Positions 1-64,000 of a stretch of DNA of 64,000 nucleotides are shown piece after piece. The first letter of the stretch is position 1, and every line of letters starts with the position of its first letter. Origin of the DNA: Nodosilinea sp. E11 (GTDB taxonomy: Bacteria > Cyanobacteriota > Cyanobacteriia > Phormidesmidales > Phormidesmidaceae); the NCBI RefSeq assembly GCF_032813545.1, contig NZ_CP136520.1, forward strand, positions 2,412,001 to 2,476,000, in the 5' to 3' direction. The position numbers and the translations under genes are program-made. The notes beneath the pieces are model-generated. The model did not search any database, was not told the origin of the DNA, and saw only the letters and a program-made list of their open reading frames with translations.

Positions 1-1505
1 CGAAACTTGATTAGAGGCGACTTGGCATTCACCAACTGCTGCCACTCGGCCTCGGTGACGGGCTGGTCGCCGATCGCCAGGTCGTACTGGTACTGCACCA
101 GGGTGTCGTAGGAAAAGTAGCCCTTCGATTTGTCGCTGCCGCCGAGGGATTTGCCCTTAGCCCGCAGCCGCACCTTGGCCCGCTGGCGACCCTTGGGCGT
201 CCACCAGGCGGGGACGATCACTTTGTAGCCCGCATCTTCTAGCACCCAGGCCGATTCTTTGAGAAAGGTGAAGGCGGTGTCGAGACTGAGGTAGATCCCC
301 ACAGGCTCGTCTGTTTCTAACCCGCGCCACAGGTCGGGGTAAATGCGGGCAGCGTAGCCCAGGTTCATTAATAAGTGCTGCTCAAAGTCATCCCCCATCT
401 GGGCTTTTACCTGGGCCTGCTGCTTGGGACGCATGCGCCAGTAGTCATCCAACGAGACTCTGAGGGAAGGGTCGTGCTTGGGAGCGATTTGAAAGAGAAG
501 CTGCCAAGGATCTTCTGGCTTGGATGGGTCTTGCAGGTGAAAGTAGAGAAAAAAGGTTTGATCGGTTTGGGTGCGGGCAATGCGATCGCGCCATCCCTGC
601 CACTGCTGATAGCGCTCCAGATCTGCCGCCGATTTGCCAGGAGCATTGCCCTGTAAGCAATCCTGAATTAGCGTATTCTCAACGGTTTTGAGATAGCTCT
701 GGGGCATCGCCGTACCCCGCACCAAATCATCGACAAAGCATTCTGAAAAGTGGCGGAGTAGGGTGGTGCGATCGTAAAAGGTGGATGTTTTGGGAACCTC
801 CTCAAACCCGGCGACGCAGAGCAGGGGCATGTAGTCGATGTAGGTTTGGATGTGCTCGTGGTAGCGATCGCCAATAATCTCCCACCCCGGATAAATCTCA
901 AACCCTGACTCCGGTTTGGATGATTGCTTCTGGGCCGTTGTCTTCGTCCCTGCGGCCTTGCGGCCCTTGGATGCCTTCGCCGCCGCAACCTGCCGATACT
1001 TCAGCGCCGGAATGTACTGATCGCGCAGAATCACCTGCTTAAACGCCTGGGTATAGTGGTACCAAAACAGCAGATCGGCCCCCAGTTGCACCTCCGCCAG
1101 GTTGTAGACAGCGAGAAAGTGCAGATTATTCAGCAGGCTGATTACGTCAGGTAGAACGGGGAGCTGGTAGCAATCGACCTGCCAGTACTGCCAGTCAAAG
1201 CGGTCTGGGGTGTCTACTTCTAAGTAGCGCAATAGATCCAAAGAAGGCAGCGGTTGACCTTCCATCGTGGGCAGCAGAAAAGTGCGGGGAGTGATGAAAG
1301 TGTCTAGGGGGCGGCGATCGGGCGACTTTAGCCCTAGCTCATCGGTGAGTAAGGGCACTAGGTCGGGTTCGGGCAGGTGAAAGGGATGGGCCTGAGACGC
1401 CAACTTGCGACGGCTCTTTTGCTCGGTTTCGACCCACAGGCAAAAAGCCCCCGTCTGCACAAAGGCGGCAGGCTGAGGTATCCAAGTGCCGTGAAGAATT
1501 TGCAT
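1..1505 (-). CDS. SNF2-family DNA/RNA helicase, N-terminal part (runs off window)
   Basis: An open frame on the minus strand runs from the ATG at 1503-1505 to the first base of the window without a stop, giving about 501 residues. The N-terminus (MQILHGTWIPQPAAFVQTGA) and the last visible stretch (QPVTEAEWQQLV, then AKSPLIKF) resemble the N-terminal region and the SNF2-helicase-associated domain of cyanobacterial HepA/SNF2-type ATPases. The helicase motor itself (Walker A, DEAH box) would lie outside the window. A Lys/Ala-rich insert (KASKGRKAAGTKTTAQKQ) is visible around residue 180. I infer a chromatin- or RNA-polymerase-associated ATPase role from the family only. The helicase label is inferred, because none of the motor motifs can be seen here. 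Confidence 0.75.
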   Translation of the reverse strand, partial: MQILHGTWIPQPAAFVQTGAFCLWVETEQKSRRKLASQAHPFHLPEPDLVPLLTDELGLKSPDRRPLDTFITPRTFLLPTMEGQPLPSLDLLRYLEVDTPDRFDWQYWQVDCYQLPVLPDVISLLNNLHFLAVYNLAEVQLGADLLFWYHYTQAFKQVILRDQYIPALKYRQVAAAKASKGRKAAGTKTTAQKQSSKPESGFEIYPGWEIIGDRYHEHIQTYIDYMPLLCVAGFEEVPKTSTFYDRTTLLRHFSECFVDDLVRGTAMPQSYLKTVENTLIQDCLQGNAPGKSAADLERYQQWQGWRDRIARTQTDQTFFLYFHLQDPSKPEDPWQLLFQIAPKHDPSLRVSLDDYWRMRPKQQAQVKAQMGDDFEQHLLMNLGYAARIYPDLWRGLETDEPVGIYLSLDTAFTFLKESAWVLEDAGYKVIVPAWWTPKGRQRAKVRLRAKGKSLGGSDKSKGYFSYDTLVQYQYDLAIGDQPVTEAEWQQLVNAKSPLIKF

Positions 1506-1734
1506 TATTCCATCCCGACAGTAGTGCAAACCGCCCAGGCAGCGCTGTTTTAGCTCAAGCCCTCTACATCAGTCAGCATAGCAAGTGCTTACTTTGTACC
1601 ATGAGAGCTTGAGACTTGTGGAGTGCCGCGATCGCCCGACTTCGCCTGACAATCGGCAGAACTCAACCACAGTGGGGAGAAGACCAGCGCTGACACTCAA
1701 CTATGATCTAAGCACCGATGCTAGGGATAGGTTT

Positions 1735-2274
1735 ATGTTTGCTCTCTTCAATCGCTTCAAGCTTTTTTGTTGGGCGCTTTGCCTAAGTGGCCTCGTGCTT
1801 CTAGCTAGCCCTGCCACCGCCACCGCCCTCACCACCCAGGCCGAGCTAATCGACAACAGCGGCAATGCCATTGGCACTGTGCAGGTCGAGCAAGGGCACA
1901 AAGGCGTATTGATCAACCTTCAGGCCAGAGACTTGCCCCCCGGCTACCACGGCATGCACTTCCACGCCGTAGGCGATTGTTCAGATTTGGCTGCTTTCAA
2001 ATCGGCGGGCGGCCACGTAAACCCCTTTGACCAGCCCCACGGGTTTCGCAACCCCGATGGCCCCCACGAAGGCAATTTGCCCAACTTGGTCGTTGCCGCC
2101 GACGGCACCGTGGACGTTGAGCTGTACAGCGATCTGGTGGAGCTAGACTTTGGACCAGCCAAGCTGCTAGATGACGATGGCACGGCGCTGATTGTCCATA
2201 CCGACAAAGACGATCACTATTCGCAACCAATTGGCGGTTCTGGCGGGCGAATTGCCTGTGCGGTGATCCGGTAG
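1735..2274 (+). CDS. sodC: Cu/Zn superoxide dismutase, exported
   Basis: This 179-residue protein should disproportionate superoxide to peroxide and oxygen in the periplasm. A signal peptide covers about residues 1-30 (hydrophobic CLSGLVLLAS, then an Ala-rich cleavage site). Copper ligands are H75, H77 (HFH) and H155 (IVHTDKDDH), with bridging H94 (GGHVNP). Zinc ligands are H102 and H111, and the disulfide pair is C82-C175, in the GGRIACAVI signature. The usual fourth zinc ligand, Asp in HxGDLPN, is Asn114 here (HEGNLPN). An upstream in-frame start at 1585 adds 50 residues unlike the family; the ATG at 1735 sits directly before the signal peptide and has GGGATAGG upstream. The gene converges on yihY with a 36-bp gap. 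Confidence 0.93.
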   Translation: MFALFNRFKLFCWALCLSGLVLLASPATATALTTQAELIDNSGNAIGTVQVEQGHKGVLINLQARDLPPGYHGMHFHAVGDCSDLAAFKSAGGHVNPFDQPHGFRNPDGPHEGNLPNLVVAADGTVDVELYSDLVELDFGPAKLLDDDGTALIVHTDKDDHYSQPIGGSGGRIACAVIR

Positions 2275-2310
2275 GCCTGAGCGCAGATGGCCTGACTAGC
2301 GGCAACAGCA

Positions 2311-3210
2311 TTAACGCTCGGGCCTGTCCTCAGTGGTTGACACGGCAAAATCGGAGGGGACGATCGGTAGGCCGTAACGCCGCGCGTAAACCTTCGTAAA
2401 GACAGCCCCCGAAAATAGAATAATTGCTGCGTAGAAAATCCAGGTGATGATCACTAGAAACGAGCCAGCCACGCCATAGCCCGAGCCGATATCGACCCAA
2501 TCTAAGAAGATGCCAAAGAGCCACTGGCCCACCATAAACAATCCGGCGGTGAGTATGGCCCCAATCAAGGTGTCTTGCCAGTGAATATCGGCATCGGGCA
2601 AAACAGTGTAGATAGCCGCAAAAACCGCCGTAATCGCTCCAAACGAGACCACCCAGCTCAAAATTTGCCACAGATAGCCCATAGCCGGTAGCCATTCGTT
2701 GAGATTGGTAACCGCAACAGCCAGCAGGGTGTTAGCCACCGACGATACCAGCAGCAAAAATGCGATCGCAAGAATCATCGCCGCCGATAGCAAGCGCTTC
2801 CGCAAAAAGTGAAACATGTGACGACCGGGTTCTGGTTTGACATCCCAAATACGGTCTAGAGAATTTTGAATGCCTGCAAACACACTGGATGCGCCAAATA
2901 GAAAGAAGCCCAGGTTAAGAATGAGCTGAAGCGGGCCTTCGCTAGCTTGATCGCGGAGATTAGTAATCGCGGCCGCCATCAGATTAGCAGCATCATCGCC
3001 TAATAAATCATCCAGTTGAGACACAATTTGCTCTCTGGCTGTTGTTTCTCCAAAAAATACGCCCATGATCATGATCACCAAGATCATCAGAGGCGCTAAC
3101 GAAAAAACGGTTGAATAGGCGAGGGCCGAGGCCAGCAGTGAAACTTCCTGTTCTTGCCATTCAGCGATAGTTTCTTTGATCAGTCGACGCGCTTTTCTCA
3201 GACTGGTCAT
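2311..3210 (-). CDS. YihY/virulence factor BrkB family membrane protein
   Basis: This 299-residue polytopic inner-membrane protein has about six hydrophobic segments. The N-terminus (LRKARRLIKETIAEW, then LLASALAYSTVFSLAPL) matches the YihY/BrkB family, as does the central conserved region with SSVFAGIQNSLDRIWDV. The family was once called RNase BN in error and its true role is unsettled; an envelope or transport function is usual speculation. The start ATG at 3208-3210 is followed directly by family sequence. The gene is convergent with sodC. Nothing is odd in its length. Confidence 0.9.
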   Translation of the reverse strand: MTSLRKARRLIKETIAEWQEQEVSLLASALAYSTVFSLAPLMILVIMIMGVFFGETTAREQIVSQLDDLLGDDAANLMAAAITNLRDQASEGPLQLILNLGFFLFGASSVFAGIQNSLDRIWDVKPEPGRHMFHFLRKRLLSAAMILAIAFLLLVSSVANTLLAVAVTNLNEWLPAMGYLWQILSWVVSFGAITAVFAAIYTVLPDADIHWQDTLIGAILTAGLFMVGQWLFGIFLDWVDIGSGYGVAGSFLVIITWIFYAAIILFSGAVFTKVYARRYGLPIVPSDFAVSTTEDRPER

Positions 3211-3662
3211 TGAGTTTCATCCTGAACGATATAGCAGCTAAGTAAGCTAAAGACTGGCGGCACCAGAACTTGACTTACAAAACAATGTCTTGATTCTGAC
3301 CATAGATGGCGGTGCGAAATCATCTACCCCTGGGTCAATAAAAATTTCCTCGTAACAGCGAGGGAATGAGTAATTTCAGGCGACATTGCAGCAGTTGATT
3401 TAGTTAAGACACTTTGACAGGCGAAATTCTCTGGTAGGGGCATTGCATGCAATGCCCCTACCAGAGAATCTGTCTTAACCCAATCGACGTTTGCAGTAGC
3501 TAAAGCTGACTTTACCTCTTGAAAGCGAGCAGCCGCGTCAAACCTGAGTCAGTCGCCCTGATGTACCTAAGCAAATTTGTGGGGGCAAATGCCCTCGGCT
3601 TAAGCCCACCAGGCTCAAATAATTGCCTCAACAGGGGCAGCCTTGCGGGCTACCCCATTGCT
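3211..3662. other. Intergenic region between yihY and the ParM-like operon
   Basis: About 450 bases with no convincing gene on either strand. They lie between the start side of yihY and the end of the small ORF of the ParM-like operon. The only clear structure is the perfect 44-bp palindrome at 3426-3469. The stretch 3590-3665 is a weak GC-rich imperfect hairpin that could end transcripts from the ParM-like operon, but it has no T-run. Confidence 0.5.
3426..3469. repeat. Perfect 44-bp palindromic repeat
   Basis: The sequence reads identically on both strands from 3426 to 3469, centred on GCATGC at 3445-3450. The half-site has the form ATTCTCTGGTAGGGGCATT. It has no loop and no T-run, so it looks like a dispersed palindromic element rather than a terminator. 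Related shorter elements (GTAGGGGCGCA hairpin, GGACATTGC hairpin) occur at 28004-28040 and 32160-32179. Confidence 0.85.
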
Positions 3663-3782
3663 TTAGCCCTCTGCTGACGAAATGCGGCGGGTCATAACGC
3701 TGATGTATTCGCCGTTGCGCCCGGTGGGCACGGGGTCGATCCAAGCGATGCGATCGCAGTAGTGCAGCACGCTAAAAGTCAT
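3663..3782 (-). CDS. 39-aa protein of unknown function, end of ParM-like operon
   Basis: The ATG at 3780-3782 lies inside the last codons of the upstream ribbon-helix-helix gene (11-bp overlap), which suggests translational coupling. The product, MTFSVLHYCDRIAWIDPVPT followed by a 19-residue tail with GRNGEYISV, ends at TAA 3663-3665. Its composition (Trp, Tyr, Asp-Pro, Gly-Arg-Asn-Gly) looks like real protein, and the frame contains a HIP1-like GCGATCGCA. I do not recognise a family. It could be a small third component of the segregation-like operon, or the C-terminal remnant of a larger decayed protein. Confidence 0.5.
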   Translation of the reverse strand: MTFSVLHYCDRIAWIDPVPTGRNGEYISVMTRRISSAEG

Positions 3783-4233
3783 CAATTAAACCGCTCAGCC
3801 GAGACAGCACCGGATCTTCAGGCACATCCTCTTCAAACGCCTCTACATAGGGCACCTCATCTGAGACGGGCTGGGGAGACGTCAGGACGGCAGCACCCGA
3901 GCCAGTCAGGTGCACTACCTGGAGAGACAATTGCGCCAACTGGGCTTCTAATCGCTCCAACCGATTTTTCTCTTGAGCAAAAAAACGCTGCTCTACACTG
4001 AGCAACTGAGCCTCAAGGCTTTCGATCCGTTTGTCTGTAGACAATAGCGGTTGATCAGGACAAGACTGATTACTCAGTAAAAGCTGGTGCAGCGCTTCTT
4101 TGCAAAGACTGCTAAAACTTAAGCCCGGCTGCCTAGCCAGCTCAGCTTTAACAGCGGCCAACAAATTTTGATCTAGCTCATTGCGGCGAAAAAGAACCGG
4201 CTTTCTTGTCTGGCGTAACCACTTCAATACCAT
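3772..4233 (-). CDS. Putative ParR-like ribbon-helix-helix DNA-binding protein
   Basis: This 153-residue protein lies downstream of the ParM-like gene and on the same strand. Residues about 15-60 (VLFRRNELDQNLLAAVKAEL, then SFSSLCKEALHQLL) have the strand-helix-helix pattern of ribbon-helix-helix DNA-binding proteins. Residues 70-115 are a heptad-like coiled coil (ESLEAQLLSVEQRFF, RLERLEAQLAQL). The tail is acidic (EAFEEDVPEDP). This arrangement fits ParR, which binds a centromere and nucleates ParM filaments. The first in-frame ATG is at 4231-4233; a TTG at 4272 would add 13 unlikely residues. Function is inferred from position and fold only. Confidence 0.65.
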   Translation of the reverse strand: MVLKWLRQTRKPVLFRRNELDQNLLAAVKAELARQPGLSFSSLCKEALHQLLLSNQSCPDQPLLSTDKRIESLEAQLLSVEQRFFAQEKNRLERLEAQLAQLSLQVVHLTGSGAAVLTSPQPVSDEVPYVEAFEEDVPEDPVLSRLSGLIDDF

Positions 4234-4385
4234 TATTCTCGTCCCGAAACCATGATGCCGCCCACTTGTCAAAAACTCTTCCCAACCGATACCCCATTCG
4301 CCGCCCTAAAACAATCGTTTTAGTGACCAGCATCAACCTTCGGTCAGGAAGAGATTAGGCATGGCTACCGCCCAAACAGAAGCTC

Positions 4386-5516
4386 CTAAGCGGTCGTACG
4401 GGCCGCGCGGGCCGACGCCATCTGGGCTTCTCCATAAATATACTGCCCCAGGGCATTAGCCTGGCGGCAGGGCGTAGCGAGGTGGGCATTGATCTTGGCC
4501 TCTCTTAGCAGGCGCTGAATATCTTCCCAAAAGAATTCACCGCCACCCCCTGTAAGAATGACATCGGTAACGCGCTCTGGCAGCCAAGCCAGCAGGCGGT
4601 TACACATCTCCCGCGAGAAGGTCTCCTTGAGGTTGGGCAAAATGTCGTCTAAGTTAGTGGGTCGATTGGCTCCCCGAGGACGGTAGAACCGTTGACCCTG
4701 AGGCTGGTTTACAGCGGCGATTAACGCTAGAGACTGGCTGTCGGCTCCCTCAATCTGAGCCGCCACCTGCTCATAAAACTGGCTCATAGCAAAGGCTTCG
4801 CTTCTAGACACCCCACGGGCAAATCTGAAGTTGTCGACCATGATGCAATCGGTGGTCTGATGCCCAATATCCACGATCGCAACCGGCAGCTTGGTAAAGT
4901 CAACGTCAACCGCTTTATTGTCTTGCACCTCATTCCAGAGAATGCTGCCATACCCTTCGGGCATTACCCAAACCTTGCCGATCTGAATGGTGATCGGTTC
5001 ACCGCGATAGCTCATCACGTGCGGCCCCAGCAGCAGGCTCATCAGCTGCTCTTTCTCGCGCTCAAACTGATCCTGGGAGTGATAGGGCAGGCCCAAAACC
5101 ACTGAAATCTCGTCTTTTAGCTGAAAGTAACCGACGCAGGCTAAGACCTTGACTAAAGCATCGTTAACCTTAGATTGGCCGACCCCCAAATTAGCACCAA
5201 AATCTTCGGCCAGCTGCCCCATGGCATAGCCACTGCCCTGGTAAACCATCCAAATATCCGACAGAGGATCCGTGGCGCGGGCTTCGAACGCGCCGCCCTG
5301 CACCTGTTCCATCGACAAATGCTTAACGTTAGCCGGAATGAAAACGACGCTGTTGGGATCGCGGCTGATGGAGGTTTTTGTAGAGGTTCGCCCCAGATCA
5401 ACACTGAGAATTGATTTGGACGACCCACTCCTTTCCGGAGAAGCTGCGGCATCGCTGGGGGGGGTCACCAGCGGTGTCTGGTTCATCGGTATGGAGGCAG
5501 CTTGTGACATGGTCAT
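4386..5516 (-). CDS. ParM/StbA-family actin-like ATPase
   Basis: This 376-residue protein has the actin-superfamily nucleotide pocket. Phosphate-1 loop is SVDLGRTSTK (Asp40, Lys47), phosphate-2 is VAIVDIGHQTTD (Asp216), and the adenosine motif is VILTGGGGEFF (Gly323-326). Residues 1-35 are a Ser/Pro-rich, probably disordered tail. ParM-type proteins form dynamic filaments that separate plasmids; here the gene lies in apparently chromosomal surroundings, 6 kb from groEL. The start ATG at 5514-5516 follows an AT-rich upstream region of about 350 bp that probably holds the promoter. The pair with the ribbon-helix-helix gene resembles a parMR operon. A cell-shape or chromosome role is also possible. 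Confidence 0.85.
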   Translation of the reverse strand: MTMSQAASIPMNQTPLVTPPSDAAASPERSGSSKSILSVDLGRTSTKTSISRDPNSVVFIPANVKHLSMEQVQGGAFEARATDPLSDIWMVYQGSGYAMGQLAEDFGANLGVGQSKVNDALVKVLACVGYFQLKDEISVVLGLPYHSQDQFEREKEQLMSLLLGPHVMSYRGEPITIQIGKVWVMPEGYGSILWNEVQDNKAVDVDFTKLPVAIVDIGHQTTDCIMVDNFRFARGVSRSEAFAMSQFYEQVAAQIEGADSQSLALIAAVNQPQGQRFYRPRGANRPTNLDDILPNLKETFSREMCNRLLAWLPERVTDVILTGGGGEFFWEDIQRLLREAKINAHLATPCRQANALGQYIYGEAQMASARAARTTA

Positions 5517-6100
5517 TGATTCTGGACCCTTTATCGAGTTTCACAACGGCCACCAATCCTACATCCCCGCAGCAAAGCCAGGTCAAAAATCTTTAAGAAC
5601 TTTGACAGAAATTGGGTTTCAGACTGGATGGTTAACTGTCCATGACTCTGAAATCGACAAAGTGTTCCAGAAAAAAAATTCTTTTAGAGACTGCACTTTG
5701 GCATTACTATACCAAGCGCTTAAATAGCATCACAGATAGTCTGTCCATCAGTATTTTCAATTATTTACAAGTCAAAAAAATTACAGAGATTTTCTATAAA
5801 AGCCTATAAGTTGTACATTCTAAGCCGATTTATTCAATTCCTACCGCCTTCTAAGTCGGTAGTTGCAATTAAACGTAGGATGGGGCAAAGGGCCATGCCC
5901 ATGCCCATCGCTCTGATGATGGGCACGCGATACTTCGCCCATCCTACGCAGGTTTTATAGTTCATTGAGCTTGCCTACTTACTGGGCAACAGAGTGAGCA
6001 AAGCTGATGATTCTGAGCTATAGCCTGTCTACCTCAATCGGTCATAGCTTCCATCCATCTGAGGCATGAGCCGGGTGGAGCAAGCGTAGTTTCTCACTAC
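5517..6100. other. AT-rich upstream region of the ParM-like operon
   Basis: The first 350 bases are clearly more AT-rich than the surroundings (about 5590-5870) and probably contain the promoter, and possibly a centromere, for the ParM-like operon. I see no clear iterons. The second half contains the long inverted repeat 5874-5948. The overlapping open frames here look like chance. Confidence 0.45.
5874..5948. repeat. Inverted repeat, MITE-like
   Basis: The outer arms are CGTAGGATGGGGCAAAG (from 5874) and CTTCGCCCATCCTACG (to 5948), complementary except for about one insertion/mismatch. The inner part carries a second nested pair (CATGCCCATC / GATGGGCACG). The whole 75-bp unit resembles the small mobile or palindromic elements common in cyanobacterial intergenic DNA. 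No transposase lies nearby. Confidence 0.7.
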
Positions 6101-6138
6101 AAAAGGACTCGACGGGTGGAATCCGTCGAGTCCTTTTT
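6101..6138. terminator. Bidirectional Rho-independent terminator after groEL
   Basis: A perfect 15-bp stem (AAAAGGACTCGACGG with CCGTCGAGTCCTTTT) and a 7-nt loop are followed by T-runs on both strands. It lies 43 bp past the groEL stop, so it most likely ends the groESL transcript. Confidence 0.92.
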
Positions 6139-6180
6139 ACTGACCTCAGGGCAGGCCGAATCTAGTCTGCCGTAGCCGGT

Positions 6181-7872
<1,692 letters not shown>

Positions 7873-7945
7873 CTAGTGGTTTGCCGAGCGGTGCATCGCT
7901 GGCGCGGATGCCCCTACGGGTTAATCTGCGATCGCCCTGGTCAAT

Positions 7946-7966
7946 GGTGGGCAGTCCCCACCCTAC
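7946..7966. repeat. GGTGGGCAGTCCCCACCCTAC short palindromic repeat
   Basis: This short inverted repeat (GGTGGG / CCCACC) lies in the groES-groEL spacer. Close relatives occur at 26084-26098 and 55821-55842, the latter in opposite orientation. It appears to be a dispersed element inserted within the operon. Confidence 0.6.
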
Positions 7967-7993
7967 GGGGTCTCGCCAAAATCCAAAATGAAC

Positions 7994-8305
7994 CTAGCCG
8001 AGGGCAGCCAGAATGTCGGACTCGCGTAGCAGCACGTAGTCATCGGTGCCGAGTTTGAGGTCGGTACCGGCGTACTTGGAGTAGAGCACCTTGTCGCCGA
8101 CGTTGACTTCTACGGCCTGGAACGAGCCGTTGTCGTCGCGCTTGCCGGGGCCAACCTGCACCACTTCACCCACCTGGGGCTTTTCTTTAGCGGTGTCGGG
8201 TAGCAAAATACCGCCAGCGGTTTTTTCTTCGGCTTCACTGACTTTGACCAAGATGCGATCGCCCAAAGGCTTCACAGTAGACACACTCAGGGTGACTGCG
8301 GCCAT
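7994..8305 (-). CDS. groES: Co-chaperonin GroES (HSP10)
   Basis: This 103-residue lid protein of the GroEL cage contains the family motifs [23 protein letters not shown] (mobile loop) and [17 protein letters not shown] strong GGAGGT ribosome site lies 5 bases before the ATG at 8303-8305. It is the first gene of the operon, 49 bp downstream of a perfect CIRCE operator. Confidence 0.98.
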
Positions 8306-8354
8306 AACGTACCTCCAAAGGTTGCGCGTTGAAAGAATGGATGGACAAGACGCG

Positions 8355-8381
8355 TTAGCACTCTCTCGTCCTGAGTGCTAA
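8355..8381 (-). promoter_or_regulatory. CIRCE operator (HrcA binding site)
   Basis: TTAGCACTC at 8355-8363 and GAGTGCTAA at 8373-8381 are separated by exactly 9 bases, a perfect match to the CIRCE consensus bound by the heat-shock repressor HrcA. It lies upstream of groES and would also cover the transcription start area. Confidence 0.97.
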
Positions 8382-8522
8382 TTTAGCCGCCCAAAAGTCT
8401 CTCAGACAATTCTGTAGCAGGTGTGGTTTGCCGAACTTTGGGCAGGAGGGTTGCCCTACTGGGTAAGGGGTGGGCTTAAGCCTAGGTGAGCCTAGGCAGG
8501 GCAAGGTGGGGGCAGGCGATCG

Positions 8523-8550
8523 CAAAAAAGGCCCAGCGTTAGCTAGGCCT
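8523..8550 (-). terminator. Rho-independent terminator downstream of the 42-aa gene
   Basis: Read on the minus strand, AGGCCTAGC pairs with GCTGGGCCT (9 bp, one G-U pair) around a TAAC loop, followed by six Ts. It lies about 125 bp past the end of the small ORF at 8675-8803 and upstream of the CIRCE, so it insulates the groESL promoter. Confidence 0.8.
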
Positions 8551-8674
8551 GGGGTTTGTCAGTTAGGGGTGAACCGAATTCAGCAGGAGTGCCTGGCATG
8601 GCTTAGAGGCCTGAATGGATAGCGTCTAACCGCCACGACAACACTCCAACGCACTAGGGGAAAAGCCTGGGTAG

Positions 8675-8803
8675 CTAGGCTTGAGGAGTCTCAGAGGGCA
8701 AGACTTCGTGGCTGGAACGCCCTAGCATATTGGCCCGACGCTGCTGCTGGTGCTGGCGATTGCGCGCTAGAAGCTGCCTGGCTTGTTCTTGAGTCGATAG
8801 CAT
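8675..8803 (-). CDS. 42-aa small basic protein, unknown function
   Basis: A GGAG ribosome site lies 8 bases before the ATG at 8801-8803. The 42-residue product is rich in Gln and Arg (EQARQLLARNRQHQQQRRAN) and probably helical, with an acidic, Pro-containing end. A clear terminator lies downstream on the same strand and an AT-rich stretch lies upstream, so this looks like a stand-alone transcription unit. I do not recognise a family. No signal peptide or membrane segment is seen. Confidence 0.6.
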   Translation of the reverse strand: MLSTQEQARQLLARNRQHQQQRRANMLGRSSHEVLPSETPQA

Positions 8804-9016
8804 GGTAAATCTCCAAAAATTCTGTATTCAAAGTTACTGAATATGATTTAAGAATATCTTTTCTTTTGGGGCTTTGGGTTAACGTTTCTCTGGGATGTGA
8901 CTAAACTTTGGAAATTTCAGCCCAAGGATAGACCGGGGGCTAGGCCTGGGCGATCGCCAGCCCGCACGAGACACCTGGTAGGATCGTGCCAACCCGGACT
9001 CTCCCCATGTGGCCCC

Positions 9017-9808
9017 ATGCTGAAACGAGCGCTAAAAATCTCCCGAGTCATGCTGTCGGTGTACTACGCCTACATGGTGGAGTACCGGGCAGAGCTGGTG
9101 TTTTGGGTGCTCTCAGGCACCTTTCCGCTGATTCTGATGGGGCTGTGGGTAGAGGCCGCCCAGGGCGATCAGTTTGACCTCAGCCCCACAGCCTTGGTGC
9201 AGTATTTCTTAGCGGTGTTTTTGGTGCGCCAGTTCACTGTCGTGTGGGTGATCTGGGAGTTTGAGCGCGAGGTGGTCGAGGGCCGCTTGTCACCGTACCT
9301 GTTACAGCCCATAGATCCGGCCTGGCGGCACTTTTTTAGCCATGTTTCTGAACGCTTTGCCCGGTTGCCCTTTGCCTTTTTGCTGGTGGGGCTATTTCTG
9401 CTGCTCTACCCCTACGCCGCCTGGTGGCCCCGGCTCGACAACCTGCTGCTGGGGCTGCTGGCGATTGTCATGGCCTTTTGCCTACGGTTTCTCATGCAGT
9501 ACACCTTTGCCCTGGCCGCCTTTTGGACTGAGCGGGCCAGCGCCCTAGAGCAGTTTTGGTTTTTGCTCTATACCTTTCTTTCGGGCATGATTGCACCGCT
9601 GGCCCTGTTTCCGGATGCGGTACGGACGGTGGTGCTGTGGACGCCTTTCCCCTACATGATTTATTTTCCGGCCAGTTTGTTGATTAACCGGCCCGAGCAT
9701 GTGGTGCAGGGGTTTGTGGCCATGATTCTCTGGTCGGGGCTGTTTTGGGGACTAAACCGCTGGCTCTGGCGACAGGGACTTAAGCAGTATTCGGGGATGG
9801 GGGCATAA
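9017..9808 (+). CDS. ABC-2 family transporter permease (first of pair)
   Basis: This 263-residue polytopic membrane protein has about six transmembrane helices. The opening (MLKRALKISRVMLSVYYAYM, then EYRAELVFWVLSG) and the mid-protein VVWVIWEFEREVVEGRLSPYLLQPIDP are typical of the ABC-2 permease subgroup COG4587. A longer frame from 8897 adds a Pro/Arg-rich segment that does not fit, so the ATG at 9017 is chosen. The stop overlaps the next start by one base (TAATG). The two permeases probably form a heterodimer; the ATPase they need is not in the window. Substrate unknown. Confidence 0.85.
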   Translation: MLKRALKISRVMLSVYYAYMVEYRAELVFWVLSGTFPLILMGLWVEAAQGDQFDLSPTALVQYFLAVFLVRQFTVVWVIWEFEREVVEGRLSPYLLQPIDPAWRHFFSHVSERFARLPFAFLLVGLFLLLYPYAAWWPRLDNLLLGLLAIVMAFCLRFLMQYTFALAAFWTERASALEQFWFLLYTFLSGMIAPLALFPDAVRTVVLWTPFPYMIYFPASLLINRPEHVVQGFVAMILWSGLFWGLNRWLWRQGLKQYSGMGA

Positions 9809-10590
9809 TGCAGCGCTATTGGCAGGTGCTACGGCTGTTTTGGAGCACGGCGATCGCCGCCGAGCTAGAATACCGGCTCAACTTTTTGGTCACCGCGTTA
9901 ATTAGCATGGGGGGCCTAGCGGGCAGCCTGTTCGGGTTGTTTTTGTTCTACCGCACCGGCTACGAGTTCGAGGGCTGGAGCTGGGAGGCGGCCCTGCTGG
10001 TGCTGGGCCTGTTCACTGTTTTGCAAGGGTTCTCAGCCATGGTGCTGATCCCCAATCTAAACAAAATCGTTAACCAGGTGCAGCAGGGCACCCTCGACTT
10101 TGTGCTGTTGAAGCCGATTAGCTCGCAATTCTGGCTCTCAACCCGGATCATTTCGCCCTGGGGTTTGCCCGATGTGGTATTTGGCCTGGTGATGATTGGC
10201 TATGGGGGCCGCCGACTAGGGCTGGGCTGGGCCGACTATGGGCTGGCGCTGCTGCCGCTGCTGTTTGGGGCGCTTACCCTCTACAGTCTTTGGTTTATGC
10301 TGGGGGCCACCAGTATTTGGTTTGTCAAAATCTACAACGTCACCGAGGTGCTGCGGGGGTTGCTGGAGGCCGGACGGTTTCCGATCGCGGCCTACCCAGT
10401 GGCCTATCGGGTGTTTTTTACCTTTGTAGTACCAGTGGCCTTTTTAACGACAGTACCTGCCCAAACCATGCTGGGCCAGGGCGGGCGCGGGTGGTTGGTG
10501 GCCTCGGCGCTGCTGGCCCTGCTGCTGCTGCTGGTCGCCAACCGCTTTTGGCGCTTTGCCCTGCGGTTTTACACCAGCGCGTCGAGCTAA
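9808..10590 (+). CDS. ABC-2 family transporter permease (second of pair)
   Basis: This 260-residue permease has about six membrane helices and the subgroup pattern AELEYRLNFLVTALISMGG, then QVQQGTLDFVLLKPISSQFWLS, matching COG3694. Its ATG overlaps the TAA of the preceding permease, so the two are translationally coupled. Both retain the short cytoplasmic segment with the 'LLKPI/LLQPI' turn thought to contact the ATPase in this group. It converges on the TIR-like gene with 4 bp between stops. Confidence 0.86.
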   Translation: MQRYWQVLRLFWSTAIAAELEYRLNFLVTALISMGGLAGSLFGLFLFYRTGYEFEGWSWEAALLVLGLFTVLQGFSAMVLIPNLNKIVNQVQQGTLDFVLLKPISSQFWLSTRIISPWGLPDVVFGLVMIGYGGRRLGLGWADYGLALLPLLFGALTLYSLWFMLGATSIWFVKIYNVTEVLRGLLEAGRFPIAAYPVAYRVFFTFVVPVAFLTTVPAQTMLGQGGRGWLVASALLALLLLLVANRFWRFALRFYTSASS

Positions 10591-10594
10591 GGGG

Positions 10595-11386
10595 TTAGAC
10601 CAGCCAGCGTTTGAGCCAGTCTACGCCCTGACTGACGGCATCGCTGCGATCGCGCCACTGACGAGTGCTTTCGAGAATGTACAAGGTTTGTAGCTTCAGG
10701 GGCTGATAGCGCGATCGCTGGTTAGCCCCGACTAGCCAATGCTGGTAAACGGCCAATTCCTTTCCCCGTAAGAGCAGCGATGAGTCGCGTAGCTGTCGCT
10801 CCCACCGCAGAGCTTTGACCAAAAGCTGAGTGTGGGTGTGGTGGTAGTCGGCCTCGTGGTGCAGGGTTTGCAGCAGTTGCCGACCGCCATCGGTGTCTCC
10901 CAGGGAGGGCGCACTGGTGCGCAGATCGATGGCCTCCAGGGTTTGCAGCGGCTCGGGGAGGCGGTCGGTCGGTACCGTTTCAGCCAGCACTGGCAGAATG
11001 CGCTTGTTCATGCTGAGAGCAAACAGCAGGCCCTGAAGGCACAGCGCATCGGCCAGGGAGCCCGGGGTGAGCACCAGCAAATAATTATCGCTCGCTTCGG
11101 TCACGCGAGACATCATCGACTCGGGGTCGATGGCAGCGGAGCAGGAATGGGGGCACTCCCAGTAGGCGATCTGGGCCTCGCTCAGCAGCTGGCGCAGCGC
11201 CTGGATGGTAGCAGCCACCGGGGAACCCACGACCTGAGCGCCGGGTTGCTCTGGGGTTCCAGCACAGAGCCAGTCTTCGGCAGCATAGGCCAAAAACACC
11301 TGAGCGGTCAGGTTATTGGAGGACTGGCGATCGCCAGCAGCATTCAAATTCTTCAAAACGTGCACCCATGCTTGCCGTGCAACCAA
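10595..11386 (-). CDS. TIR-like domain protein with degenerate active site
   Basis: This 263-residue protein has an N-terminal TIR-like fold (QVFLAYAAEDWL at 29-40, SDNYLLVLTPGSLADALCLQ at 99-118). The position where NADase TIR domains carry the catalytic Glu (CxxE) reads C116-L-Q-G119, so enzymatic activity is doubtful. The C-terminal half (HTQLLVKALRWE, SSLLLRGKELAVYQHWL, LKLQTLYILEST) matches the helical linker that follows TIR domains in larger cyanobacterial TIR-WD40 or TIR-STAND proteins, but no such domain follows. The first start codon is TTG at 11386; the true start may lie slightly downstream. It may be a signalling scaffold or the remnant of a bigger protein. Confidence 0.65.
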   Translation of the reverse strand: MVARQAWVHVLKNLNAAGDRQSSNNLTAQVFLAYAAEDWLCAGTPEQPGAQVVGSPVAATIQALRQLLSEAQIAYWECPHSCSAAIDPESMMSRVTEASDNYLLVLTPGSLADALCLQGLLFALSMNKRILPVLAETVPTDRLPEPLQTLEAIDLRTSAPSLGDTDGGRQLLQTLHHEADYHHTHTQLLVKALRWERQLRDSSLLLRGKELAVYQHWLVGANQRSRYQPLKLQTLYILESTRQWRDRSDAVSQGVDWLKRWLV

Positions 11387-11548
11387 ACTTTGACCCGGCC
11401 CATCGGCCTCTCTACCTGAGACTGCGCTGCTTAGCCCTGGGCCTGAGAATACCCATTTTTGACGGGGGTAGAGTCAAGCCAAAAGTGTTGGATTCAGGAT
11501 TTTGCGCTCAGGGCAAACCTTGAACCGTACACCCTAAACCCTAAACCC
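11387..11548. other. Spacer with CCCTAAA tandem
   Basis: The stretch 11519-11553 contains CTTGAACCGTACACCCTAAACC and continues with CCCTAAACCCC. The beginning CTTGAACCGTA recurs at about 31216 upstream of the ABC-2 permease gene. It looks like a small dispersed intergenic repeat. Confidence 0.4.
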
Positions 11549-12847
11549 CTAAGCCGCGAACGTCGTCAGCGCCGCCAAAACCTCTTGAAAGCCAGGGCGC
11601 TCCAGCACGTCGGGCTGAGTGCAGGCCTGCTGGAGCGGGCGAAGGAATCGGGCGGGCGGGCAGCGATCGACTAGATCTTCCAGCAGGCAGCCAAAAGCTC
11701 TCACCTCTAGCCGTTCTAGGGCTGGAGCCACAGCGCGATCGGTCGGGTCATAGAAGCTGGCTGCGCCAAAGTCGCTCAGGCGGGCGTCTCCCACCGGGTT
11801 GATCAGGGTGTTGTGGGGGTACAGATCGCCGTGGAGAATGCCCCGCTGGTGCAGGTGGGCGGCGGCGGCGGCCACCCCTCGGGCGATCGCCTGGGTAGCC
11901 GCCAGCGAAAAGGTCGTATCGGCTGGGTAGGTATCGCGGGTACAGCTCTCCAGGCTGGGTGGACCGCCCATCACCTGGTAGGTGTCAGGCACCAGAGGCA
12001 GCACCAGGCCGTGCTTTTGGTCAGGATGCTGGGCCACCTGCCCCAGAGGGCCAATCAGGTGCGGGTGAGCCCCCGCCGCCAGACAGGCCCGCAGTTCATC
12101 TTCCGGCAGGCCGTCGCTGGTCATGGCCCCCTTAAACAGCTTAATTGCCACCGGGAACTGGCCTTGGGGCTGCCGCCACAGCCCCCGGTAAATGACACCA
12201 GAGGCCCCCTGCCCCAGCACCTCCCCCAGGCTGAGATCGGCCCAGGGTATCTGCGGCAGGGTATCTGCACCCACCGGGACACCGCCCTGGCTAAAGGGGT
12301 TGCCAGCGTAGGCTAGCCAGCTAAGGCGGGGCAGGGTGAGCAGCCACGGCGGCAGGTGATCCAGCTGGTTGGCCGCAATCCGAATCAGCTCCAGGTTTTG
12401 GCAGGCGGCTAGGGCCTCGGGCAACGCACGTAGTTGGTTGCCCGCCAGCATTAGCTTTTGCAGGTGGGGCAGCTGGCCAATCGTCTCAGGCAGCGATTGC
12501 AAGCGGTTGTCGGTCAAAGTCAGCCAGCGGGTTTGGGGCGGTAGAGCCTCGGCGGGTAGGGTGGCAAGCTGGTTAGACTTAAAGCTAATCATCGAGAGGT
12601 TGGGGCACTGACCCAACACCTCTGGCACCCTTTCAAAGCGATTGTTGTTAAAGAATACAATCCGCAGGTTGCGGAGCTTGGCAAAGCTGTCGGGCAGGGT
12701 GGTGAGGGCGTTGTGGGAAAGATCGAGAATTTCGAGGCTATCGGCCAGATCGAGAATCTCTTCAGGAAAAGTAGTCAGGCCTGCGGCCAGGGTCAGTCGC
12801 CCAGCCTCGATCGACTGGGGCGATCGCAGCATTTCTAAACTGTGCAT
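11549..12847 (-). CDS. Leucine-rich repeat serine/threonine protein kinase
   Basis: This protein has about 432 residues. Roughly residues 15-195 are leucine-rich repeats of the bacterial 22-23-residue type (LEILDLSHNALTTLPDSFAK, LQKLMLAGNQLRALPEAL). Residues about 205-430 are a protein-kinase domain with the Gly loop GQGASGVIYRG, the ATP-binding Lys in VAIKLF, the catalytic loop HGDLYPHN (HGD in place of HRD) and the metal loop SDFG. An activation segment of normal length is followed by a short C-lobe. The LRR-kinase order suggests ligand or partner recognition controlling phosphorylation in the cytosol; there is no membrane segment. First ATG is at 12845-12847; a TTG 33 bases upstream is possible. 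Substrate unknown. Confidence 0.88.
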   Translation of the reverse strand: MHSLEMLRSPQSIEAGRLTLAAGLTTFPEEILDLADSLEILDLSHNALTTLPDSFAKLRNLRIVFFNNNRFERVPEVLGQCPNLSMISFKSNQLATLPAEALPPQTRWLTLTDNRLQSLPETIGQLPHLQKLMLAGNQLRALPEALAACQNLELIRIAANQLDHLPPWLLTLPRLSWLAYAGNPFSQGGVPVGADTLPQIPWADLSLGEVLGQGASGVIYRGLWRQPQGQFPVAIKLFKGAMTSDGLPEDELRACLAAGAHPHLIGPLGQVAQHPDQKHGLVLPLVPDTYQVMGGPPSLESCTRDTYPADTTFSLAATQAIARGVAAAAAHLHQRGILHGDLYPHNTLINPVGDARLSDFGAASFYDPTDRAVAPALERLEVRAFGCLLEDLVDRCPPARFLRPLQQACTQPDVLERPGFQEVLAALTTFAA

Positions 12848-12992
12848 GGGGTTTCGGGGTAATCGGGTGTTATGGCCCAATGTGGCACTGATCTGGCGCT
12901 ACCCCGGTAAAAATTTGGTGTAGTTTAGTCGCGATCGCCTACGCCATGCCCCCCTCTAGCTCACAATCTGGCCCCCAATCTGGGTCATCTCC

Positions 12993-13658
12993 CTAGGAAT
13001 CGGCAAAGAGGTTGAGGTGCCCGCGCCAGATTAAATAGGCCGTCGCCACTGCACTGAGGGTGAGCAGGCTGCCCAATACCAGAAACAGCAGCCCCAACCA
13101 GCGAGCAGTGGACTGGTTGCGATCTAACGTAGCCAAATAGTCAACCTTGGTTTCAAACCCAACCTGGGCCTCCCCTACTACAGGCCGAGCGCCCGCAACA
13201 GTCAAGGTGCCCACCACCAAAACTGGATCCTCAATCTGAAAGCCTTCGTAGCGGCGATCGCGACCGTCCTCCACCTGGGACAGCGTAGACCGCAGGGTGT
13301 ACCCCGCCGCAATCTCCGCAGTGCCTCCAGAAATCTCCACCCAGAGGGTAGGTGTATAGCTGCGCACCTGCTCCCATTCCCATTCACCGTCGCGACGCAG
13401 CCGCTGGTATTCGTTGTAAGCCACCAAGGGCGGGCGATCGCTGGGGGGGGTGCGATCGCTGACCCAGCCCTCCAGCAGCACCCGCGTCCCCCGCTCCTTG
13501 AGCGTAACAGCGGTAGCCACCGGTAGTTGGGCCACTTCCTGGGCATGGCGAGCGATCGTCTGGGGCAAGATAATTCGAATCACCCCCCCAGCGATTAAAA
13601 AAGGAACCCCGACAGCGGCCAATATCCCTGGCAACAGCCAGTGCTCCCATTTGCTCAT
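12993..13658 (-). CDS. Membrane protein, GIDE-like topology, unknown function
   Basis: This 221-residue protein has one membrane helix near residues 7-30 (LLPGILAAVGVPFLIAGGVI) and another near the C-terminus (WLGLLFLVLGSLLTLSAV). Between them lies a soluble domain with the pattern 'LEGWVSDRTPPSDRPPLVAYN', which resembles the GIDE-type domain (protein from 22801 has the analogous 'WLWGKPQAPTPL ... LPCVCYTS'). The start ATG at 13656-13658 has AGGGAG at the right distance; an upstream in-frame start at 13697 is less likely. No catalytic motif is seen. Assignment to the family is tentative. Confidence 0.5.
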   Translation of the reverse strand: MSKWEHWLLPGILAAVGVPFLIAGGVIRIILPQTIARHAQEVAQLPVATAVTLKERGTRVLLEGWVSDRTPPSDRPPLVAYNEYQRLRRDGEWEWEQVRSYTPTLWVEISGGTAEIAAGYTLRSTLSQVEDGRDRRYEGFQIEDPVLVVGTLTVAGARPVVGEAQVGFETKVDYLATLDRNQSTARWLGLLFLVLGSLLTLSAVATAYLIWRGHLNLFADS

Positions 13659-13732
13659 GGTTCTCCCTACATTGGCCCCGATCAGGTTGGTGTCCAAGCG
13701 TTGTCAGCTTAGCCTAGGCATGACTAACCCAT

Positions 13733-14323
13733 TCAGGAATTTGGCAAAGCCTGAGGTTCAGGGGTAGCACCCAGGGCCTCTTTTTCTTTGTCTAGCCGCC
13801 GCTTACGGGCGTAGAGCTGAATGGTTGCCGCCATAAACACAACCAGTCCTACCATCAGCCAGGTCGTCGCCCCAGTTGGAAAGTTGTTCTTAAAGATCAC
13901 CAGCATGACGATGGCGACCAGCAGCAGGGTAGGCGCTTCGTTGAGCGCCCGCAGCTGCTGACCCGACCACCGACATTCACCCCGATGCAGCTGGCGCATC
14001 AACCGACCGCAGTAGTGATGGTAGGCCAGCAGCACGGCTACCAGGCCTAGCTTGATGTGCATCCAGCCGTCTTTGAGGTACTCGGGCATTTGCACCAGCA
14101 GCCCTACGGCCATCGCCACCGTCACCACCATGCCGGGAGTAGTAATGATGCTGTAAAGGCGCTTCTCCATAATGGTGTACTGCTTTTTGAGAATGCTCTG
14201 GGCCGGTTCTGGCTCAGCCTCAGCCTCAACGTGGTAAATAAACAGGCGCACCAGGTAAAACAATCCGGCAAACCACACCACCACACCAATAATGTGAAAC
14301 GCTTTGAACCAGTAATACGCCAT
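13733..14323 (-). CDS. hemJ: Protoporphyrinogen IX oxidase HemJ
   Basis: This 196-residue, four-to-five-helix membrane protein matches HemJ, which oxidises protoporphyrinogen IX to protoporphyrin IX at the membrane for haem and chlorophyll. Landmarks are the first helix YYWFKAFHIIGVVVWFAGLF with its conserved His, then LYSIITTPGM, WMHIKLGLV and YHHYCGRL. A Lys/Arg-rich tail follows the last helix. The gene is alone between a membrane protein gene and the TPR gene, with no obvious operon. It functionally links to acsF at 21.3 kb, also in chlorophyll synthesis. Confidence 0.93.
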   Translation of the reverse strand: MAYYWFKAFHIIGVVVWFAGLFYLVRLFIYHVEAEAEPEPAQSILKKQYTIMEKRLYSIITTPGMVVTVAMAVGLLVQMPEYLKDGWMHIKLGLVAVLLAYHHYCGRLMRQLHRGECRWSGQQLRALNEAPTLLLVAIVMLVIFKNNFPTGATTWLMVGLVVFMAATIQLYARKRRLDKEKEALGATPEPQALPNS

Positions 14324-14517
14324 AGTCTTTCCTTCAGCCCGACCTTGCTCGGGCGGGATGTTGCAAACCGTTAAGTACGCTTTTCATTGTTATGCAAGGG
14401 TTTGCCCTTGAGAAGCCAACCGCGACGGTTCTTAACGTTACTCACAACAACTATGGGGTTTGGGGTTACTCTCCCCCCAGCGATCGCCTGGCTCCCCGCC
14501 CCCTTGGCAAAAGCGGT

Positions 14518-16824
14518 CTACAGACGAGATAAAACTGAGGCCAAGAGTTCTCCCGGCAGCTGAGACAGTACCGCTTGCTGCCCAGCGATACCAAAGATTT
14601 CAAAATTCAGGTGGGCGTTGTAGACCAGTGCGGTGATCAAGACCTCCAGTTGCGACGGGTGATCTTGCCAGCCCTGGTAGGCCAGTAAATAGTGGTGCAG
14701 CGCAGTTTTGAGATGGTGCTGGCGAGCATCGGCCTGGTCAGCAGGCAGAGCTTGGGCCAGTTGATCGTGGACGACGCCGACGCTGTGGCAGGTAGCCCAC
14801 AGGTCAAAGCCGAGGGCCGGGGGCGGCGAGTCTTGCAGGGCGGTTTCGGCCGCCGTCAGTGCCATATTGTAGGCGGTGACAGCCTGCTGTAGAGCAGCTA
14901 TGCGGCGATCGCTCCCGATGGCAGGCTTTTGCCCCGGCCCGGTGCCGGTGGCCTGCTGAGCTAGATCCCAGTAGGCGGTACCCAGGTTGTTGGCGGTGGC
15001 GGCACAGCCTGCCGGGGCAGCGGCCATGGTGCGGTATTGCAGCGCCGATTGGTACGCAGCGATCGCCCGTTCGAGCAAAAACACAGGCTGCTGGTGCTGG
15101 GCCAAACTCCAGTAGGCAATGCCCAAGTTGTTTTGAATCATCGCGTATTCTAGCGGTGCCTCCTGGGCAGATCGGTGGGCCAGGGCTTCGCCGTAGGCAG
15201 TGATCGCCGCCGCTAAGTGGTGCTGGGGCTGCTGGTGCTGAGCCAGCCGCCAGTGAATGGCACCCAGGCTGTTTTGCAAGTTGGCATAGTCAGTGGGCGA
15301 TCGCGCCGCTGGGTTGTGCTCTAGAGCATGGCCATAGGCCTCTGCAGCCTGCTCCAAGCAGAGGGCCGGCTCTTCGAGGTTGGCCAACAGCCCGTAGACA
15401 GTGCCCAGATTGCCATAGATGCGCCCCAGGGTATCGGCGGGGATAGTGCCTTGGCCGCCCCTGAGCGCTTTTTCGTAGGTGCTGACGCTGCGCCGTAGCC
15501 AAGCCGCCGGATCGGCAGCGTTGTCTTGCTGGCCCTGAAGCCAGTAGAGGCTGGCCAAGTCGTTGAGAGCATCGCACCAGTCGGGGCTACCCTCGGGCAG
15601 ACCGCCGATCGCCTGGTCGTATAAAGCGGTGGCAAAGTCTAAAACGGTGGCAGCGGGGGCATCGACCGCCAGGCGATCGCGTCCCAGTTGCCCCAGAGTC
15701 AGGTAGGCCCTCGACAGCGTCAGCGGCCCGGCCTGCTGATCGATCAGGCCTTGAATGTAGCGCCACAGGTTTGCCAGTTCTGCATCTTGAGCCAGATCAG
15801 GAGGAAGTTGTAACCCCCCGCCGCCAGGTCGCGCTCGCGGGCCATCGGGCATTGCCGAGCAGGCTGGTTCTGGCTGTGCTAGGGCTGGCTGTGCCTGTTG
15901 CAAAGCCGCCAAGGTCTCTGCCGCCGTCGCCGCTACAGGCGGCATCACGACGCTTGAGAACGCCCCGTGGTCGAGCACCGTGTAACTTAGCGAACCTGAC
16001 TGAGTGGCCTGGTCGGGGGCAACTGTGGGACTGCGGCCCGATAGAGGAGGCAGCGTTAGGGGGGGCCGAGCCACCCCTGTTTGCTCAGGCAATGGCTCAG
16101 CGGTAGGGACCTCCGCCGGGGAAAGTGACTCAAGTGATGCAGGCAGCTCACGGGTCGAGAGGTCATCTTGCAAAACCTGCCACAAATTGGCGGCGGTAGA
16201 CGGAGGACTGGGCGAGGTGGCCTCGGGCTGGGCAGCTTTGGGCTGAGTTGCGGCCAAGGTAGCCGTTTGGGGGATAGGATCGCCCACAAATTCAAACAGA
16301 CCGCTGCGCGATCGCCAGAACCCCGGCACCGACTGGCGAATTTTGCCCAGCCAGGGGCGCGGCACCCACACCACCAGCCGACAGTCGAGTTGGGTCAACA
16401 GTTCATCGACCCGAATCAGCGAGGCCAGAAACCGATTTTGCACCGTGGGCGACTGGCGGGTGAGCTGATCAACTCCCACGATTTGGAACACTGGCGCGGT
16501 GGGTAAGCTGCCCTGAAGCCCTCGTTGCTGCTTGAGCCAGAGCAAGACCTCACGCACGAGGTCAGGGCGATCGCCGCCCAGCCGCAGCGTGACCAGGGTA
16601 AGCTGCCGCGATCGCACCTCTGGAGCTAAGGGCACTGTGTCGGGCAGGGGGCTGAAGTTGGCGGCCAAACGCTGGGCCAACTGCTCTTGCAGGGCCACGT
16701 CGTCGCACACCGCGATTAGCAGCTGCCGCCGCAGATTGAGTTGCAGGGCCAACCGCAGTTCTTGATAGGCTTCTTGGTTGTGCCCCAGGTAGGTTTGAGA
16801 ATTCAAAGACACAGCAGCGATCAC
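14518..16824 (-). CDS. Large TPR protein with ATPase-like N-terminal domain
   Basis: This protein has 768 residues. Residues about 20-190 look like a degenerate P-loop/STAND-type domain (LLIAVCDDVALQEQLAQRL, then LVVWVPRPWLGKIRQ) with no intact Walker A (GxxxxGK[ST]). Residues 195-330 are a Pro/Ala-rich linker. Residues 340-760 hold tetratricopeptide repeats of the kinesin-light-chain kind (NNLGIAYWSLAQHQQP, NSLGAIHWRLAQHQQP). The only start compatible with the frame is GTG at 16822-16824. It is divergent from the small helical protein gene with a perfect 20-bp palindrome between them. TPR proteins of this kind usually scaffold complexes; no substrate or partner can be named. Confidence 0.75.
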   Translation of the reverse strand: MIAAVSLNSQTYLGHNQEAYQELRLALQLNLRRQLLIAVCDDVALQEQLAQRLAANFSPLPDTVPLAPEVRSRQLTLVTLRLGGDRPDLVREVLLWLKQQRGLQGSLPTAPVFQIVGVDQLTRQSPTVQNRFLASLIRVDELLTQLDCRLVVWVPRPWLGKIRQSVPGFWRSRSGLFEFVGDPIPQTATLAATQPKAAQPEATSPSPPSTAANLWQVLQDDLSTRELPASLESLSPAEVPTAEPLPEQTGVARPPLTLPPLSGRSPTVAPDQATQSGSLSYTVLDHGAFSSVVMPPVAATAAETLAALQQAQPALAQPEPACSAMPDGPRARPGGGGLQLPPDLAQDAELANLWRYIQGLIDQQAGPLTLSRAYLTLGQLGRDRLAVDAPAATVLDFATALYDQAIGGLPEGSPDWCDALNDLASLYWLQGQQDNAADPAAWLRRSVSTYEKALRGGQGTIPADTLGRIYGNLGTVYGLLANLEEPALCLEQAAEAYGHALEHNPAARSPTDYANLQNSLGAIHWRLAQHQQPQHHLAAAITAYGEALAHRSAQEAPLEYAMIQNNLGIAYWSLAQHQQPVFLLERAIAAYQSALQYRTMAAAPAGCAATANNLGTAYWDLAQQATGTGPGQKPAIGSDRRIAALQQAVTAYNMALTAAETALQDSPPPALGFDLWATCHSVGVVHDQLAQALPADQADARQHHLKTALHHYLLAYQGWQDHPSQLEVLITALVYNAHLNFEIFGIAGQQAVLSQLPGELLASVLSRL

Positions 16825-16853
16825 CGTGGGTAAGATGCAAGCGGCATGGTAAA

Positions 16854-16873
16854 ACTAGTTGATACGAACTAGT
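16854..16873. promoter_or_regulatory. Palindrome between divergent genes, possible operator
   Basis: ACTAGTT-GATACG-AACTAGT is a perfect inverted repeat with 7-bp arms, at the point between the TPR gene (minus) and the small wHTH-like gene (plus). The location and size suit a dimeric regulator; autoregulation by the adjacent gene is a guess. Confidence 0.5.
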
Positions 16874-16972
16874 ATGCGATGACCAGAGACTAGCCCCCAT
16901 CGCCCCGCCCCCTTCCATTACACTTCACCTCACGCCAATCGTTTCAGGACAGCCCAATCATTTCCTGCCCCG

Positions 16973-17434
16973 ATGAGCGCTACTCAAACGACATCGTTAG
17001 CTCTTCCTTCCCTCGAACTGGCTATTCTAGGCCAGCTCCTGGCAGTGGGCGGCACCTGCGATGCCCTTGCCGCACTACCCATTAAGGGCAAATATTCCAT
17101 GCGTCAGCGAGAGCGTGCCTGTCAGAGCTTGCGCGATCGCGGCTGGCTCACCTACGACCACGACATCGCCCAGTTTGGCCTTACCCTCACCGGCAAAACC
17201 CTGCTCAAGCTCGATCTTTCGGTGTGGCCTGTCACCCCCGACGAACTGCTGATGTTGCGATCGTGCCAGGGGGGGCGCATTGGCCCCAGTCAAATCCATC
17301 GGCGGGTACCCATGGGCGATCGCCAGCAATTACTTGAACAACTGGCTCAACAGGGATTGATCGTGGTGTATGGGCGGGCGATCGTCCACCTGCATCTCAC
17401 TCCTGAGGGCAACCACTACCTTAAAAGCGAATAA
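16973..17434 (+). CDS. Helical protein, possible winged-helix, unknown function
   Basis: This 153-residue soluble protein is rich in helices. The region MRQRERACQSLRDRGWLTYDHDIAQFGLTLTGK looks like a winged-helix recognition region followed by a beta wing ('RGWL ... LTLTGK' repeats as 'QQGLIVVYG ... LHLTPEG' at the C-terminus). So two related units of about 60 residues seem to be present, each with 'L...G.L......I......LT..G'. It could be a DNA-binding or protein-binding duplicated wHTH. No signal or membrane segment is seen. I do not recognise a named family. Confidence 0.55.
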   Translation: MSATQTTSLALPSLELAILGQLLAVGGTCDALAALPIKGKYSMRQRERACQSLRDRGWLTYDHDIAQFGLTLTGKTLLKLDLSVWPVTPDELLMLRSCQGGRIGPSQIHRRVPMGDRQQLLEQLAQQGLIVVYGRAIVHLHLTPEGNHYLKSE

Positions 17435-17532
17435 GATACAGGCAAATTCATCCTTGTCAGTCAGGGTAGAGTCAAAATAATAAGTGACGAGCGTAATCCA
17501 ATAGATAGAACAAATTAGCTTTGTAGGTCTTA

Positions 17533-17605
17533 GAATCGCGAGCCCATGAATCGCAAGCCCATGAATCGCAAGCCCATAAATCGCAAGCCCATAAATCGCA
17601 AGCAT
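17533..17605 (+). repeat. Five 15-bp tandem repeats over the MNT start codon
   Basis: The unit GAATCGCAAGCCCAT (15 bp) occurs about 4.9 times. It begins at 17533 and ends in a partial copy at 17605. Variation is limited to G/A changes. Since 15 is divisible by 3, the repeat encodes MNRKP or INRKP each time and offers two alternative ATG starts (17546, 17561), so expansion would change the N-terminus without a frameshift. Confidence 0.9.
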
Positions 17606-17881
17606 GTTGTAACACTAGCTCAGGCTCACCAGCGCGAGCTTGAATCGCTTGGGATAAAAACATTGGAACTGTTTGGCTCAGTGGCCCGCGATCAAGCCCA
17701 TCCCAATAGCGATGTCGATTTTTTGGTTGAATTTACCATCGAGCCAACCCTGTTTGATGTCTTTCGGGTGCAGCACTATCTCGAAGACCTTTTAGACTGT
17801 GCCGTAGACATAGGCACCCATGCAGCACTCAAAGCCCATCTCCGCGAACCCGTCACTAAGGATGCTGTTCGTGTCTTCTAG
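17546..17881 (+). CDS. MNT-type nucleotidyltransferase (antitoxin-like)
   Basis: The 111-residue product has an N-terminal MNRKP/INRKP repeat (residues 1-20), then a minimal nucleotidyltransferase domain with LFGSVARDQAHPNSDVDFLV (GSxAR and the DxD pair) near residues 42-61. Family members in HEPN/MNT systems AMPylate the HEPN RNase and so neutralise it. The next open frames downstream are the broken HEPN partner (17871-18064), so this is an orphan antitoxin. A TAG stop lies directly upstream of the first repeated start. The GTG of the HEPN fragment overlaps its last codons, the usual arrangement for this pair. Confidence 0.85.
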   Translation: MNRKPMNRKPINRKPINRKHVVTLAQAHQRELESLGIKTLELFGSVARDQAHPNSDVDFLVEFTIEPTLFDVFRVQHYLEDLLDCAVDIGTHAALKAHLREPVTKDAVRVF

Positions 17882-18064
17882 AGACTGGCTTCTTCGCATT
17901 CACGACATCTTGACCGCAATCAGTGCTATTCAGACATGCGCAACGTAGCTGCCCACGAATACTTTCAGCTCGATATACCCACCATTTGGAGAACGATTCA
18001 CCGCAGCCTACCGCCCTTAGTCGAGCCGTTACGGTCAATCCTTGAGTACGAGCAACCATCGTGA
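17871..18064 (+). pseudogene. HEPN (DUF86) toxin, degraded by internal deletion
   Basis: Two fragments in different frames together match a HEPN protein of the DUF86 kind. Fragment one starts at GTG 17871 (overlapping the end of the MNT gene): SSRDWLLRIHDILTAISAIQ, and stops at 17948. Fragment two starts at ATG 17936: MRNVAAHEYFQLDIPTIWRT and ends at 18064. The RNase motif R-x4-H (RNVAAH) is intact in fragment two. Compared with the usual HEPN length of about 115 residues, roughly 50 residues between the fragments are missing and the frame shifts. A functional toxin seems impossible. Confidence 0.85.
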
Positions 18065-18278
18065 CCAACCACGAGAGCCGCGCTCCAGCACTCACCAAAT
18101 CCGCCCAGGGGAAAGAATACCTCCCTCATCTTCCCCATCCCCTTTATCTTCCCAGCTCCCTCATCTCCTATCCACTCCCACCCCACACCCCGCCTTTCGC
18201 GGTTCGGTATCCCCTCCTTCAGAGAAATGGCCCGAGCAAGCACTATAGATATAGCTGTCAAGCCGGAGCAAAGAAAAT

Positions 18279-20186
18279 ATGGGAAAAGTAGTTGGAATCG
18301 ACCTAGGCACCACCAACTCTGTGGTTGCCGTAATGGAAGGGGGCAAGCCCACCGTTATCGCTAACGCTGAGGGATTTCGCACCACCCCCTCGGTTGTCGC
18401 CTACGCCAAAAACGGCGATCGCCTTGTGGGCCAAATCGCCAAGCGCCAGGCGGTAATGAACACCGAGAACACCTTTTACTCGGTCAAGCGATTCATTGGC
18501 CGTCGCTACGACGAAGTCGGCACTGAGTCTACCGAAGTGGCTTACAAAGTCATGAACGTAGGCAACAACGTCAAAATTGACTGTCCCCAGGCGGGTCAGC
18601 AGTTTTCACCTGAAGAAATTTCAGCCCAGATTTTGCGCAAGTTGGCCGACGATGCCGGTAAATACCTAGGTGAAAAAGTCACCCAGGCCGTCATCACCGT
18701 ACCAGCCTACTTCAACGACTCCCAGCGTCAGGCCACCAAAGACGCCGGTAAAATCGCGGGCCTAGAAGTGCTGCGGATCATCAACGAGCCTACTGCTGCT
18801 TCGCTAGCCTATGGGCTAGACCGCAAGAGCAACGAAACCATTCTGGTGTTCGACCTCGGTGGTGGTACCTTTGACGTCTCCATTCTCGAAGTGGGCGACG
18901 GTGTGTTTGAAGTGCTAGCTACCTCCGGTGACACTCACCTGGGCGGCGACGACTTCGACAAGAAGATCGTTGACTACCTGGCCGGTGAGTTCCAAAAAAT
19001 GGAAGGCATCGACCTGCGCAAAGACAAGCAGGCTCTTCAGCGCCTCACCGAAGCCGCTGAAAAAGCCAAAATCGAACTGTCTAGCGTGACCCAGGCCGAG
19101 ATCAACCTGCCCTTCATCACCGCTACCCAGGACGGCCCCAAGCACCTGGAAATGACCCTCACCCGAGGTAAGTTTGAAGAGCTGTGCGCCGATCTAATCG
19201 ATCGCTGCCGCATCCCCGTGGAGCAAGCGCTCAAAGATGCCAAAGTGGCCAAAACCGCCATTGACGAAGTGGTGCTGGTCGGCGGCTCGACCCGCATTCC
19301 CGCCATTAAGGATGTGGTGAAGCGCACCCTCGACAAAGAGCCCAACGAAACCGTTAACCCCGACGAGGTCGTCGCCATTGGTGCGGCGGTTCAGGGTGGC
19401 GTGCTGGCGGGTGAAGTCAAAGACATCCTGCTGCTCGATGTCACCCCCCTGTCTTTGGGTGTGGAAACTCTGGGTGGCGTGATGACCAAACTCATCCCCC
19501 GCAACACCACCATTCCGACCAAAAAGTCGGAGGTGTTCTCCACCGCCCAAGATGGCCAAACCAACGTGGAGATCAAGGTGCTCCAGGGTGAGCGCGAAAT
19601 GGCCACCGACAACAAGAGCCTGGGTACCTTCCAGCTCTCGGGCATCCCTGCCGCCCCTCGGGGTGTACCCCAGATCGAGGTGATCTTTGACATCGATGCC
19701 AACGGCATTCTCAATGTCACCGCCAAAGATAAGGGTACCGGCAAAGAGCAGACCATCACCATCTCGGGTGCCTCTACGCTCGACGAAAACGAAGTCGAGC
19801 GCATGGTGAAAGATGCCGAGGCCAACGCCAACGCCGACAAAGAGCGCCGCGAGCGCATCGACCTCAAGAACCAGGCCGACTCGCTCACCTACCAGGCTGA
19901 GAAGCAACTGGCCGACATGGGTGACAAAGTGCCCGCCGCCGACAAAGAAAAAGCCGAAGAGCAGATCAAGTCTCTGCGGACCGCCATCGAAGCTGAGGAC
20001 TTTGACACCATCAAAACCCTCACCGGCGAACTGCAACAGACCCTCTACGGTATTAGCACCAACCTGTACCAGCAGGCCGGTGGCGACGCCGCTGGAGCAG
20101 CCCCCGGCCCCGACGCTACTCCCGGCAATAACGCTGGTGGCGACGATGTGATCGACGCTGAGTTCTCTGAACCCGGCTCGAACTAA
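18279..20186 (+). CDS. dnaK: Molecular chaperone DnaK (HSP70)
   Basis: This 635-residue HSP70 has the ATPase signatures [17 protein letters not shown] (phosphate 1), [15 protein letters not shown] (phosphate 2) and [17 protein letters not shown] (adenosine). They are followed by the substrate-binding domain ([20 protein letters not shown]) and a C-terminal helical lid with a Gly/Asp-rich tail ending [14 protein letters not shown]. It folds nascent and stressed proteins with DnaJ and GrpE, neither of which is in the window. The start ATG at 18279 has GGAGCAAAG upstream. The 214-base upstream region is pyrimidine-rich (CT stretches at 18121-18200). A terminator with a HIP1 octamer in its stem follows. 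Confidence 0.97.
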
Positions 20187-20226
20187 TGGGCACCTGCCCT
20201 AGCCCATAGCCTTGCTTCGGCTAGCT

Positions 20227-20261
20227 AAAAGGCGGAGAGCGATCGCTCTCCGCCTTTTTTT
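20227..20261 (+). terminator. Rho-independent terminator after dnaK
   Basis: A perfect 24-base palindromic stem (GGCGGAGAGCGATC and its complement, containing the HIP1 core GCGATCGC) is flanked by AAAA and TTTTTTT, 40 bp after the dnaK stop. Confidence 0.93.
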
Positions 20262-20308
20262 GGTTTCTGCTGCCCAGTGCCGATCCCGTTTCTAGTTTTT
20301 AGGTCAGG

Positions 20309-21178
20309 CTACAACAGCAGCTCTAACGAAACCCCAACGCGGCTATCTTGACCAAATCGGGAGTTTTGCCGTTGAAAATCGGTGCCCAACCGCAGTTGCC
20401 GGGTAACGGCGTAGCCGATCGCTAGGCTGGTAATCCCCACTTCCCCCTCGCTGCCCGGTGCTACCCATCGCTGGCTCAGGGCTAGGTCTGCCCCGCCGCC
20501 CCGCGAGGGCACCAGCATCAGGCGCAGGCCGACATCGAGCCCGTTGGTTTGGTAAGCCGGGGTGCTGAGGGAGCGGTAGCCCACCGTAGGCGCAAGATTC
20601 ACATAGCCACCCAGGGGCAGCAGGTAGTAGCGGGCCTCACCCCCGTACGATTCGCGATCGCCATTCCAGCTGCGGCTATAGTCGGCGCTGGCAGTGAGCC
20701 CTGTGCCCGGCACCACAAATACATCGTCTACCGCTGCCGAAACCCCGCCAATCTGCCCCGTCGAAGGAAATTGGGCATAGCCAACTCGCAGCCGCGATCG
20801 AAAACTGGGCCGGTGGCGAATGTCATCGGCGACATCGGGAATATCTTCGAGCCAGCGCTGGAGAGTGGGGCTGCCCTCAATGACGGCGGGGTCGAGATCG
20901 AGGCTGGGCGCTAGGGCGTCAGCATCGATCGCCAGGGTCTCTGGCGGGGCAGCGGGGGCAGAGAGCGGTGTTTCCTGGGCTGCAATCACGCAGGAGACAG
21001 CAAATTCTGAGGTCTGGGAGCAAAGAGTTGAACTGGCCGCTGGAGGACTGGAGGAAGTTTCGAGGGCGATCGCTTCGTCGCGGTGGGGCCAGTCGTCTAG
21101 AGCGATCGCATGCTGCCCTATCCCCAGTGCCGCCAGGCACCCACTCAGTCGCAACAGTCGAATTGTTAATGGCACCAC
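20309..21178 (-). CDS. Exported beta-barrel-like protein of unknown function
   Basis: This 289-residue protein starts with a signal-like segment (TIRLLRLSGCLAALGIGQHAIAL). After a Ser/Pro/Ala-rich stretch it shows alternating hydrophobic/aromatic strands (SRLRVGYAQFP, GEARYYLLPLGGYVNLAPTVGYRSL, LRLMLVPSRGGGADLALS). Its C-terminus is amphipathic with LGTDFQRQNS and SLELLL; this pattern is typical of small outer-membrane barrels. Start is GTG at 21176-21178 with GGGAG 7 bases upstream. It is the last gene before dnaK on the opposite strand. No family name is supported. Confidence 0.5.
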   Translation of the reverse strand: MVPLTIRLLRLSGCLAALGIGQHAIALDDWPHRDEAIALETSSSPPAASSTLCSQTSEFAVSCVIAAQETPLSAPAAPPETLAIDADALAPSLDLDPAVIEGSPTLQRWLEDIPDVADDIRHRPSFRSRLRVGYAQFPSTGQIGGVSAAVDDVFVVPGTGLTASADYSRSWNGDRESYGGEARYYLLPLGGYVNLAPTVGYRSLSTPAYQTNGLDVGLRLMLVPSRGGGADLALSQRWVAPGSEGEVGITSLAIGYAVTRQLRLGTDFQRQNSRFGQDSRVGVSLELLL

Positions 21179-21258
21179 TCGGCGGCTCCCGGCTCACACA
21201 GTCGTCCTATGCATCTTATCGCTTCAGCCCCGTCCCATCGCCCCAAGCTAGACAGGCC

Positions 21259-21292
21259 AAAAAAGCGGCCTTACTCAAAGAGTAAAGCCGCT
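21259..21292 (-). terminator. Rho-independent terminator after acsF
   Basis: On the minus strand AGCGGCTTTACTC pairs with GAGTAAGGCCGCT (one mismatch) around TTT, followed by six Ts. It lies 43 bp past the acsF stop. Confidence 0.88.
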
Positions 21293-21334
21293 GGGGGAAA
21301 CGAGGATAGCGTTCCGGTAAATGGCTACTGACCT

Positions 21335-22414
21335 CTAGCGCACCTGGCCGCGAGTTGCCATGCTGTCTATGGGCTTGAGGAAGTAGAGCTGCACCAGCTG
21401 CCAGCCGATAGTGGCAATGTGAGGCAGCTGTTGTAGCTTCTTCAGCAGCTTAGGCTGATTCGACTCAGCGATCTGGCTTAGCTTGCCGTTAGCGGCGGCA
21501 GCCACATCCAATCGCTTGAAGAAGCTAGGGTGCTCGACATTCAGCGTGATGGGGAACACTCGCCCAGCCGTCGTGTTGGTTTTCTCAATCACCTCAATGT
21601 CGTACTCACGGACATTTAACCCGAGGGATTCGTAAAAGCCTCTGGCCCGGAGATCGTTGAGGTACATGGTGGCAAACACCGACAGCAAAAAGAAGCGGCA
21701 CCACAGTCTGGCCTTCCAATCATTGAGAATCTCGGGCTGAGACTTCATCAGGGCCGAGAAGAAGTCACCGTGGCGATTTTCGTCTTGGCACCAGTTCTCA
21801 AAGAAGCGGAAGATCGGGTAGATCTCGTTCTCGGGGTGAGATTCGAGGTGACGGAAGATAGTGATATAGCGCCAGTAGCCGATCTTCTCAGAGAGGTAGG
21901 TGGCGTAGAGGATGAACTTAGGCTTAAAGAAGGTGTAGTCTTTGGTCTTAGTCAAAAAGCCCAGGTCTAGCTGCATGTTGAAGTCAGCCATGGCCTTGTT
22001 GAGGAAGCCCGCGTGGCGCGCTTCGTCGCGCGCTATGAGGTCAAAGCACTCGGATAGCAGGGGGTTTTTGCCCTTAAGGCGACGGCTCAATTCTTTATAG
22101 AGCAAAAAGCCAGAGAACTCGGAGGTACAGGAGCGCTCCAGAAATTCTACAAACACCTGCCGGGTTTCGCCAGTGACGCAGTCCCAAGACTGGTCAAAGA
22201 CCTCGCTGCGGACGAAGTGATGGCGGTTGTAGTCGGCCCGCAACTCGTCGAGGATGGCGAGCATCTCGTCTTCGTTGATGGAGATGTCCATGGCGGCCAT
22301 CTCGTCAAAGTCGGTGGTGTAAAACCGAGGGGTGAGAATGGTATCTTTTTTGGCGGGAGCCTTTACCCCTGGGCGAATCTCTTGCAATTCAGGCTTTTTA
22401 AGGGAATCTACCAT
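21335..22414 (-). CDS. acsF: Mg-protoporphyrin IX monomethyl ester oxidative cyclase AcsF
   Basis: This 359-residue di-iron monooxygenase forms the isocyclic E-ring of chlorophyll using oxygen. The ferritin-like iron ligands are visible as [15 protein letters not shown] and [14 protein letters not shown]. The N-terminus ([20 protein letters not shown], then [12 protein letters not shown]) and C-terminal helices match the cyanobacterial family. Start ATG at 22412-22414. The 386 bp upstream, shared with a divergent gene at 22801, hold its promoter; I see no clear operator. The gene is alone and ends at a terminator. Confidence 0.97.
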
Positions 22415-22800
22415 GAGTCCTTAGATGGCGCGGTGAACGTGGGCCGGGCTATCCCCCGGCAGGCGATAGGCAGAGAAGAGACCTGTTTACCCAGAACTGG
22501 TTTGCATTCTGAGAGCAAAGCAAGCCTGATCGCTCGTGTAGATCGCTAAATGTCAGTGTATCAGGGCTTTTGGGGTAGGCGGCGGCGCTTTAACTTTTGC
22601 AACAAAACCTTTCGGTAAATAAACCTCACCCAAGTCTAGAGGTGGAGTTCTCCCGGTGGGAAGACTACAAAACCCGAGCTGGACTCGGTCTGAGGCTAGG
22701 GCTGGGGAGAGTTTAGCAATTCGTTAAGCAGCCACGTTTCCGGAATCTGGGCTGGGCACGCTGGTAATTAAAGCTAGCCACCCTTGACAGGAAGAACCCT
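22415..22800. other. Divergent promoter region, acsF / membrane protein
   Basis: 386 bases with no gene. It should contain the acsF promoter on the minus strand and the promoter for the gene at 22801. I see no perfect palindrome or known regulator site. Confidence 0.4.
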
Positions 22801-23601
22801 ATGGCGATCGCAGGAATCATCTTTATCGTGGCTGGGGCCGTACTCTGGTGGGTGCAACATCGTCAGCAGTGCCGCTGCAATCAGCTCAAACTAGCTCGCG
22901 CCTGCCAGGCCGCCGACTTAGAAGCTACGGCTACGGAAATCTCAAAAGAAATTGGCGGCGGCGACTGGCGTGACTATGTGTGGCTGTGGGGCAAACCCCA
23001 AGCTCCCACTCCTCTCACCTCAGAATTTAAACAGCTACCCTGTGTCTGCTACACCAGCACCGTCATTCGTGAGTACGAAGAAACTGTGAGTGAAAAAGAC
23101 AGTGACGGCAAAGTGACCACGCGCACCCAGCGGGGATCAGAAACCATCAGCGAACACAGACAGCGGATTCCCTTTGACCTGGTCGATCGCTCTGGGCAAG
23201 TACGGGTAGATCCTGAAGAAGCTAAGGTTGAGCCGGTAGAGGTGCTCAATGAGTTTCGCCCTGGTGCCCCCGTGGGCGGCATGCTTTCTTTTGGCGGGTT
23301 TTCTCTGGCGCTGGGCGGCGACGGCATGGGCGGCTCGCGTCGCACCCTGGGCTATCGCTACAAAGAAACTATTTTGCCCCTAGATCGCCCTCTACTGGTG
23401 GTGGGAATGGCGAGCGATCGCACCGGCACTGTGGCGATCGAAAAACCCGCCCAGGATGACCAGCCCTACATCATCACGCTGAAATCCCACGAGGCAATTA
23501 CCAAAAGCGTAGGCCAGAGTGCCCAGATTGCCTTTTGGTCAATGGTGGGGTGCGTTGGATTGGGAGTGGTGCTGGTCTTAGCGGCGCTCGTCGGGGGGTG
23601 A
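22801..23601 (+). CDS. GIDE-domain membrane protein (E3-ligase-like family)
   Basis: This 266-residue protein has an N-terminal membrane anchor (AIAGIIFIVAGAVLWWV), then a soluble domain with LWGKPQAPTPLTSEFKQLPC and CYTSTVIREYEETVSEK, and a C-terminal membrane helix (FWSMVGCVGLGVVLVLAALV). That topology and the 'PL.S......CV.Y...' motif match the GIDE domain family, known from eukaryotic mitochondrial E3 ligases but widespread in bacteria without the RING finger. Function in bacteria is unknown. ATG at 22801 is preceded by AGGAAGAACCCT. The protein at 12993 has a similar but shorter layout. Confidence 0.65.
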   Translation: MAIAGIIFIVAGAVLWWVQHRQQCRCNQLKLARACQAADLEATATEISKEIGGGDWRDYVWLWGKPQAPTPLTSEFKQLPCVCYTSTVIREYEETVSEKDSDGKVTTRTQRGSETISEHRQRIPFDLVDRSGQVRVDPEEAKVEPVEVLNEFRPGAPVGGMLSFGGFSLALGGDGMGGSRRTLGYRYKETILPLDRPLLVVGMASDRTGTVAIEKPAQDDQPYIITLKSHEAITKSVGQSAQIAFWSMVGCVGLGVVLVLAALVGG

Positions 23602-23616
23602 AGGCTACCGGCTGGT

Positions 23617-25326
23617 TCAGCGCCGTCGGCGCACCGGGGCCTCTGCTTCATTGTCCTGTTCTAGCTTGTATTCGGTGAGCAGGCGATTCATTTTGTGGCG
23701 CATTTTCAGGTGGGTTTCGACCCCTTCGTAGGCATAGCGGTTAAAACCGGCCTGGTCTACCAGCTGCCGCAGGTAGTTGGCGCGATCGCCTGGGTTGGGG
23801 TGCGAGGCAAACCAGCTCACCCCTCGGTTGCCGTACTCTGCTTCCAGGGTGACCATCAGGTTGTGCAGACCATCGGCGGCGTAGCGGTTGGTAGCTAACA
23901 GCTTGGTGCCCAAGATGTCTGACTGGCGCTCCATATCGCGGGAGTAGCTTGACACAATTAGGCCAGCGGCGATGTTGGCCACCTCGGGAATGGGAATAAA
24001 CGACGCCAGACTGGTGGTGAGGTTGCCCTGGGTCACCATTTGAAACCCGTGGGAAAGCACCGCATGGGCGATCTCGTGGCCCACCAGCCCCGCCAACTCG
24101 GCTTCAGAATGGCTGCGGGTAATCGCGCCAGCGTTGATGAAAATCTTACCGCCGGGTAGAGCAAAGGCGTTGAGGCTGTCATCCATGATCACCTCAAAGC
24201 TGTAGTCAAACTCGTCGCGCCCCGCTAACCCCGCCAGCCGCTGGCCCATGTCATTGACGTAGGCGCGAATTTCCGGGTCATCGACGATGGGCAACTGACG
24301 CTTGACCTGCTCGGCCACCTGGTGGCCCAGACCGCTTTCGCCCTGCATCATCAAAATGCCCGAGTTGATCGCGGTAAACGGCCCCAGCAGCCCCCCGGTG
24401 AGAATGTACCCAGCCGCTCCGGTGACAATGTTTGACACCAGGTTACGGGTCAGGGTTTGGTTCATCGCGCCGCGAAAGCGATCGAGATTCTGGCGAGCCA
24501 GGGTGCTCATGGCCTCGGCGTCGGGGTGCTCAGGGTTGAGAATAGCGAACTGATTGGCGGTAATGGCGGCTTCAATCCACTGCTGGCGGGCCATTTGCAC
24601 CTCGGCCTGGGCCTTGAGCAGATCGGGGTTGTAGGGGTAGCGGGCGATCGCCCCCTCTAGCACCTGCAACGCCTCATCGGCGCGATCGTTCTGCACCAGG
24701 TAGCGAGCGTAGAGGGCCTGCCCCGGCAAAAACTCGGGGTAGTTCTTCACCAGTAGCTCCAGCGGCACTAGCACCCGGTTGGGAAACGCTGACTCGGCCC
24801 CGGCCAGCGCCTCGCGCCAGTAGACCCGCCCAGCGGGGGGCAGGTCGTCGGGGTCGGTGAGGGGGGCGATCGCCAATTCTGGCCCGGTTTCGGCCAGCCA
24901 GGCCGGGTCTTTGGCTGCCCGGTAGAGCAGCTCGGCATCGGCGCGATCGCCCGCCCGGTAGAGGCGATCGGCTTCGATCAAGAGTTCGCTGCGCTTGGCC
25001 ACCTCAGGCGACAGGCCAGAAAGCAACAGCGATCGCCCGAGAACCGTGTCAGCATCCAGATCTACGGCATCCGCCTCGGCCTGGGGCTCAAGCGCAGGAA
25101 TAGCGGGTTCTTTATCCGGTAGCTTCAGGGTGCCATCGGGCTGTTCAGGGTAGGGGGTGGGCAGAGTGTTTTCTGGCAGGGCCGCCGGATCAACCTGAAG
25201 GGCATCTTCGACACGGGGTTCAACGGCAAAGCCGGAGGAAATGCCCCACCCCAACCCCTGACTGATCAGCACTGCCCCCAACAAACCGGCCAATAAAGTC
25301 ACTAAAAACCGCTGTAGTCGCCGCAT
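23617..25326 (-). CDS. M48 family zinc metallopeptidase with TPR region, exported
   Basis: This protein has 569 residues. A signal peptide covers about residues 1-34 (RRLQRFLVTLLAGLLGAVLI). Residues 115-290 contain TPR-like helices (YLVQNDRADEALQVLEGAIARYPYNPD). Residues about 345-510 are an M48 peptidase with H417-E418-x2-H421 (GHEIAHAVLSHG). The family combination matches BepA/YfgC-like periplasmic proteases that police outer-membrane protein assembly; an alternative is a general periplasmic protease. TPR before the peptidase is the reverse order of E. coli BepA. It converges on the gene from 22801 with 15 bp between stops. Confidence 0.9.
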   Translation of the reverse strand: MRRLQRFLVTLLAGLLGAVLISQGLGWGISSGFAVEPRVEDALQVDPAALPENTLPTPYPEQPDGTLKLPDKEPAIPALEPQAEADAVDLDADTVLGRSLLLSGLSPEVAKRSELLIEADRLYRAGDRADAELLYRAAKDPAWLAETGPELAIAPLTDPDDLPPAGRVYWREALAGAESAFPNRVLVPLELLVKNYPEFLPGQALYARYLVQNDRADEALQVLEGAIARYPYNPDLLKAQAEVQMARQQWIEAAITANQFAILNPEHPDAEAMSTLARQNLDRFRGAMNQTLTRNLVSNIVTGAAGYILTGGLLGPFTAINSGILMMQGESGLGHQVAEQVKRQLPIVDDPEIRAYVNDMGQRLAGLAGRDEFDYSFEVIMDDSLNAFALPGGKIFINAGAITRSHSEAELAGLVGHEIAHAVLSHGFQMVTQGNLTTSLASFIPIPEVANIAAGLIVSSYSRDMERQSDILGTKLLATNRYAADGLHNLMVTLEAEYGNRGVSWFASHPNPGDRANYLRQLVDQAGFNRYAYEGVETHLKMRHKMNRLLTEYKLEQDNEAEAPVRRRR

Positions 25327-25579
25327 GACAATCTCCCTGCAACTGTTGCTCTAACATCAACGGGGCCATGCTCCTGTGATTCGTGTTCCTGTGATTAGAC
25401 AGTTTGGGGCCGTACACAGGTGGGGGCAATACACAGGCTATGCAGGCATGACGCGATCGCCGCCGTCGGGTTCCCGCCCAGCCTCTCTCCATTCTGACCA
25501 AAGCTTTGCCAAGCCAGAATCTGTGCTCCTATAATTTTGTTAAATAAATGTAACGCCGAAAACGTAGCGACGGAGCCCT

Positions 25580-26059
25580 ATGACTTTAGACACCGTTCAA
25601 CCCTGGCTCAATTTTGTTCACCCTGTGGTGATGTGGCTGCTGCTGGCAACCACCCTCTACGCCCTCTACCTGGGCATTCAGGCCCGCCGCACTCGCCTGG
25701 CCGATGCCGAGACCCGCAAAGAATTGATCAAAGGCAAGTTTGCCCTCAAGCACCACAAGGTGGGCTCGGTACTGCTGTCCGTCATGGTGATCAGCACCGT
25801 AAGCGCTATGGGAGTCACCTACCTGGAGGCTGGCAAGCTGTTTGTGGGGCCTCACCTGCTGGTAGGTCTGGGCATGGCCAGCCTGATTGCTGTTTCTGCG
25901 TCCCTGGTGCCCTTTATGCAAAAAGGCAATGAGACGGCTCGGCTCACCCACATTACCCTCAATATGGTGCTGGTCGGGCTGTTTAGCTGGCAGGCCTTTA
26001 CCGGCATGAAAATTGTGCAGCGGCTGCTGGCTGATCTCCAGACCACGGCTGGCTCCTAG
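25580..26059 (+). CDS. DUF4079 family membrane protein
   Basis: This 159-residue protein has four membrane helices; the pattern LNFVHPVVMWLLLATTLYAL, KHHKVGSVLLSVMV and ARLTHITLNMVLVGLF with paired His residues is typical of DUF4079, a family shared by cyanobacteria and plastids. The His residues could bind haem, as in cytochrome b561-like proteins, but that is inference. Start ATG at 25580 follows a GACGGAG box. Function is unknown. Confidence 0.82.
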   Translation: MTLDTVQPWLNFVHPVVMWLLLATTLYALYLGIQARRTRLADAETRKELIKGKFALKHHKVGSVLLSVMVISTVSAMGVTYLEAGKLFVGPHLLVGLGMASLIAVSASLVPFMQKGNETARLTHITLNMVLVGLFSWQAFTGMKIVQRLLADLQTTAGS

Positions 26060-26083
26060 TGCATAGGGCGAAAGCCTTGTAGA

Positions 26084-26098
26084 GTGGGCACTGCCCAC
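26084..26098. repeat. GTGGGCA-C-TGCCCAC palindromic repeat
   Basis: A 15-bp palindrome with 7-bp arms 25 bp after the DUF4079 stop. It is the same core as at 55826-55840 and similar to 7946-7966. No T-run follows, so it is listed as a dispersed element. Confidence 0.6.
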
Positions 26099-26222
26099 CA
26101 CTGGGGAGAAAGCTTTCCAGAAATCGCCTTAGACACCCAATCTATAGCGATCGCGGCCTAGAGTTTCCCTCTGAGCCGCGATCGCTTTTGTTGTAGGGTC
26201 ACACAACTTTCCCCGAGCTAGT

Positions 26223-26966
26223 CTAAGCCTGGCGATCGTGGGCATCGCCGCCCGATCGCCGTCCCCAGTTCGACCAAAAGTGGTGGCCCCGGCAGCTCTC
26301 GGGCAGGGGCAGGCTGTGGCTCTGGTGAAAGTCTTCTTGCACCTTGCGGGTAAGGCGCTTAGACACCTGACGCACCACCTGGTTGAGCAGGCGATCGCCC
26401 GAGGTCTTAAGTAGCGATCGCGGCACTGAGTTCAGCATGCGCGGCATATGAATTTTCACCGCTAGGCTGAGATCCCAATCAATCTGGGTCAGCGCTGTCG
26501 CCGGAGGCGGGGCCGCCAAGCCGTCTTTCAGCCGCAGCACCGCATGAAAATCAACATCGTAGCCCGGCGGCACATAGCCTGGCACTGGCATCGTATCAAT
26601 GCGATAGACCTGGTGATCGAGGGGAGACAGGTAAAGCCCAACCTTGGGTTCGACCTCATAGCCCATCATCGAGAAGTGCCCCACGACCAAGGCATAGCCG
26701 TGGTCAGAAATGGGTTCTACCTGCATAGGGTGGGCACAGCGGGTAAACCAGCCTCGATGGCTATTTAAATAGTGGCCTACCGTATCGATGTCGGCCGCCA
26801 GATCCATTTTGCCAGCGTAGTGCCCCTCCAACACCAGCGCCCCCTCCAGATCGGGTGGGGGAGTTGGCTCAGCGGCAGGTTTAGCCTTAGATTCAGCCCC
26901 TTCAGTAGCTGCAACCAGAGGCAGGGCACCGGCATTCTGAGCAGACTGCATGGATTCCAGAGTCAC
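26223..26966 (-). CDS. DUF1997 family protein
   Basis: This 247-residue soluble protein has an N-terminal disordered part rich in Ala/Pro/Glu (residues 1-40). The DUF1997 body follows, with LEGHYAGKMDLAADIDTVGHYL, VGHFSMMGYEVEPKVGLYL and RLTRKVQEDFHQSHSLPLPE. The family is common in cyanobacteria and plant plastids; its role is unknown. A second, shorter family member lies at 41858-42451 on the same strand, so the window holds two paralogues. No signal peptide. Confidence 0.8.
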   Translation of the reverse strand: MTLESMQSAQNAGALPLVAATEGAESKAKPAAEPTPPPDLEGALVLEGHYAGKMDLAADIDTVGHYLNSHRGWFTRCAHPMQVEPISDHGYALVVGHFSMMGYEVEPKVGLYLSPLDHQVYRIDTMPVPGYVPPGYDVDFHAVLRLKDGLAAPPPATALTQIDWDLSLAVKIHMPRMLNSVPRSLLKTSGDRLLNQVVRQVSKRLTRKVQEDFHQSHSLPLPESCRGHHFWSNWGRRSGGDAHDRQA

Positions 26967-27176
26967 GGTACAACCACTTGCTTAAACGACACAGAGAGCG
27001 ATATCACGCCAAAGTCTTCACCCATCGTAAGGCTTTAGTATCTCAAGTGTGCCCTGTAGAACTGTGATGCCCATCACGATTTCATTTAACTAGCCCTAAG
27101 ACTGGTTTCCTTTTCACAAGGCATTCCTTAGAATCAGGCCAGTTCTAGATCTCGTTTTGCCCAGGGGGAATTAGCG

Positions 27177-27839
27177 GTGAAAGCATTTGTTGCAGGGGCC
27201 ACAGGGGCAACTGGCTCTAAAATTGTGACCCAGTTGGTCAATCGCGGCGTGCCGGTAGTGGCCTTTGTGCGTGATGCCGCCGCCGCTAGAGCCAAGCTAC
27301 CCATTGAGGTGACGCTAGTAGAAGGCAGTGTCACCGATAGAGACAGCATTCGTAGGGCGATCGCAGGCTGCACCGTTTTGCTCTCGGCCACCGGAGCCCG
27401 TCCTGGCTTTGACCCCACTGGCCCCTACCAAGTCGATTACGAAGGCAACAAAAACCTGATCGATGAAGCCAAAGCCGCTGGCATCGATCACTTCGTCATG
27501 GTGTCGTCGCTCTGCGTGTCCCGCTTTCTTCACCCGCTCAATTTGTTCTTTTTAATTCTCTACTGGAAGCAGCAGGCCGAGGCCTACCTGCAAGCTAGCG
27601 GCCTCACCTACACCATCGTCCGCCCCGGCGGCCTCAAAGACGATGACACCGACACCCGCACCCTCCTCATGGCCCCGGCTGACACTCTGTTTGAGGGCAG
27701 CATTGCTCGCTCAAAGGTGGCGGAGGTGTGTGTAGAGGCGCTGTACCTGCCCCAGGCCCGCAACAAAATCGTCGAGATCGTGGCCCAAGAGAACGCGAAC
27801 CCTCAGCCCTACGAGGCCCTATTTGCCGGCGTGGCTTAA
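27177..27839 (+). CDS. NAD(P)-binding SDR-type oxidoreductase or epimerase-like protein
   Basis: This 220-residue protein has the atypical short-chain dehydrogenase fold. The Rossmann motif GATGATGSKIV lies near residues 8-18, LVEGSVTDRDSIRRAI near 49-64, FVMVSSL near 105-111 and YTIVRPGGL near 142-150. The usual YxxxK dyad is absent, as in the plastid NAD(P)-binding family related to Tic62. It starts at GTG 27177 with GGGGGAA upstream. It may be a stress or photosystem-assembly factor; this is a guess. It converges on ppsA, with a perfect hairpin in the gap. Confidence 0.8.
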   Translation: MKAFVAGATGATGSKIVTQLVNRGVPVVAFVRDAAAARAKLPIEVTLVEGSVTDRDSIRRAIAGCTVLLSATGARPGFDPTGPYQVDYEGNKNLIDEAKAAGIDHFVMVSSLCVSRFLHPLNLFFLILYWKQQAEAYLQASGLTYTIVRPGGLKDDDTDTRTLLMAPADTLFEGSIARSKVAEVCVEALYLPQARNKIVEIVAQENANPQPYEALFAGVA

Positions 27840-28003
27840 AGAAAAGAGCGATCGCCCAGGGCCCCGATCCCTCAACCCCAAGAGAATGCGCAAACTCCCA
27901 GGGTAAGGGGGATGCTGGCTACCCCCTCTGATGGCACAGCGCAACCCCAGGTCACTCAGCCCAAACCGAATCCAAGTCCCATCCCCCTGATTCCCAAACG
28001 GCC

Positions 28004-28040
28004 AATCAGTAGGGGCGCATGCTGTGCGCCCCTACTGATT
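28004..28040. repeat. Perfect 16-bp-arm hairpin between convergent genes
   Basis: AATCAGTAGGGGCGCA at 28004 pairs fully with TGCGCCCCTACTGATT ending at 28040, with a 5-base loop. It sits between the convergent SDR and ppsA genes, so it could work as a transcription barrier in both directions, but the T-run is missing. It shares GTAGGGGC with the 44-bp palindrome at 3426. Confidence 0.8.
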
Positions 28041-28112
28041 GCGGGGGCAGCCAAGTCGGCTTTTGTATCAGACCCCAAAGGCGATCAAAACCTCTGGAGT
28101 CTGTAGCCCTGC

Positions 28113-30605
28113 TCAGCCCATCTGCTGCTCCATATCGGCAATCTCTAGGCGGGTTTTGATCACCGTATCGGGGTTGAGGCTGATCGAGTCGATGCCCTGT
28201 TCCACCAAGAAGCGGGCAAACTCGGGGTAGTCGCTCGGCCCCTGGCCGCAGATGCCGATCTTGCGGTGGTATTCTTTGGCCGTTTGAATCGCCATTTTCA
28301 CCATCCGCTTCACCCCGGTGCTGCGTTCGTCAAACAGGTGAGCCACCAGGGCCGAATCGCGATCGAGACCCAGGGTGAGCTGAGTGAGGTCATTCGAGCC
28401 AATAGAGAACCCGTCAAACACCTGGCTAAACTCGTCGGCCAGCACCACGTTGTTGGGCAGTTCGCACATGACGTAGACTTGCAGGCCGTTCTCACCGCGC
28501 ACCAGGCCATGTTTCGCCATTTCTTCGAGTACCCGGCGGCCCTCATCGGGGGTGCGGCAGAAGGGCACCATCAAAATCACGTTGGTCAGGCCCATGTCGT
28601 CGCGCACCCGCTTGAGCGCCTGGCACTCTAGGGCAAAGCCGTCGCGGTAGCGATCGTCGTAGTAGCGCGAAGCCCCCCGCCAGCCAATCATCGGGTTCTC
28701 TTCATCGGGCTCAAAGGTGCTGCCCCCCAGCAGGTGGGCATACTCGTTGCTCTTAAAGTCTGACAGACGCACCACCACGGGCTTGGGGTAAAAGGCGGCA
28801 GCCAGGGTGCCCACCCCGTGGGCCAGCTTGTCGATGAAATAATCGGGCTTGTGATCGTAGAGGGCGGTGAGCTGCTGAATCTGGCGCTTTTCAGATCCGT
28901 CGGGCAGCTGGTCAAAGTTGAGCAACGCCAAGGGGTGCACCTGAATGTGGTTGGCGATGATGAACTCCAGCCGGGCCAAGCCCACACCGTCGTTGGGCAG
29001 AGCCGCTAGAGTAAAGGCCAGCTCGGGATTGCCCACATTCATCATGATCTTGGTGCGGGTTTCGGGCAGGCTGTCGATCTGGGTAGTCTCAATGCGGAAG
29101 GGGATTTCGCCCCGGTAGATCAGTCCTTCTTCGCCGCCGGCGCAGGTGACGGTGACAGGTTCGCCCGTGGTAATCAGCTGGGTGGCATTGTCACAGCCAA
29201 CGATCGCCGGAATGCCCAATTCCCGCGCAATAATGGCCGCATGGCAGGTACGCCCCCCCTGGTCGGTGACGATCGCACTGGCTCGCTTCATGATCGGCTC
29301 CCAGTCGGGGTCGGTGCGGGCGGTGATCAGCACCTCACCGGGGCGAAACTGAGCAATCTGGTTGACGTCGAGAATGACGCAGGCGCTGCCCTGGCCGATC
29401 AGATCGCCGACGGCCCGGCCCTTGGCGACGGGTTCTGTACCGTCTGGCACCTCTAAAATGTACGATCGCAGCTCGTTCTGAGCCCGTTGCGACTGTACCG
29501 TTTCAGGCCGGGCTTGGACGATAAATAGCTCGCCCGTAATGCCATCCTTGGCCCACTCGATATCCATGGGGCTTTTGGTGCCCCGCAATTGGGTATAGTG
29601 CTCCTCGATGGTGCAGGCCCAGTGGGCAAGCTGGAGAATGTCGTCCTCGTCGATCGCAAAGCGGGCCTGATCGGCCAGGGGCACAGTCTCGTTTTTGGTC
29701 AGCTCGGTGCCACTGGTGTCGTAGACCATACGCAGCGCCTTGGTGCCCAAACGCTTGCTGAGAATTGGCTTGTGGCCGCTCTTGAGGGTAGGCTTAAACA
29801 CCACATACTCATCGGGGTTGACGCTGCCCTGCACCACATTTTCGCCCAGGCCGTAGGCGGCGGTAATCAGCACGGCATTCTCAAAGCCAGTCTCAGTATC
29901 AATCGAGAACATGACGCCGGAGGTGGCCAGGTCTGAGCGCACCATGCGCTGAATGCACACCGACAGCGCCACATCGAAGTGGTCAAATTGCTTAGTGGTG
30001 CGGTAAGAAATGGCGCGATCGGTAAACAGCGAGGCGTAGCACTTCTTGCAGGCAATCAGCACCGCCTGGTCACCGTAGACATTGAGGTAGGTCTCTTGCT
30101 GACCGGCAAAGCTGGCGTCGGGTAGGTCTTCGGCAGTGGCACTAGAGCGCACCGCCACATCGACCTCGGTGTAGGCGTGGTCGGCCAGACAAGACTCGTC
30201 GTCTAAGCAGAGGTTTTGGCCAGCTTCTTCACACATCTGGTGGTAAGCGCGCAGAATAGTCGCCTTGAGATCGTCAGGAAAGGTGGCGTTAAGAATTAGC
30301 GATCGCGCTTTTCTACCCCGCCGCCTGAGTTCAGTGACATCGTTGATATCAAAGCCACCCAACACCTGCCGCAGCTGAGCATCAAGGCCGGTTTTCTCAA
30401 TGAAGTAGCGGTAGGCGTAAGACGTGGTGGCAAACCCCGTTGGCACCCGAATGCCCTGAGGGGTCAACTGCTGAATCATTTCGCCGAGGGAGGCATTTTT
30501 GCCACCGACGATGGGGACATCGTCGAGGCGTAGTTCATCGAGCCAGAGAACAAGCTGTTGATCCCGCTGAGGGGCAGATTGCTGAACCACAGACGTAGCT
30601 ACCAT
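28113..30605 (-). CDS. ppsA: Phosphoenolpyruvate synthase
   Basis: This 830-residue enzyme converts pyruvate, ATP and water to PEP, AMP and phosphate. Domains in order: the ATP-grasp region from the N-terminus (GGKNASLGEMIQQL, VDVAVRSSATAEDLPDASFAGQQ), the central phosphohistidine domain (TDQGGRTCHAAIIARELGIP) and the C-terminal TIM-barrel (VGLARLEFI, VYVMCELPNNVVLADEF, SIGSNDLTQLTLGLDRDS). Length is normal for PpsA and shorter than pyruvate phosphate dikinase. It feeds gluconeogenesis and carbon partitioning. Start ATG at 30603-30605 has GGTGGCGACC upstream. It stands alone, with about 290 bp of upstream sequence. Confidence 0.96.
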   Translation of the reverse strand: MVATSVVQQSAPQRDQQLVLWLDELRLDDVPIVGGKNASLGEMIQQLTPQGIRVPTGFATTSYAYRYFIEKTGLDAQLRQVLGGFDINDVTELRRRGRKARSLILNATFPDDLKATILRAYHQMCEEAGQNLCLDDESCLADHAYTEVDVAVRSSATAEDLPDASFAGQQETYLNVYGDQAVLIACKKCYASLFTDRAISYRTTKQFDHFDVALSVCIQRMVRSDLATSGVMFSIDTETGFENAVLITAAYGLGENVVQGSVNPDEYVVFKPTLKSGHKPILSKRLGTKALRMVYDTSGTELTKNETVPLADQARFAIDEDDILQLAHWACTIEEHYTQLRGTKSPMDIEWAKDGITGELFIVQARPETVQSQRAQNELRSYILEVPDGTEPVAKGRAVGDLIGQGSACVILDVNQIAQFRPGEVLITARTDPDWEPIMKRASAIVTDQGGRTCHAAIIARELGIPAIVGCDNATQLITTGEPVTVTCAGGEEGLIYRGEIPFRIETTQIDSLPETRTKIMMNVGNPELAFTLAALPNDGVGLARLEFIIANHIQVHPLALLNFDQLPDGSEKRQIQQLTALYDHKPDYFIDKLAHGVGTLAAAFYPKPVVVRLSDFKSNEYAHLLGGSTFEPDEENPMIGWRGASRYYDDRYRDGFALECQALKRVRDDMGLTNVILMVPFCRTPDEGRRVLEEMAKHGLVRGENGLQVYVMCELPNNVVLADEFSQVFDGFSIGSNDLTQLTLGLDRDSALVAHLFDERSTGVKRMVKMAIQTAKEYHRKIGICGQGPSDYPEFARFLVEQGIDSISLNPDTVIKTRLEIADMEQQMG

Positions 30606-30894
30606 GTCGCCACCTTAAACATCTATTGAGTTAAGTCGGGCACCGGTTCAAACGCTTTACCCAGCAAAACCCCCAGCCGATCGAGACCGGGAACTTGCGA
30701 TTTTGCTGGGATAAAGCTTTGTCGCTGGGCCACCTACCTCCATGCTAAAAATCTGGGGATCAGCCCACAAGCTTGTCTAACTTTTCGTGTCTCGAATGCA
30801 ATAGATGTATACAACCCTAGCCACCCACTCACCCCGAGCAGACCATCTAAACCGCTGTTACAGTGATCCATAGATCCTCCTTAGCAGGCTAACC

Positions 30895-31107
30895 ATGGAT
30901 AGTCGTGAACTTGCCCAATTTATTGAGGCCAGAGATGGCATCTCTAAACCCTGGCTGCTGGTGCTGTTGCGCTTGACGAAGTTAAAAGAGCGAAAAGACA
31001 CCACCCCCCACGAGATCTACATGGCAGAACTCAGTGCACTGCACCAAGAGCTGATGGGCCTGGGAGAGTGGTGGGTCGGTAATGAAAATGAACTGCTTAA
31101 CCCCTAG
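30895..31107 (+). CDS. Small cytosolic protein, unknown function (70 aa)
   Basis: This 70-residue protein is charged and helical (DSRELAQFIEARDGISKPWL, then HEIYMAELSALHQEL), with an acidic end. ATG at 30895 and a weak AGG upstream. It stands alone between ppsA (divergent) and the ABC-2 permease gene. The codon pattern looks like the neighbours. I do not recognise a family and see no signal peptide or metal motif. Confidence 0.6.
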   Translation: MDSRELAQFIEARDGISKPWLLVLLRLTKLKERKDTTPHEIYMAELSALHQELMGLGEWWVGNENELLNP

Positions 31108-31326
31108 AACTGGATTGGTGGGCAAAACCGAGTCCTTGGCGCAGATTTCCCAGGGGTAAGCACCCAGGGGTCGCGGTTTATGGCATGCGGTTCGCGGCTA
31201 GCCTTGGACCTAAAACCTTGAACCGTATACTCCCTGTACTAGGGAACTCTCTGCCCAGTGAACCCTGCCCTTTAGCCCCCTAGCCTTTAAACTATTAAGC
31301 AGTTAAGAAGTGTTGCAACTGATCCC

Positions 31327-32154
31327 GTGACTAATATCCTTTCTCGTCCGCGCCAGCGTCAGGGCCAGGTGCTGCCCCTCAGCACCCTTTGGAGTGATAT
31401 GCTCACGGTGTTTTGGGGCGACTGGCTCGACCTGCGGGTGCGCATTCCCCAGGTGGCGGCCTCGGGGCTGGTGTCGCCCTTAATTTATATTTTGGCCTTT
31501 GGTCTAGGATTGGGCAGTGCGATCGACCAGGTGACCACCCCGCCAGCGGGCGACAATTACCTAGAGTTTATTCTGCCGGGGATGGTAGCGCTGTCGTCGA
31601 TGGTGATTAGCTTTGGCGGCACCACGTTTTCGATTTGCGGCGATCGCCTCTTCACCAAAACCTTCGAGGAAATGCTGCTCTACCCGGTGCATCCCCTGGC
31701 GCTGCACCTGGGCAAAATGCTGGCGGGCATTGTGCGCGGGCTGATGACCGCAGGCTCGGTCATTTTGGTGGCGATTCTGTTTACGGGGCGGTTTTGGAGC
31801 TTCATTAACCCGCTGTTTTTGCTGTTGGTGGTGCTCAACTGCGCCGTGTTTGCAGGCCTAGGGGTAATCGTCGGGCTCAACGTCAAATCGCTTGAGAGCG
31901 TGGGCCTATTCAACAACTTTTTGATTGTGCCGATGTCGTTTTTAGGCGGCACGTTCTTCGACCCGGCGACGCTGCCGGTGGCGCTAAAGGCGATCGTCTA
32001 CCTGCTGCCGCTGACCTATACCACCGTCGGCCTGCGGGCAGCGGCCTACAAACCCCTGGCTGAGTTCCCTTGGTACTCAATCCCCATTCTGCTAGCGGTG
32101 GCGGGGGTGCTGGCGGCGATCGGGGCAAGACAATTTTCAACCCAGCAAGATTAG
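31327..32154 (+). CDS. ABC-2 type transporter permease
   Basis: This 275-residue permease of the ABC-2 superfamily has six membrane helices. The pattern YLEFILPGMVALSSMVISF, then FEEMLLYPVHPLALHLGKML and FLGGTFFDPATLPVALKAIVYLLPLTY matches the DrrB/NodJ-like group (the 'LP.T' end motif is visible). Start is GTG at 31327, with no upstream ATG. The ATPase partner is not adjacent. It differs from the 9-10.6 kb permease pair. Substrate unknown. Confidence 0.85.
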   Translation: MTNILSRPRQRQGQVLPLSTLWSDMLTVFWGDWLDLRVRIPQVAASGLVSPLIYILAFGLGLGSAIDQVTTPPAGDNYLEFILPGMVALSSMVISFGGTTFSICGDRLFTKTFEEMLLYPVHPLALHLGKMLAGIVRGLMTAGSVILVAILFTGRFWSFINPLFLLLVVLNCAVFAGLGVIVGLNVKSLESVGLFNNFLIVPMSFLGGTFFDPATLPVALKAIVYLLPLTYTTVGLRAAAYKPLAEFPWYSIPILLAVAGVLAAIGARQFSTQQD

Positions 32155-32159
32155 CTGTC

Positions 32160-32179
32160 GGACATTGCAGGCAATGTCC
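32160..32179. repeat. GGACATTGC-AG-GCAATGTCC palindrome
   Basis: A 20-bp palindrome with 9-bp arms, 5 bp past the ABC-2 permease stop. It is a shorter variant of the 44-bp element at 3426 (which has GGGGCATTGCATGCAATGCCCC) and probably the same repeat family. Confidence 0.6.
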
Positions 32180-32191
32180 CTACTTTTCTGG

Positions 32192-32581
32192 TTACTCTTT
32201 GGCTTTGAGCAGCGCCACCGATCGCGAGAGTCGAGCCTGAGTCTGTATCATCAGCGGCCCGCGCAACCGCAGCCGCCCCAGAGTGACAAAAACTAAGCCC
32301 AACAGTAGGTCAACCCCGGCCACAGCGGCGATCGCCTGAAGCCAGCTCAGCCCCAGGGACTGGGCAAACACCACACTGGCGACGATGCCGAGCACAACTC
32401 CTGTGGTGAGTAGACCAATACCGACGCCCACCATGATAAAGCCGCTGATTAGGCGGCGGCTTTCGTAGTTGGCCTCTTGTACGGCAACATCGAGATGAGT
32501 ATCGACTAGCACTGTTGCCAAACGCAGCAGTCGCCGCAAGTAGCTTTCTACTTGGTCAAAGGCAGAGTCAGAGCTATCCAC
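32192..32581 (-). CDS. Putative phage-holin-family / DUF1469-type membrane protein
   Basis: This 129-residue protein has two central membrane helices (LISGFIMVGVGIGLLTTGVVLG, then WLQAIAAVAGVDLLLGLVFVTL). An N-terminal helical section and a Lys-rich tail surround them. This layout resembles the DUF1469 'phage holin family' common in cyanobacterial chromosomes; phage origin is not implied. Its start overlaps the end of the next gene upstream by 8 bp, so the two are probably an operon. Confidence 0.6.
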   Translation of the reverse strand: MDSSDSAFDQVESYLRRLLRLATVLVDTHLDVAVQEANYESRRLISGFIMVGVGIGLLTTGVVLGIVASVVFAQSLGLSWLQAIAAVAGVDLLLGLVFVTLGRLRLRGPLMIQTQARLSRSVALLKAKE

Positions 32582-33113
32582 GCTTGCCCCCCAAGATCAG
32601 ACCTAGCACAAAGCCAATGCCCAGGGCAATTAGCAGGCTTTGCCCCAGGTTGCCGCGAGCACGTTTCTCAAGTTCGGGCAGCATCTCAACCTTCAGCTCT
32701 TGAATCAGGTTCTCAGTGCGCGCTTCGAGGTCGTCAAGCAGATTGTCAATGCTAGATTTGTCTACCCCTAGCGACCCAGCAGACTCTAGGCCAGTAACCT
32801 CTAGGGCAGAGGCCAAGACCCCATTGTTTGAAACCTTACGAGCCGCCTTGCGGGCAGCCTTACGAGCCGCCTTCCCCAAGTTTGGTGGCTCGACTTCAAT
32901 TAGGCTGGCTAGCTCTTTGATTTGGCGACGCACTAGGGTTTGGGTGCGATCGGTTTCACCACTGATGTAGGCCACCGCCAGATCGAAATCGCCTTTGGTA
33001 GCGATCAGATTTTCTTCGATGAGCTGGGGCCACTCAGCCAACATCATCGGCACAATAGCGTCAAAGTGTTGCTCAAAGGTAGCTTGGGCATTGGTGGCAG
33101 TGTGGCTGGCCAT
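32574..33113 (-). CDS. Membrane-anchored helical protein, unknown function
   Basis: This 179-residue protein starts with a soluble helical domain (EQHFDAIVPMMLAEWPQLIEEN) and ends in one hydrophobic helix (NLGQSLLIALGIGFVLGLILGGKRG). A striking basic repeat, KAARKAARKAARK, lies near residues 80-92, and a long amphipathic helix follows (NLLDDLEARTENLIQELKVEM). The layout with a C-terminal GlyLeu anchor resembles DUF883-type proteins. It is the first gene of a two-gene unit with the holin-family gene; likely envelope-related. Confidence 0.6.
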   Translation of the reverse strand: MASHTATNAQATFEQHFDAIVPMMLAEWPQLIEENLIATKGDFDLAVAYISGETDRTQTLVRRQIKELASLIEVEPPNLGKAARKAARKAARKVSNNGVLASALEVTGLESAGSLGVDKSSIDNLLDDLEARTENLIQELKVEMLPELEKRARGNLGQSLLIALGIGFVLGLILGGKRG

Positions 33114-33164
33114 GGCTGGCTCCCGGTGGTGGACGGTGGACGAAGCGGTGCAGGCTACCGTGCT

Positions 33165-33725
33165 CTAAGAACTGCGCCATTTACGCCTGCGCCGCCGGAA
33201 GAGTAGGTACATCAGCACCCCTACTACGAGTACTACCAAAATTGGCACCGCGATCGCGAGTACCGAAAGGATGGTTGAGCTGACCAATTCTGTTGTAGAG
33301 ACAGCAATATTGCCCACTGGCCCTGCCGCTGCGGTAGAGGCCAACCGAGCCAACCCGGTAAATGCCTGGGTGCCGCTGGCCACGCTGCCTCCGGCGATCA
33401 GCGCCAGGCTCCACTGCAAAAAGGGATTGATGTCGCCCCCGGTAACGGCGGCGGTGAGAACAGTGCCTGCGATCGCCGCCGCGGGCAGTTCTACCGCATC
33501 CATAACGTTATCGACGATGGGCACAAAGTAAATCAACACCTCTAGAACAGTGGCGACCACAAAGGCAATAATGGCCGGGGTGCTGGCCATCCACGCCATA
33601 CCGGGCGACAGGGCCAAGTAGCCCTGCTGAGCCGCTATGCCTGCAATTAAGAAAGGCACCAAGATCCTAAACCCAGCGGCGGCGCTCAGGCCAATGCCAA
33701 TGGCAACGTGCAGCAGTAGGTCCAT
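33165..33725 (-). CDS. DUF4126 family membrane protein
   Basis: This 186-residue protein has about four to five membrane helices: HVAIGIGLSAAAGFRILVPF, then PIVDNVMDAVELPAAAIAGT, GGSVASGTQAFTGLARL and SVLAIAVPILVVLVV. The pattern with the conserved 'VDN..D' turn matches DUF4126. It ends in an Arg-rich cytoplasmic tail. The ATG at 33723-33725 has GGAGAG upstream; an extension to 33806 adds 27 unlikely residues. Function unknown. Confidence 0.78.
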   Translation of the reverse strand: MDLLLHVAIGIGLSAAAGFRILVPFLIAGIAAQQGYLALSPGMAWMASTPAIIAFVVATVLEVLIYFVPIVDNVMDAVELPAAAIAGTVLTAAVTGGDINPFLQWSLALIAGGSVASGTQAFTGLARLASTAAAGPVGNIAVSTTELVSSTILSVLAIAVPILVVLVVGVLMYLLFRRRRRKWRSS

Positions 33726-33827
33726 CACTCTCCACGGTGTAAGCCTAGGCCTAGTGTATGGGGCAAAGGCAGAACATGGGCCAGGGCCAAGGTAACGTTT
33801 TGGCACAGGCGAGAGCTACTCACGCAC

Positions 33828-35003
33828 CTAATCTTCGCCCAGGGGGGCAACCGACTCTAGGTCATCTTGGCCGAGGGAAAAGACCTGGCCATCAATAAAC
33901 AGGCGAGTAATGCCCTTGGCTTGCAGGTAGGGGCTGGTGGTTTGCAGTAGGGTGCCGTCGGGTACCTTGACCACTCGCTGGTTACGACGCGAAAACCGCC
34001 GGGCCACATTGTGGTTTTCAAACACCGGTAGGGTGCGCGAGTCGCCCTCGGTCTCTGGGATTTGGCCGAGTTCGGCAAAGGTGCGCAGGGGCAGCACTAC
34101 CAGTTCTGAGGAGGTGCGCTCGACCACCACGTAGCAGAGAGGCGGCAGCACGTCAGCCGTGAGCGGCGCAATCTCTAGGGTCTCTAAATGGGGGGTAGAA
34201 CCGCGATCGCCACCTTCCCAAGCATAGGTATTGGCATCATCGTCGTCACCATCATCGTCGTCGTCGCTATCGTCTTCGTCGTAGTCATCCCCAAGCACGG
34301 GATTGTCATCCCAGTCATCGTCAAGGTCATCAGCCGTTTCGTCGTTCGATGACTTGGCGGCAGCAGGAACACTCTGAGCCGACTTCAGCACTGGCCGAGC
34401 CGGCTTTTCGGGAGGGGCGGCGGGGTCGGGGACAGGTTCGGTGAGGGAGAGCTGAGTCACCTCAGGGGGGGCTTCGACCTCGGGTTCTGCGCTGTCGTCT
34501 GGGGGACTGTCTGCTGCGGTTTCAGAGAGGCGCGATCGCCGTTTTCTTGTAGGTTTCGGTGAGGGAGCTGGGGCTTCAGCCGCAACCGCAGCTGCCTCTG
34601 GGTCTGCGGCCAGGGTAACAGCGATCGCAGGTTCGGCGACGGGCTCAACCACGGGTTCGGCGACAGGCTCGGCGACAGGTTCGACTGTTTTCTGACGACG
34701 CTTAACCTGAGGTTTTGAGCTAGCCTCGGGTTCGACTAAAACCGGGGGCAAGATCTCGGTCCTATCGTCGGGCATGACGACTTCCAAAGCAGCCTTACCG
34801 GGCACAGATCGCTCACTCGCTCCGCGTTTCTGCTGAATCAAAAGGCTGTATTCAGCTTCGGGCAAGCTGGCTTTCAACAACCGGCTGATGGTGCTGTTGC
34901 TGACCCCATAGCGATCCGCCAGAGTTGAGGTCGTTTCCTGGGGCTGGCGGTACAGGCTCAAGATAGAAGTCTTGTCAGCCTCAGTCAGCTTTTTGGGTGC
35001 CAT
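33828..35003 (-). CDS. HTH protein with long acidic, proline-rich middle
   Basis: This protein has 391 residues. Residues 1-45 form a helix-turn-helix like that of transposase or resolvase N-termini (EADKTSILSLYRQPQETTST, then ADRYGVSNSTISRLLKASLPE). Residues 60-265 are low complexity: Pro/Ala/Glu/Val repeats (EPVAEPVAEPVVEPVAEP) followed by a long Asp-rich run near 230-260. Residues 275-391 are a compact domain with LPPLCYVVVERTSSELVVLP and VKVPDGTLLQTTSPYLQAKG. It is not a transposase: no catalytic DDE domain is present. It is probably a DNA-binding regulator or structural protein, family unknown. ATG at 35001-35003. Confidence 0.65.
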   Translation of the reverse strand: MAPKKLTEADKTSILSLYRQPQETTSTLADRYGVSNSTISRLLKASLPEAEYSLLIQQKRGASERSVPGKAALEVVMPDDRTEILPPVLVEPEASSKPQVKRRQKTVEPVAEPVAEPVVEPVAEPAIAVTLAADPEAAAVAAEAPAPSPKPTRKRRSRLSETAADSPPDDSAEPEVEAPPEVTQLSLTEPVPDPAAPPEKPARPVLKSAQSVPAAAKSSNDETADDLDDDWDDNPVLGDDYDEDDSDDDDDGDDDDANTYAWEGGDRGSTPHLETLEIAPLTADVLPPLCYVVVERTSSELVVLPLRTFAELGQIPETEGDSRTLPVFENHNVARRFSRRNQRVVKVPDGTLLQTTSPYLQAKGITRLFIDGQVFSLGQDDLESVAPLGED

Positions 35004-35060
35004 GCCGTGGGTTCCGTAACAATGCCATCTAATATCTTAAGGCTAATCTCTCAAAGGGCC

Positions 35061-36044
35061 TTAACCTCGTCGTCGTCGGGTGCTGCGGCGAGAATTCACC
35101 GAAACGGCATGTTCGACCACCGCCCCAAGGCCAAAAAAGACTGCCGAAAACGTCCAAAAGACTTCCCAGAGGCTGCCTTCGATGTAGGTGTCGGTATTGA
35201 CAGCATAGGCAAAAAACATATCGGCAATGTAGAGACAAAAGGCGGCGATCGCAATCAGCTTCCACGACTGTGAGTAACGCCCGCCCCAAAAAGCCACCAG
35301 CAGCGTACCCGCAATTACCAGCAGCACAATGTCACCAATCAAGTAGAGTAGACCGACGACGTCCACCATTGGTTCCAGCATGCCGTCTAGCTGCAAGACC
35401 CAGCCTGGCGCTGAACTCGTGGCCTCGATCGGTGCTGCGGCTTCAATCTCGGGCACCGCAACCTCCTCCTCGGTAGCAGCCTGAGCAACCTGATAGATCG
35501 GTGGACCTGACTCCAAAGGCCCAACGGTAGCTTCAGCGGCGGCTAAGTTGACGAAAATAGCCAGCAGTACTCCCCCCAAACCAATGCCAACCACCATCAG
35601 CCACTGAGGCACCTCCAGGTTTAATCGCCTGGGCAGCACGGCCTTAAACATGCCAGCGGCCAAAAAGACATAGCTAAAAATGTAGAAAAAATCGCCCAGC
35701 GACACCGCCGGGTCAAGCCCCCAAACTGTACCCCAAATAAAGAACAGCACCGTGCCCATGGCATAGAACAGCAAGCCCAGGCCAATCCAGAACCAGACGT
35801 TGCGGCCGCTGACGATTTGGGTACTGCGCCAGTTTCGAAAGCACAACACCGAGGCCAAGAAAAATGCCCCAATTTCTAGCAGGTTAATGCCAACTAAAAA
35901 CCAGCCGGGTTGGGCACCATCTTCTCCAGGTGCCGTAAACAGCAGGAAAAACAGCAGCGTAACCACACCCCAGGCGATGCAGGCTCCCACCAACAGCGGG
36001 GTAGATGGGTCACGGGTAGAGGCCGATGTCGATGACTTGCTCAA
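35061..36044 (-). CDS. Polytopic membrane protein, unknown function
   Basis: This 327-residue protein has about eight membrane helices in two groups. The first group starts at LLVGACIAWGVVTLLFFLL. The second group follows a central acidic loop rich in Glu/Ala (ATEEEVAVPEIEAAAP). It ends in RRSTRRRRG. An ORF from 36251 starts with Cys/Arg-rich residues with no family look. I prefer TTG at 36042-36044, which has AGGAG 7 bases upstream and gives the start MSKSSTSASTRDPSTPLL. No signature motif is seen; a sensor-like membrane domain (MHYT or similar) cannot be excluded. Confidence 0.55.
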   Translation of the reverse strand: MSKSSTSASTRDPSTPLLVGACIAWGVVTLLFFLLFTAPGEDGAQPGWFLVGINLLEIGAFFLASVLCFRNWRSTQIVSGRNVWFWIGLGLLFYAMGTVLFFIWGTVWGLDPAVSLGDFFYIFSYVFLAAGMFKAVLPRRLNLEVPQWLMVVGIGLGGVLLAIFVNLAAAEATVGPLESGPPIYQVAQAATEEEVAVPEIEAAAPIEATSSAPGWVLQLDGMLEPMVDVVGLLYLIGDIVLLVIAGTLLVAFWGGRYSQSWKLIAIAAFCLYIADMFFAYAVNTDTYIEGSLWEVFWTFSAVFFGLGAVVEHAVSVNSRRSTRRRRG

Positions 36045-36326
36045 TAGTTCACTCCTAAAGGAACTCAACGGCGCAACTGTCAATGTGGTGACGCGGTGGC
36101 CCTCGGGAGCTGGTCTAACTCCGGGGAAAGAACCATCGCAGCGATCGCCCGCCCTAGCGGTGCACCCAGCGCAACGCCTGAATTGTACCGATTCCCCAGT
36201 CGCTTGGGCCGACCACCCTAAAGAATCATGGGAATTAGGCATGGGGAGCAATATTTCTTAAACTCCTTAACCGCACCGTCTGTTTCCCAAGCAGTCAGGC
36301 CTGCCTTCAATGGCTCCACACCTGAA

Positions 36327-36998
36327 TTAAACCCAAATCTTACCCGAGGGCGACTGCTGCAACCAGCGCTTAAACTGGCTTTGCTCGGCCACCGTGAGGT
36401 CTTCTACCGCTTCCAGAGCGCGATCGGCAAAATTAGCATTGCCGAAGTAATCTTTGGCAATGCGGTGCAATTCTTCGAGCAGGCGATGCAAATGGTGGTC
36501 TTGCCAGGGCGGCAGTTGGGGCATCGCCAGCGGATCGACGGTCAGCAGGGCTCTCACCGCATCAGGAGTCGCAGACTGGGGAAACTTCCAGGCCGCAAAC
36601 ACCTTACTCACATCGTCTTCAAACTGCCGGGCCTGCTTATTGCCTAGCAAATCTTCTACATCCATATACAGCACCTGCAACATCAGCAGGCAGGCCTTAA
36701 TGAACGTCGCCCCCGCTGGCGGCGTGCCCGTGTCAGGCCCAGCGTCGTGATCAAACTGATCCAGGCGAATCTTGCCCCAAATACTAAAGCGCTCAGGTTC
36801 TTCAAGTAATACGCAGGCCTTACCTCGGTTGTCCGTCAGATCGCGCCACAGGGCTCTGGCATCGTCTTCTTGCGCGGCACTAAATACGCTCAGCAGCCGA
36901 AAGGTTTGCCCTTGGTAAGACAAGATCGGAATCTGTTGATCTTTTTGTGGATGGTGCATCGTTTTGATGTCAACATCCTGCCGCTTAAGGATAAACAT
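36327..36998 (-). CDS. Npun_F0813-type cyanobacterial protein, unknown function
   Basis: This 223-residue soluble protein starts MFILKRQDVDIKTMHHPQKD and then has ILSYQGQTFRLLSVF and EPERFSIWGKIRLDQ. That beginning resembles the Npun_F0813 family of cyanobacterial hypothetical proteins. No membrane segment or metal motif is clear (the C-terminal part has WQDHHLHRLLEELHRI). Upstream lie about 260 bases, then tRNA-Arg. Confidence in the family name is moderate. Confidence 0.55.
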   Translation of the reverse strand: MFILKRQDVDIKTMHHPQKDQQIPILSYQGQTFRLLSVFSAAQEDDARALWRDLTDNRGKACVLLEEPERFSIWGKIRLDQFDHDAGPDTGTPPAGATFIKACLLMLQVLYMDVEDLLGNKQARQFEDDVSKVFAAWKFPQSATPDAVRALLTVDPLAMPQLPPWQDHHLHRLLEELHRIAKDYFGNANFADRALEAVEDLTVAEQSQFKRWLQQSPSGKIWV

Positions 36999-37261
36999 GT
37001 TATGGCCTGCTGACTCCTAGCTGAGGTGAATACCTGCAGTAGGCGGCGGCTGCAACGGTAAACCGCACCCTTAGTACTGCGTAGTAGCGATGTGATAAAG
37101 CCTGGCAAACCCTCACAGACTGTGCAATCTTATGTCAAGAGACTTATTTTAGCGACCTCGACTGCGCTAGCATCACTCTGCCGCTGTTTTTTCAACATTC
37201 TATTCGTCCTAGTCTGCCCTGAGAACAACCGGCACCCTCTAAAATAAAGTGGTGATGGTTA

Positions 37262-37334
<73 letters not shown>

Positions 37335-37497
37335 TTAGTGATCGATGAGAGTCAATGGCTACTCAGACTAGCCCCCAAAGACTCTGCTTTCCCCCTAGTC
37401 AGTCGAGCGTTGCCGCTAGGCCGTTGAGTTGTGCTGGGCAGAAGCGGGGCGAAAAAGCTAACCTAGCTATAGTCTCAACTCCACACAGGCAAACGCT

Positions 37498-38187
37498 TTG
37501 GACGACTCCGAACTGCAAGCCCGGCTGAATCGGCTAGAAGCAGAACTGAACGAACCTGCGGCTCCTTCTCAGGCTTCTCGCCCTCAGGCTTCTCACTATC
37601 AGGCATCTAAGGCAGCGCCCACCCAGGGGTGGCTAGAACGGCTAAAGGCCAATGCGCTGCTGCCGATCTACCTAGTGGCGATTCCCTGGGGGCAAGAAAT
37701 TGTCGATCAGGTGTTTTTTGGTGGTCGCTGGAACCTGCCGTTACATCCCCGCAGCCTAGAGGGCATCCCCGGTATTTTTCTATCGGCGATTTCCCACTCT
37801 GGGTTTGCCCACCTGATTGGCAACACCATCGGTTTTTTGATCTTTAGCTGGCTGATTTTGGCCAAAAGCCGCCGCGACTATTGGATTACCCTGCTGATTG
37901 GTTGGCTGGGCGGAGGGGTAGTGGCCTGGCTGCTTGGCCCCACTAGCGTCCACGGGCTGAGTGGGGTGGTGTATACCCTGTTTGGCTATTTGCTGTGCAT
38001 TGGTTGGCTAGAGCGGCGGGTAGTGCCGCTGCTGATTTCGATGTTTGTGCTGATCAACTACAGCTACTTTATTTTCGGCATGTTTCCCACCCAGCCCATG
38101 GTGGCCTGGTGGGGACATTTGTTTGGGTTTGGGTTAGGCATTATGGCCGCCTACGGGGTCTACCAGGAGCCGGGGCGGCCAGAGTAG
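37498..38187 (+). CDS. Rhomboid family intramembrane serine protease
   Basis: This 229-residue membrane protease has the rhomboid nucleophile motif GLSG in TSVHGLSGVVYTLFGY and the partner His in WWGHLFGFGLGIM. The N-terminal conserved segment (SHSGFAHLIGNTIGFLIFSW) carries the helix-2 H-x3-N pattern. Residues 1-45 are a Gln/Ala/Pro-rich cytoplasmic tail. It cleaves transmembrane substrates in the membrane; natural targets are unknown. Start is TTG at 37498 with AGG upstream; no in-frame ATG precedes the core. Confidence 0.9.
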   Translation: MDDSELQARLNRLEAELNEPAAPSQASRPQASHYQASKAAPTQGWLERLKANALLPIYLVAIPWGQEIVDQVFFGGRWNLPLHPRSLEGIPGIFLSAISHSGFAHLIGNTIGFLIFSWLILAKSRRDYWITLLIGWLGGGVVAWLLGPTSVHGLSGVVYTLFGYLLCIGWLERRVVPLLISMFVLINYSYFIFGMFPTQPMVAWWGHLFGFGLGIMAAYGVYQEPGRPE

Positions 38188-38211
38188 AGGACCGAAGCCT
38201 AGGGTGAGGGG

Positions 38212-38685
38212 TCAACTCCAGTGCTGCAGGGGAGTAGCACTAGGGGCGTAGAGAGGATGCCGGGGTTGGCCCGTGAGGTTGCGCCCTAGGCAGTAGCATT
38301 TGGCCTGGTGGGGAGTGAGGAGAGACAGGACGGTGCGATCGCGCCCTAGCCATCTGCCGCCATTGCCCCAGGCCAACAAAATGGAGTCAGCTCGGTCGGC
38401 TACCTCAGCGAGAACTCTGTCGTTCTCAGGGCCAATGGGGTCGTCAACCTGGCTCAGCACGGCAGGATGACAACTGCGGTAGGCAAACAGATTGACCACG
38501 GCGATCGCCCCAGACCCCCAGCCCTGGGCAAACCCCAGGCAGCGGCGCAGGGTAGGGTCGTCTAGAGCACTGTCGGCCCAGCTAGGATTGAGCATGATGA
38601 TAGCCAGGGTGGAGGCATGACTCCAGCGTCGCTCCAGGCAGTAGCGGTAGCGACCCGTGGGGTCAACGGTAGCGGTACGCTCCAT
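38212..38685 (-). CDS. DUF1643 family protein
   Basis: This 157-residue protein matches DUF1643: SHASTLAIIMLNPSWADSALDDPTLRRC near the N-terminus, then VVNLFAYRSCHPAVL and ILLAWGNGGRWLGR. It is cytosolic and of unknown function; the family often sits near mobile or stress genes but nothing of that kind is seen here. The ATG at 38683-38685 has AGGTG upstream and begins MERTATVDPTGRYRYCLE; an ATG at 38703 is also possible. It converges on the rhomboid gene, 24 bp apart, and diverges from the MFS gene. Confidence 0.83.
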   Translation of the reverse strand: MERTATVDPTGRYRYCLERRWSHASTLAIIMLNPSWADSALDDPTLRRCLGFAQGWGSGAIAVVNLFAYRSCHPAVLSQVDDPIGPENDRVLAEVADRADSILLAWGNGGRWLGRDRTVLSLLTPHQAKCYCLGRNLTGQPRHPLYAPSATPLQHWS

Positions 38686-38790
38686 GGCCGACACCTGCAA
38701 CATTTGTTTACATTAAGGAGTGGGATAGCGTTACTTACGACGGCGCTAGTGCCCTGATGCAGCCAGCACTCTACGGGGAGAACGACCGTT

Positions 38791-40110
38791 TTGACTATTT
38801 TCTCAACCTTTAGCCCGGCGGTGCGCAACAATCTGACGGTGTTGTTTGCGGCGGGGCTCTGCTTTTGGGCCGGGCTGGCGGGGCTGTTGCCCACCCTACC
38901 GCTATTTATCGAAACCCTGGGGGGTAGTGGCCAACAGATCGGTATTGTGATGGCGTCGTTTGCCATTGGTCTGCTGGTGGCGCGGCCCTACCTGTCGCGG
39001 TTGGCCGATGAGCGAGGCCGCAAAGTGGTGCTGATGGTGGGCTTGACTGCGATCGCGATCGCCCCCTTTGGCTACCTGCTGGTGCAGTTCTTGCCCCGCG
39101 CGATTGTGCCCCTCTCGATAGCCGGGTACACCTTCAGTTTAGACACCTCCATTTTGGCGATGATGGGCATTCGTGCCTTTCACGGGCTGAGCATTGCGGC
39201 CTTTGTGGTGGCCTATAGTGCCTTGGTGCTCGACTTGGCCCCACCCGCCAATCGGGGCGAACTGATTGGCTATATGACTCTGGTCAACCCCATTAGTTTG
39301 GCCCTCGGCCCGGCTCTGGGCGGCTTTCTCTACGAGGCGACCGGGTTCACGACAGCGTTTTTGGCGATGGGCCTGCTGGGCCTGGTGGGCTTGGGCCTGG
39401 TGGCGCGACTGCACGAACCCTATCAGCCCCGCAACGCTACCGACGGGGCTGGGGTACCGGCATTTTGGGGACAGCTGTGGAGCGGGCGAGTCCGCACTCC
39501 GGCAATTATTTTGCTGCTGGTGGGGTTGGCCTTTGGCACCCTCAGCACTTTTGTACCGCTGTATGTGCGTGAGGCGGGATTAGCCTTAAATGTAGGCCTG
39601 ATCTACACCGCCTCAGCGCTGGCCAGCTTTATGTCGCGGTTAGTGGCGGGGCGGGCCAGCGATCGCTATGGGCGGGGGCGATTCATCACTGCTAGCCTGC
39701 TGGTCTATAGCCTGGCGATGGGCATGTTTTGGCTGGCCCGCAGCGCGCCGATGTTTTTGCTGGCGGGGTTCATTCAAGGGTTTGCCGGCGGCACGTTAAT
39801 TCCGATGATTGCGGCCCTGATGGGCGATCGCTCTACGGCGAGCGATCGGGGCCGTACCTTTGGCCTAGCGATGGTGGGCTTTGATGTGGGCATTGCCCTG
39901 GCTGGCCCAGTCTTTGGCACCATTGCCGATCAGCTGGGCTACCGAGGCATCTTTGGTCTCTCGGGAGTCATGACCCTAGTAGGGCTTGTAGTTTTTGCCA
40001 CAGCCAACAGCAAAGACTTAGCCCACTCCCTGCGGTTTGCCCTAGGCCACGGCCAAGATGTATACGCCACAGACCTAGCGGCTCAACGCTCCGGCAGCAT
40101 AACCCCCTAG
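38791..40110 (+). CDS. MFS transporter
   Basis: This 439-residue carrier has twelve membrane helices. The loop 2-3 signature LADERGRKVVLMVG and the loop 8-9 counterpart RASDRYGRGRFITAS are both visible. The family resembles the YfcJ/drug-efflux type of MFS; substrate unknown. Start is TTG at 38791 with GGGGAG 11 bases upstream. It is 106 bp from DUF1643 in a divergent pair. A perfect 20-bp palindrome (40176-40195) lies 65 bp past its stop. Confidence 0.9.
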   Translation: MTIFSTFSPAVRNNLTVLFAAGLCFWAGLAGLLPTLPLFIETLGGSGQQIGIVMASFAIGLLVARPYLSRLADERGRKVVLMVGLTAIAIAPFGYLLVQFLPRAIVPLSIAGYTFSLDTSILAMMGIRAFHGLSIAAFVVAYSALVLDLAPPANRGELIGYMTLVNPISLALGPALGGFLYEATGFTTAFLAMGLLGLVGLGLVARLHEPYQPRNATDGAGVPAFWGQLWSGRVRTPAIILLLVGLAFGTLSTFVPLYVREAGLALNVGLIYTASALASFMSRLVAGRASDRYGRGRFITASLLVYSLAMGMFWLARSAPMFLLAGFIQGFAGGTLIPMIAALMGDRSTASDRGRTFGLAMVGFDVGIALAGPVFGTIADQLGYRGIFGLSGVMTLVGLVVFATANSKDLAHSLRFALGHGQDVYATDLAAQRSGSITP

Positions 40111-40175
40111 GTCACCTCGCCCCAACCAGTCGAGCTATAGCCATAGTCACCTGGGTTAGGACGTCCAGAAACCTC

Positions 40176-40195
40176 AAGAACGTTTGAACGTTCTT
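40176..40195. other. Perfect 20-bp palindrome after the MFS gene
   Basis: AAGAACGTT-TG-AACGTTCTT is symmetrical over 20 bp with a 2-bp centre. No T-run is present, so it may be a regulator site or a DNA element rather than a terminator. Confidence 0.5.
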
Positions 40196-40253
40196 AGGGG
40201 AAATGTCTCAACCAAACTGGCTACAGCTACAACAGCCTACCTAGGGTAAAGCC

Positions 40254-40302
40254 AAAAAATTAGGAACAAGATTGAGTCTTAAGCCCAAAGCCTTGTTCCT
40301 AA
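40254..40302 (-). terminator. Terminator downstream of tRNA-Arg(ACG)
   Basis: On the minus strand TTAGGAACAAG pairs with CTTGTTCCTAA (11 bp) around a 21-nt loop, followed by a run of six Ts (40254-40259). It starts 34 bp past the tRNA 3' end. Confidence 0.8.
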
Positions 40303-40335
40303 TGCCCCGTAGTTCGGGGATGTATTCACTTAAAA

Positions 40336-40409
40336 CGGGCGAGGAGGGATTCGAACCCCCGACACCGTGGTCCGTAGCCACGTGCTCTAGTCCACTGAGC
40401 TACACGCCC
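40336..40409 (-). tRNA. tRNA-Arg (anticodon ACG)
   Basis: A 74-nt cloverleaf on the minus strand. Anticodon loop is CTACGGA with ACG, anticodon stem GTGG/CCAC, T loop TTCGAAT. The acceptor stem is GGGCGTG against CTCGCCC, which gives one U-U mismatch at position 6-67. Discriminator is G; CCA is not encoded. Confidence 0.93.
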
Positions 40410-40474
40410 CTGTGCAGGCTTTTGATATTAGCATACTCTTCTGCACACTTTAAACCCCCAATCACCAAAAAATA

Positions 40475-40975
40475 ATGACTGAAAAATCTTCGCCAGCGAC
40501 AGCCCTCACCCACCTTGATGCCCAGGGCCAAGCTCACATGGTCGATGTTGCCGCCAAACCCCAGACTGTGCGCGAGGCTGTTGCCGTGGCCACCGTGGTC
40601 ATGCAGGCCCAAACCCTAGCCACCATTGAAGCCGGAGACGCCCCTAAAGGTGACGTGCTAGGCACCGCCCGCATTGCAGGGATTATGGCAGCCAAACAGA
40701 CGGCTCACCTCATTCCCCTTTGTCACCCCCTGCCCATTCAGAAAGTGGAGGTGCAAATTACTCCCGATGCAGCGTTGCCCGGCTACACCATTCAGGCCAC
40801 CGTTAAGATCAAGGCCGAAACCGGGGTGGAAATGGAGGCCCTAACCGCTGCTAGCGTAGCTGCACTCACCCTCTACGACATGGCCAAGGGGCTCGAAAAA
40901 TCGATCGAAATTCGCGGTATTCGCCTACTGAAGAAAACCGGCGGCAAATCGGGCGACTACCGCGCTGACCTCTAG
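40475..40975 (+). CDS. moaC: Cyclic pyranopterin monophosphate synthase MoaC
   Basis: This 166-residue enzyme acts with MoaA to convert GTP to cyclic pyranopterin monophosphate, the first step of molybdenum cofactor synthesis. Family motifs are [58 protein letters not shown] and the C-terminal [15 protein letters not shown] at 40475. It lies 52 bp before the SAM hydroxide adenosyltransferase gene on the same strand; no other mo genes are in the window. Confidence 0.96.
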
Positions 40976-41029
40976 GCGTTGACTAGGCCGGCCCTATCTC
41001 TCTGTTCTCCAGCCCATTGCCTTTCGCCC

Positions 41030-41830
41030 ATGCCCATTGCCCTGATCACTGACTTCGGCACCCAAGACGCCTACGTCGGCATTATGAAGGGTGTCATTGT
41101 GACCCTATGCCCCACCGCCCCGCTGATCGACCTTACCCACGCTATTCCTCCCCAAGATCTGGTCGCTGCGCGGTTCACGCTGCTCAGCGCCTACCCGTAC
41201 CTACCCACGGGCACGGTGTATCTAGTGGTGGTCGATCCGGGGGTAGGTACCCGCCGTCGCGCGATCGCCGTGCAGACCTCCCGAGGCTTTTTGGTGGGGC
41301 CAGACAATGGCGTGCTCAGCGGCGTTTGGCCCAATGATGACCGGGTGGAGGCCGTAGAGCTAACCCATGCTGACTACTGGCGCGGTGCCCACCCCAGTGC
41401 CACCTTCCACGGTCGAGACATTTTTGCCCCGGTGGCGGCGCACCTAGCCAACGGCGTTGCCCTCACTCAGCTAGGGCCAACAATCGATGCTCAGTCTCTG
41501 GTGCAGTTGCCTAGGCCAGCGCCTGTGGCCCTAGCTGGGGGCTGGGAGGGTGCGGTGCAGTATATCGATCGCTTTGGCAATGCGGCGACGACCATTCCGG
41601 CCAGCGCCGTAGACTCTGGCCCCTGGTCACTCACGGTGGGAACCACAACACTGTCGGGAACCACAACCTATGGCGCGGTGGCCCCAGGGACAGCCCTAGC
41701 ACTGGTGGGCAGCCACGGTTTTGTTGAGATAGCCATCAACCAGGGCAGCGCCCAGGCGACCTTTGGCCTCATGGTGGGCGATCGCATTCAGGTCACCCGG
41801 TTGCCTCAGCCCCCGTCTACCGCCTGCTGA
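41030..41830 (+). CDS. SAM hydroxide adenosyltransferase (DUF62 family)
   Basis: This 266-residue member of the DUF62 family splits S-adenosylmethionine to adenosine and methionine. Visible motifs are LITDFGTQDAYVGIMKGVI at the N-terminus, VVVDPGVGTRRRAIA and VGPDNGVLSGV, FHGRDIFAPVAAHLA and the C-terminal YIDRFGNAATTIP. A longer frame starting at TTG 40979 adds a Cys/Pro-rich stretch; ATG at 41030 is preferred and opens directly on the family sequence. It may be cotranscribed with moaC. Confidence 0.93.
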   Translation: MPIALITDFGTQDAYVGIMKGVIVTLCPTAPLIDLTHAIPPQDLVAARFTLLSAYPYLPTGTVYLVVVDPGVGTRRRAIAVQTSRGFLVGPDNGVLSGVWPNDDRVEAVELTHADYWRGAHPSATFHGRDIFAPVAAHLANGVALTQLGPTIDAQSLVQLPRPAPVALAGGWEGAVQYIDRFGNAATTIPASAVDSGPWSLTVGTTTLSGTTTYGAVAPGTALALVGSHGFVEIAINQGSAQATFGLMVGDRIQVTRLPQPPSTAC

Positions 41831-41857
41831 CAAACCTCCCCCGCCACCTAGCCCCAT

Positions 41858-42451
41858 CTACCCCTGCACCGTACGACCATGCAGGGCGCTGGGAGCGCTG
41901 ACCTGGAGTTGAGCTTGGTTGGCGGCTACCCAGGCGCGATAGTCTTCGATGAGCTGGCGCTCAATGCGATATTTGATGGTGGTCAAGATGCCGCTGAGAA
42001 AGGTTTTGCCCGTGCGATCGAGCACCGAAGTCGGCATAAAGCTAATTGGGGGCGGCAGTTCTAGCTGAATACGCAGATCGGCCCAACCCCGCAATTCTGT
42101 GTAGGTGGTTTCGCGGTGGGGCGTGAGGGTGCCCTTCAGCGCCATCCCAAAAGAGTCGTTGACAAAACTCAGATAGTCAGGCCCCTTGACCTGGCAGCCT
42201 ACCGACTCCAGAGTCAAAGTGCCGTCAGAGTGCGATCGCACCTGCAAGTCGGCGGTGGGCTCAATGCTAATGCCAAAAAATTGCAGCGGTCGCAGGCTCA
42301 GCCGATAGACCCCTTCGCCCAACACCTCAATGCGGCGAGGATCGGTAATCGCTTGCACGAGACGCTGAGGCTGCCGCAGGTAGTGCTCAATCGGAATGGC
42401 CTCGTTAGGCACCCGCAGGCATAGGGTTTGGCTGGCGTGGAACTCTTTCAT
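41858..42451 (-). CDS. DUF1997 family protein (second paralogue)
   Basis: This 197-residue protein has the family pattern HYLRQPQRLVQAITDP, LRPLQFFGISIEPTADLQV and PTSVLDRTGKTFLSGILTTI. Unlike the copy at 26223 it has no disordered N-terminus. Function unknown; families like this may bind lipids or pigments, but no evidence is seen. ATG at 42449-42451. It converges on the SAM hydroxide adenosyltransferase gene. Confidence 0.8.
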   Translation of the reverse strand: MKEFHASQTLCLRVPNEAIPIEHYLRQPQRLVQAITDPRRIEVLGEGVYRLSLRPLQFFGISIEPTADLQVRSHSDGTLTLESVGCQVKGPDYLSFVNDSFGMALKGTLTPHRETTYTELRGWADLRIQLELPPPISFMPTSVLDRTGKTFLSGILTTIKYRIERQLIEDYRAWVAANQAQLQVSAPSALHGRTVQG

Positions 42452-42718
42452 AAAAGAAAGCTACCTGAAAACGGGGTACGACCCAGGACAGATAACGTTT
42501 TGTAACCTATGTTTAACAATTTAGTACGTTCTTCAGGTTTGGTGGTGTTCGCAGGGCACCGTTGGGCACCTTGAGAGGCTAAGTTTTCAGGGGTCTCTTG
42601 GGAGGGAGGGGGAGATCCTCCCCGGCCATATTCGGCCCTCCGACTCGCGACTTTTTCTGAGAGGGCGTTACATAGAGTTACTACTCACTCAGGGGCAGTT
42701 GCACCCAAGGAGACTGCA

Positions 42719-42976
42719 ATGACATCTGCAATGACATTTACGCCAACCCATGTTTTGATTTCGCGCACCAAAGAGACTCCCGTGCAGCTAGTGGCCGGGC
42801 CTCGGGGCTACTGGCTCTACACCGAAGCCGAAGCACAGCAGGGCAAGTCCCCCGCCTTTGAAGTACGACCTAAACTCGGTTTCTACTGCCGTGGGCAACA
42901 GGTAGTTGGGTTTCACCTGCAACCGCTGGCAACTCAGACTAAATCGCAGCCCCAGTCGGCGGCGATGTCGCAATAA
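42719..42976 (+). CDS. Small protein, unknown function (85 aa)
   Basis: This 85-residue protein has AAGGAG 6 bases before its ATG, the best ribosome site in its area. The N-terminal half (PTHVLISRTKETPVQLVAGP, then RGYWLYTEAEAQQG) looks like a small beta barrel; the tail is Gln/Ser-rich. No known family. The 267 bases upstream have no other gene and probably hold its promoter. Confidence 0.65.
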   Translation: MTSAMTFTPTHVLISRTKETPVQLVAGPRGYWLYTEAEAQQGKSPAFEVRPKLGFYCRGQQVVGFHLQPLATQTKSQPQSAAMSQ

Positions 42977-43054
42977 CTGACTGACCACCAGGCCGTAACC
43001 AACCGAGACGGCGTGGCAACCAATTGACCATCAAGGCCACCTTCCAGACTCGTT

Positions 43055-44161
43055 TTACCGATTTAGCACCACTTGCTGAATCAAATTGGCCAGTTTCGTT
43101 GCGCTATCGGCGGCGGCAAGACTACCGGCAGCGGTGGCCATAGCCGTCAACCGCTGAGGCTGGGCCAGAAGGTCTAACACCAAAGCCTGGAGCTGAGCGG
43201 CCGATGTTTTGCCTTGGGGCAGCGTTAAGGCCGCAGCGGCATCGGTAAACACCGCAGCATTCACGGTCTGATGGTCTTCTGCCGCGTAGGGATAGGGAAT
43301 CAGCACCGCCGGGGTGCGAGAGATTGCCAACTCGGTGAGGGTACCGGCCCCAGCGCGGCCAATGGCCAGAGTGGCCCGGTTCATCAGGGCAGCCATAGAG
43401 CTAAAGAACGGGCGGTGAATATAGTGAGGGTGCTGGTAACTGTCGGCATCAGGATCGCTGCTGCCGGTTTGGTGCACTATCCAAGCACCGGCATTAATCC
43501 AGGCAGGGGCCGCAGCCCGCACCAGTTGATTTACCGCCACAGCCCCTTGGCTGCCACCCACCACCACAATTAGGGGCACCCCATCGGGTACCGCAGGATC
43601 ATCTAAGGCTAGCGGCTCAGGGGTGAGAAAGTCATCTCGAACCGGGGTACCCACCACCACAGTTTCAGCTTTGGGCAGGTATGAGCGGGCGGCCTCAAAC
43701 CCCAGGGCTACGACGGTACACCAAGGGCTCAGCCAGCGGGTAACTTTACCCGGCAGAGCGTTGGATTCGTGCAGCACTGCGGGCAACCCGAGCGATCGCG
43801 CCGCAATAATAGCCGGGGCGGCAATGTAGCCTCCCGTGGTAAACACGCCGTCAAACTTACCCTGCTTGAGCAGACGGCGCACCTGCACTGTAGCCTGGCC
43901 AAACTGGCCCAGCGTCTTGAGCGTAGCCAGCCCAGGTCGACCTTGAAACCCAGCCATGCGTACGGTATGCAGGGGCCAGTGATCGGGTACTAGAGTAGTT
44001 TCGAGGCGATCGGGCACTCCTAGCCATTCGATGGTGAAGCCCTCGTGACGCAGGGCTTCGGCGGTGGCGATCGCCGGGAACAGGTGACCACCCGTGCCGC
44101 TGGCGGCCACCAGCAGCCGGGGCGATGAAGCAGATGCTGCTGGGGTAGATGCTTGGGGCAA
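43055..44161 (-). CDS. murG: MurG, lipid II synthesis GlcNAc transferase
   Basis: This 368-residue peripheral membrane glycosyltransferase adds GlcNAc to undecaprenyl-PP-MurNAc-pentapeptide to make lipid II. Motifs are VAASGTGGHLFPAIA and MAGFQGRPGL, VFTTGGYIAAPAI, HESNALPGKVTRWL, VVVGGSQGAVAVNQL and AIGRAGAGTLTELA. Start appears to be TTG at 44161 with GAGGG upstream. Neighbours are not the usual mur cluster. The upstream gap of 96 bp separates it from a divergent gene at 44258. Confidence 0.95.
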   Translation of the reverse strand: MPQASTPAASASSPRLLVAASGTGGHLFPAIATAEALRHEGFTIEWLGVPDRLETTLVPDHWPLHTVRMAGFQGRPGLATLKTLGQFGQATVQVRRLLKQGKFDGVFTTGGYIAAPAIIAARSLGLPAVLHESNALPGKVTRWLSPWCTVVALGFEAARSYLPKAETVVVGTPVRDDFLTPEPLALDDPAVPDGVPLIVVVGGSQGAVAVNQLVRAAAPAWINAGAWIVHQTGSSDPDADSYQHPHYIHRPFFSSMAALMNRATLAIGRAGAGTLTELAISRTPAVLIPYPYAAEDHQTVNAAVFTDAAAALTLPQGKTSAAQLQALVLDLLAQPQRLTAMATAAGSLAAADSATKLANLIQQVVLNR

Positions 44162-44257
44162 CGGAACACCCTCGACGCTGAAAACGCCTCTAACTATACC
44201 AACTCCCTGGCAATTGATATAAGGTAGACGGAGTATTTCTGGCGGGGGTAGTGCGGC

Positions 44258-45067
44258 GTGGTAAGAGCTTCAGCAAAGCATTGGGGACGAGGCATGGCCG
44301 CTCTAGCAACCCTAGGATTGATGGCCACAGCCTACCCGGAGCCGGCTCAATCCTATTCCCTAAATGTGGCTTTAGACCTAGCCCAAGCGGCCCCGGCTGA
44401 GGTGCAGAGCCTGCTCAGTGAATTAGAGGCCGCCGCTAGCGATCGCAACCTCGACGGGGTGATGGCCTTTTATAGCGAGTCCTTCACCAGCGATACCGGC
44501 TTTGACTATGGGCAGCTGCGCCAAACCCTCGAAACCCTTTGGCAGCAGTATCCCGACATAGCCTACGACATTGAACTTTTGAGCTGGGAGGCCACTGGCC
44601 CCGGCACCTACACCGTTGAAACCCGCACCACCGTCACCGGCCAGCAAACCCAAGCCGAACGGGTGCTCACCCTTAGCGCCGACATCACCTCCCGCCAGCG
44701 CCTGGAGGCAGGTCAGATCGTCCACCAAGCCACCTTGAGCGAAACTAGCCGCATGGTGGCAGGCAACAATCCGCCAACGTTGCAAGTGCGTCTGCCCCAA
44801 ACCGTATCGCCAGGGCAATCCTACAGCTTCGACACCATTGTCTTAGAGCCGCTGGCAGGGCGATCGCTCATGGGGGTAGCCGTAGAAGAAGGGGTCACCG
44901 CCGTAGATTTTTTTGAGCCCCGCCCGGTAGTGTTCGACATTCTGAGCTCTGGCGGTCTTTATAAGCGAGGCACTGCCCCAGCAGAAGCCGACAATCGCTG
45001 GGTCTCTACAGTGGTCATTCGCGAAGACGGCATGGTGGTAGAAACTCGCCGCCTCCGCGTTGAGTAA
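44258..45067 (+). CDS. Exported NTF2-like domain protein
   Basis: This 269-residue protein has a likely signal peptide (HWGRGMAALATLGLMATAYPEP). It then has an NTF2/SnoaL-like domain with ELEAAASDRNLDGVMAFYSE and FDYGQLRQTLETLWQQYPDI, followed by a beta-rich C-terminal domain (LQVRLPQTVSPGQSYSFDTI). The start is GTG at 44258; ATG at 44294 would remove the first 12 residues but keep the signal peptide. It is followed 2 bp later by the cupin gene, so the two form an operon. Binding target unknown. Confidence 0.7.
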   Translation: MVRASAKHWGRGMAALATLGLMATAYPEPAQSYSLNVALDLAQAAPAEVQSLLSELEAAASDRNLDGVMAFYSESFTSDTGFDYGQLRQTLETLWQQYPDIAYDIELLSWEATGPGTYTVETRTTVTGQQTQAERVLTLSADITSRQRLEAGQIVHQATLSETSRMVAGNNPPTLQVRLPQTVSPGQSYSFDTIVLEPLAGRSLMGVAVEEGVTAVDFFEPRPVVFDILSSGGLYKRGTAPAEADNRWVSTVVIREDGMVVETRRLRVE

Positions 45068-45069
45068 CG

Positions 45070-45678
45070 ATGGCAAACCACAACTGGCTCATCACCGACG
45101 ATGGCACCCGTCGCTCCTTCGGCGATTCGGACACCCCAGAGCCAGGGCGTTACTACCGTCTATACCGGTTTTTGACTGAGCTGGAAGATATTCTCGATAT
45201 TTTTCATGACGACATCAGCCGTTTAGAAGCGATCACCCCTCTGGTGCGCAAACTGCTGGTGAGCTCCTATTGGCTGCAAATGGAGTACCACAACCCCGAC
45301 CCGGCCATGGGCTGGAGCGTTAACTTTCTCTACCGCGAACACGAGTTTCCCATCACCATCCAGATGGTGAGTTGGTTGCCCGAGCGCAAATCTAGCATTC
45401 ACAACCATGGCACCTGGGCCATAGTGGCTCTGGTAGGTGGCCAAGAGCGCAACCGCCTCTGGCGGCGGGCACCCGCACCAAATCAGCCCGATCGCCTTGA
45501 GCTCGTCGAAGAGGTAATTCTCAACCCCGGCGATGTCGTGGCCCTGACCGCCAATGCTATTCACAGTGTCGAACCCCTGGGCGACGAACCTACGGTGTCG
45601 TTTAATCTCTATGGGGTAACCAATTTTAGCGATCGCTACGAATTCGACCCCGAGAGCCACACCGCTCGCCGGTTTTAG
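45070..45678 (+). CDS. Cupin protein, cysteine-dioxygenase-like
   Basis: This 202-residue double-stranded beta-helix protein has the metal motif HNHGTW...VALVGG (His-x-His) near residue 115, a later second cupin motif with HSVEPLGDEPTVSFNLYG, and a helical N-terminus. This matches the predicted metal-dependent cysteine dioxygenase-like family. Reaction unknown. ATG at 45070 begins MANHNWLITDDGTRRSF. It is likely co-translated with the NTF2-like gene. Confidence 0.8.
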   Translation: MANHNWLITDDGTRRSFGDSDTPEPGRYYRLYRFLTELEDILDIFHDDISRLEAITPLVRKLLVSSYWLQMEYHNPDPAMGWSVNFLYREHEFPITIQMVSWLPERKSSIHNHGTWAIVALVGGQERNRLWRRAPAPNQPDRLELVEEVILNPGDVVALTANAIHSVEPLGDEPTVSFNLYGVTNFSDRYEFDPESHTARRF

Positions 45679-45878
45679 CCTCAGCAGCGTTGGCCGCCGC
45701 TGAAATGTCAGGGCTAAGCGTGATTAATAGCGCAGCTTCAGACAAGAACTCAGCACAGCTGGCTGGCCGTTGACTACAATGGAAAGATTGAGAAGATATC
45801 TCATGGGACAATCTAAGCGGCTAGCGCTGTGTAGTCGCTTGATTTCGTAGACCATTCATCTGCCTAAAGGCCCAAGTC

Positions 45879-47240
45879 ATGCCCCTGCCTATTGTTGCGG
45901 TTATCGGACGCCCAAATGTGGGCAAATCTACCCTAGTGAACCGCCTGGCCGGGGCTCAAGACGCAATTGTCTACGACCAGCCAGGGGTGACCCGCGATCG
46001 CACCTACCAGCCCGCCTTTTGGCGCGATCGCGACTATCTGGTGGTCGATACCGGCGGCCTAGTATTTGACGACGACACCGAGTTTTTGCCCTACATTCGC
46101 GAACAGGCCCAGCTGGCGCTGAGCGAAGCTAGCGCCGCCGTATTCGTGGTCGATGGCAAAACTGGCCCCACCGAATCCGATCGCGAAATTGCCTCCTGGC
46201 TACGGCAGCAGTCGGTGCCGGTGCTGCTGGCCGTCAACAAGTGCGAATCGTTAGACCACGGCCTGGTGCAGGCAGCCCAGTTCTGGGAGCTAGGCCTGGG
46301 CGAACCCTACGCTGTCTCCGGCATTCACGGCAACGGCACTGGGGAAATGCTCGATGCCCTGGTCGAATTTCTGCCCGAAACCGTCGAAGAAGTGGCCGAA
46401 GAAGAAATCAAAGTCGCCATTGTGGGGCGACCTAACGTGGGCAAATCGAGCCTGCTCAACGCCTTTGTGGGTGAAACTCGCGCCATAGTCAGCCCGATCT
46501 CGGGCACCACCCGCGATGCGATCGACATGCAGGTGCAGCACGGCGACAAAACCTACCGCCTGATTGACACCGCCGGCATTCGCAAGAAGAAAAGCGTCGA
46601 GTATGGGCCAGAGTTCTTTGGCATCAACCGCGCCTTTAAGGCGATCCGCCGGGCCGACGTGGTGCTGCTGGTGATCGACGCCCTCGACGGCGTCACTGAG
46701 CAAGACCAAAAGCTGGCGGGTCGCATCGAAGAAGACGGTCGCGCCTGCGTGATTGTCGTCAACAAGTGGGATGCCGTAGAAAAAGATAGCCACACCATCT
46801 ACGACTTTGATCATCAGATCTCAGCCCGACTCAATTTTCTCGACTGGGCCAAACGTATCTTCGTTAGCGCCAAGACGGGGCAGCGAGTACCCAAAATTTT
46901 AGAATTAGTCGATCATGCTGTGGAGCAGCACCGTCGCCGGGTGAGCACCTCAGTGGTCAACGAAGTGCTCGAAGATGCGGTCAAGTGGCACACGCCACCC
47001 ACTACCCGCCAGGGTCGTCAAGGCCGCATTTACTACGGCACTCAGGTAACGGTACGGCCCCCATCGTTTACGCTATTTGTGAATGATCCCCACCTGCTAA
47101 AGGACAACTACCGCCGCTACGTAGAGCGGCAGTTCCGCGAAAACCTGGGCTTTGAGGGCACTCCCATTCGTATTTTCTGGCGGGGCAAGGCCATGCGTGA
47201 CCTAGAGCGCAACAACCCCAACCGGGCCACGAAAGTCTGA
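45879..47240 (+). CDS. der: Ribosome biogenesis GTPase Der (EngA)
   Basis: This 453-residue protein has two tandem GTPase domains. G1 motifs GRPNVGKST (residues 10-17) and GRPNVGKSS (about 184-191), switch [14 protein letters not shown] and NKWD specificity motifs, then a C-terminal KH-like domain (NNPNRATKV end). It acts in 50S assembly. ATG at 45879 follows AAGGCCCAAGTC. It is in one strand with ecfT and trpE, 36 bp before ecfT. Confidence 0.97.
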
Positions 47241-47276
47241 GCCCACTCCACATTTAGTCGTCCTTAGCCGATATAA

Positions 47277-48191
47277 ATGGATCTTCTGCGATCGCTCCCG
47301 ATTGGCCTCTACTTAGAACAGCCCATCACCTGGCTGCACCGGATTGATCCCAGGGTCAAGATGGCCTGGCTGATGAGCATTTTGGTCACGCCCATTCTGG
47401 CCAATGCCTATTGGCGATTTGGCCTGGTGGCGCTGCTGGTGCTGCTGACGCTGGTGGGAGGCATTCCCTTTCGGGTGTGGCGGCAGCAGATGGGCTGGCT
47501 GGTGGTGCTGAGCGGCATCGTTATGCTGCTTACCTTCGTCATGCCCGACGGGCTTCAGATCGCCCATACGCCTCGGCTGCCCACTCCCGCCGACATGGCG
47601 ACCTTAGAGGATCCGCCAGAGGTGCTACCAGAACTGCCTCAACCCACGTCATACCGCTACGTGGTGCTCGACTGGGGGCCAATCACCGTGACCCGGCGAT
47701 CGATGGAGCTGGGCATTCGCATTGGCACGCTGCTGTTTACCCTGATCTACGGCACTAACCTCTACCTGCTCACCACCGCCCCTGAAGAAATTACGGTGTC
47801 CCTAGAAGCGCTGATGGCCCCACTGCGGTGGTTTCGCCTGCCCGTGACCGAGATTGCCCTGACGGTCACCCTATCGCTGCGGTTTATTCCGCTGGTGCTG
47901 GAGGAGGTACAGAACCTGGTGCGATCGGTGCAGACCCGCGCCATCAACTGGAAGAAGTTGGGGCTGCGGGGCTCGGCCCAGGTGTGGCTGGCCGTGGTTG
48001 AGCGGCTGCTGCAAAATTTGCTATTGCGGGCAGAGCAGATCGCCGCCGCCATGGAGGTGCGGGGCTTTACCAGCCCCAACGAGCACCGGGTGCGCTGGTA
48101 CCAAATGGTGCTGCGATCGTGGGATTGGTTTGCCTTGGGGCTATTAGCCGTGTTTTGGTGGGCGCGGTGGGTCTGGGGAGGCGAGATTTGA
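47277..48191 (+). CDS. Energy-coupling factor T protein (CbiQ/EcfT type)
   Basis: This 304-residue membrane protein has about five helices. The coupling Ala-Arg-Gly motif lies in LRAEQIAAAMEVRGF, with a preceding VQTRAINW segment. It should bring the ATPases and a substrate-binding S component together for vitamin or metal uptake; neither the ATPase (EcfA) nor an S component is adjacent. It overlaps the start of trpE at TTGA (48188-48191), so the two are translationally coupled. A large periplasmic loop rich in Pro lies at residues 100-140. Confidence 0.88.
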   Translation: MDLLRSLPIGLYLEQPITWLHRIDPRVKMAWLMSILVTPILANAYWRFGLVALLVLLTLVGGIPFRVWRQQMGWLVVLSGIVMLLTFVMPDGLQIAHTPRLPTPADMATLEDPPEVLPELPQPTSYRYVVLDWGPITVTRRSMELGIRIGTLLFTLIYGTNLYLLTTAPEEITVSLEALMAPLRWFRLPVTEIALTVTLSLRFIPLVLEEVQNLVRSVQTRAINWKKLGLRGSAQVWLAVVERLLQNLLLRAEQIAAAMEVRGFTSPNEHRVRWYQMVLRSWDWFALGLLAVFWWARWVWGGEI

Positions 48192-49660
48192 ACTGGTGGG
48201 TGCGATCGCAACCGCTCAAGCACCGCACCGGTAGCGATATCTTTCAAGCCCTCTACGGCGATCGCTTGCAGCAGCCCCCTAGCCTAGCTAATCTAGTGGC
48301 CCTGCTAGAGAGCCCTTGCCCTAGTTCTGCCATGGCTCCCTCTCGCCCTGCCCCCCCCTGGAGCCCTCACGGACGCTACTCGATCTGCGCCGGGCCGCCC
48401 CAGTCGGTAGGGGGGCTTCCCCAGGTGTGGACACCGGGGGTGGGCCATATTTTGCCCATGCTGGCCGAACGGTTAGCCGGGGGCCAACAGATCGCGCTCT
48501 TAGGCGAAGAAGCCGCTGCCGCCGAGCAAACACTGCCCTTTACCGGCGGCTGGCTGGGCTGGCTGGGCTACGACCTCGCCTGGGAAATTGAGCGCCTACC
48601 CACCCTCAAGGACGATCCCCTACCCTTTCCGGTGGCGCTGTGGTATCAGCCCGCGACCTTTGCCGTGCTCGACCACCAAGCCCAGCGGCTGTGGCTGGCG
48701 GCACCGTCTCCAGAAGAGCTAGATGCCATGGCGCACCAGCTCAGTCTGCCTCCGGATAAAAAACCGCCAATGGTAGAACTGGCGGGCGATCCCCGCTCTG
48801 TGACCCTGGGGATGGCAGCGGCAGAGTACCAGCAGGCGGTGCTACGGGCCAAGCAGCACATTGAAGCGGGGGATGTCTTTCAGGTCAATCTTTCCCTCCG
48901 GTTCTCGACGGAAACTACGGCCCATAGTTGGACCCTGTACCGCAACTTGCAGGGCATTAACCCCTCTCCCTTTGCTTGCTATTGGCGCACCCCCTGGGGC
49001 GACGTGATTAGCTGCTCGCCAGAACGGCTCGTTCAGCTCCAGAACGGGCCAGGCGAACCCGATGAGAAGCGCATCGCCCAGACCCGCCCCATCGCCGGTA
49101 CACGCCCTCGGGGAGCAACTCCCCAGCAAGACGCCGAGTTGGCCCAAACCCTGCTGAGCAACCCTAAGGAGCGGGCAGAGCACATCATGCTGGTAGACCT
49201 AGAGCGCAACGACCTGGGCCGGGTGTGTCAGTGGGGTACGGTGCAAGTCGATGAACTGCTGACTGTGGAGTACTACAGCCACGTCATGCACCTAGTGAGC
49301 AATGTGGTGGGAGAGCTGAGGGGCGATCGCTCCGCCATCGACCTGATCCGTGCCACGTTTCCCGGCGGCACGATTACCGGCTGCCCCAAGGTGCGCTGCA
49401 TGGAAATCATCGAAGCCCTAGAGCCAGTGCGCCGCAGCCTGTTCTACGGCTCCTGTGGCTACCTTGACCGGCGCGGCCAGCTAGATTTGAACATTTTGAT
49501 CCGCACCCTGTTGGTTGGGCATACTGAACCAGCATCGGCCAGATCTACGGTGTGGGGGCAGGTGGGAGCAGGCATCGTCGCCGACAGCGACCCTCAGCGA
49601 GAATGGCAAGAGTCCTTACAAAAAGCCCAGGCGCAGCTGCTAGCCCTGGGCTTGGGCTAG
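48188..49660 (+). CDS. trpE: Anthranilate synthase component I-like enzyme
   Basis: This 490-residue chorismate enzyme has the family core QVNLSLRF, IAQTRPIAGTRPRG, MLVDLERNDLGRVC, HVMHLVSNVVGEL, FPGGTITGCPKVRCME and GQVGAGIVADSDP. The PIAGT loop has Ala where PabB enzymes carry the catalytic Lys (PIKGT), so TrpE is likelier than aminodeoxychorismate synthase. The start TTG at 48188 overlaps the ecfT stop (TTGA) and has GGGGAGG just upstream; a longer frame from 48119 would overlap ecfT by 73 bp. A glutamine amidotransferase partner is not in the window. Confidence 0.87.
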   Translation: MNWWVRSQPLKHRTGSDIFQALYGDRLQQPPSLANLVALLESPCPSSAMAPSRPAPPWSPHGRYSICAGPPQSVGGLPQVWTPGVGHILPMLAERLAGGQQIALLGEEAAAAEQTLPFTGGWLGWLGYDLAWEIERLPTLKDDPLPFPVALWYQPATFAVLDHQAQRLWLAAPSPEELDAMAHQLSLPPDKKPPMVELAGDPRSVTLGMAAAEYQQAVLRAKQHIEAGDVFQVNLSLRFSTETTAHSWTLYRNLQGINPSPFACYWRTPWGDVISCSPERLVQLQNGPGEPDEKRIAQTRPIAGTRPRGATPQQDAELAQTLLSNPKERAEHIMLVDLERNDLGRVCQWGTVQVDELLTVEYYSHVMHLVSNVVGELRGDRSAIDLIRATFPGGTITGCPKVRCMEIIEALEPVRRSLFYGSCGYLDRRGQLDLNILIRTLLVGHTEPASARSTVWGQVGAGIVADSDPQREWQESLQKAQAQLLALGLG

Positions 49661-49798
49661 CCAGGCAATTAGGCGCAATTCAATGCATCTAACCGGCTGA
49701 ATGCATGAAGATTACCCAGCAGGATCTAGAATGCATGTGGCGAATTGAACGGACGTAACTATTATCCTGTCGTACGACGCACCCTTTTCCCTACCTGA

Positions 49799-50071
49799 AT
49801 GAGCACAGAAACCTATCTCAATCATCCCAATTTTGGCCTGCTCTTCAGAGTATGCATGGTGGACGACGGGCAAGAGCTGTTTGCAACGCTATATGCCCAG
49901 CGGCTGTTTTTTCTGGTAACCAACTCCCCCACGGAGGGGTTGGAGTTTCAGCCCCTCGGTCGCAGCAACGCCCGCCTGCTGCTCGAAAGCCGCCTGCGGA
50001 TTTTGCGGCGGGCTGGCCAGCAGGCCGACTATGATCGCCTCCAGCACACCTATAAGCAAACCTTTCAATGA
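49799..50071 (+). CDS. pipX: PipX, co-activator of NtcA and PII partner
   Basis: This 90-residue protein matches PipX. It has a Tudor-like N-terminal domain (ETYLNHPNFGLLFRVCMV, then LYAQRLFFLVT) and a C-terminal helical part (SRLRILRRAGQQADYDRL). PipX binds PII at low 2-oxoglutarate and NtcA at high 2-oxoglutarate. Its stop overlaps the start of pipY by 4 bp (ATGA). In this window it lies 3 kb from the Nit1C genes that carry exact NtcA sites. Confidence 0.96.
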   Translation: MSTETYLNHPNFGLLFRVCMVDDGQELFATLYAQRLFFLVTNSPTEGLEFQPLGRSNARLLLESRLRILRRAGQQADYDRLQHTYKQTFQ

Positions 50072-50754
50072 CCGCTGCCCCCAGCGCCCTGCCAGAGCAA
50101 TTTGACGCTATTCGTCAGGGCATTCCCCCCACGGTAACGTTGATTGCAGTAACCAAGTTTCTGCCAGTAGAGACCATTCGAGCGGCCTACGAACGGGGGG
50201 TGAGACACTTTGGCGAAAGTCGGGTGCAGGAGGCGATCGCCAAACAGACCGAACTCAGCGACCTACCCGACATTACCTGGCACCTGATTGGCCACTTGCA
50301 AACCAACAAAGCCCGCAAGGCCGTTGAGCATTTTGACTGGATTCACTCCGTTGACAGCCTGAAGCTAGCCGAACGTCTCGATCAAGCCGCTATGGAGGTG
50401 GAGAAAGTCCCCCAGTGCTGTCTCCAAGTAAAACTGGTGCCCGACCCGCCAAAATACGGCCTCGATGCCACCGCCCTCACGCCTCTCTTACCCCAATTTG
50501 ACCAGTTGGCCCACCTCAACATTCGCGGCCTGATGACCATTCCTCCCCAGGGAGCCGAGCCAGCCGTAGTGCGCGAGGCGTTTACAGGGGCCAAGGCTTT
50601 GGCTACCACCATCAACCAGAGCGGCTTTCATCGCTTGCACATTGATCAGCTTTCCCTGGGGATGTCTGGAGACTATGGAGAGGCGATCGCCTGCGGATCG
50701 ACGATGGTGCGGCTGGGTACCGCTCTGTTTGGCCCGCGCCCCCTATCGCCTTAA
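50068..50754 (+). CDS. pipY: PipY, YggS-family PLP homeostasis protein
   Basis: This 228-residue protein of the YggS/PLPBP fold binds pyridoxal phosphate and balances B6 and amino acids. Visible are TLIAVTKFLPVETIRAAYER with the PLP Lys, HFGESRVQEA, WHLIGHLQTNKARKAVE and the phosphate-binding LSLGMSGDYGEAIACGSTMV. It overlaps pipX by 4 bp; the pipX-pipY pair is conserved in cyanobacteria. Length is normal. Confidence 0.95.
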   Translation: MTAAPSALPEQFDAIRQGIPPTVTLIAVTKFLPVETIRAAYERGVRHFGESRVQEAIAKQTELSDLPDITWHLIGHLQTNKARKAVEHFDWIHSVDSLKLAERLDQAAMEVEKVPQCCLQVKLVPDPPKYGLDATALTPLLPQFDQLAHLNIRGLMTIPPQGAEPAVVREAFTGAKALATTINQSGFHRLHIDQLSLGMSGDYGEAIACGSTMVRLGTALFGPRPLSP

Positions 50755-51351
50755 CCCCAGCCAGGGCAGAATCGAGCCATTTCTCGCCGGGGTTACTAAT
50801 TCAAACCTAGAATCTCAGTGGCCTTGGTCAAGGGGGTAAGACAATAATCCCACCGTTAACCCCGATCGATCCCTTAACTAGAATTTATATTTAGCCATAG
50901 AATCAAACCGTTCTCAGGGTTCTTTAACTAATTGTGAATCAACCCTTCCATTTTTAGATTTCGTGTATACTGTTGACTCAATATTCTGTCTACAGGATAT
51001 TTAAGTCCTGCCCAAGCAAGGCTCTGGAGTTTTTTGGTGGTAATCTTCAGACTTCAACCCTAACTTGACAGGGCACAGCCACCTAGGCCTGCTTTAGCTC
51101 AGCGAGCAACGCTTCATTTCGATGACGTTTGACCACTGGGTTTGCAATTCAGGTTTAGGCCAGCAGCAGCCTTCCGCAGGGTCTTTGTTACCCCATTCCC
51201 CAAGCTAGCCCGATTAATTTTCACAACAGCCGTTGCAAATGGAAATTTGGCGCTATCATGGCCCTCGGATAACCGGAATCATATAGCCCCCCAACTAGTT
51301 AACAGCTAGGGGTTGGCCCACCTGAGTGATAGTCATCGTGGAGTGTAAGTT
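50755..51351 (+). promoter_or_regulatory. Long leader and promoter region before sepF
   Basis: About 600 bases without a gene. A good sigma-70-type promoter is TTGACT at 50973-50978, then 17 bases, then GATATT at 50996-51001; it would leave a 5' leader of about 340 nt before sepF. The leader includes partial hairpins (CCCCCAACTAG ... CTAGGGG near 51287-51313). No known riboswitch is recognised. Confidence 0.5.
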
Positions 51352-51951
51352 GTGAGCAACATGTTTTCTAAACTGCGGGACTTCGTCGGCCTAAACGACC
51401 CAGCAGACTATGACTACGAATACGAAGAAATGGATGGAGAGGAGTACCAAAACCTCTACCAGGAAGAGAATACCCAGCCCATTGTGCAGCCCCAGCCCGA
51501 AGAAGTGCGGCGAGCTCGTCCCCGTCGCGAACGTATGATGCCCACTGATGCAGGAATGACCCCGATGGCCAGCAACGTAATTGGTATGCCTGGTGCCATG
51601 AACGGCACCTCCGAAGTGGTGGTGATGGAGCCTCGCTCCTTCGAAGAGATGCCCCAAGCCATTCAGGCCCTGCGCGAGCGCAAGTCGGTCGTTCTCAATC
51701 TCACCATCATGGACCCCGACCAGGCTCAACGCGCCGTCGACTTCGTGGCGGGCGGCACCTATGCTATCGACGGGCACCAAGAGCGCATTGGCGAGAGCAT
51801 CTTCCTGTTTACCCCCAACTGCGTACAGGTGAGCACCCCCACCGAGTACGAAGAAGAAGTCTTTATGGGTCAGTCCCAGGGTATGCCCATGGCTGGCCAA
51901 ATGCCCCCTGCACCCACCTGGGGCGCAGAGCCTATGGTTCGCATGGCCTAG
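51352..51951 (+). CDS. sepF: Cell division protein SepF
   Basis: This 199-residue protein tethers FtsZ to the membrane and bends protofilaments. N-terminal residues [20 protein letters not shown] form the amphipathic membrane-binding helix and acidic linker. The C-terminal SepF core has [40 protein letters not shown] and [18 protein letters not shown]. Cyanobacteria also call it Cdv2. Start GTG at 51352 has GGAG upstream; ATG at 51361 is the alternative. It continues the pipX-pipY-sepF-proC gene order. Confidence 0.95.
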
Positions 51952-51986
51952 GCGCTGTTCACGCTTGCTAATCCGCGACTATCACT

Positions 51987-52009
51987 GCCCCTGGTCTAGT
52001 ACCGGGGGC
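51987..52009. other. Hairpin between sepF and proC
   Basis: GCCCC-T-GGT and ACC-G-GGGGC fold around CTAGT. No T-run follows; it may be a transcript-stability structure. Confidence 0.35.
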
Positions 52010-52070
52010 TACCTTAGGTTATTGTCTTCACTAGCGATCGCAAACGGTTGAGACGTCGGTGAGGATGGTT

Positions 52071-52883
52071 ATGTCTAACGAAAAATTTGGGGTTATCGGT
52101 GGCGGGATGATGGGAGAAGCTCTCATCGCCCGCCTTCTTGATCAGGGCGTTTTTGCCCCTGACAATGTTCTGGTGAGCGATCCCCAAGCGGCCCGGCGCG
52201 AGGTTTTGCACCACACCTACGGCGTGCAGACCACCGCTGAGAACCAGGCCGTGATCGACGGTGCTGAGACCGTTTTATTGGCGATCAAGCCCCAAATGCT
52301 GGCCACCGTAGCCGGGCCGTTGCAGCACCCTAGCGGTCAGCCACCGTCCCTGCTGCTGTCGATTTTGGCGGGGGTCGATCTAGCTCGACTTGCGCAAGAA
52401 TTTCCTGGCTGGGCTGTGGTGCGGGCGATGCCCAACACGCCTGCCACGGTGGGGGCCGGGGTGACGGCGCTGGCGGCGGCAGATGGGGTAAGTGAAGATC
52501 AGCGATCGCAGGCCCGCACCATCTTTGGCAGCGTGGGCACCGTAGTGGAGGTGCCCGAGTATCAAATGGACGCGGTGACAGCGCTCTCTGGCTCGGGACC
52601 AGGCTATCTGGCCCTGGTGGTAGAGGCCCTGGCCGATGGCGGGGTAGCGGTGGGGCTACCCAGGGCGATCGCCCTGGAACTGGCGATCGCCACCGTGCGC
52701 GGCACCGGCGAACTGCTGCACCAGGGCGACCTGCACCCGGCTGTGCTCAAAGACCGCGTTACCAGCCCCGGCGGCACCACGATTGCAGGCATTGGGGCGC
52801 TAGAGGCAGGGGGACTGCGATCGGCCCTGATGCAGGCGGTGCGGGCGGCCTACCTGCGGTCTAAGGAACTGGGTCAGTCCTGA
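52071..52883 (+). CDS. proC: Pyrroline-5-carboxylate reductase
   Basis: This 270-residue enzyme reduces pyrroline-5-carboxylate to proline with NADPH. The N-terminal GVIGGGMMGEALIARL is the dinucleotide motif. AMPNTPATVGAGVTAL and ALSGSGPGYLALVVEALADG are the family core, and the C-terminal VTSPGGTTIAGIGALEAGG is the substrate loop. Start ATG at 52071 has GAGG 6 bases upstream, better than the GTG at 52059. It ends the pipX-pipY-sepF-proC run on the same strand. Confidence 0.96.
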   Translation: MSNEKFGVIGGGMMGEALIARLLDQGVFAPDNVLVSDPQAARREVLHHTYGVQTTAENQAVIDGAETVLLAIKPQMLATVAGPLQHPSGQPPSLLLSILAGVDLARLAQEFPGWAVVRAMPNTPATVGAGVTALAAADGVSEDQRSQARTIFGSVGTVVEVPEYQMDAVTALSGSGPGYLALVVEALADGGVAVGLPRAIALELAIATVRGTGELLHQGDLHPAVLKDRVTSPGGTTIAGIGALEAGGLRSALMQAVRAAYLRSKELGQS

Positions 52884-52942
52884 TCCAGCTTCAGGCGATG
52901 CCAGCCTACAATTGAAGGGTCTGAGAGCGGATTTCGACCATA

Positions 52943-53179
52943 ATGCCCACGTTACTTCGCGTTGGCCCTTACCGTTTTTTCTGCTACGCAGGCGATCGCG
53001 ATGAGCCAGCCCATGTTCATATTGAGCGTGACAGCAGTGAAGCCAAGTTTTGGCTGACTCCAGTCAGACTCCAGTTCAACAAGGGGTTTTCGTCTAACGA
53101 GATCAACCGTCTTCAGAGGTTGACCGAGGACAATCAGCAGCAGTTATTGGAGGCTTGGCATGACTTCTTCAATGGTTGA
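52943..53179 (+). CDS. DUF4160 family protein
   Basis: This 78-residue protein matches DUF4160 (LRVGPYRFFCYAGDRDEPAH, then HIERDSSEAKFWL, then EINRLQRLTEDNQQQLLEAW). In many bacteria DUF4160 sits next to DUF2442, and the pair behaves like a mobile toxin-antitoxin-like module; this has been proposed, not shown for this member. The start ATG at 52943 has a weak upstream site. The next gene starts 20 bp before its end. Confidence 0.83.
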   Translation: MPTLLRVGPYRFFCYAGDRDEPAHVHIERDSSEAKFWLTPVRLQFNKGFSSNEINRLQRLTEDNQQQLLEAWHDFFNG

Positions 53180-53477
53180 AATCCTCAATATCCCCGAAAT
53201 TCAGCAGGTTTCTATTTCTGCCGACCTGCTTACAGTCGAGCTGTCTGATGGGCGCGTTATCGCCGTACCGCTGGCTTGGTATCCTCGACTACTCCATGGC
53301 ACCTCGGCAGAACGAGACAACTGGCGATTAACCGGTGGTCAAGCAGGCATTCACTGGCCAGAATTGGATGAAGACATCAGCTTGAAGAATATTTTACTGG
53401 GGCAACCTTCGGGAGAAAGTCAAACCTCGCTGCAGCGGTGGCTCGACAACCGAAACCCCCAAGCGAAAAGCTCGTAG
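53160..53477 (+). CDS. DUF2442 family protein
   Basis: This 105-residue protein has the DUF2442 core with LTVELSDGRVIAVPLAWYPRL, RLTGGQAGIHWPELDEDIS and LKNILLG, then a basic C-terminal tail. It overlaps DUF4160 by 20 bp. The family is small, with a beta-rich fold; a role as antitoxin to DUF4160 has been suggested by association. Start ATG at 53160; M5 at 53172 is also plausible. Confidence 0.83.
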   Translation: MTSSMVEILNIPEIQQVSISADLLTVELSDGRVIAVPLAWYPRLLHGTSAERDNWRLTGGQAGIHWPELDEDISLKNILLGQPSGESQTSLQRWLDNRNPQAKSS

Positions 53478-53569
53478 CGGCCACAGCCGCCAAGCAGTCA
53501 ACTCCCTGGCTCATAGCAAAAGTCTGCTTTAGCGTACTGATAATGAAAACGCACCACTCCAAAGATTTT

Positions 53570-54850
53570 CTAAGACCCGATCGCCACTTCATTGACGGTC
53601 TGTGGTGCCCTGGGATAACTGCCCCTAGCTCGGGTAGCCACCTGCTCAGCTAAATACTCGGCGTCGCGGGCAATGCCTGAGAACCGGGCCGACCCCCAGG
53701 TGTAGAGCCAGGGCAGACCGAGGAAATACAGCCCCGGTACGGTAGTGACGCCCCGGCGGTGGCCAGGGTAGCCCTGACCATCGAATACAGGCAGATGAAT
53801 CCAGCTAAAGTCGAGGCCATAGCCGATACACCAAATCACCGCAGTAATGTTGGCTGCTCGGTAATCAATACCGGTCTCAGCGATCTCCGGCTCCCACACG
53901 GGACGGTAGGGCGGGTCGATAGGCGCATCGATGTTGTTTTTCTCGATGTAGGTGTCGATGGTGCGCTTAATGCTTTCGGCCACAGCGTCGGCTTTGTCGA
54001 GATTTTCTTTTAGGTCATTGCTAAACGCTAGCTGAGTGCCCTGGATATCCATCAGCCGCCCGTGTAGCCCCATGCCCTGAAGGGCAAAGTGGCGCAGGTC
54101 AATTTCGCGCCCGCCGCCACGCCCGGTGACGTAGTGGTTGGTTTTGTGGCGAACGGTGTCTTTTTGCGGGTGGTCGTCGATCGCCAGGTCGTAGTAGCCC
54201 ATCTGGTCAAGCCATTCGACCACATCTTTGCCCCGGTAGCGGCGGGGCGATCGCGGCGCACCCCCCACGCACAAATGCACCTTTCGCCCCGCCAGGTGAA
54301 GATCTTCGGCAATTTGGCAGCCCGACTGCCCCGTGCCCACCACGAGCACAGCACCAGGCGGTAACAATTCTGGATTGCGGTATTCAGCAGAATGAATCTG
54401 CACCACGTCGGGGGCCAGCCGCTCGGCCAATCGGGGAATTTTTGGCGTATGGTAGCCGCCCGTAGCCACTACCACCTGGTCGGCAGTAAAAGTGCCCTCG
54501 ATGGTCAGCACCTCAAACCCGCTCCCTGCTTGCCCTCTCACCCGCTGCACCTGAACCCCGGTTTTGATTGGCGGATTAAAGTGACTGGCGTAGCGCTCAA
54601 TGTATTCCACAATGGCATCGCGGCCCATGAACCCCTCAGGGTCATCGTCAGGGTAGGGAAAACCGGGGAGCTGGCACTGCCAGTTGGGGGTGACCAAACA
54701 GAACGAATCCCACCGTTTGGTGCGCCAGGAGTGGGCGATCTGATGTTGCTCAAACACGATGTGGTCGATGCCTAGGCGACTCAGACAGTAGCTGATCGAC
54801 AGCCCCGCCTGGCCACCGCCGATCACAATTACGCCATAGTGCATAGCCAT
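53570..54850 (-). CDS. Nit1C flavin-dependent oxidoreductase (MSMEG_0569-like)
   Basis: This 426-residue FAD/NAD(P)-binding monooxygenase-like protein has the FAD motif GGGQAG (11-16) and the NADPH motif GTGQSG (172-177). The sequence matches the flavoprotein that accompanies Nit1C nitrilases (MSMEG_0569 family). It may oxidise the nitrile or amine substrate of the pathway; the reaction is unknown. It reads away from the other six cluster genes, with the intergenic region holding an NtcA-activated promoter that reads into this gene (54975-54934). First ATG at 54848-54850; ATG two codons later is possible. Confidence 0.9.
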   Translation of the reverse strand: MAMHYGVIVIGGGQAGLSISYCLSRLGIDHIVFEQHQIAHSWRTKRWDSFCLVTPNWQCQLPGFPYPDDDPEGFMGRDAIVEYIERYASHFNPPIKTGVQVQRVRGQAGSGFEVLTIEGTFTADQVVVATGGYHTPKIPRLAERLAPDVVQIHSAEYRNPELLPPGAVLVVGTGQSGCQIAEDLHLAGRKVHLCVGGAPRSPRRYRGKDVVEWLDQMGYYDLAIDDHPQKDTVRHKTNHYVTGRGGGREIDLRHFALQGMGLHGRLMDIQGTQLAFSNDLKENLDKADAVAESIKRTIDTYIEKNNIDAPIDPPYRPVWEPEIAETGIDYRAANITAVIWCIGYGLDFSWIHLPVFDGQGYPGHRRGVTTVPGLYFLGLPWLYTWGSARFSGIARDAEYLAEQVATRARGSYPRAPQTVNEVAIGS

Positions 54851-54933
54851 AGCTGATACCCAGTTTTACGTTTTGGAATGCGGATTCTTGATGGCAAGTC
54901 TGGAAGAAACGCTTTCCATTGCCTTGTTTTTGT

Positions 54934-54975
54934 ACCCTAGGCCCTTGCCCAGAGGATGCTTGTAACCTCGGCTAC
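54934..54975 (-). promoter_or_regulatory. NtcA-activated promoter for the Nit1C flavoprotein gene
   Basis: Read on the minus strand, GTA-GCCGAGGT-TAC (54975-54962) matches GTA-N8-TAC. Exactly 22 bases later is TAGGGT (54939-54934), matching the -10 pattern TAN3T. That is the complete canonical class of NtcA-activated promoter. The predicted transcript start near 54927 gives a leader of about 77 nt before the ATG at 54850. Confidence 0.8.
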
Positions 54976-55192
54976 CGAAAGTCTTGATCTAGCGTTAGTG
55001 GCAGGGAAGGGGAATGCAATTCTCCTTCGGAGAGGCTGCACCAACGCACCTTTACTGCATTTCTATAGCCTCGATCCAGGTAAATCTAAGCTCTACCCCT
55101 ATCGAAAGTGATAGGGGTGGTCACAATCAAGCGAGGTTAATCGCATTCCTCTTGCCCCTGCCCCTGTTGATTAGAGCAGTACTCCAAGGTTT

Positions 55193-55234
55193 GTAGTCAC
55201 TGATACGAGAACCAGCTGAAATCGCCCCTAAGGT
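55193..55234 (+). promoter_or_regulatory. NtcA-activated promoter for the Sll0783-like gene
   Basis: GTA-GTCACTGA-TAC at 55193-55206 matches GTA-N8-TAC. Exactly 22 bases follow to TAAGGT (55229-55234), matching TAN3T. The predicted transcript start, about 55241, leaves a leader of roughly 53 nt before the ATG at 55294. This is a second exact match in the same gap, facing the opposite way from the first. Confidence 0.8.
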
Positions 55235-55293
55235 GCTGAAACATGCAGCCGGATATGCAGCGCTGCCAGCAATTTTGCGAGGAGCTAAATTTT

Positions 55294-55776
55294 ATGCCTG
55301 AAGTAACTACACCAGCCCATCAGGCTGGGGATTTTCTGGTTGATTACGAAGAAAAAGTGTTTCCTGATGTGCAGGCCGAGCCAGGCGAGAAAGCCCTCGT
55401 CACCTTCCACACTGTGGCCTTTGAAGGGTCTATCGGTTTGGTGAACCTGCTGCAAGCTACCCGCCTGATCCGCAAGGGCTTTGAAACCTCGGTGCTGCTC
55501 TATGGCCCCGGCGTCACCCTAGGCGTGCAGCGCGGTTTTCCCAAGCTCAACGACGAAGCCTTTCCTGGGCACCTGGCGATGAATAACCAGGTTGTCAAGC
55601 TGCTGGAAATGGGCTGCAAGATTTACGCCTGCCGCTTTGCCCTTCAGGCGCTCTATGGCCACGGTGAGCCTTCTCTCATCCCCGGCATTCGGCCCATCAA
55701 CCCCCTCGACGTGCTCGATATTGTGCTCATGCACCGCAAAGAAGGGGCCTTCATCCTCGACACCTGGACGATGTAG
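55294..55776 (+). CDS. Nit1C Sll0783/MSMEG_0572-like protein
   Basis: This 160-residue protein matches the Sll0783/MSMEG_0572 family, named for nitrogen-starvation response. Motifs are [40 protein letters not shown] and [20 protein letters not shown], a DsrE-like fold. In Synechocystis the homologue is needed for normal polyhydroxybutyrate accumulation under nitrogen starvation. The ATG at 55294 has GAGGAG 9 bases upstream and lies sensibly downstream of the NtcA promoter; the ATG at 55243 would sit at the predicted transcript start and has no ribosome site. Confidence 0.9.
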
Positions 55777-55820
55777 ACCCCTCACCCTCAGCCCCTCTCC
55801 CCCTGGGAGAGGGGAGACCC

Positions 55821-55842
55821 GTAGGGTGGGCAGTGCCCACCA
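55821..55842. repeat. GTAGGGTGGGCAGTGCCCACCA repeat within the cluster
   Basis: The palindromic core GTGGGCA-G-TGCCCAC (55826-55840) is almost identical to the copy at 26084. It lies between the Sll0783-like and nitrilase genes, beside a second inverted run (CCCCTCTCCCCCTGGGAGAG, from 55793). Both look like repeats inserted into an operon gap. Confidence 0.6.
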
Positions 55843-55924
55843 TTCACCCCAGCCACCAGTCACCAACCTGTGGGATAGCACCGTCCGTGCCCATCGCACA
55901 ACTCTTCTCCCACCACCAACGCCC

Positions 55925-56962
55925 ATGGACTACACCAAAACCATTCGCGCCGCCGCTGCCCAGATCAGCCCTGTGCTGTTTAGCGGCGACGGCACCACCG
56001 AGAAGGTGCTAGAAACCATCGCCGAAGCCGCTCAATCTGGTGTGCAGCTGATTGTCTTTCCCGAGACATTCATTCCCTACTACCCTTATTTCTCCTTTGT
56101 GCAGCCGCCCGTACTTATGGGCAAAGAGCACATGCGGCTCTACGAGGAAGCGGTGGCGGTGCCAGGGCCGGTGACTGATGCGGTAAGTCGGGCAGCGCGT
56201 TCCTACGGCATGGTAGTAGTGCTGGGGGTGAACGAGCGCGATGGTGGTTCGCTCTACAACACCCAGCTGGTGTTTGACGCCGACGGCAGCCTAGTGCTGA
56301 AGCGGCGCAAAATCACCCCCACCTACCACGAGCGCATGGTGTGGGGCCAGGGAGATGGAGCAGGGCTGAAGGTGGTGGAAACGGCAGCGGGGCGCGTGGG
56401 TGCTCTGGCCTGTTGGGAACATTACAACCCTCTGGCCCGCTATGCTCTGATGACTCAGCACGAGCAGATCCACTGCGGCCAGTTCCCAGGTTCGATGGTG
56501 GGGCAGATTTTTGGCGACCAGATGGAGGTTACCATGCGTCACCACGCCCTAGAGTCGGGCTGCTTTGTGGTCAACGCCACGGGCTGGCTAACCCCAGAGC
56601 AAAAGCAGCAAATTACGCCTGACGAAAACCTCCATCGGGTGCTGTCGGGGGGGTGCTACACCGCCATCATCAGCCCGGAAGGGGTGCCGCTGAGCGAGCC
56701 AATTACCGAGGGGGAGGGGTTGGCGATCGCAGACCTGGACTTCTCACTCATTACCAAGCGCAAGCGGATGATGGACTCGGTGGGCCACTACGCCCGCCCC
56801 GACCTGCTGCGCCTAAAGGTAAATGCCGAACCCTGGTCGGTGGTAGAAACGTCCGCCGCCAAAGCGGTTTCTCCTTTGGCTAATGGGGCGGCCCAGGCTG
56901 CTTTTGCTGATGCAGAGTCCATTACCCCATCCCCCAACGAAGCAGAGCTTCCCGCCGGGTAA
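55925..56962 (+). CDS. Nit1-type nitrilase
   Basis: This 345-residue member of the nitrilase superfamily has the catalytic triad Glu47 (FPETF), Lys129 ([12 protein letters not shown]) and Cys163 ([10 protein letters not shown]). Enzymes of this branch hydrolyse nitriles to acids; the natural nitrile of Nit1C is not settled, and related clusters have been linked to cyanide utilisation. Start ATG at 55925 begins [19 protein letters not shown]; a longer frame from 55592 overlaps the previous gene and does not match. It is the second gene of the plus-strand cluster run, 148 bp from the first. Confidence 0.94.
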
Positions 56963-56973
56963 GGCAGCGGGCC

Positions 56974-57041
56974 AGACCCCTGGGTTCTGAGGTCAAACGG
57001 CAGGTCTGGCCTTTGATCAACGCATAAGAACCCAGGGGTCT
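56974..57041. repeat. Inverted repeat between nitrilase and radical SAM genes
   Basis: AGACCCCTGGGTTCT (56974-56988) pairs fully with AGAACCCAGGGGTCT (57027-57041). Inside, GGTCAAA and TTTGATC pair further. This gives a 15-bp stem with a structured 38-nt loop and TTTAG following, so it could attenuate transcription or stabilise part of the operon mRNA. Confidence 0.6.
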
Positions 57042-57113
57042 TTAGACACATTGGTCACTCGCAGGGGTGGCACAGATCGATGCAGGTTTTTATTGGGTAT
57101 CGCACAGTAGGCC

Positions 57114-58202
57114 ATGAACAAGCAACGGCTGATTACAGAGCTACAATCCCACGGGCTACAAGTGGTAGATTCGCCCCCCGGTGCGGCGGGCAGGCGGGGC
57201 GGCGCAGGCCCCTCTGACCACCGCGCCATCACCATCGACGGCACCACCGTCATGGTGCCGGTCTACACTGACAGCGCCGCCCGCTCTCCTTATACCATCA
57301 GGGCTACGGCGGCTAGCCCGCTGCATCTAGAAGCCTCAGGGGAGGCGATCGCCCCTATCGACCTGCCCAATGCGCCCCAGTTTTATAGCCTGACCACCAC
57401 CGACGGCATTCCCTACTCAAAGATTGCTCTGCTGCACGGGCGCGACGTGCTGGCCACCACGGTGCAGCAGACCTGCATGCGCTACCGCGACCCGGCCACC
57501 GCCTGCCAGTTTTGCGCCATTGAGAAATCCCTCGACGCCGGGCGCACCATTGCCCGCAAGACGCCTCAGCAACTGGCGGAAGTCGCGGAAGCCGCCGTGC
57601 GGCTCGACGGGGTGACGAACATGATTATGACCACGGGCACGCCAAATACGAGCGATCGCGGTGCGGCCTACCTGACCGAATGCGCTGCCGCCATTCGCCA
57701 GCGGGTACCCAACCTGCCTATTCAAGCCCAGTGTGAACCGCCGGACGACTTTGCCTGGTTTGGGCGGATGAAGGCAGCGGGCATCGACAGCCTGGGCATG
57801 CACCTGGAGGCGGTAGACCCTGAGGTACGAGCCAAAATTATGCCCGGCAAGGCAGAGGTGCCGCTGACGGTCTATTACCAAGCTTTTGAGGCGGCGGTGC
57901 AGGTGTTTGGCTGGGGCCAGGTGAGCACCTACCTGCTGGCAGGCCTGGGCGACAGTCTAGAAACCCTGGTGGAAGCGAGCGATCGCCTGATCCAGATCGG
58001 TGTCTACCCCTTCGTGGTGCCCTTTGTGCCCATCGGCGAAACGCCGTTGGCTCACCATCCTGCTCCCAGCAGCGAGTTTATGTTTGCCCTCTACCAGCGA
58101 GTGGGGGCACTGCTCAAGCAGTCGGGTATGGCCTCGGCGGATATGAAGGCAGGCTGCGCCAAGTGCGGTGCCTGCTCGGCCCTGTCTACGTTTGAGGGTT
58201 GA
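57114..58202 (+). CDS. Nit1C radical SAM protein (MSMEG_0568-like)
   Basis: This 362-residue protein has an iron-sulfur site spaced C121-x9-C131-x2-C134 (CMRYRDPATACQFC) instead of the common Cx3Cx2C of radical SAM enzymes. The C-terminus has a second Cys cluster (C348-x2-C351-x2-C354) that could hold another cluster. The segment TNMIMTTGTPNTSDRGAAYL and the mid-barrel residues match the MSMEG_0568 family. The reaction is unknown; it probably modifies a substrate used with the nitrilase. ATG at 57114. Confidence 0.9.
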   Translation: MNKQRLITELQSHGLQVVDSPPGAAGRRGGAGPSDHRAITIDGTTVMVPVYTDSAARSPYTIRATAASPLHLEASGEAIAPIDLPNAPQFYSLTTTDGIPYSKIALLHGRDVLATTVQQTCMRYRDPATACQFCAIEKSLDAGRTIARKTPQQLAEVAEAAVRLDGVTNMIMTTGTPNTSDRGAAYLTECAAAIRQRVPNLPIQAQCEPPDDFAWFGRMKAAGIDSLGMHLEAVDPEVRAKIMPGKAEVPLTVYYQAFEAAVQVFGWGQVSTYLLAGLGDSLETLVEASDRLIQIGVYPFVVPFVPIGETPLAHHPAPSSEFMFALYQRVGALLKQSGMASADMKAGCAKCGACSALSTFEG

Positions 58203-58263
58203 CCCACCCCTACCCCTCCCAGGAGAGGATTTCGCTGACCGGCATTCATTCGACATCACAACC

Positions 58264-58782
58264 ATGGCACTCCATCGCTATAGCTTTGAACTGGCTAAAA
58301 CTCCCCAAGATCTGGAAGGCTACTTTGCGCTGCGTCAGGCGATTTTTTGCGAAGAGCAGGGGCTATTTGACCACGACGATGCCGACAACCTAGATGGCGT
58401 CGCCTATCCCATTGTTGCTCTGGATCATGAGGCATCCCCAGGAAACCGCGTGGTGGGCGTGGTGCGCATCTACGAAAAATCGTCCCGACTCTGGTACGGT
58501 GGGCGGCTCGGGGTACACCCCGACTACCGCCGGGTGGGCCGCATCGGCAAAGGGCTGATTCATAAAGCCGTGACTACGGCCAATACCTGGGGCTGCGATC
58601 GCTTTCTCGCCACCGTGCAAGAGCAAAATGTCCGCTTCTTTCAGCGCCTCCACTGGGATTCTCTGGAGGAAATGGTGCTGTGCGATCGCACCCACCACCT
58701 CATGGAAGCCGACCTGGCCCACTATCCCCCCAGCGACGAGGTGCGGCCTTTACTGCCTTGGTCGTTGCAAGAAGTGTCGTGA
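58264..58782 (+). CDS. Nit1C GNAT acetyltransferase (MSMEG_0567-like)
   Basis: This 172-residue GNAT-fold protein has RLGVHPDYRRVGRIGKGLI as the acetyl-CoA loop (Q/RxxGxG/A type) and LEGYFALRQAIFCEEQGLFD at the N-terminus, which fits the MSMEG_0567/Sll0786 family. The acceptor is unknown. ATG at 58264 begins MALHRYSFELAKTPQDLEG; the longer frame from 58168 adds a Pro-rich stretch overlapping the radical SAM gene. Gap of 61 bp to that gene. Confidence 0.88.
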   Translation: MALHRYSFELAKTPQDLEGYFALRQAIFCEEQGLFDHDDADNLDGVAYPIVALDHEASPGNRVVGVVRIYEKSSRLWYGGRLGVHPDYRRVGRIGKGLIHKAVTTANTWGCDRFLATVQEQNVRFFQRLHWDSLEEMVLCDRTHHLMEADLAHYPPSDEVRPLLPWSLQEVS

Positions 58783-59071
58783 TAAGTGGATGGGTAGATG
58801 GGCGTACGGGTAGATGCGCACAGACTAAGAACAGTTGAAACCCTAGGGTCGAAAGCTGCCCACCGGCCAATTTGCAGGACATAGATTTAAACCGATGATC
58901 AGCCAATCCTTTCCGTCGGGTCCAGGGCGGTGGAACGTCCCTGGTCGACGGGGGTCTGGGGCCAGCGAAATGGCCCCAGCGGCATTTCTGGCTTCTCACC
59001 ACGCACCTCCGTCAGCAATACAGTCCATGTCCCATCAGATAGCCCCTATTTCAGACATCCCCAAAGCATTC
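58783..59071. other. GC-rich spacer before the AIR-synthase-like gene
   Basis: About 290 bases. It contains two GC-rich hairpins (CCAGGG...CCCTGG near 58920-58945 and GGGGCCA...TGGCCCC near 58957-58980). A longer frame through this region (start 58895 or 59027) would extend the next protein, but with Arg/Gly/Ser-rich, probably untranslated sequence. Confidence 0.4.
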
Positions 59072-60055
59072 ATGTCAGACGAGTTAAAGCTATGGGAGCT
59101 GGCTGCTGAACTGCGGCGATCGCTTGGCATTCTCCACAAGCAAGACATCCAAACAGCAGCGAATCGTCTGGGGGCCCACGTCCGATCAACCCACCAAAAG
59201 CCAATTCTGCTAGGCGACGACTGCGCCGCCATCCCCGACGGCGACGGCTACCTGCTGCTGGCCGCCGAGGGCATGTGGCCCACCCTGGTCGAAACCGACC
59301 CCTGGTTCGCCGGTTGGTGCGCCGTCATGGTCAACGTCAGCGACATCTACGCCATGGGGGGCCGCCCGATCGCCGTCGTCGACACCATCTGGAGCCAGTC
59401 GCCAGAATCAGTTGATCTCCTCTGGCAGGGCATGGTCGCCGCCTCCCAAGCCTTCAACGTGCCAATTGTAGGAGGCCACACCAGTTGCCACAGCCCCTAC
59501 GCCGCCCTATCAGTGGCCATCCTGGGCCGCGCCAGCCGCTTGATCACCAGCTTCAGTGCCCAGCCGGGGGATGTGCTGCTCCATGTGGTGGATATGCAGG
59601 GCCAGATGCACCCCAAATATCCCTTTTGGAACGCGGCGACGGAGTGTGAGCGCGATCGCCTGCGCGTCAACCTGGAACTGCTGCCCCAACTCGCCGAAGC
59701 GGGCCTCTGCGATACCGGCAAAGACATCAGCATGGGCGGCATTGTGGGCACAACGCTGATGCTGCTAGAAACATCGGGGTGCGGAGCGGTGTTAGATGTG
59801 GGTGCGATCGCCCCCCCGGCCCAGGTCGAACTCCTGCCCTGGCTGCTCAGCTTCCCCAGCTACGGCTACCTGCTTAGCGTGCGGCCCGACGCCGTGGGCC
59901 AAATTCAGCCCCAGTTCCACAACCGAGGGCTGGTGTGCAACCCTGTGGGCAAAATTACTCAAGGGCAAACCCTCACCTTGAAACTGGGTGATGCCTCCCT
60001 CTACTTTTGGGATTTTGCCATCGAATCCCTCACCGGGTTTGGAGCTGGAGTTTAA
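59072..60055 (+). CDS. Nit1C AIR-synthase-related protein (Sll0787-like)
   Basis: This 327-residue protein has the PurM/AIR-synthase fold. The N-terminal ATP site has LLGDDCAAIPDGDGYLLLA, MVNVSDIYAMGGRPIAVVDT and VGGHTSCHSPYAALSVAILG; DTGKDISMGGIVGTTLMLL is the second family motif. The relatives PurM, ThiL and HypE use ATP to activate substrates. The family is Sll0787, a Nit1C member. ATG at 59072 begins MSDELKLWELAAELRRSLG; an upstream ATG at 59027 is possible. Confidence 0.88.
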   Translation: MSDELKLWELAAELRRSLGILHKQDIQTAANRLGAHVRSTHQKPILLGDDCAAIPDGDGYLLLAAEGMWPTLVETDPWFAGWCAVMVNVSDIYAMGGRPIAVVDTIWSQSPESVDLLWQGMVAASQAFNVPIVGGHTSCHSPYAALSVAILGRASRLITSFSAQPGDVLLHVVDMQGQMHPKYPFWNAATECERDRLRVNLELLPQLAEAGLCDTGKDISMGGIVGTTLMLLETSGCGAVLDVGAIAPPAQVELLPWLLSFPSYGYLLSVRPDAVGQIQPQFHNRGLVCNPVGKITQGQTLTLKLGDASLYFWDFAIESLTGFGAGV

Positions 60056-60084
60056 TTTTGATTAGCGGGTTTCTCGCTGCCGCC

Positions 60085-60148
60085 AGAGACCGGGTTTCTG
60101 GAGGTTTAGACATAACCTATGGCTACCCACAGAAGAAACCCGGTCTCT
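60085..60148. repeat. Inverted repeat before the glycosyltransferase gene
   Basis: AGAGACCGGGTTTCT (60085-60099) pairs fully with AGAAACCCGGTCTCT (60134-60148), with a 34-nt loop. It is followed by TTTAAA. The arms resemble the dispersed 'AGAAACCGGGTTTCT' repeats of cyanobacterial genomes. It lies 25 bp before the glycosyltransferase start. Confidence 0.65.
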
Positions 60149-60173
60149 TTAAAGCCCTACATTACGTTGCTCG

Positions 60174-61361
60174 ATGTCCCAACCTCTCAGGATTGCTCTG
60201 CTGACCTACGCCACCAAGCTGCGGGGCAGTGTGGTGCACACGCTAGAGTTGGCAACGGCGCTGACAGAATTGGGGCATCAGGTCTGCGTCTATGCCCTCG
60301 ATAAAGACGGTCAGGGCTTTGATCGTTCTATTCCAGCCACCGTGCAGCTAGTGCCCACCCAGCCGCCGCCTACTGGGCTTACCCCCGACCAGGCCACCGA
60401 CGCGCTGATTCGCCAGCGCATTCAAGAATTGGTCGATTATTTTTTGGCCCATCCTGAAGAAAATTACGATATCTACCACGCCCAAGACTGCATCGGGGCC
60501 AACGCCCTGGTGCAGCTCAGGCAGCAGGGACGCGTGCCCAATGTGGTTAGAACCGTCCACCACATCGAAGACTACGCCAGCATCTACCTCAGGCAGTGCC
60601 AGGATAAGTCGATTCGCCACCCCGATCTCTGTCTGTGCGTCAGCGATCGCTGGCAGACCGCCCTCCGCCACGAGTACGGCATCGTGGCACCCCGCGTCCT
60701 AAACGGCGTCGATGTAAGACGCTTTTCCCCAGTTCCTTCAGGCCAGGAGGAGGCCATCAAAGCTCGCTACGGCCTGACCGGATCGCCCATTTTCCTCACC
60801 GTGGGCGGCATCGAGCCCCGCAAGAATTCGCTTCGCTTACTCGAAGCCTTTGCCCAGGTGCTCACCACCCATCCCCAGGCGCAGCTGGTGATTGCGGGCG
60901 GGGCCACCCTGTTTGACTACGAACCCTACCGTCAGGCATTCTTTGCCCTGGCAGAAACCCTAGCGCAGCACCACGGGTCAATGATTGGCAAATCTGTCCT
61001 ATTGCCGGGGGTGATCCCCGATGACAACTTGCCCGCCCTGTATCGCGCCGCCGACGTGTTTTGCTTTCCTTCCACCAAAGAGGGCTGGGGGCTGGTAGTA
61101 CTGGAAGCGATCGCATCAGCCCTACCTGTCATCACCGCCAACCAGCCACCCTTTACCGAATTTTTGAACACGGACCAGGCACTCTTAGTCGATCCAGACT
61201 CTGCGGCTGCTATTGCCGCCGCCATGGTAACAGCACTGGATCCTACAGTCTCCCAAAAGCTCAGTTGCCGCAGTCAGTCAGTGCTGGCCAACTACACTTG
61301 GCAAAAGTCGGCCAGCCTTCACACCGACCAATACCAAACCCTGACAGAACGGCCAACTTAG
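60174..61361 (+). CDS. Nit1C glycosyltransferase (MSMEG_0565-like)
   Basis: This 395-residue GT4/GT-B glycosyltransferase begins MSQPLRIALLTYATKLRGSV. It has RTVHHIEDYASIYLRQCQD, then the nucleotide-sugar region ILTVGGIEPRKNSLRLLEAF and the E-x7-E type motif PSTKEGWGLVVLEAIASALP. It matches the MSMEG_0565 family of Nit1C. It may glycosylate the product of the pathway. It closes the visible cluster; the small MSMEG_0570-type gene found in other clusters is not seen. Confidence 0.9.
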   Translation: MSQPLRIALLTYATKLRGSVVHTLELATALTELGHQVCVYALDKDGQGFDRSIPATVQLVPTQPPPTGLTPDQATDALIRQRIQELVDYFLAHPEENYDIYHAQDCIGANALVQLRQQGRVPNVVRTVHHIEDYASIYLRQCQDKSIRHPDLCLCVSDRWQTALRHEYGIVAPRVLNGVDVRRFSPVPSGQEEAIKARYGLTGSPIFLTVGGIEPRKNSLRLLEAFAQVLTTHPQAQLVIAGGATLFDYEPYRQAFFALAETLAQHHGSMIGKSVLLPGVIPDDNLPALYRAADVFCFPSTKEGWGLVVLEAIASALPVITANQPPFTEFLNTDQALLVDPDSAAAIAAAMVTALDPTVSQKLSCRSQSVLANYTWQKSASLHTDQYQTLTERPT

Positions 61362-61645
61362 CCCTCTAAAACCCACCCAAGCCAGGGAATTCTGACTACT
61401 ATAGGAATAGTGCGATCGCCGCCTATTTTAGACCGGTCGCCCGTCAGCTATCTTCCATTCCAAGTTAATGCCAGCACGCCCCGTTTTAGGTGCTTGCGAG
61501 TTCTTGTTGGGTCAGCAGGCCAGGGCAATTGCCTCGGCTTACCGCAATCACCAGCCGCTTCCCGGCTAACGTTAGCGCCTGCGATCCCCTTCAGCCTGCA
61601 AAAATTTGTTCAGGCTAACCAACGCTCCCCTCAGTGGCCGCCGCC

Positions 61646-62248
61646 ATGGTCAACGCCGTTTCTCCCCCCGTCGATACCCTGCCTCCGGTGGATGCCCTGC
61701 CCCCCGACGAGGTACAGCTCAGCCTGCCCGTAGAAGAACCGACTCCAGACCCGCCCGCTATATCTGCCGCGACCCTGGCCCTGGCGGCTCAGGACGTGCG
61801 TATGGTGCTGCGCGAGCAAAACGAGCAGAGCCAGATTTTGACCACCAAACTCAACATTTTGTTTGTGGCCAACGGGGCGCTGCTGACCAGCCTCAGCATT
61901 TCGCGGCTGTTGGTCAGCAGTAGCGTCTTTAGCCTGGCTGAAATTGTGGGCTTTTTAGTCAGCTTTTCACTATTGATGGGGGCGTTTTTGCCCCGCCAGG
62001 TAGCTGTCACCCCCAACCTCGAAGATCGTAAATTTTTAGAAACTTATCTAGCGCTACCCGAGCAAGACTACCAGTTGCAAATGCTGGTCAACCTGTCTGA
62101 AACCTACAATGCCAACAAGCAGCGCCTCGAAGACACCTCTCAGAGCCTCAAGTATGCGGCCTACACCATCTGGAGCACAACTGCTATCATGCTGGTACAT
62201 ATCCTGGTAATTTACGTGGCTAGTGGGTCATCTTCTGGGTTACTCTAG
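61646..62248 (+). CDS. Membrane protein with three helices, unknown function
   Basis: This 200-residue protein has a Pro-rich disordered N-terminus (residues 1-45). Two membrane helices follow (ILFVANGALLTSLSISRLLV and IVGFLVSFSLLMGAFLP), then a soluble helical part (YQLQMLVNLSETYNANKQRL) and a third helix (STTAIMLVHILVIYVA). The topology recalls SLATT/Pycsar-effector-like proteins, but that is only a layout similarity. ATG at 61646; the GTG at 61634 adds four residues. It is not part of the Nit1C gene set. Confidence 0.5.
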   Translation: MVNAVSPPVDTLPPVDALPPDEVQLSLPVEEPTPDPPAISAATLALAAQDVRMVLREQNEQSQILTTKLNILFVANGALLTSLSISRLLVSSSVFSLAEIVGFLVSFSLLMGAFLPRQVAVTPNLEDRKFLETYLALPEQDYQLQMLVNLSETYNANKQRLEDTSQSLKYAAYTIWSTTAIMLVHILVIYVASGSSSGLL

Positions 62249-62314
62249 CCCCAGTCTAGAGCTGACTCAAAGCTCTGGCTCTAACGTTTTTGACCGCCTG
62301 CGGCGGGCACCAGT

Positions 62315-62608
62315 ATGAGTGATGGACAGCAAGAAACAACCCTAGATCGGCGCGTGGTTTTGCCCGAGCCCGACGCCAGCAACATCACGGTGCTGACCGA
62401 AAGTTTACCCAACGAGCCGGTCTTGCCCTGGCACCACTTCGACTCGCCCTGGCTAGAGCGTGACCCCGATGAGCCTGCTGACTCGGGCGAACCCCCTTCA
62501 GACCCAGCGGTTGAGGCGGAGCCAGTTGAGCAGCTCACCCTAGAACTAGAGGTGCTAGAGGTGATGGTTGGCGCTGCGGACAACTTACCGGAAGAGTCTG
62601 CCGCCTAG
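62315..62608 (+). CDS. Acidic disordered protein (97 aa), unknown function
   Basis: This 97-residue protein is rich in Glu, Asp and Pro (PDEPADSGEPPSDPAVEAEP) with a conserved-looking WHHFDSPWLERD near the middle and a Leu/Val-rich helix near the end. ATG at 62315. It is 66 bp after the membrane protein gene on the same strand, so perhaps an operon. The overlapping frame on the other strand is not favoured since it lacks any protein-like features. Confidence 0.5.
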   Translation: MSDGQQETTLDRRVVLPEPDASNITVLTESLPNEPVLPWHHFDSPWLERDPDEPADSGEPPSDPAVEAEPVEQLTLELEVLEVMVGAADNLPEESAA

Positions 62609-62700
62609 GGCGTGTCATCAATTGTGACTACAATCTTGATCCCATCAGCACTACCACGCCCGACCCCTAGGACAGGGGCGTTTGCGAAGATATTGCCTAA

Positions 62701-64000
62701 CTACAGCCGAATCTCTGGCCCAATTAAATCCGATAGTTTCTCTACGTCGTAGAGCAACATGGCGATGCGCTCTAGGCCCAGCCCCCAGGCCACGGTAGAC
62801 TTGTCGCCGCAGCCCAGGGGTTCGAGCATTTCCTGACGAAACAGGCCCGAGTTGCCCACCTCAATGTAGCGATCGCTGGGGGGATGGTAGGCAAACACCT
62901 CGAGCGACGGCTCGGTGTAGGGGTTGTAGGTGGGCTTAAATTTCAAATCCTTGAAGCCCAATCGCTCGTAGAAATAGGTGAGGTAGCCCATTAGCGTACG
63001 CACACTGAGCAGTTCACCCACAACCACTCCTTCAATTTGGTGAAACTCGGCCAGGTGGGTGCGATCGACTGTCTCGTTGCGAAACACGCGATCGATGGAG
63101 AAGTATTTACCAGCTTGACCCTGGATCTGGTGCAGGCGGCGGGCGGTAGAAGTAGTGGTGTGGGCGCGCAGAATGGCGCGACTAGCTTCGGCTTCAGTCC
63201 AATCGCCGCCGTAGTTGGCTTCATGCACCCGCTTGACCTGCTGTACTAAGGCGGCATCGTCTGGCAGGGGTAAGGTCTGGGGGTTGGCTAAGTAGAAGGT
63301 ATCTTGCACCTCGCGGGCCGGATGGTCTTGGGGGGTAAACAGGGCATCAAAGTTCCAAAAGGCCGATTCCACCAGATAGCCCGACATTTCGTCGAAGCCC
63401 ATATTCAGAAAAATATCGCGAATGCGCTGAATGCACTGGGTGAGGATGGTGGGCCGCCCGTAGGCTACATCGGGCACCTCAGCCTGGATGTCGTAGGGTT
63501 TGAGGTCAACCTGCCGCCACTGCCCCGACAAAATTAGCTCACTGGTCAGGGTAGTCACCACATCCCCTAGGTCTAGGGCTTGCAGGGCAGGCAGCACAGT
63601 GAGGCTGTAGTCGGTCTCGACTCGGCTGGTGACATAGCCCTGCTGTTGCAGCCACTCTAGGGAGGAGGCAGCCCCTCCATCTAAGGCCTGACCGGCGGCG
63701 ATCGCCCCAAACACCGCCTGCCGCTGCTGGTAGGCCGCCAACACTGACGACTTGAGCACAGTCACGACGCCCTCTCTGTCGCCATCAGCCAAGTCAACCG
63801 CCTGCTCACGGCGCAGGGCTCCATAGTTGAGGCTAAAGGCGCTGCCTAACTCGGTTTGGAGAGTGGCGCGATCGCCCACGCCCTGCAATAACCGATCGGC
63901 CAAGGGAAACCCCGGCAAAACCTTACCCAAGGCTTCGCCCTTGGCCGTTAGCACCCAGGCTTGCTGGGTGTGCTCCTGCCGCTGCACATAGCCATCTAAG
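62701..64000 (-). CDS. pheS: Phenylalanyl-tRNA synthetase alpha subunit, archaeal/eukaryotic type (5' part missing)
   Basis: The frame is open from the stop at 62701 to the window edge, more than 433 residues. The first visible methionine-like codon (GTG 63987) is preceded in frame by LDGY, so the true start is outside. Visible are WVLTAKGEALGKVLPGFP, EWLQQQGYVTSRVETDYS, VESAFWNFDALFTPQDHPAREVQDTFYL, SIDRVFRNETVDRTHLAEFHQIEG, FKPTYNPYTEPSLEVFAY and VAWGLGLERIAMLLYDVEKL. The winged-helix N-terminus and the FHQIEG/WGLGLER form match archaeal/eukaryotic PheS, not the shorter bacterial one. It charges tRNA-Phe with the beta subunit, which is not in the window. Confidence 0.9.
   Translation of the reverse strand, partial: LDGYVQRQEHTQQAWVLTAKGEALGKVLPGFPLADRLLQGVGDRATLQTELGSAFSLNYGALRREQAVDLADGDREGVVTVLKSSVLAAYQQRQAVFGAIAAGQALDGGAASSLEWLQQQGYVTSRVETDYSLTVLPALQALDLGDVVTTLTSELILSGQWRQVDLKPYDIQAEVPDVAYGRPTILTQCIQRIRDIFLNMGFDEMSGYLVESAFWNFDALFTPQDHPAREVQDTFYLANPQTLPLPDDAALVQQVKRVHEANYGGDWTEAEASRAILRAHTTTSTARRLHQIQGQAGKYFSIDRVFRNETVDRTHLAEFHQIEGVVVGELLSVRTLMGYLTYFYERLGFKDLKFKPTYNPYTEPSLEVFAYHPPSDRYIEVGNSGLFRQEMLEPLGCGDKSTVAWGLGLERIAMLLYDVEKLSDLIGPEIRL

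Follow-up and report, generated by a model that had tools for sequence, protein, structure and literature searches.

Composite promoters joining an NtcA box to a second conserved element at the Nit1C cluster of Nodosilinea sp. E11 and related cyanobacteria

The Nit1C promoters of Nodosilinea sp. E11 and its relatives are composite, consisting of an NtcA box and a second conserved site with the core CT-N12-AG upstream of it. The second site, which the original prediction of two divergent NtcA promoters had missed, is probably the binding site of a dedicated regulator that has yet to be characterised; the binding is inferred. Since each promoter carries this second conserved element, NtcA is probably needed, but probably not the whole switch.

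All seven characteristic Nit1C genes occur together in the window (the whole stretch of DNA analysed, 64 kb), each above its NCBIfam cut-off. The flanking genes named in the original prediction, a flavoprotein gene and an Sll0783-family gene diverging from a 443-bp gap, and pipX at 49.8 kb were all recovered by family models. The genes are:

49799..50071, plus strand: pipX, gene of the NtcA co-activator, outside the cluster (NF045912, 139.5 bits, cut-off 125)
53570..54850, minus strand: flavoprotein gene (MSMEG_0569 family), predicted to be driven by the minus-strand promoter (TIGR04046, 677 bits, cut-off 498)
55294..55776, plus strand: Sll0783-family gene, first of the rightward operon (TIGR04044, 279 bits, cut-off 110)
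55925..56962, plus strand: nitrilase gene (TIGR04048, 591 bits; start at MDYTKT chosen by the analyst)
57114..58202, plus strand: radical SAM gene (TIGR04043, 597 bits)
58264..58782, plus strand: GNAT acetyltransferase gene (TIGR04045, 239 bits; start chosen by the analyst)
59030..60055, plus strand: AIR synthase-like gene (TIGR04049, 463 bits; start tentative)
60174..61361, plus strand: glycosyltransferase gene (TIGR04047, 497 bits)

The start of the Sll0783-family gene at 55294, said to be decided by the promoter, is supported by the TIGR04044 model, whose match starts only at residue 19 when the ORF is read from 55243, and by GAGGAG upstream of 55294. The predicted 5' end near 55241 is not decisive alone, because it lies only 2 nt before the ATG at 55243. 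Between the Sll0783 and nitrilase genes, positions 55778-55815 give a sub-threshold Rfam match to whalefall-1 (16.5 bits vs 37), probably by chance.

Class II NtcA promoters have the consensus GTAN8TAC and TAN3T in the available portion of one source (PMC9430850), and likewise in that of another (PMC3898017). The gap holds two exact, divergent matches to GTAN8TAC-N22-TAN3T, in the positions and orientation predicted: GTAGCCGAGGTTAC-N22-TAGGGT on the flavoprotein side (54975-54934, minus strand) and GTAGTCACTGATAC-N22-TAAGGT on the Sll0783 side (55193-55234, plus strand). Both meet the class II criterion (GTAN8TAC, N22/23, TAN3T, oriented towards the gene), and NtcA is encoded at C7:462008-462586 (TIGR03697, E 1.3e-115, over cut-off). 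The parts of the two promoters are:

54934..54939, minus strand: TAGGGT, the -10 box on the flavoprotein side, spaced N22 from the NtcA box (N22/23 in relatives)
54962..54975, minus strand: NtcA box GTAGCCGAGGTTAC, exact
55193..55206, plus strand: NtcA box GTAGTCACTGATAC, exact
55229..55234, plus strand: TAAGGT, the -10 box on the Sll0783 side, spaced N22 from the NtcA box

The rarity by chance claimed for these sites holds for the pair and not for the pattern. The two are the sole full matches in the window (mean 0.07 in 100 shuffles, never two), and the chance of finding two such sites, both correctly oriented, within one 443-bp gap is about 5e-7, a hand estimate from genome density without correction for how many gaps there are. 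The GTAN8TAC core by itself is no rarity (7 copies in the window vs 4.4 expected), and across the genome the full pattern is hardly enriched, with 20 matches vs 15 for the pattern read backwards, so that alone it predicts little. As the genome-wide count is weak, the case rests on the correct orientation of the pair in one gap and above all on conservation. The 20 matches comprise the two in the gap, 15 examined elsewhere and three left out (C7:5294002, 5420993, 5424166). Two of the 15 lie ahead of classical NtcA targets, one before glnA and the other before nirA, and four are inside or antisense to long ORFs, showing that the NtcA pattern alone is not specific. Exact NtcA-pattern sites are also found ahead of a dihydropyrimidinase-like gene (G000:C7:5411485-5411526, L118) and of an OmpR/PhoB-type response regulator gene (G000:C7:3842678-3842719, L113).

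A search for Sll0783 homologues was positive in 48 of the 63 genomes of the order and, at scores over the cut-off, in 27 of the 386 genomes of a phylum sample. Together with 80 named loci these gave 132 distinct upstream stretches, identical gaps being counted once; family f20 was taken as picocyanobacteria from its genome size and its likeness to named Synechococcus and Cyanobium loci, and 16 loci were taken as non-cyanobacterial from their titles. The exact promoter occurs on the Sll0783 side in 41 of the 50 divergent non-picocyanobacterial gaps, on the flavoprotein side in 46 and on both sides in 40. None of the other 63 trinucleotide dyads of the same shape gives both promoters in any of these 50 gaps (the best dyad gives 2 and 1), and control geometries give no more than one per side with other inner spacings and no more than five with other -10 distances. 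When one mismatch is allowed, the sites are found in 49/50 gaps on the Sll0783 side and 50/50 on the flavoprotein side. The gaps are related, and at 75% identity they form 30 groups, 20 of them with a member having both exact sites. Alignment of the gaps, suggested with the original prediction as a check, has both sites recurring at the same places, with N22/23 spacing, throughout the order. One of the closest named relatives is Nodosilinea nodulosa PCC 7104; G022, which belongs to the same genus, has an identical gap. The exact promoter is absent from all 20 picocyanobacterial gaps and from all 16 loci taken as non-cyanobacterial.

The promoters stay with their genes when gene order changes. 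In 29 same-strand clusters, having the flavoprotein gene ahead of Sll0783, the exact promoter precedes the flavoprotein gene in 24 and lies in the interval before Sll0783 in 21. Both promoters are retained in L149, where other genes separate the flavoprotein and Sll0783 genes by 2.8 kb, and in G061 the flavoprotein gene is on a separate contig with the promoter still in front. Among 17 further cyanobacterial stretches without a nearby flavoprotein gene, nine have the promoter towards Sll0783. NtcA control of both promoters, the core of the original prediction, is supported by this conservation and relocation and by the presence of NtcA and PipX genes; binding and expression remain inferred.

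When the promoters were aligned, another block of conservation appeared ahead of the NtcA box on both sides. Its core, CT-N12-AG, resembles the boxes of LuxR-type regulators; CT-N12-AG is a common form of such (lux/las) boxes, and ACCTGT-N8-ACAGGT also belongs to them. The elements in the gap are:

54988..55005, minus strand: second element, LuxR-type dyad CT-N12-AG of the flavoprotein promoter, its AG ending 13 bp before the NtcA box
55163..55180, plus strand: CT-N12-AG dyad of LuxR type, the second element on the Sll0783 side, present in the window
55095..55118, no strand: palindrome ACCCCTATC-gaaagt-GATAGGGGT, another copy of CT-N12-AG, lying 78 bp upstream of the NtcA box on the Sll0783 side

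Of the 162 Nit1C promoters, 143 have a CT-N12-AG whose end is 13 bp ahead of the NtcA box, where base composition predicts 0.4%. In divergent gaps it is found at 46/49 Sll0783-side and 44/50 flavoprotein-side promoters, in same-strand clusters at 23/29 front and 17/20 internal promoters (L157 being excluded from the internal set), and among the remaining promoters at 13/14. When all dinucleotide dyads were compared over spacers of 6-19 and distances of 0-59 bp, CT-N12-AG ranked first in every set. None of the other 15 NtcA-pattern sites inspected in the genome has it at this fixed place, those of glnA and nirA included.

The further copy, 76-78 bp before the NtcA box, is largely a feature of the Sll0783 side: in divergent gaps it occurs in 36/49 Sll0783-side vs 4/50 flavoprotein-side promoters, and elsewhere in 14/20 and 13/14 Sll0783 promoters vs 8/29 flavoprotein promoters. 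Palindromes of this kind, with at most one mismatch, are present in 39/72 gaps vs 48/1440 shuffles, their arms change together in relatives, and that of L071 contains ACCTGT-N8-ACAGGT. The palindrome pattern is not enriched genome-wide (4 sites, each read on both strands, vs 7 and 7 in the control). The loop, 55104-55109, reads gaaagt or its reverse complement actttc in close relatives (L047, L051, L061, L068, L076 and L083 compared with L053, L080 and L081), as if a hairpin loop had been flipped, and its occurrence in both orientations is more in keeping with a symmetric operator in DNA than with a hairpin in RNA. A terminator or RNA element was rejected, as the palindrome is not listed by the terminator scan, has no Rfam match and is upstream of both predicted 5' ends.

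The specificity of the whole arrangement was examined with the composite pattern CCTR-N11-AGR-N12-GTAN8TAC-N22-TAN3T. Across the 63 genomes of the order it matches 56 places in 40 genomes, all of them at Nit1C genes: 55 lie next to Sll0783, and the remaining one is at the displaced flavoprotein gene of G061. The backward control has no match in these genomes. In 373 phylum genomes it matches seven places, 6/7 at Nit1C genes. The backward control also gives seven matches there (places not shown), and in this search it is therefore location and not number that is informative. The one match of the seven away from Nit1C genes is at G089:C1:1886118-1886189 (L213). The N23 form, in a test of 32 genomes, matches eight places in six of the 12 carriers outside the order, 8/8 being assigned to Nit1C genes from their position; the 20 genomes without Sll0783 have no match. 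The window's own Sll0783 promoter fails the strict composite at the last R, though its CT-N12-AG is present. Because the pattern was derived from Nit1C promoters, its matches at them partly follow from its design; neither the rarity of matches elsewhere nor the displaced copy was put in beforehand.

A candidate for the second regulator is encoded between the flavoprotein and Sll0783 genes of L149, a MAG. It is a protein of 499 aa that combines a GAF domain with a LuxR-type helix-turn-helix; in sequence it is closest to GerE and NarL chains. The intervening region, L149:1451-3694, holds this GAF-LuxR regulator together with an isochorismatase-like fragment and an MSMEG_0570-family nitrogen starvation gene. 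The orthologue in Nodosilinea sp. E11 (G000:C7:3157014-3158423), some 690 kb from the Nit1C cluster, has 47% identity over residues 25-495 and the same two domains, with PF00196 (GerE/LuxR helix-turn-helix) C-terminal at 431-482 (E 3.3e-17). No autoinducer-binding domain is among the Pfam matches of the candidate, which has a GAF domain instead. Shorter copies of the regulator lack part of the middle and keep both domains. The predicted structure of the L149 protein (mean pLDDT 76.8, pTM 0.39, 8 sequences) may be read as a GAF domain, a kinase-ATPase-like part, a receiver-like part and the helix-turn-helix; the middle parts are a guess, since the 50 PDB matches listed are mostly GAF or phytochrome entries.

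The distribution of the regulator follows that of the cluster. At E of at most 1e-30, an orthologue is present in 14 genomes of the 386-genome sample, all among the 15 Nit1C carriers outside f20, and in none of the other 371, i.e., 0/12 f20 carriers and 0/359 other genomes; the only non-f20 carrier without it is G221. Fisher p is about 1e-24 (14/15 vs 0/371) or 1e-18 (14/27 vs 0/359), relatedness being ignored. The fit is looser in the order, where 44/48 carriers have the orthologue and so do 4/15 genomes without Sll0783. No Sll0783 homologue turned up in these four (G005, G010, G048, G057), possibly because the assemblies are incomplete; alternatively, the regulator may act on other targets. 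The regulator gene is within 9 kb of Sll0783 in 17/55 genomes having both, and in G061 it adjoins the displaced flavoprotein gene.

The observed sites, their spacing, conservation and specificity and the co-occurrence of the regulator are best explained, and quite probably so, by joint activation of both divergent composite promoters by NtcA and the GAF-LuxR regulator, of which the binding, the AND logic and the signal are inferred. Each promoter has, from upstream on, the CT-N12-AG dyad of LuxR type, the NtcA box GTAN8TAC 13 bp later and the -10 box a further 22 bp away; the 5' ends are predicted near 54927 and 55241. NtcA, with 2-oxoglutarate and PipX, would act as a class II activator recruiting polymerase at both promoters under nitrogen shortage. 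A second DNA-binding protein, for which the GAF-LuxR regulator at G000:C7:3157014-3158423 is the best candidate, would bind just upstream at both promoters, centred near -69, and at the Sll0783 promoter again near -134, about six helical turns further up. The GAF protein may sense a second signal, perhaps cyanide or nitrile. If both proteins are needed for full expression, the cluster would open under nitrogen shortage plus this second signal.

Against this model, there are no binding or expression data, and the preference of LuxR-type proteins for CT-N12-AG is only presumed here; the regulator gene is distant in this genome, co-occurrence is looser in the order, and the composite is partly by construction. 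NtcA alone could drive both promoters, with CT-N12-AG only helping RNA polymerase or NtcA, e.g., through alpha subunit contact. The alpha subunit would contact DNA directly upstream of a class II activator site, which is where the element lies, and data showing a second protein bound there are lacking. This explanation is unlikely, though it keeps some weight: the element is sequence-specific and dyad-symmetric, is missing from 15/15 other NtcA-pattern sites, glnA and nirA included, and occurs with a GAF-LuxR gene of matching distribution.

The second regulator might instead be a different protein binding CT-N12-AG, the GAF-LuxR protein merely travelling with the cluster. Further LuxR-type proteins are encoded in the genome, and the carriers G012, G017, G040 and G060 lack an orthologue at E 1e-30, yet all keep the composite. 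However, the contig edge beside the G040 cluster holds the end of such a gene (L165, 67% identity, residues 426-495), G012, G017 and G060 are fragmented assemblies, and in the phylum sample regulator and cluster coincide almost perfectly, which leaves this a rather improbable account. That the two NtcA sites are functionless chance matches can hardly be maintained. It gains from the exact pattern being hardly enriched genome-wide, but has to face both sites in 40/50 gaps against none for other dyads, sites that relocate with their genes, and 0/16 at loci taken as non-cyanobacterial. Chance origin is thus rejected through conservation and the dyad controls, and not through the genome-wide count, which is weak alone.

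Joint control by NtcA and the GAF-LuxR regulator can be compared with known systems. Nit1C promoters share box, spacing and -10 box with the canonical class II NtcA promoter (box near -41.5 or -40.5), as do glnA and nirA here, and differ from it by the added CT-N12-AG at fixed distance. With LuxR-type (lux/las) boxes they share CT-N12-AG, at 143/162 promoters, and the L071 palindrome. Quorum sensing is not implied, because the candidate, unlike quorum-sensing LuxR proteins, has a GAF domain and by Pfam no autoinducer domain. At the nir genes NtcA acts with NtcB, a LysR-type protein; the Nit1C model shares with this system a global nitrogen activator and a second, specific regulator, whereas its candidate is a GAF-LuxR protein and its site an even-spaced CT-N12-AG. 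The Synechocystis sll0783 operon belongs to the same gene family as the Sll0783 gene of the window. That operon and sll0782 are repressed by ammonium, according to the part of the source available (PMC10094980), and sll0782 appears in an extract of another as a helix-turn-helix protein of no known function (PMC5318462). The divergent flavoprotein gene was described in 2005, as far as the accessible text goes (PMC1199592), and cyanide use and occurrence in picocyanobacteria are discussed in the available sections of two articles (PMC9716671, PMC10119275). In the openly licensed literature, neither a second regulator nor such a promoter anatomy was found described; an earlier NtcA-site prediction at sll0783 is not excluded.

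The role of the Nit1C cluster and of the Sll0783 protein in cyanobacteria is still open, and if a GAF-LuxR protein shares control with NtcA, its ligand would point to the natural substrate or signal of the pathway. The composite pattern provides a very specific handle for further regulon members, and a vague 'nitrogen starvation protein' becomes a testable two-input circuit. A wider reading, which could equally prove right or wrong, is that Nit1C outside the picocyanobacteria has dedicated two-key promoters, with NtcA as the key for nitrogen and a GAF-LuxR protein travelling with the cluster as the key for a substrate-related signal (cyanide or nitrile), the same keys serving both genes whatever their order, and with picocyanobacteria lacking the second key and the regulator.

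In picocyanobacteria, 15/20 gaps have a conserved GTNGCATCGGCGAC-like element (GT-N10-AC) 51-65 bp before Sll0783 (L097-L103, L105-L107, L181, L188, L192, L200, L202), the pattern having been written after the gaps were seen. None of these 15 gaps has the fixed-place CT-N12-AG. The element occupies the place of the NtcA box in other cyanobacteria, and is possibly a loosened NtcA site or another operator. For marine Synechococcus WH7803, loose NtcA sites are given in the available portion of the source, many of them GT-N10-AC in the analyst's reading (PMC9430850). A different departure is seen in G221 (L109), where the Sll0783 homologue has an internal TGA, the GTAN8TAC core is without a -10 box and there is no GAF-LuxR orthologue; its cluster is possibly decaying.
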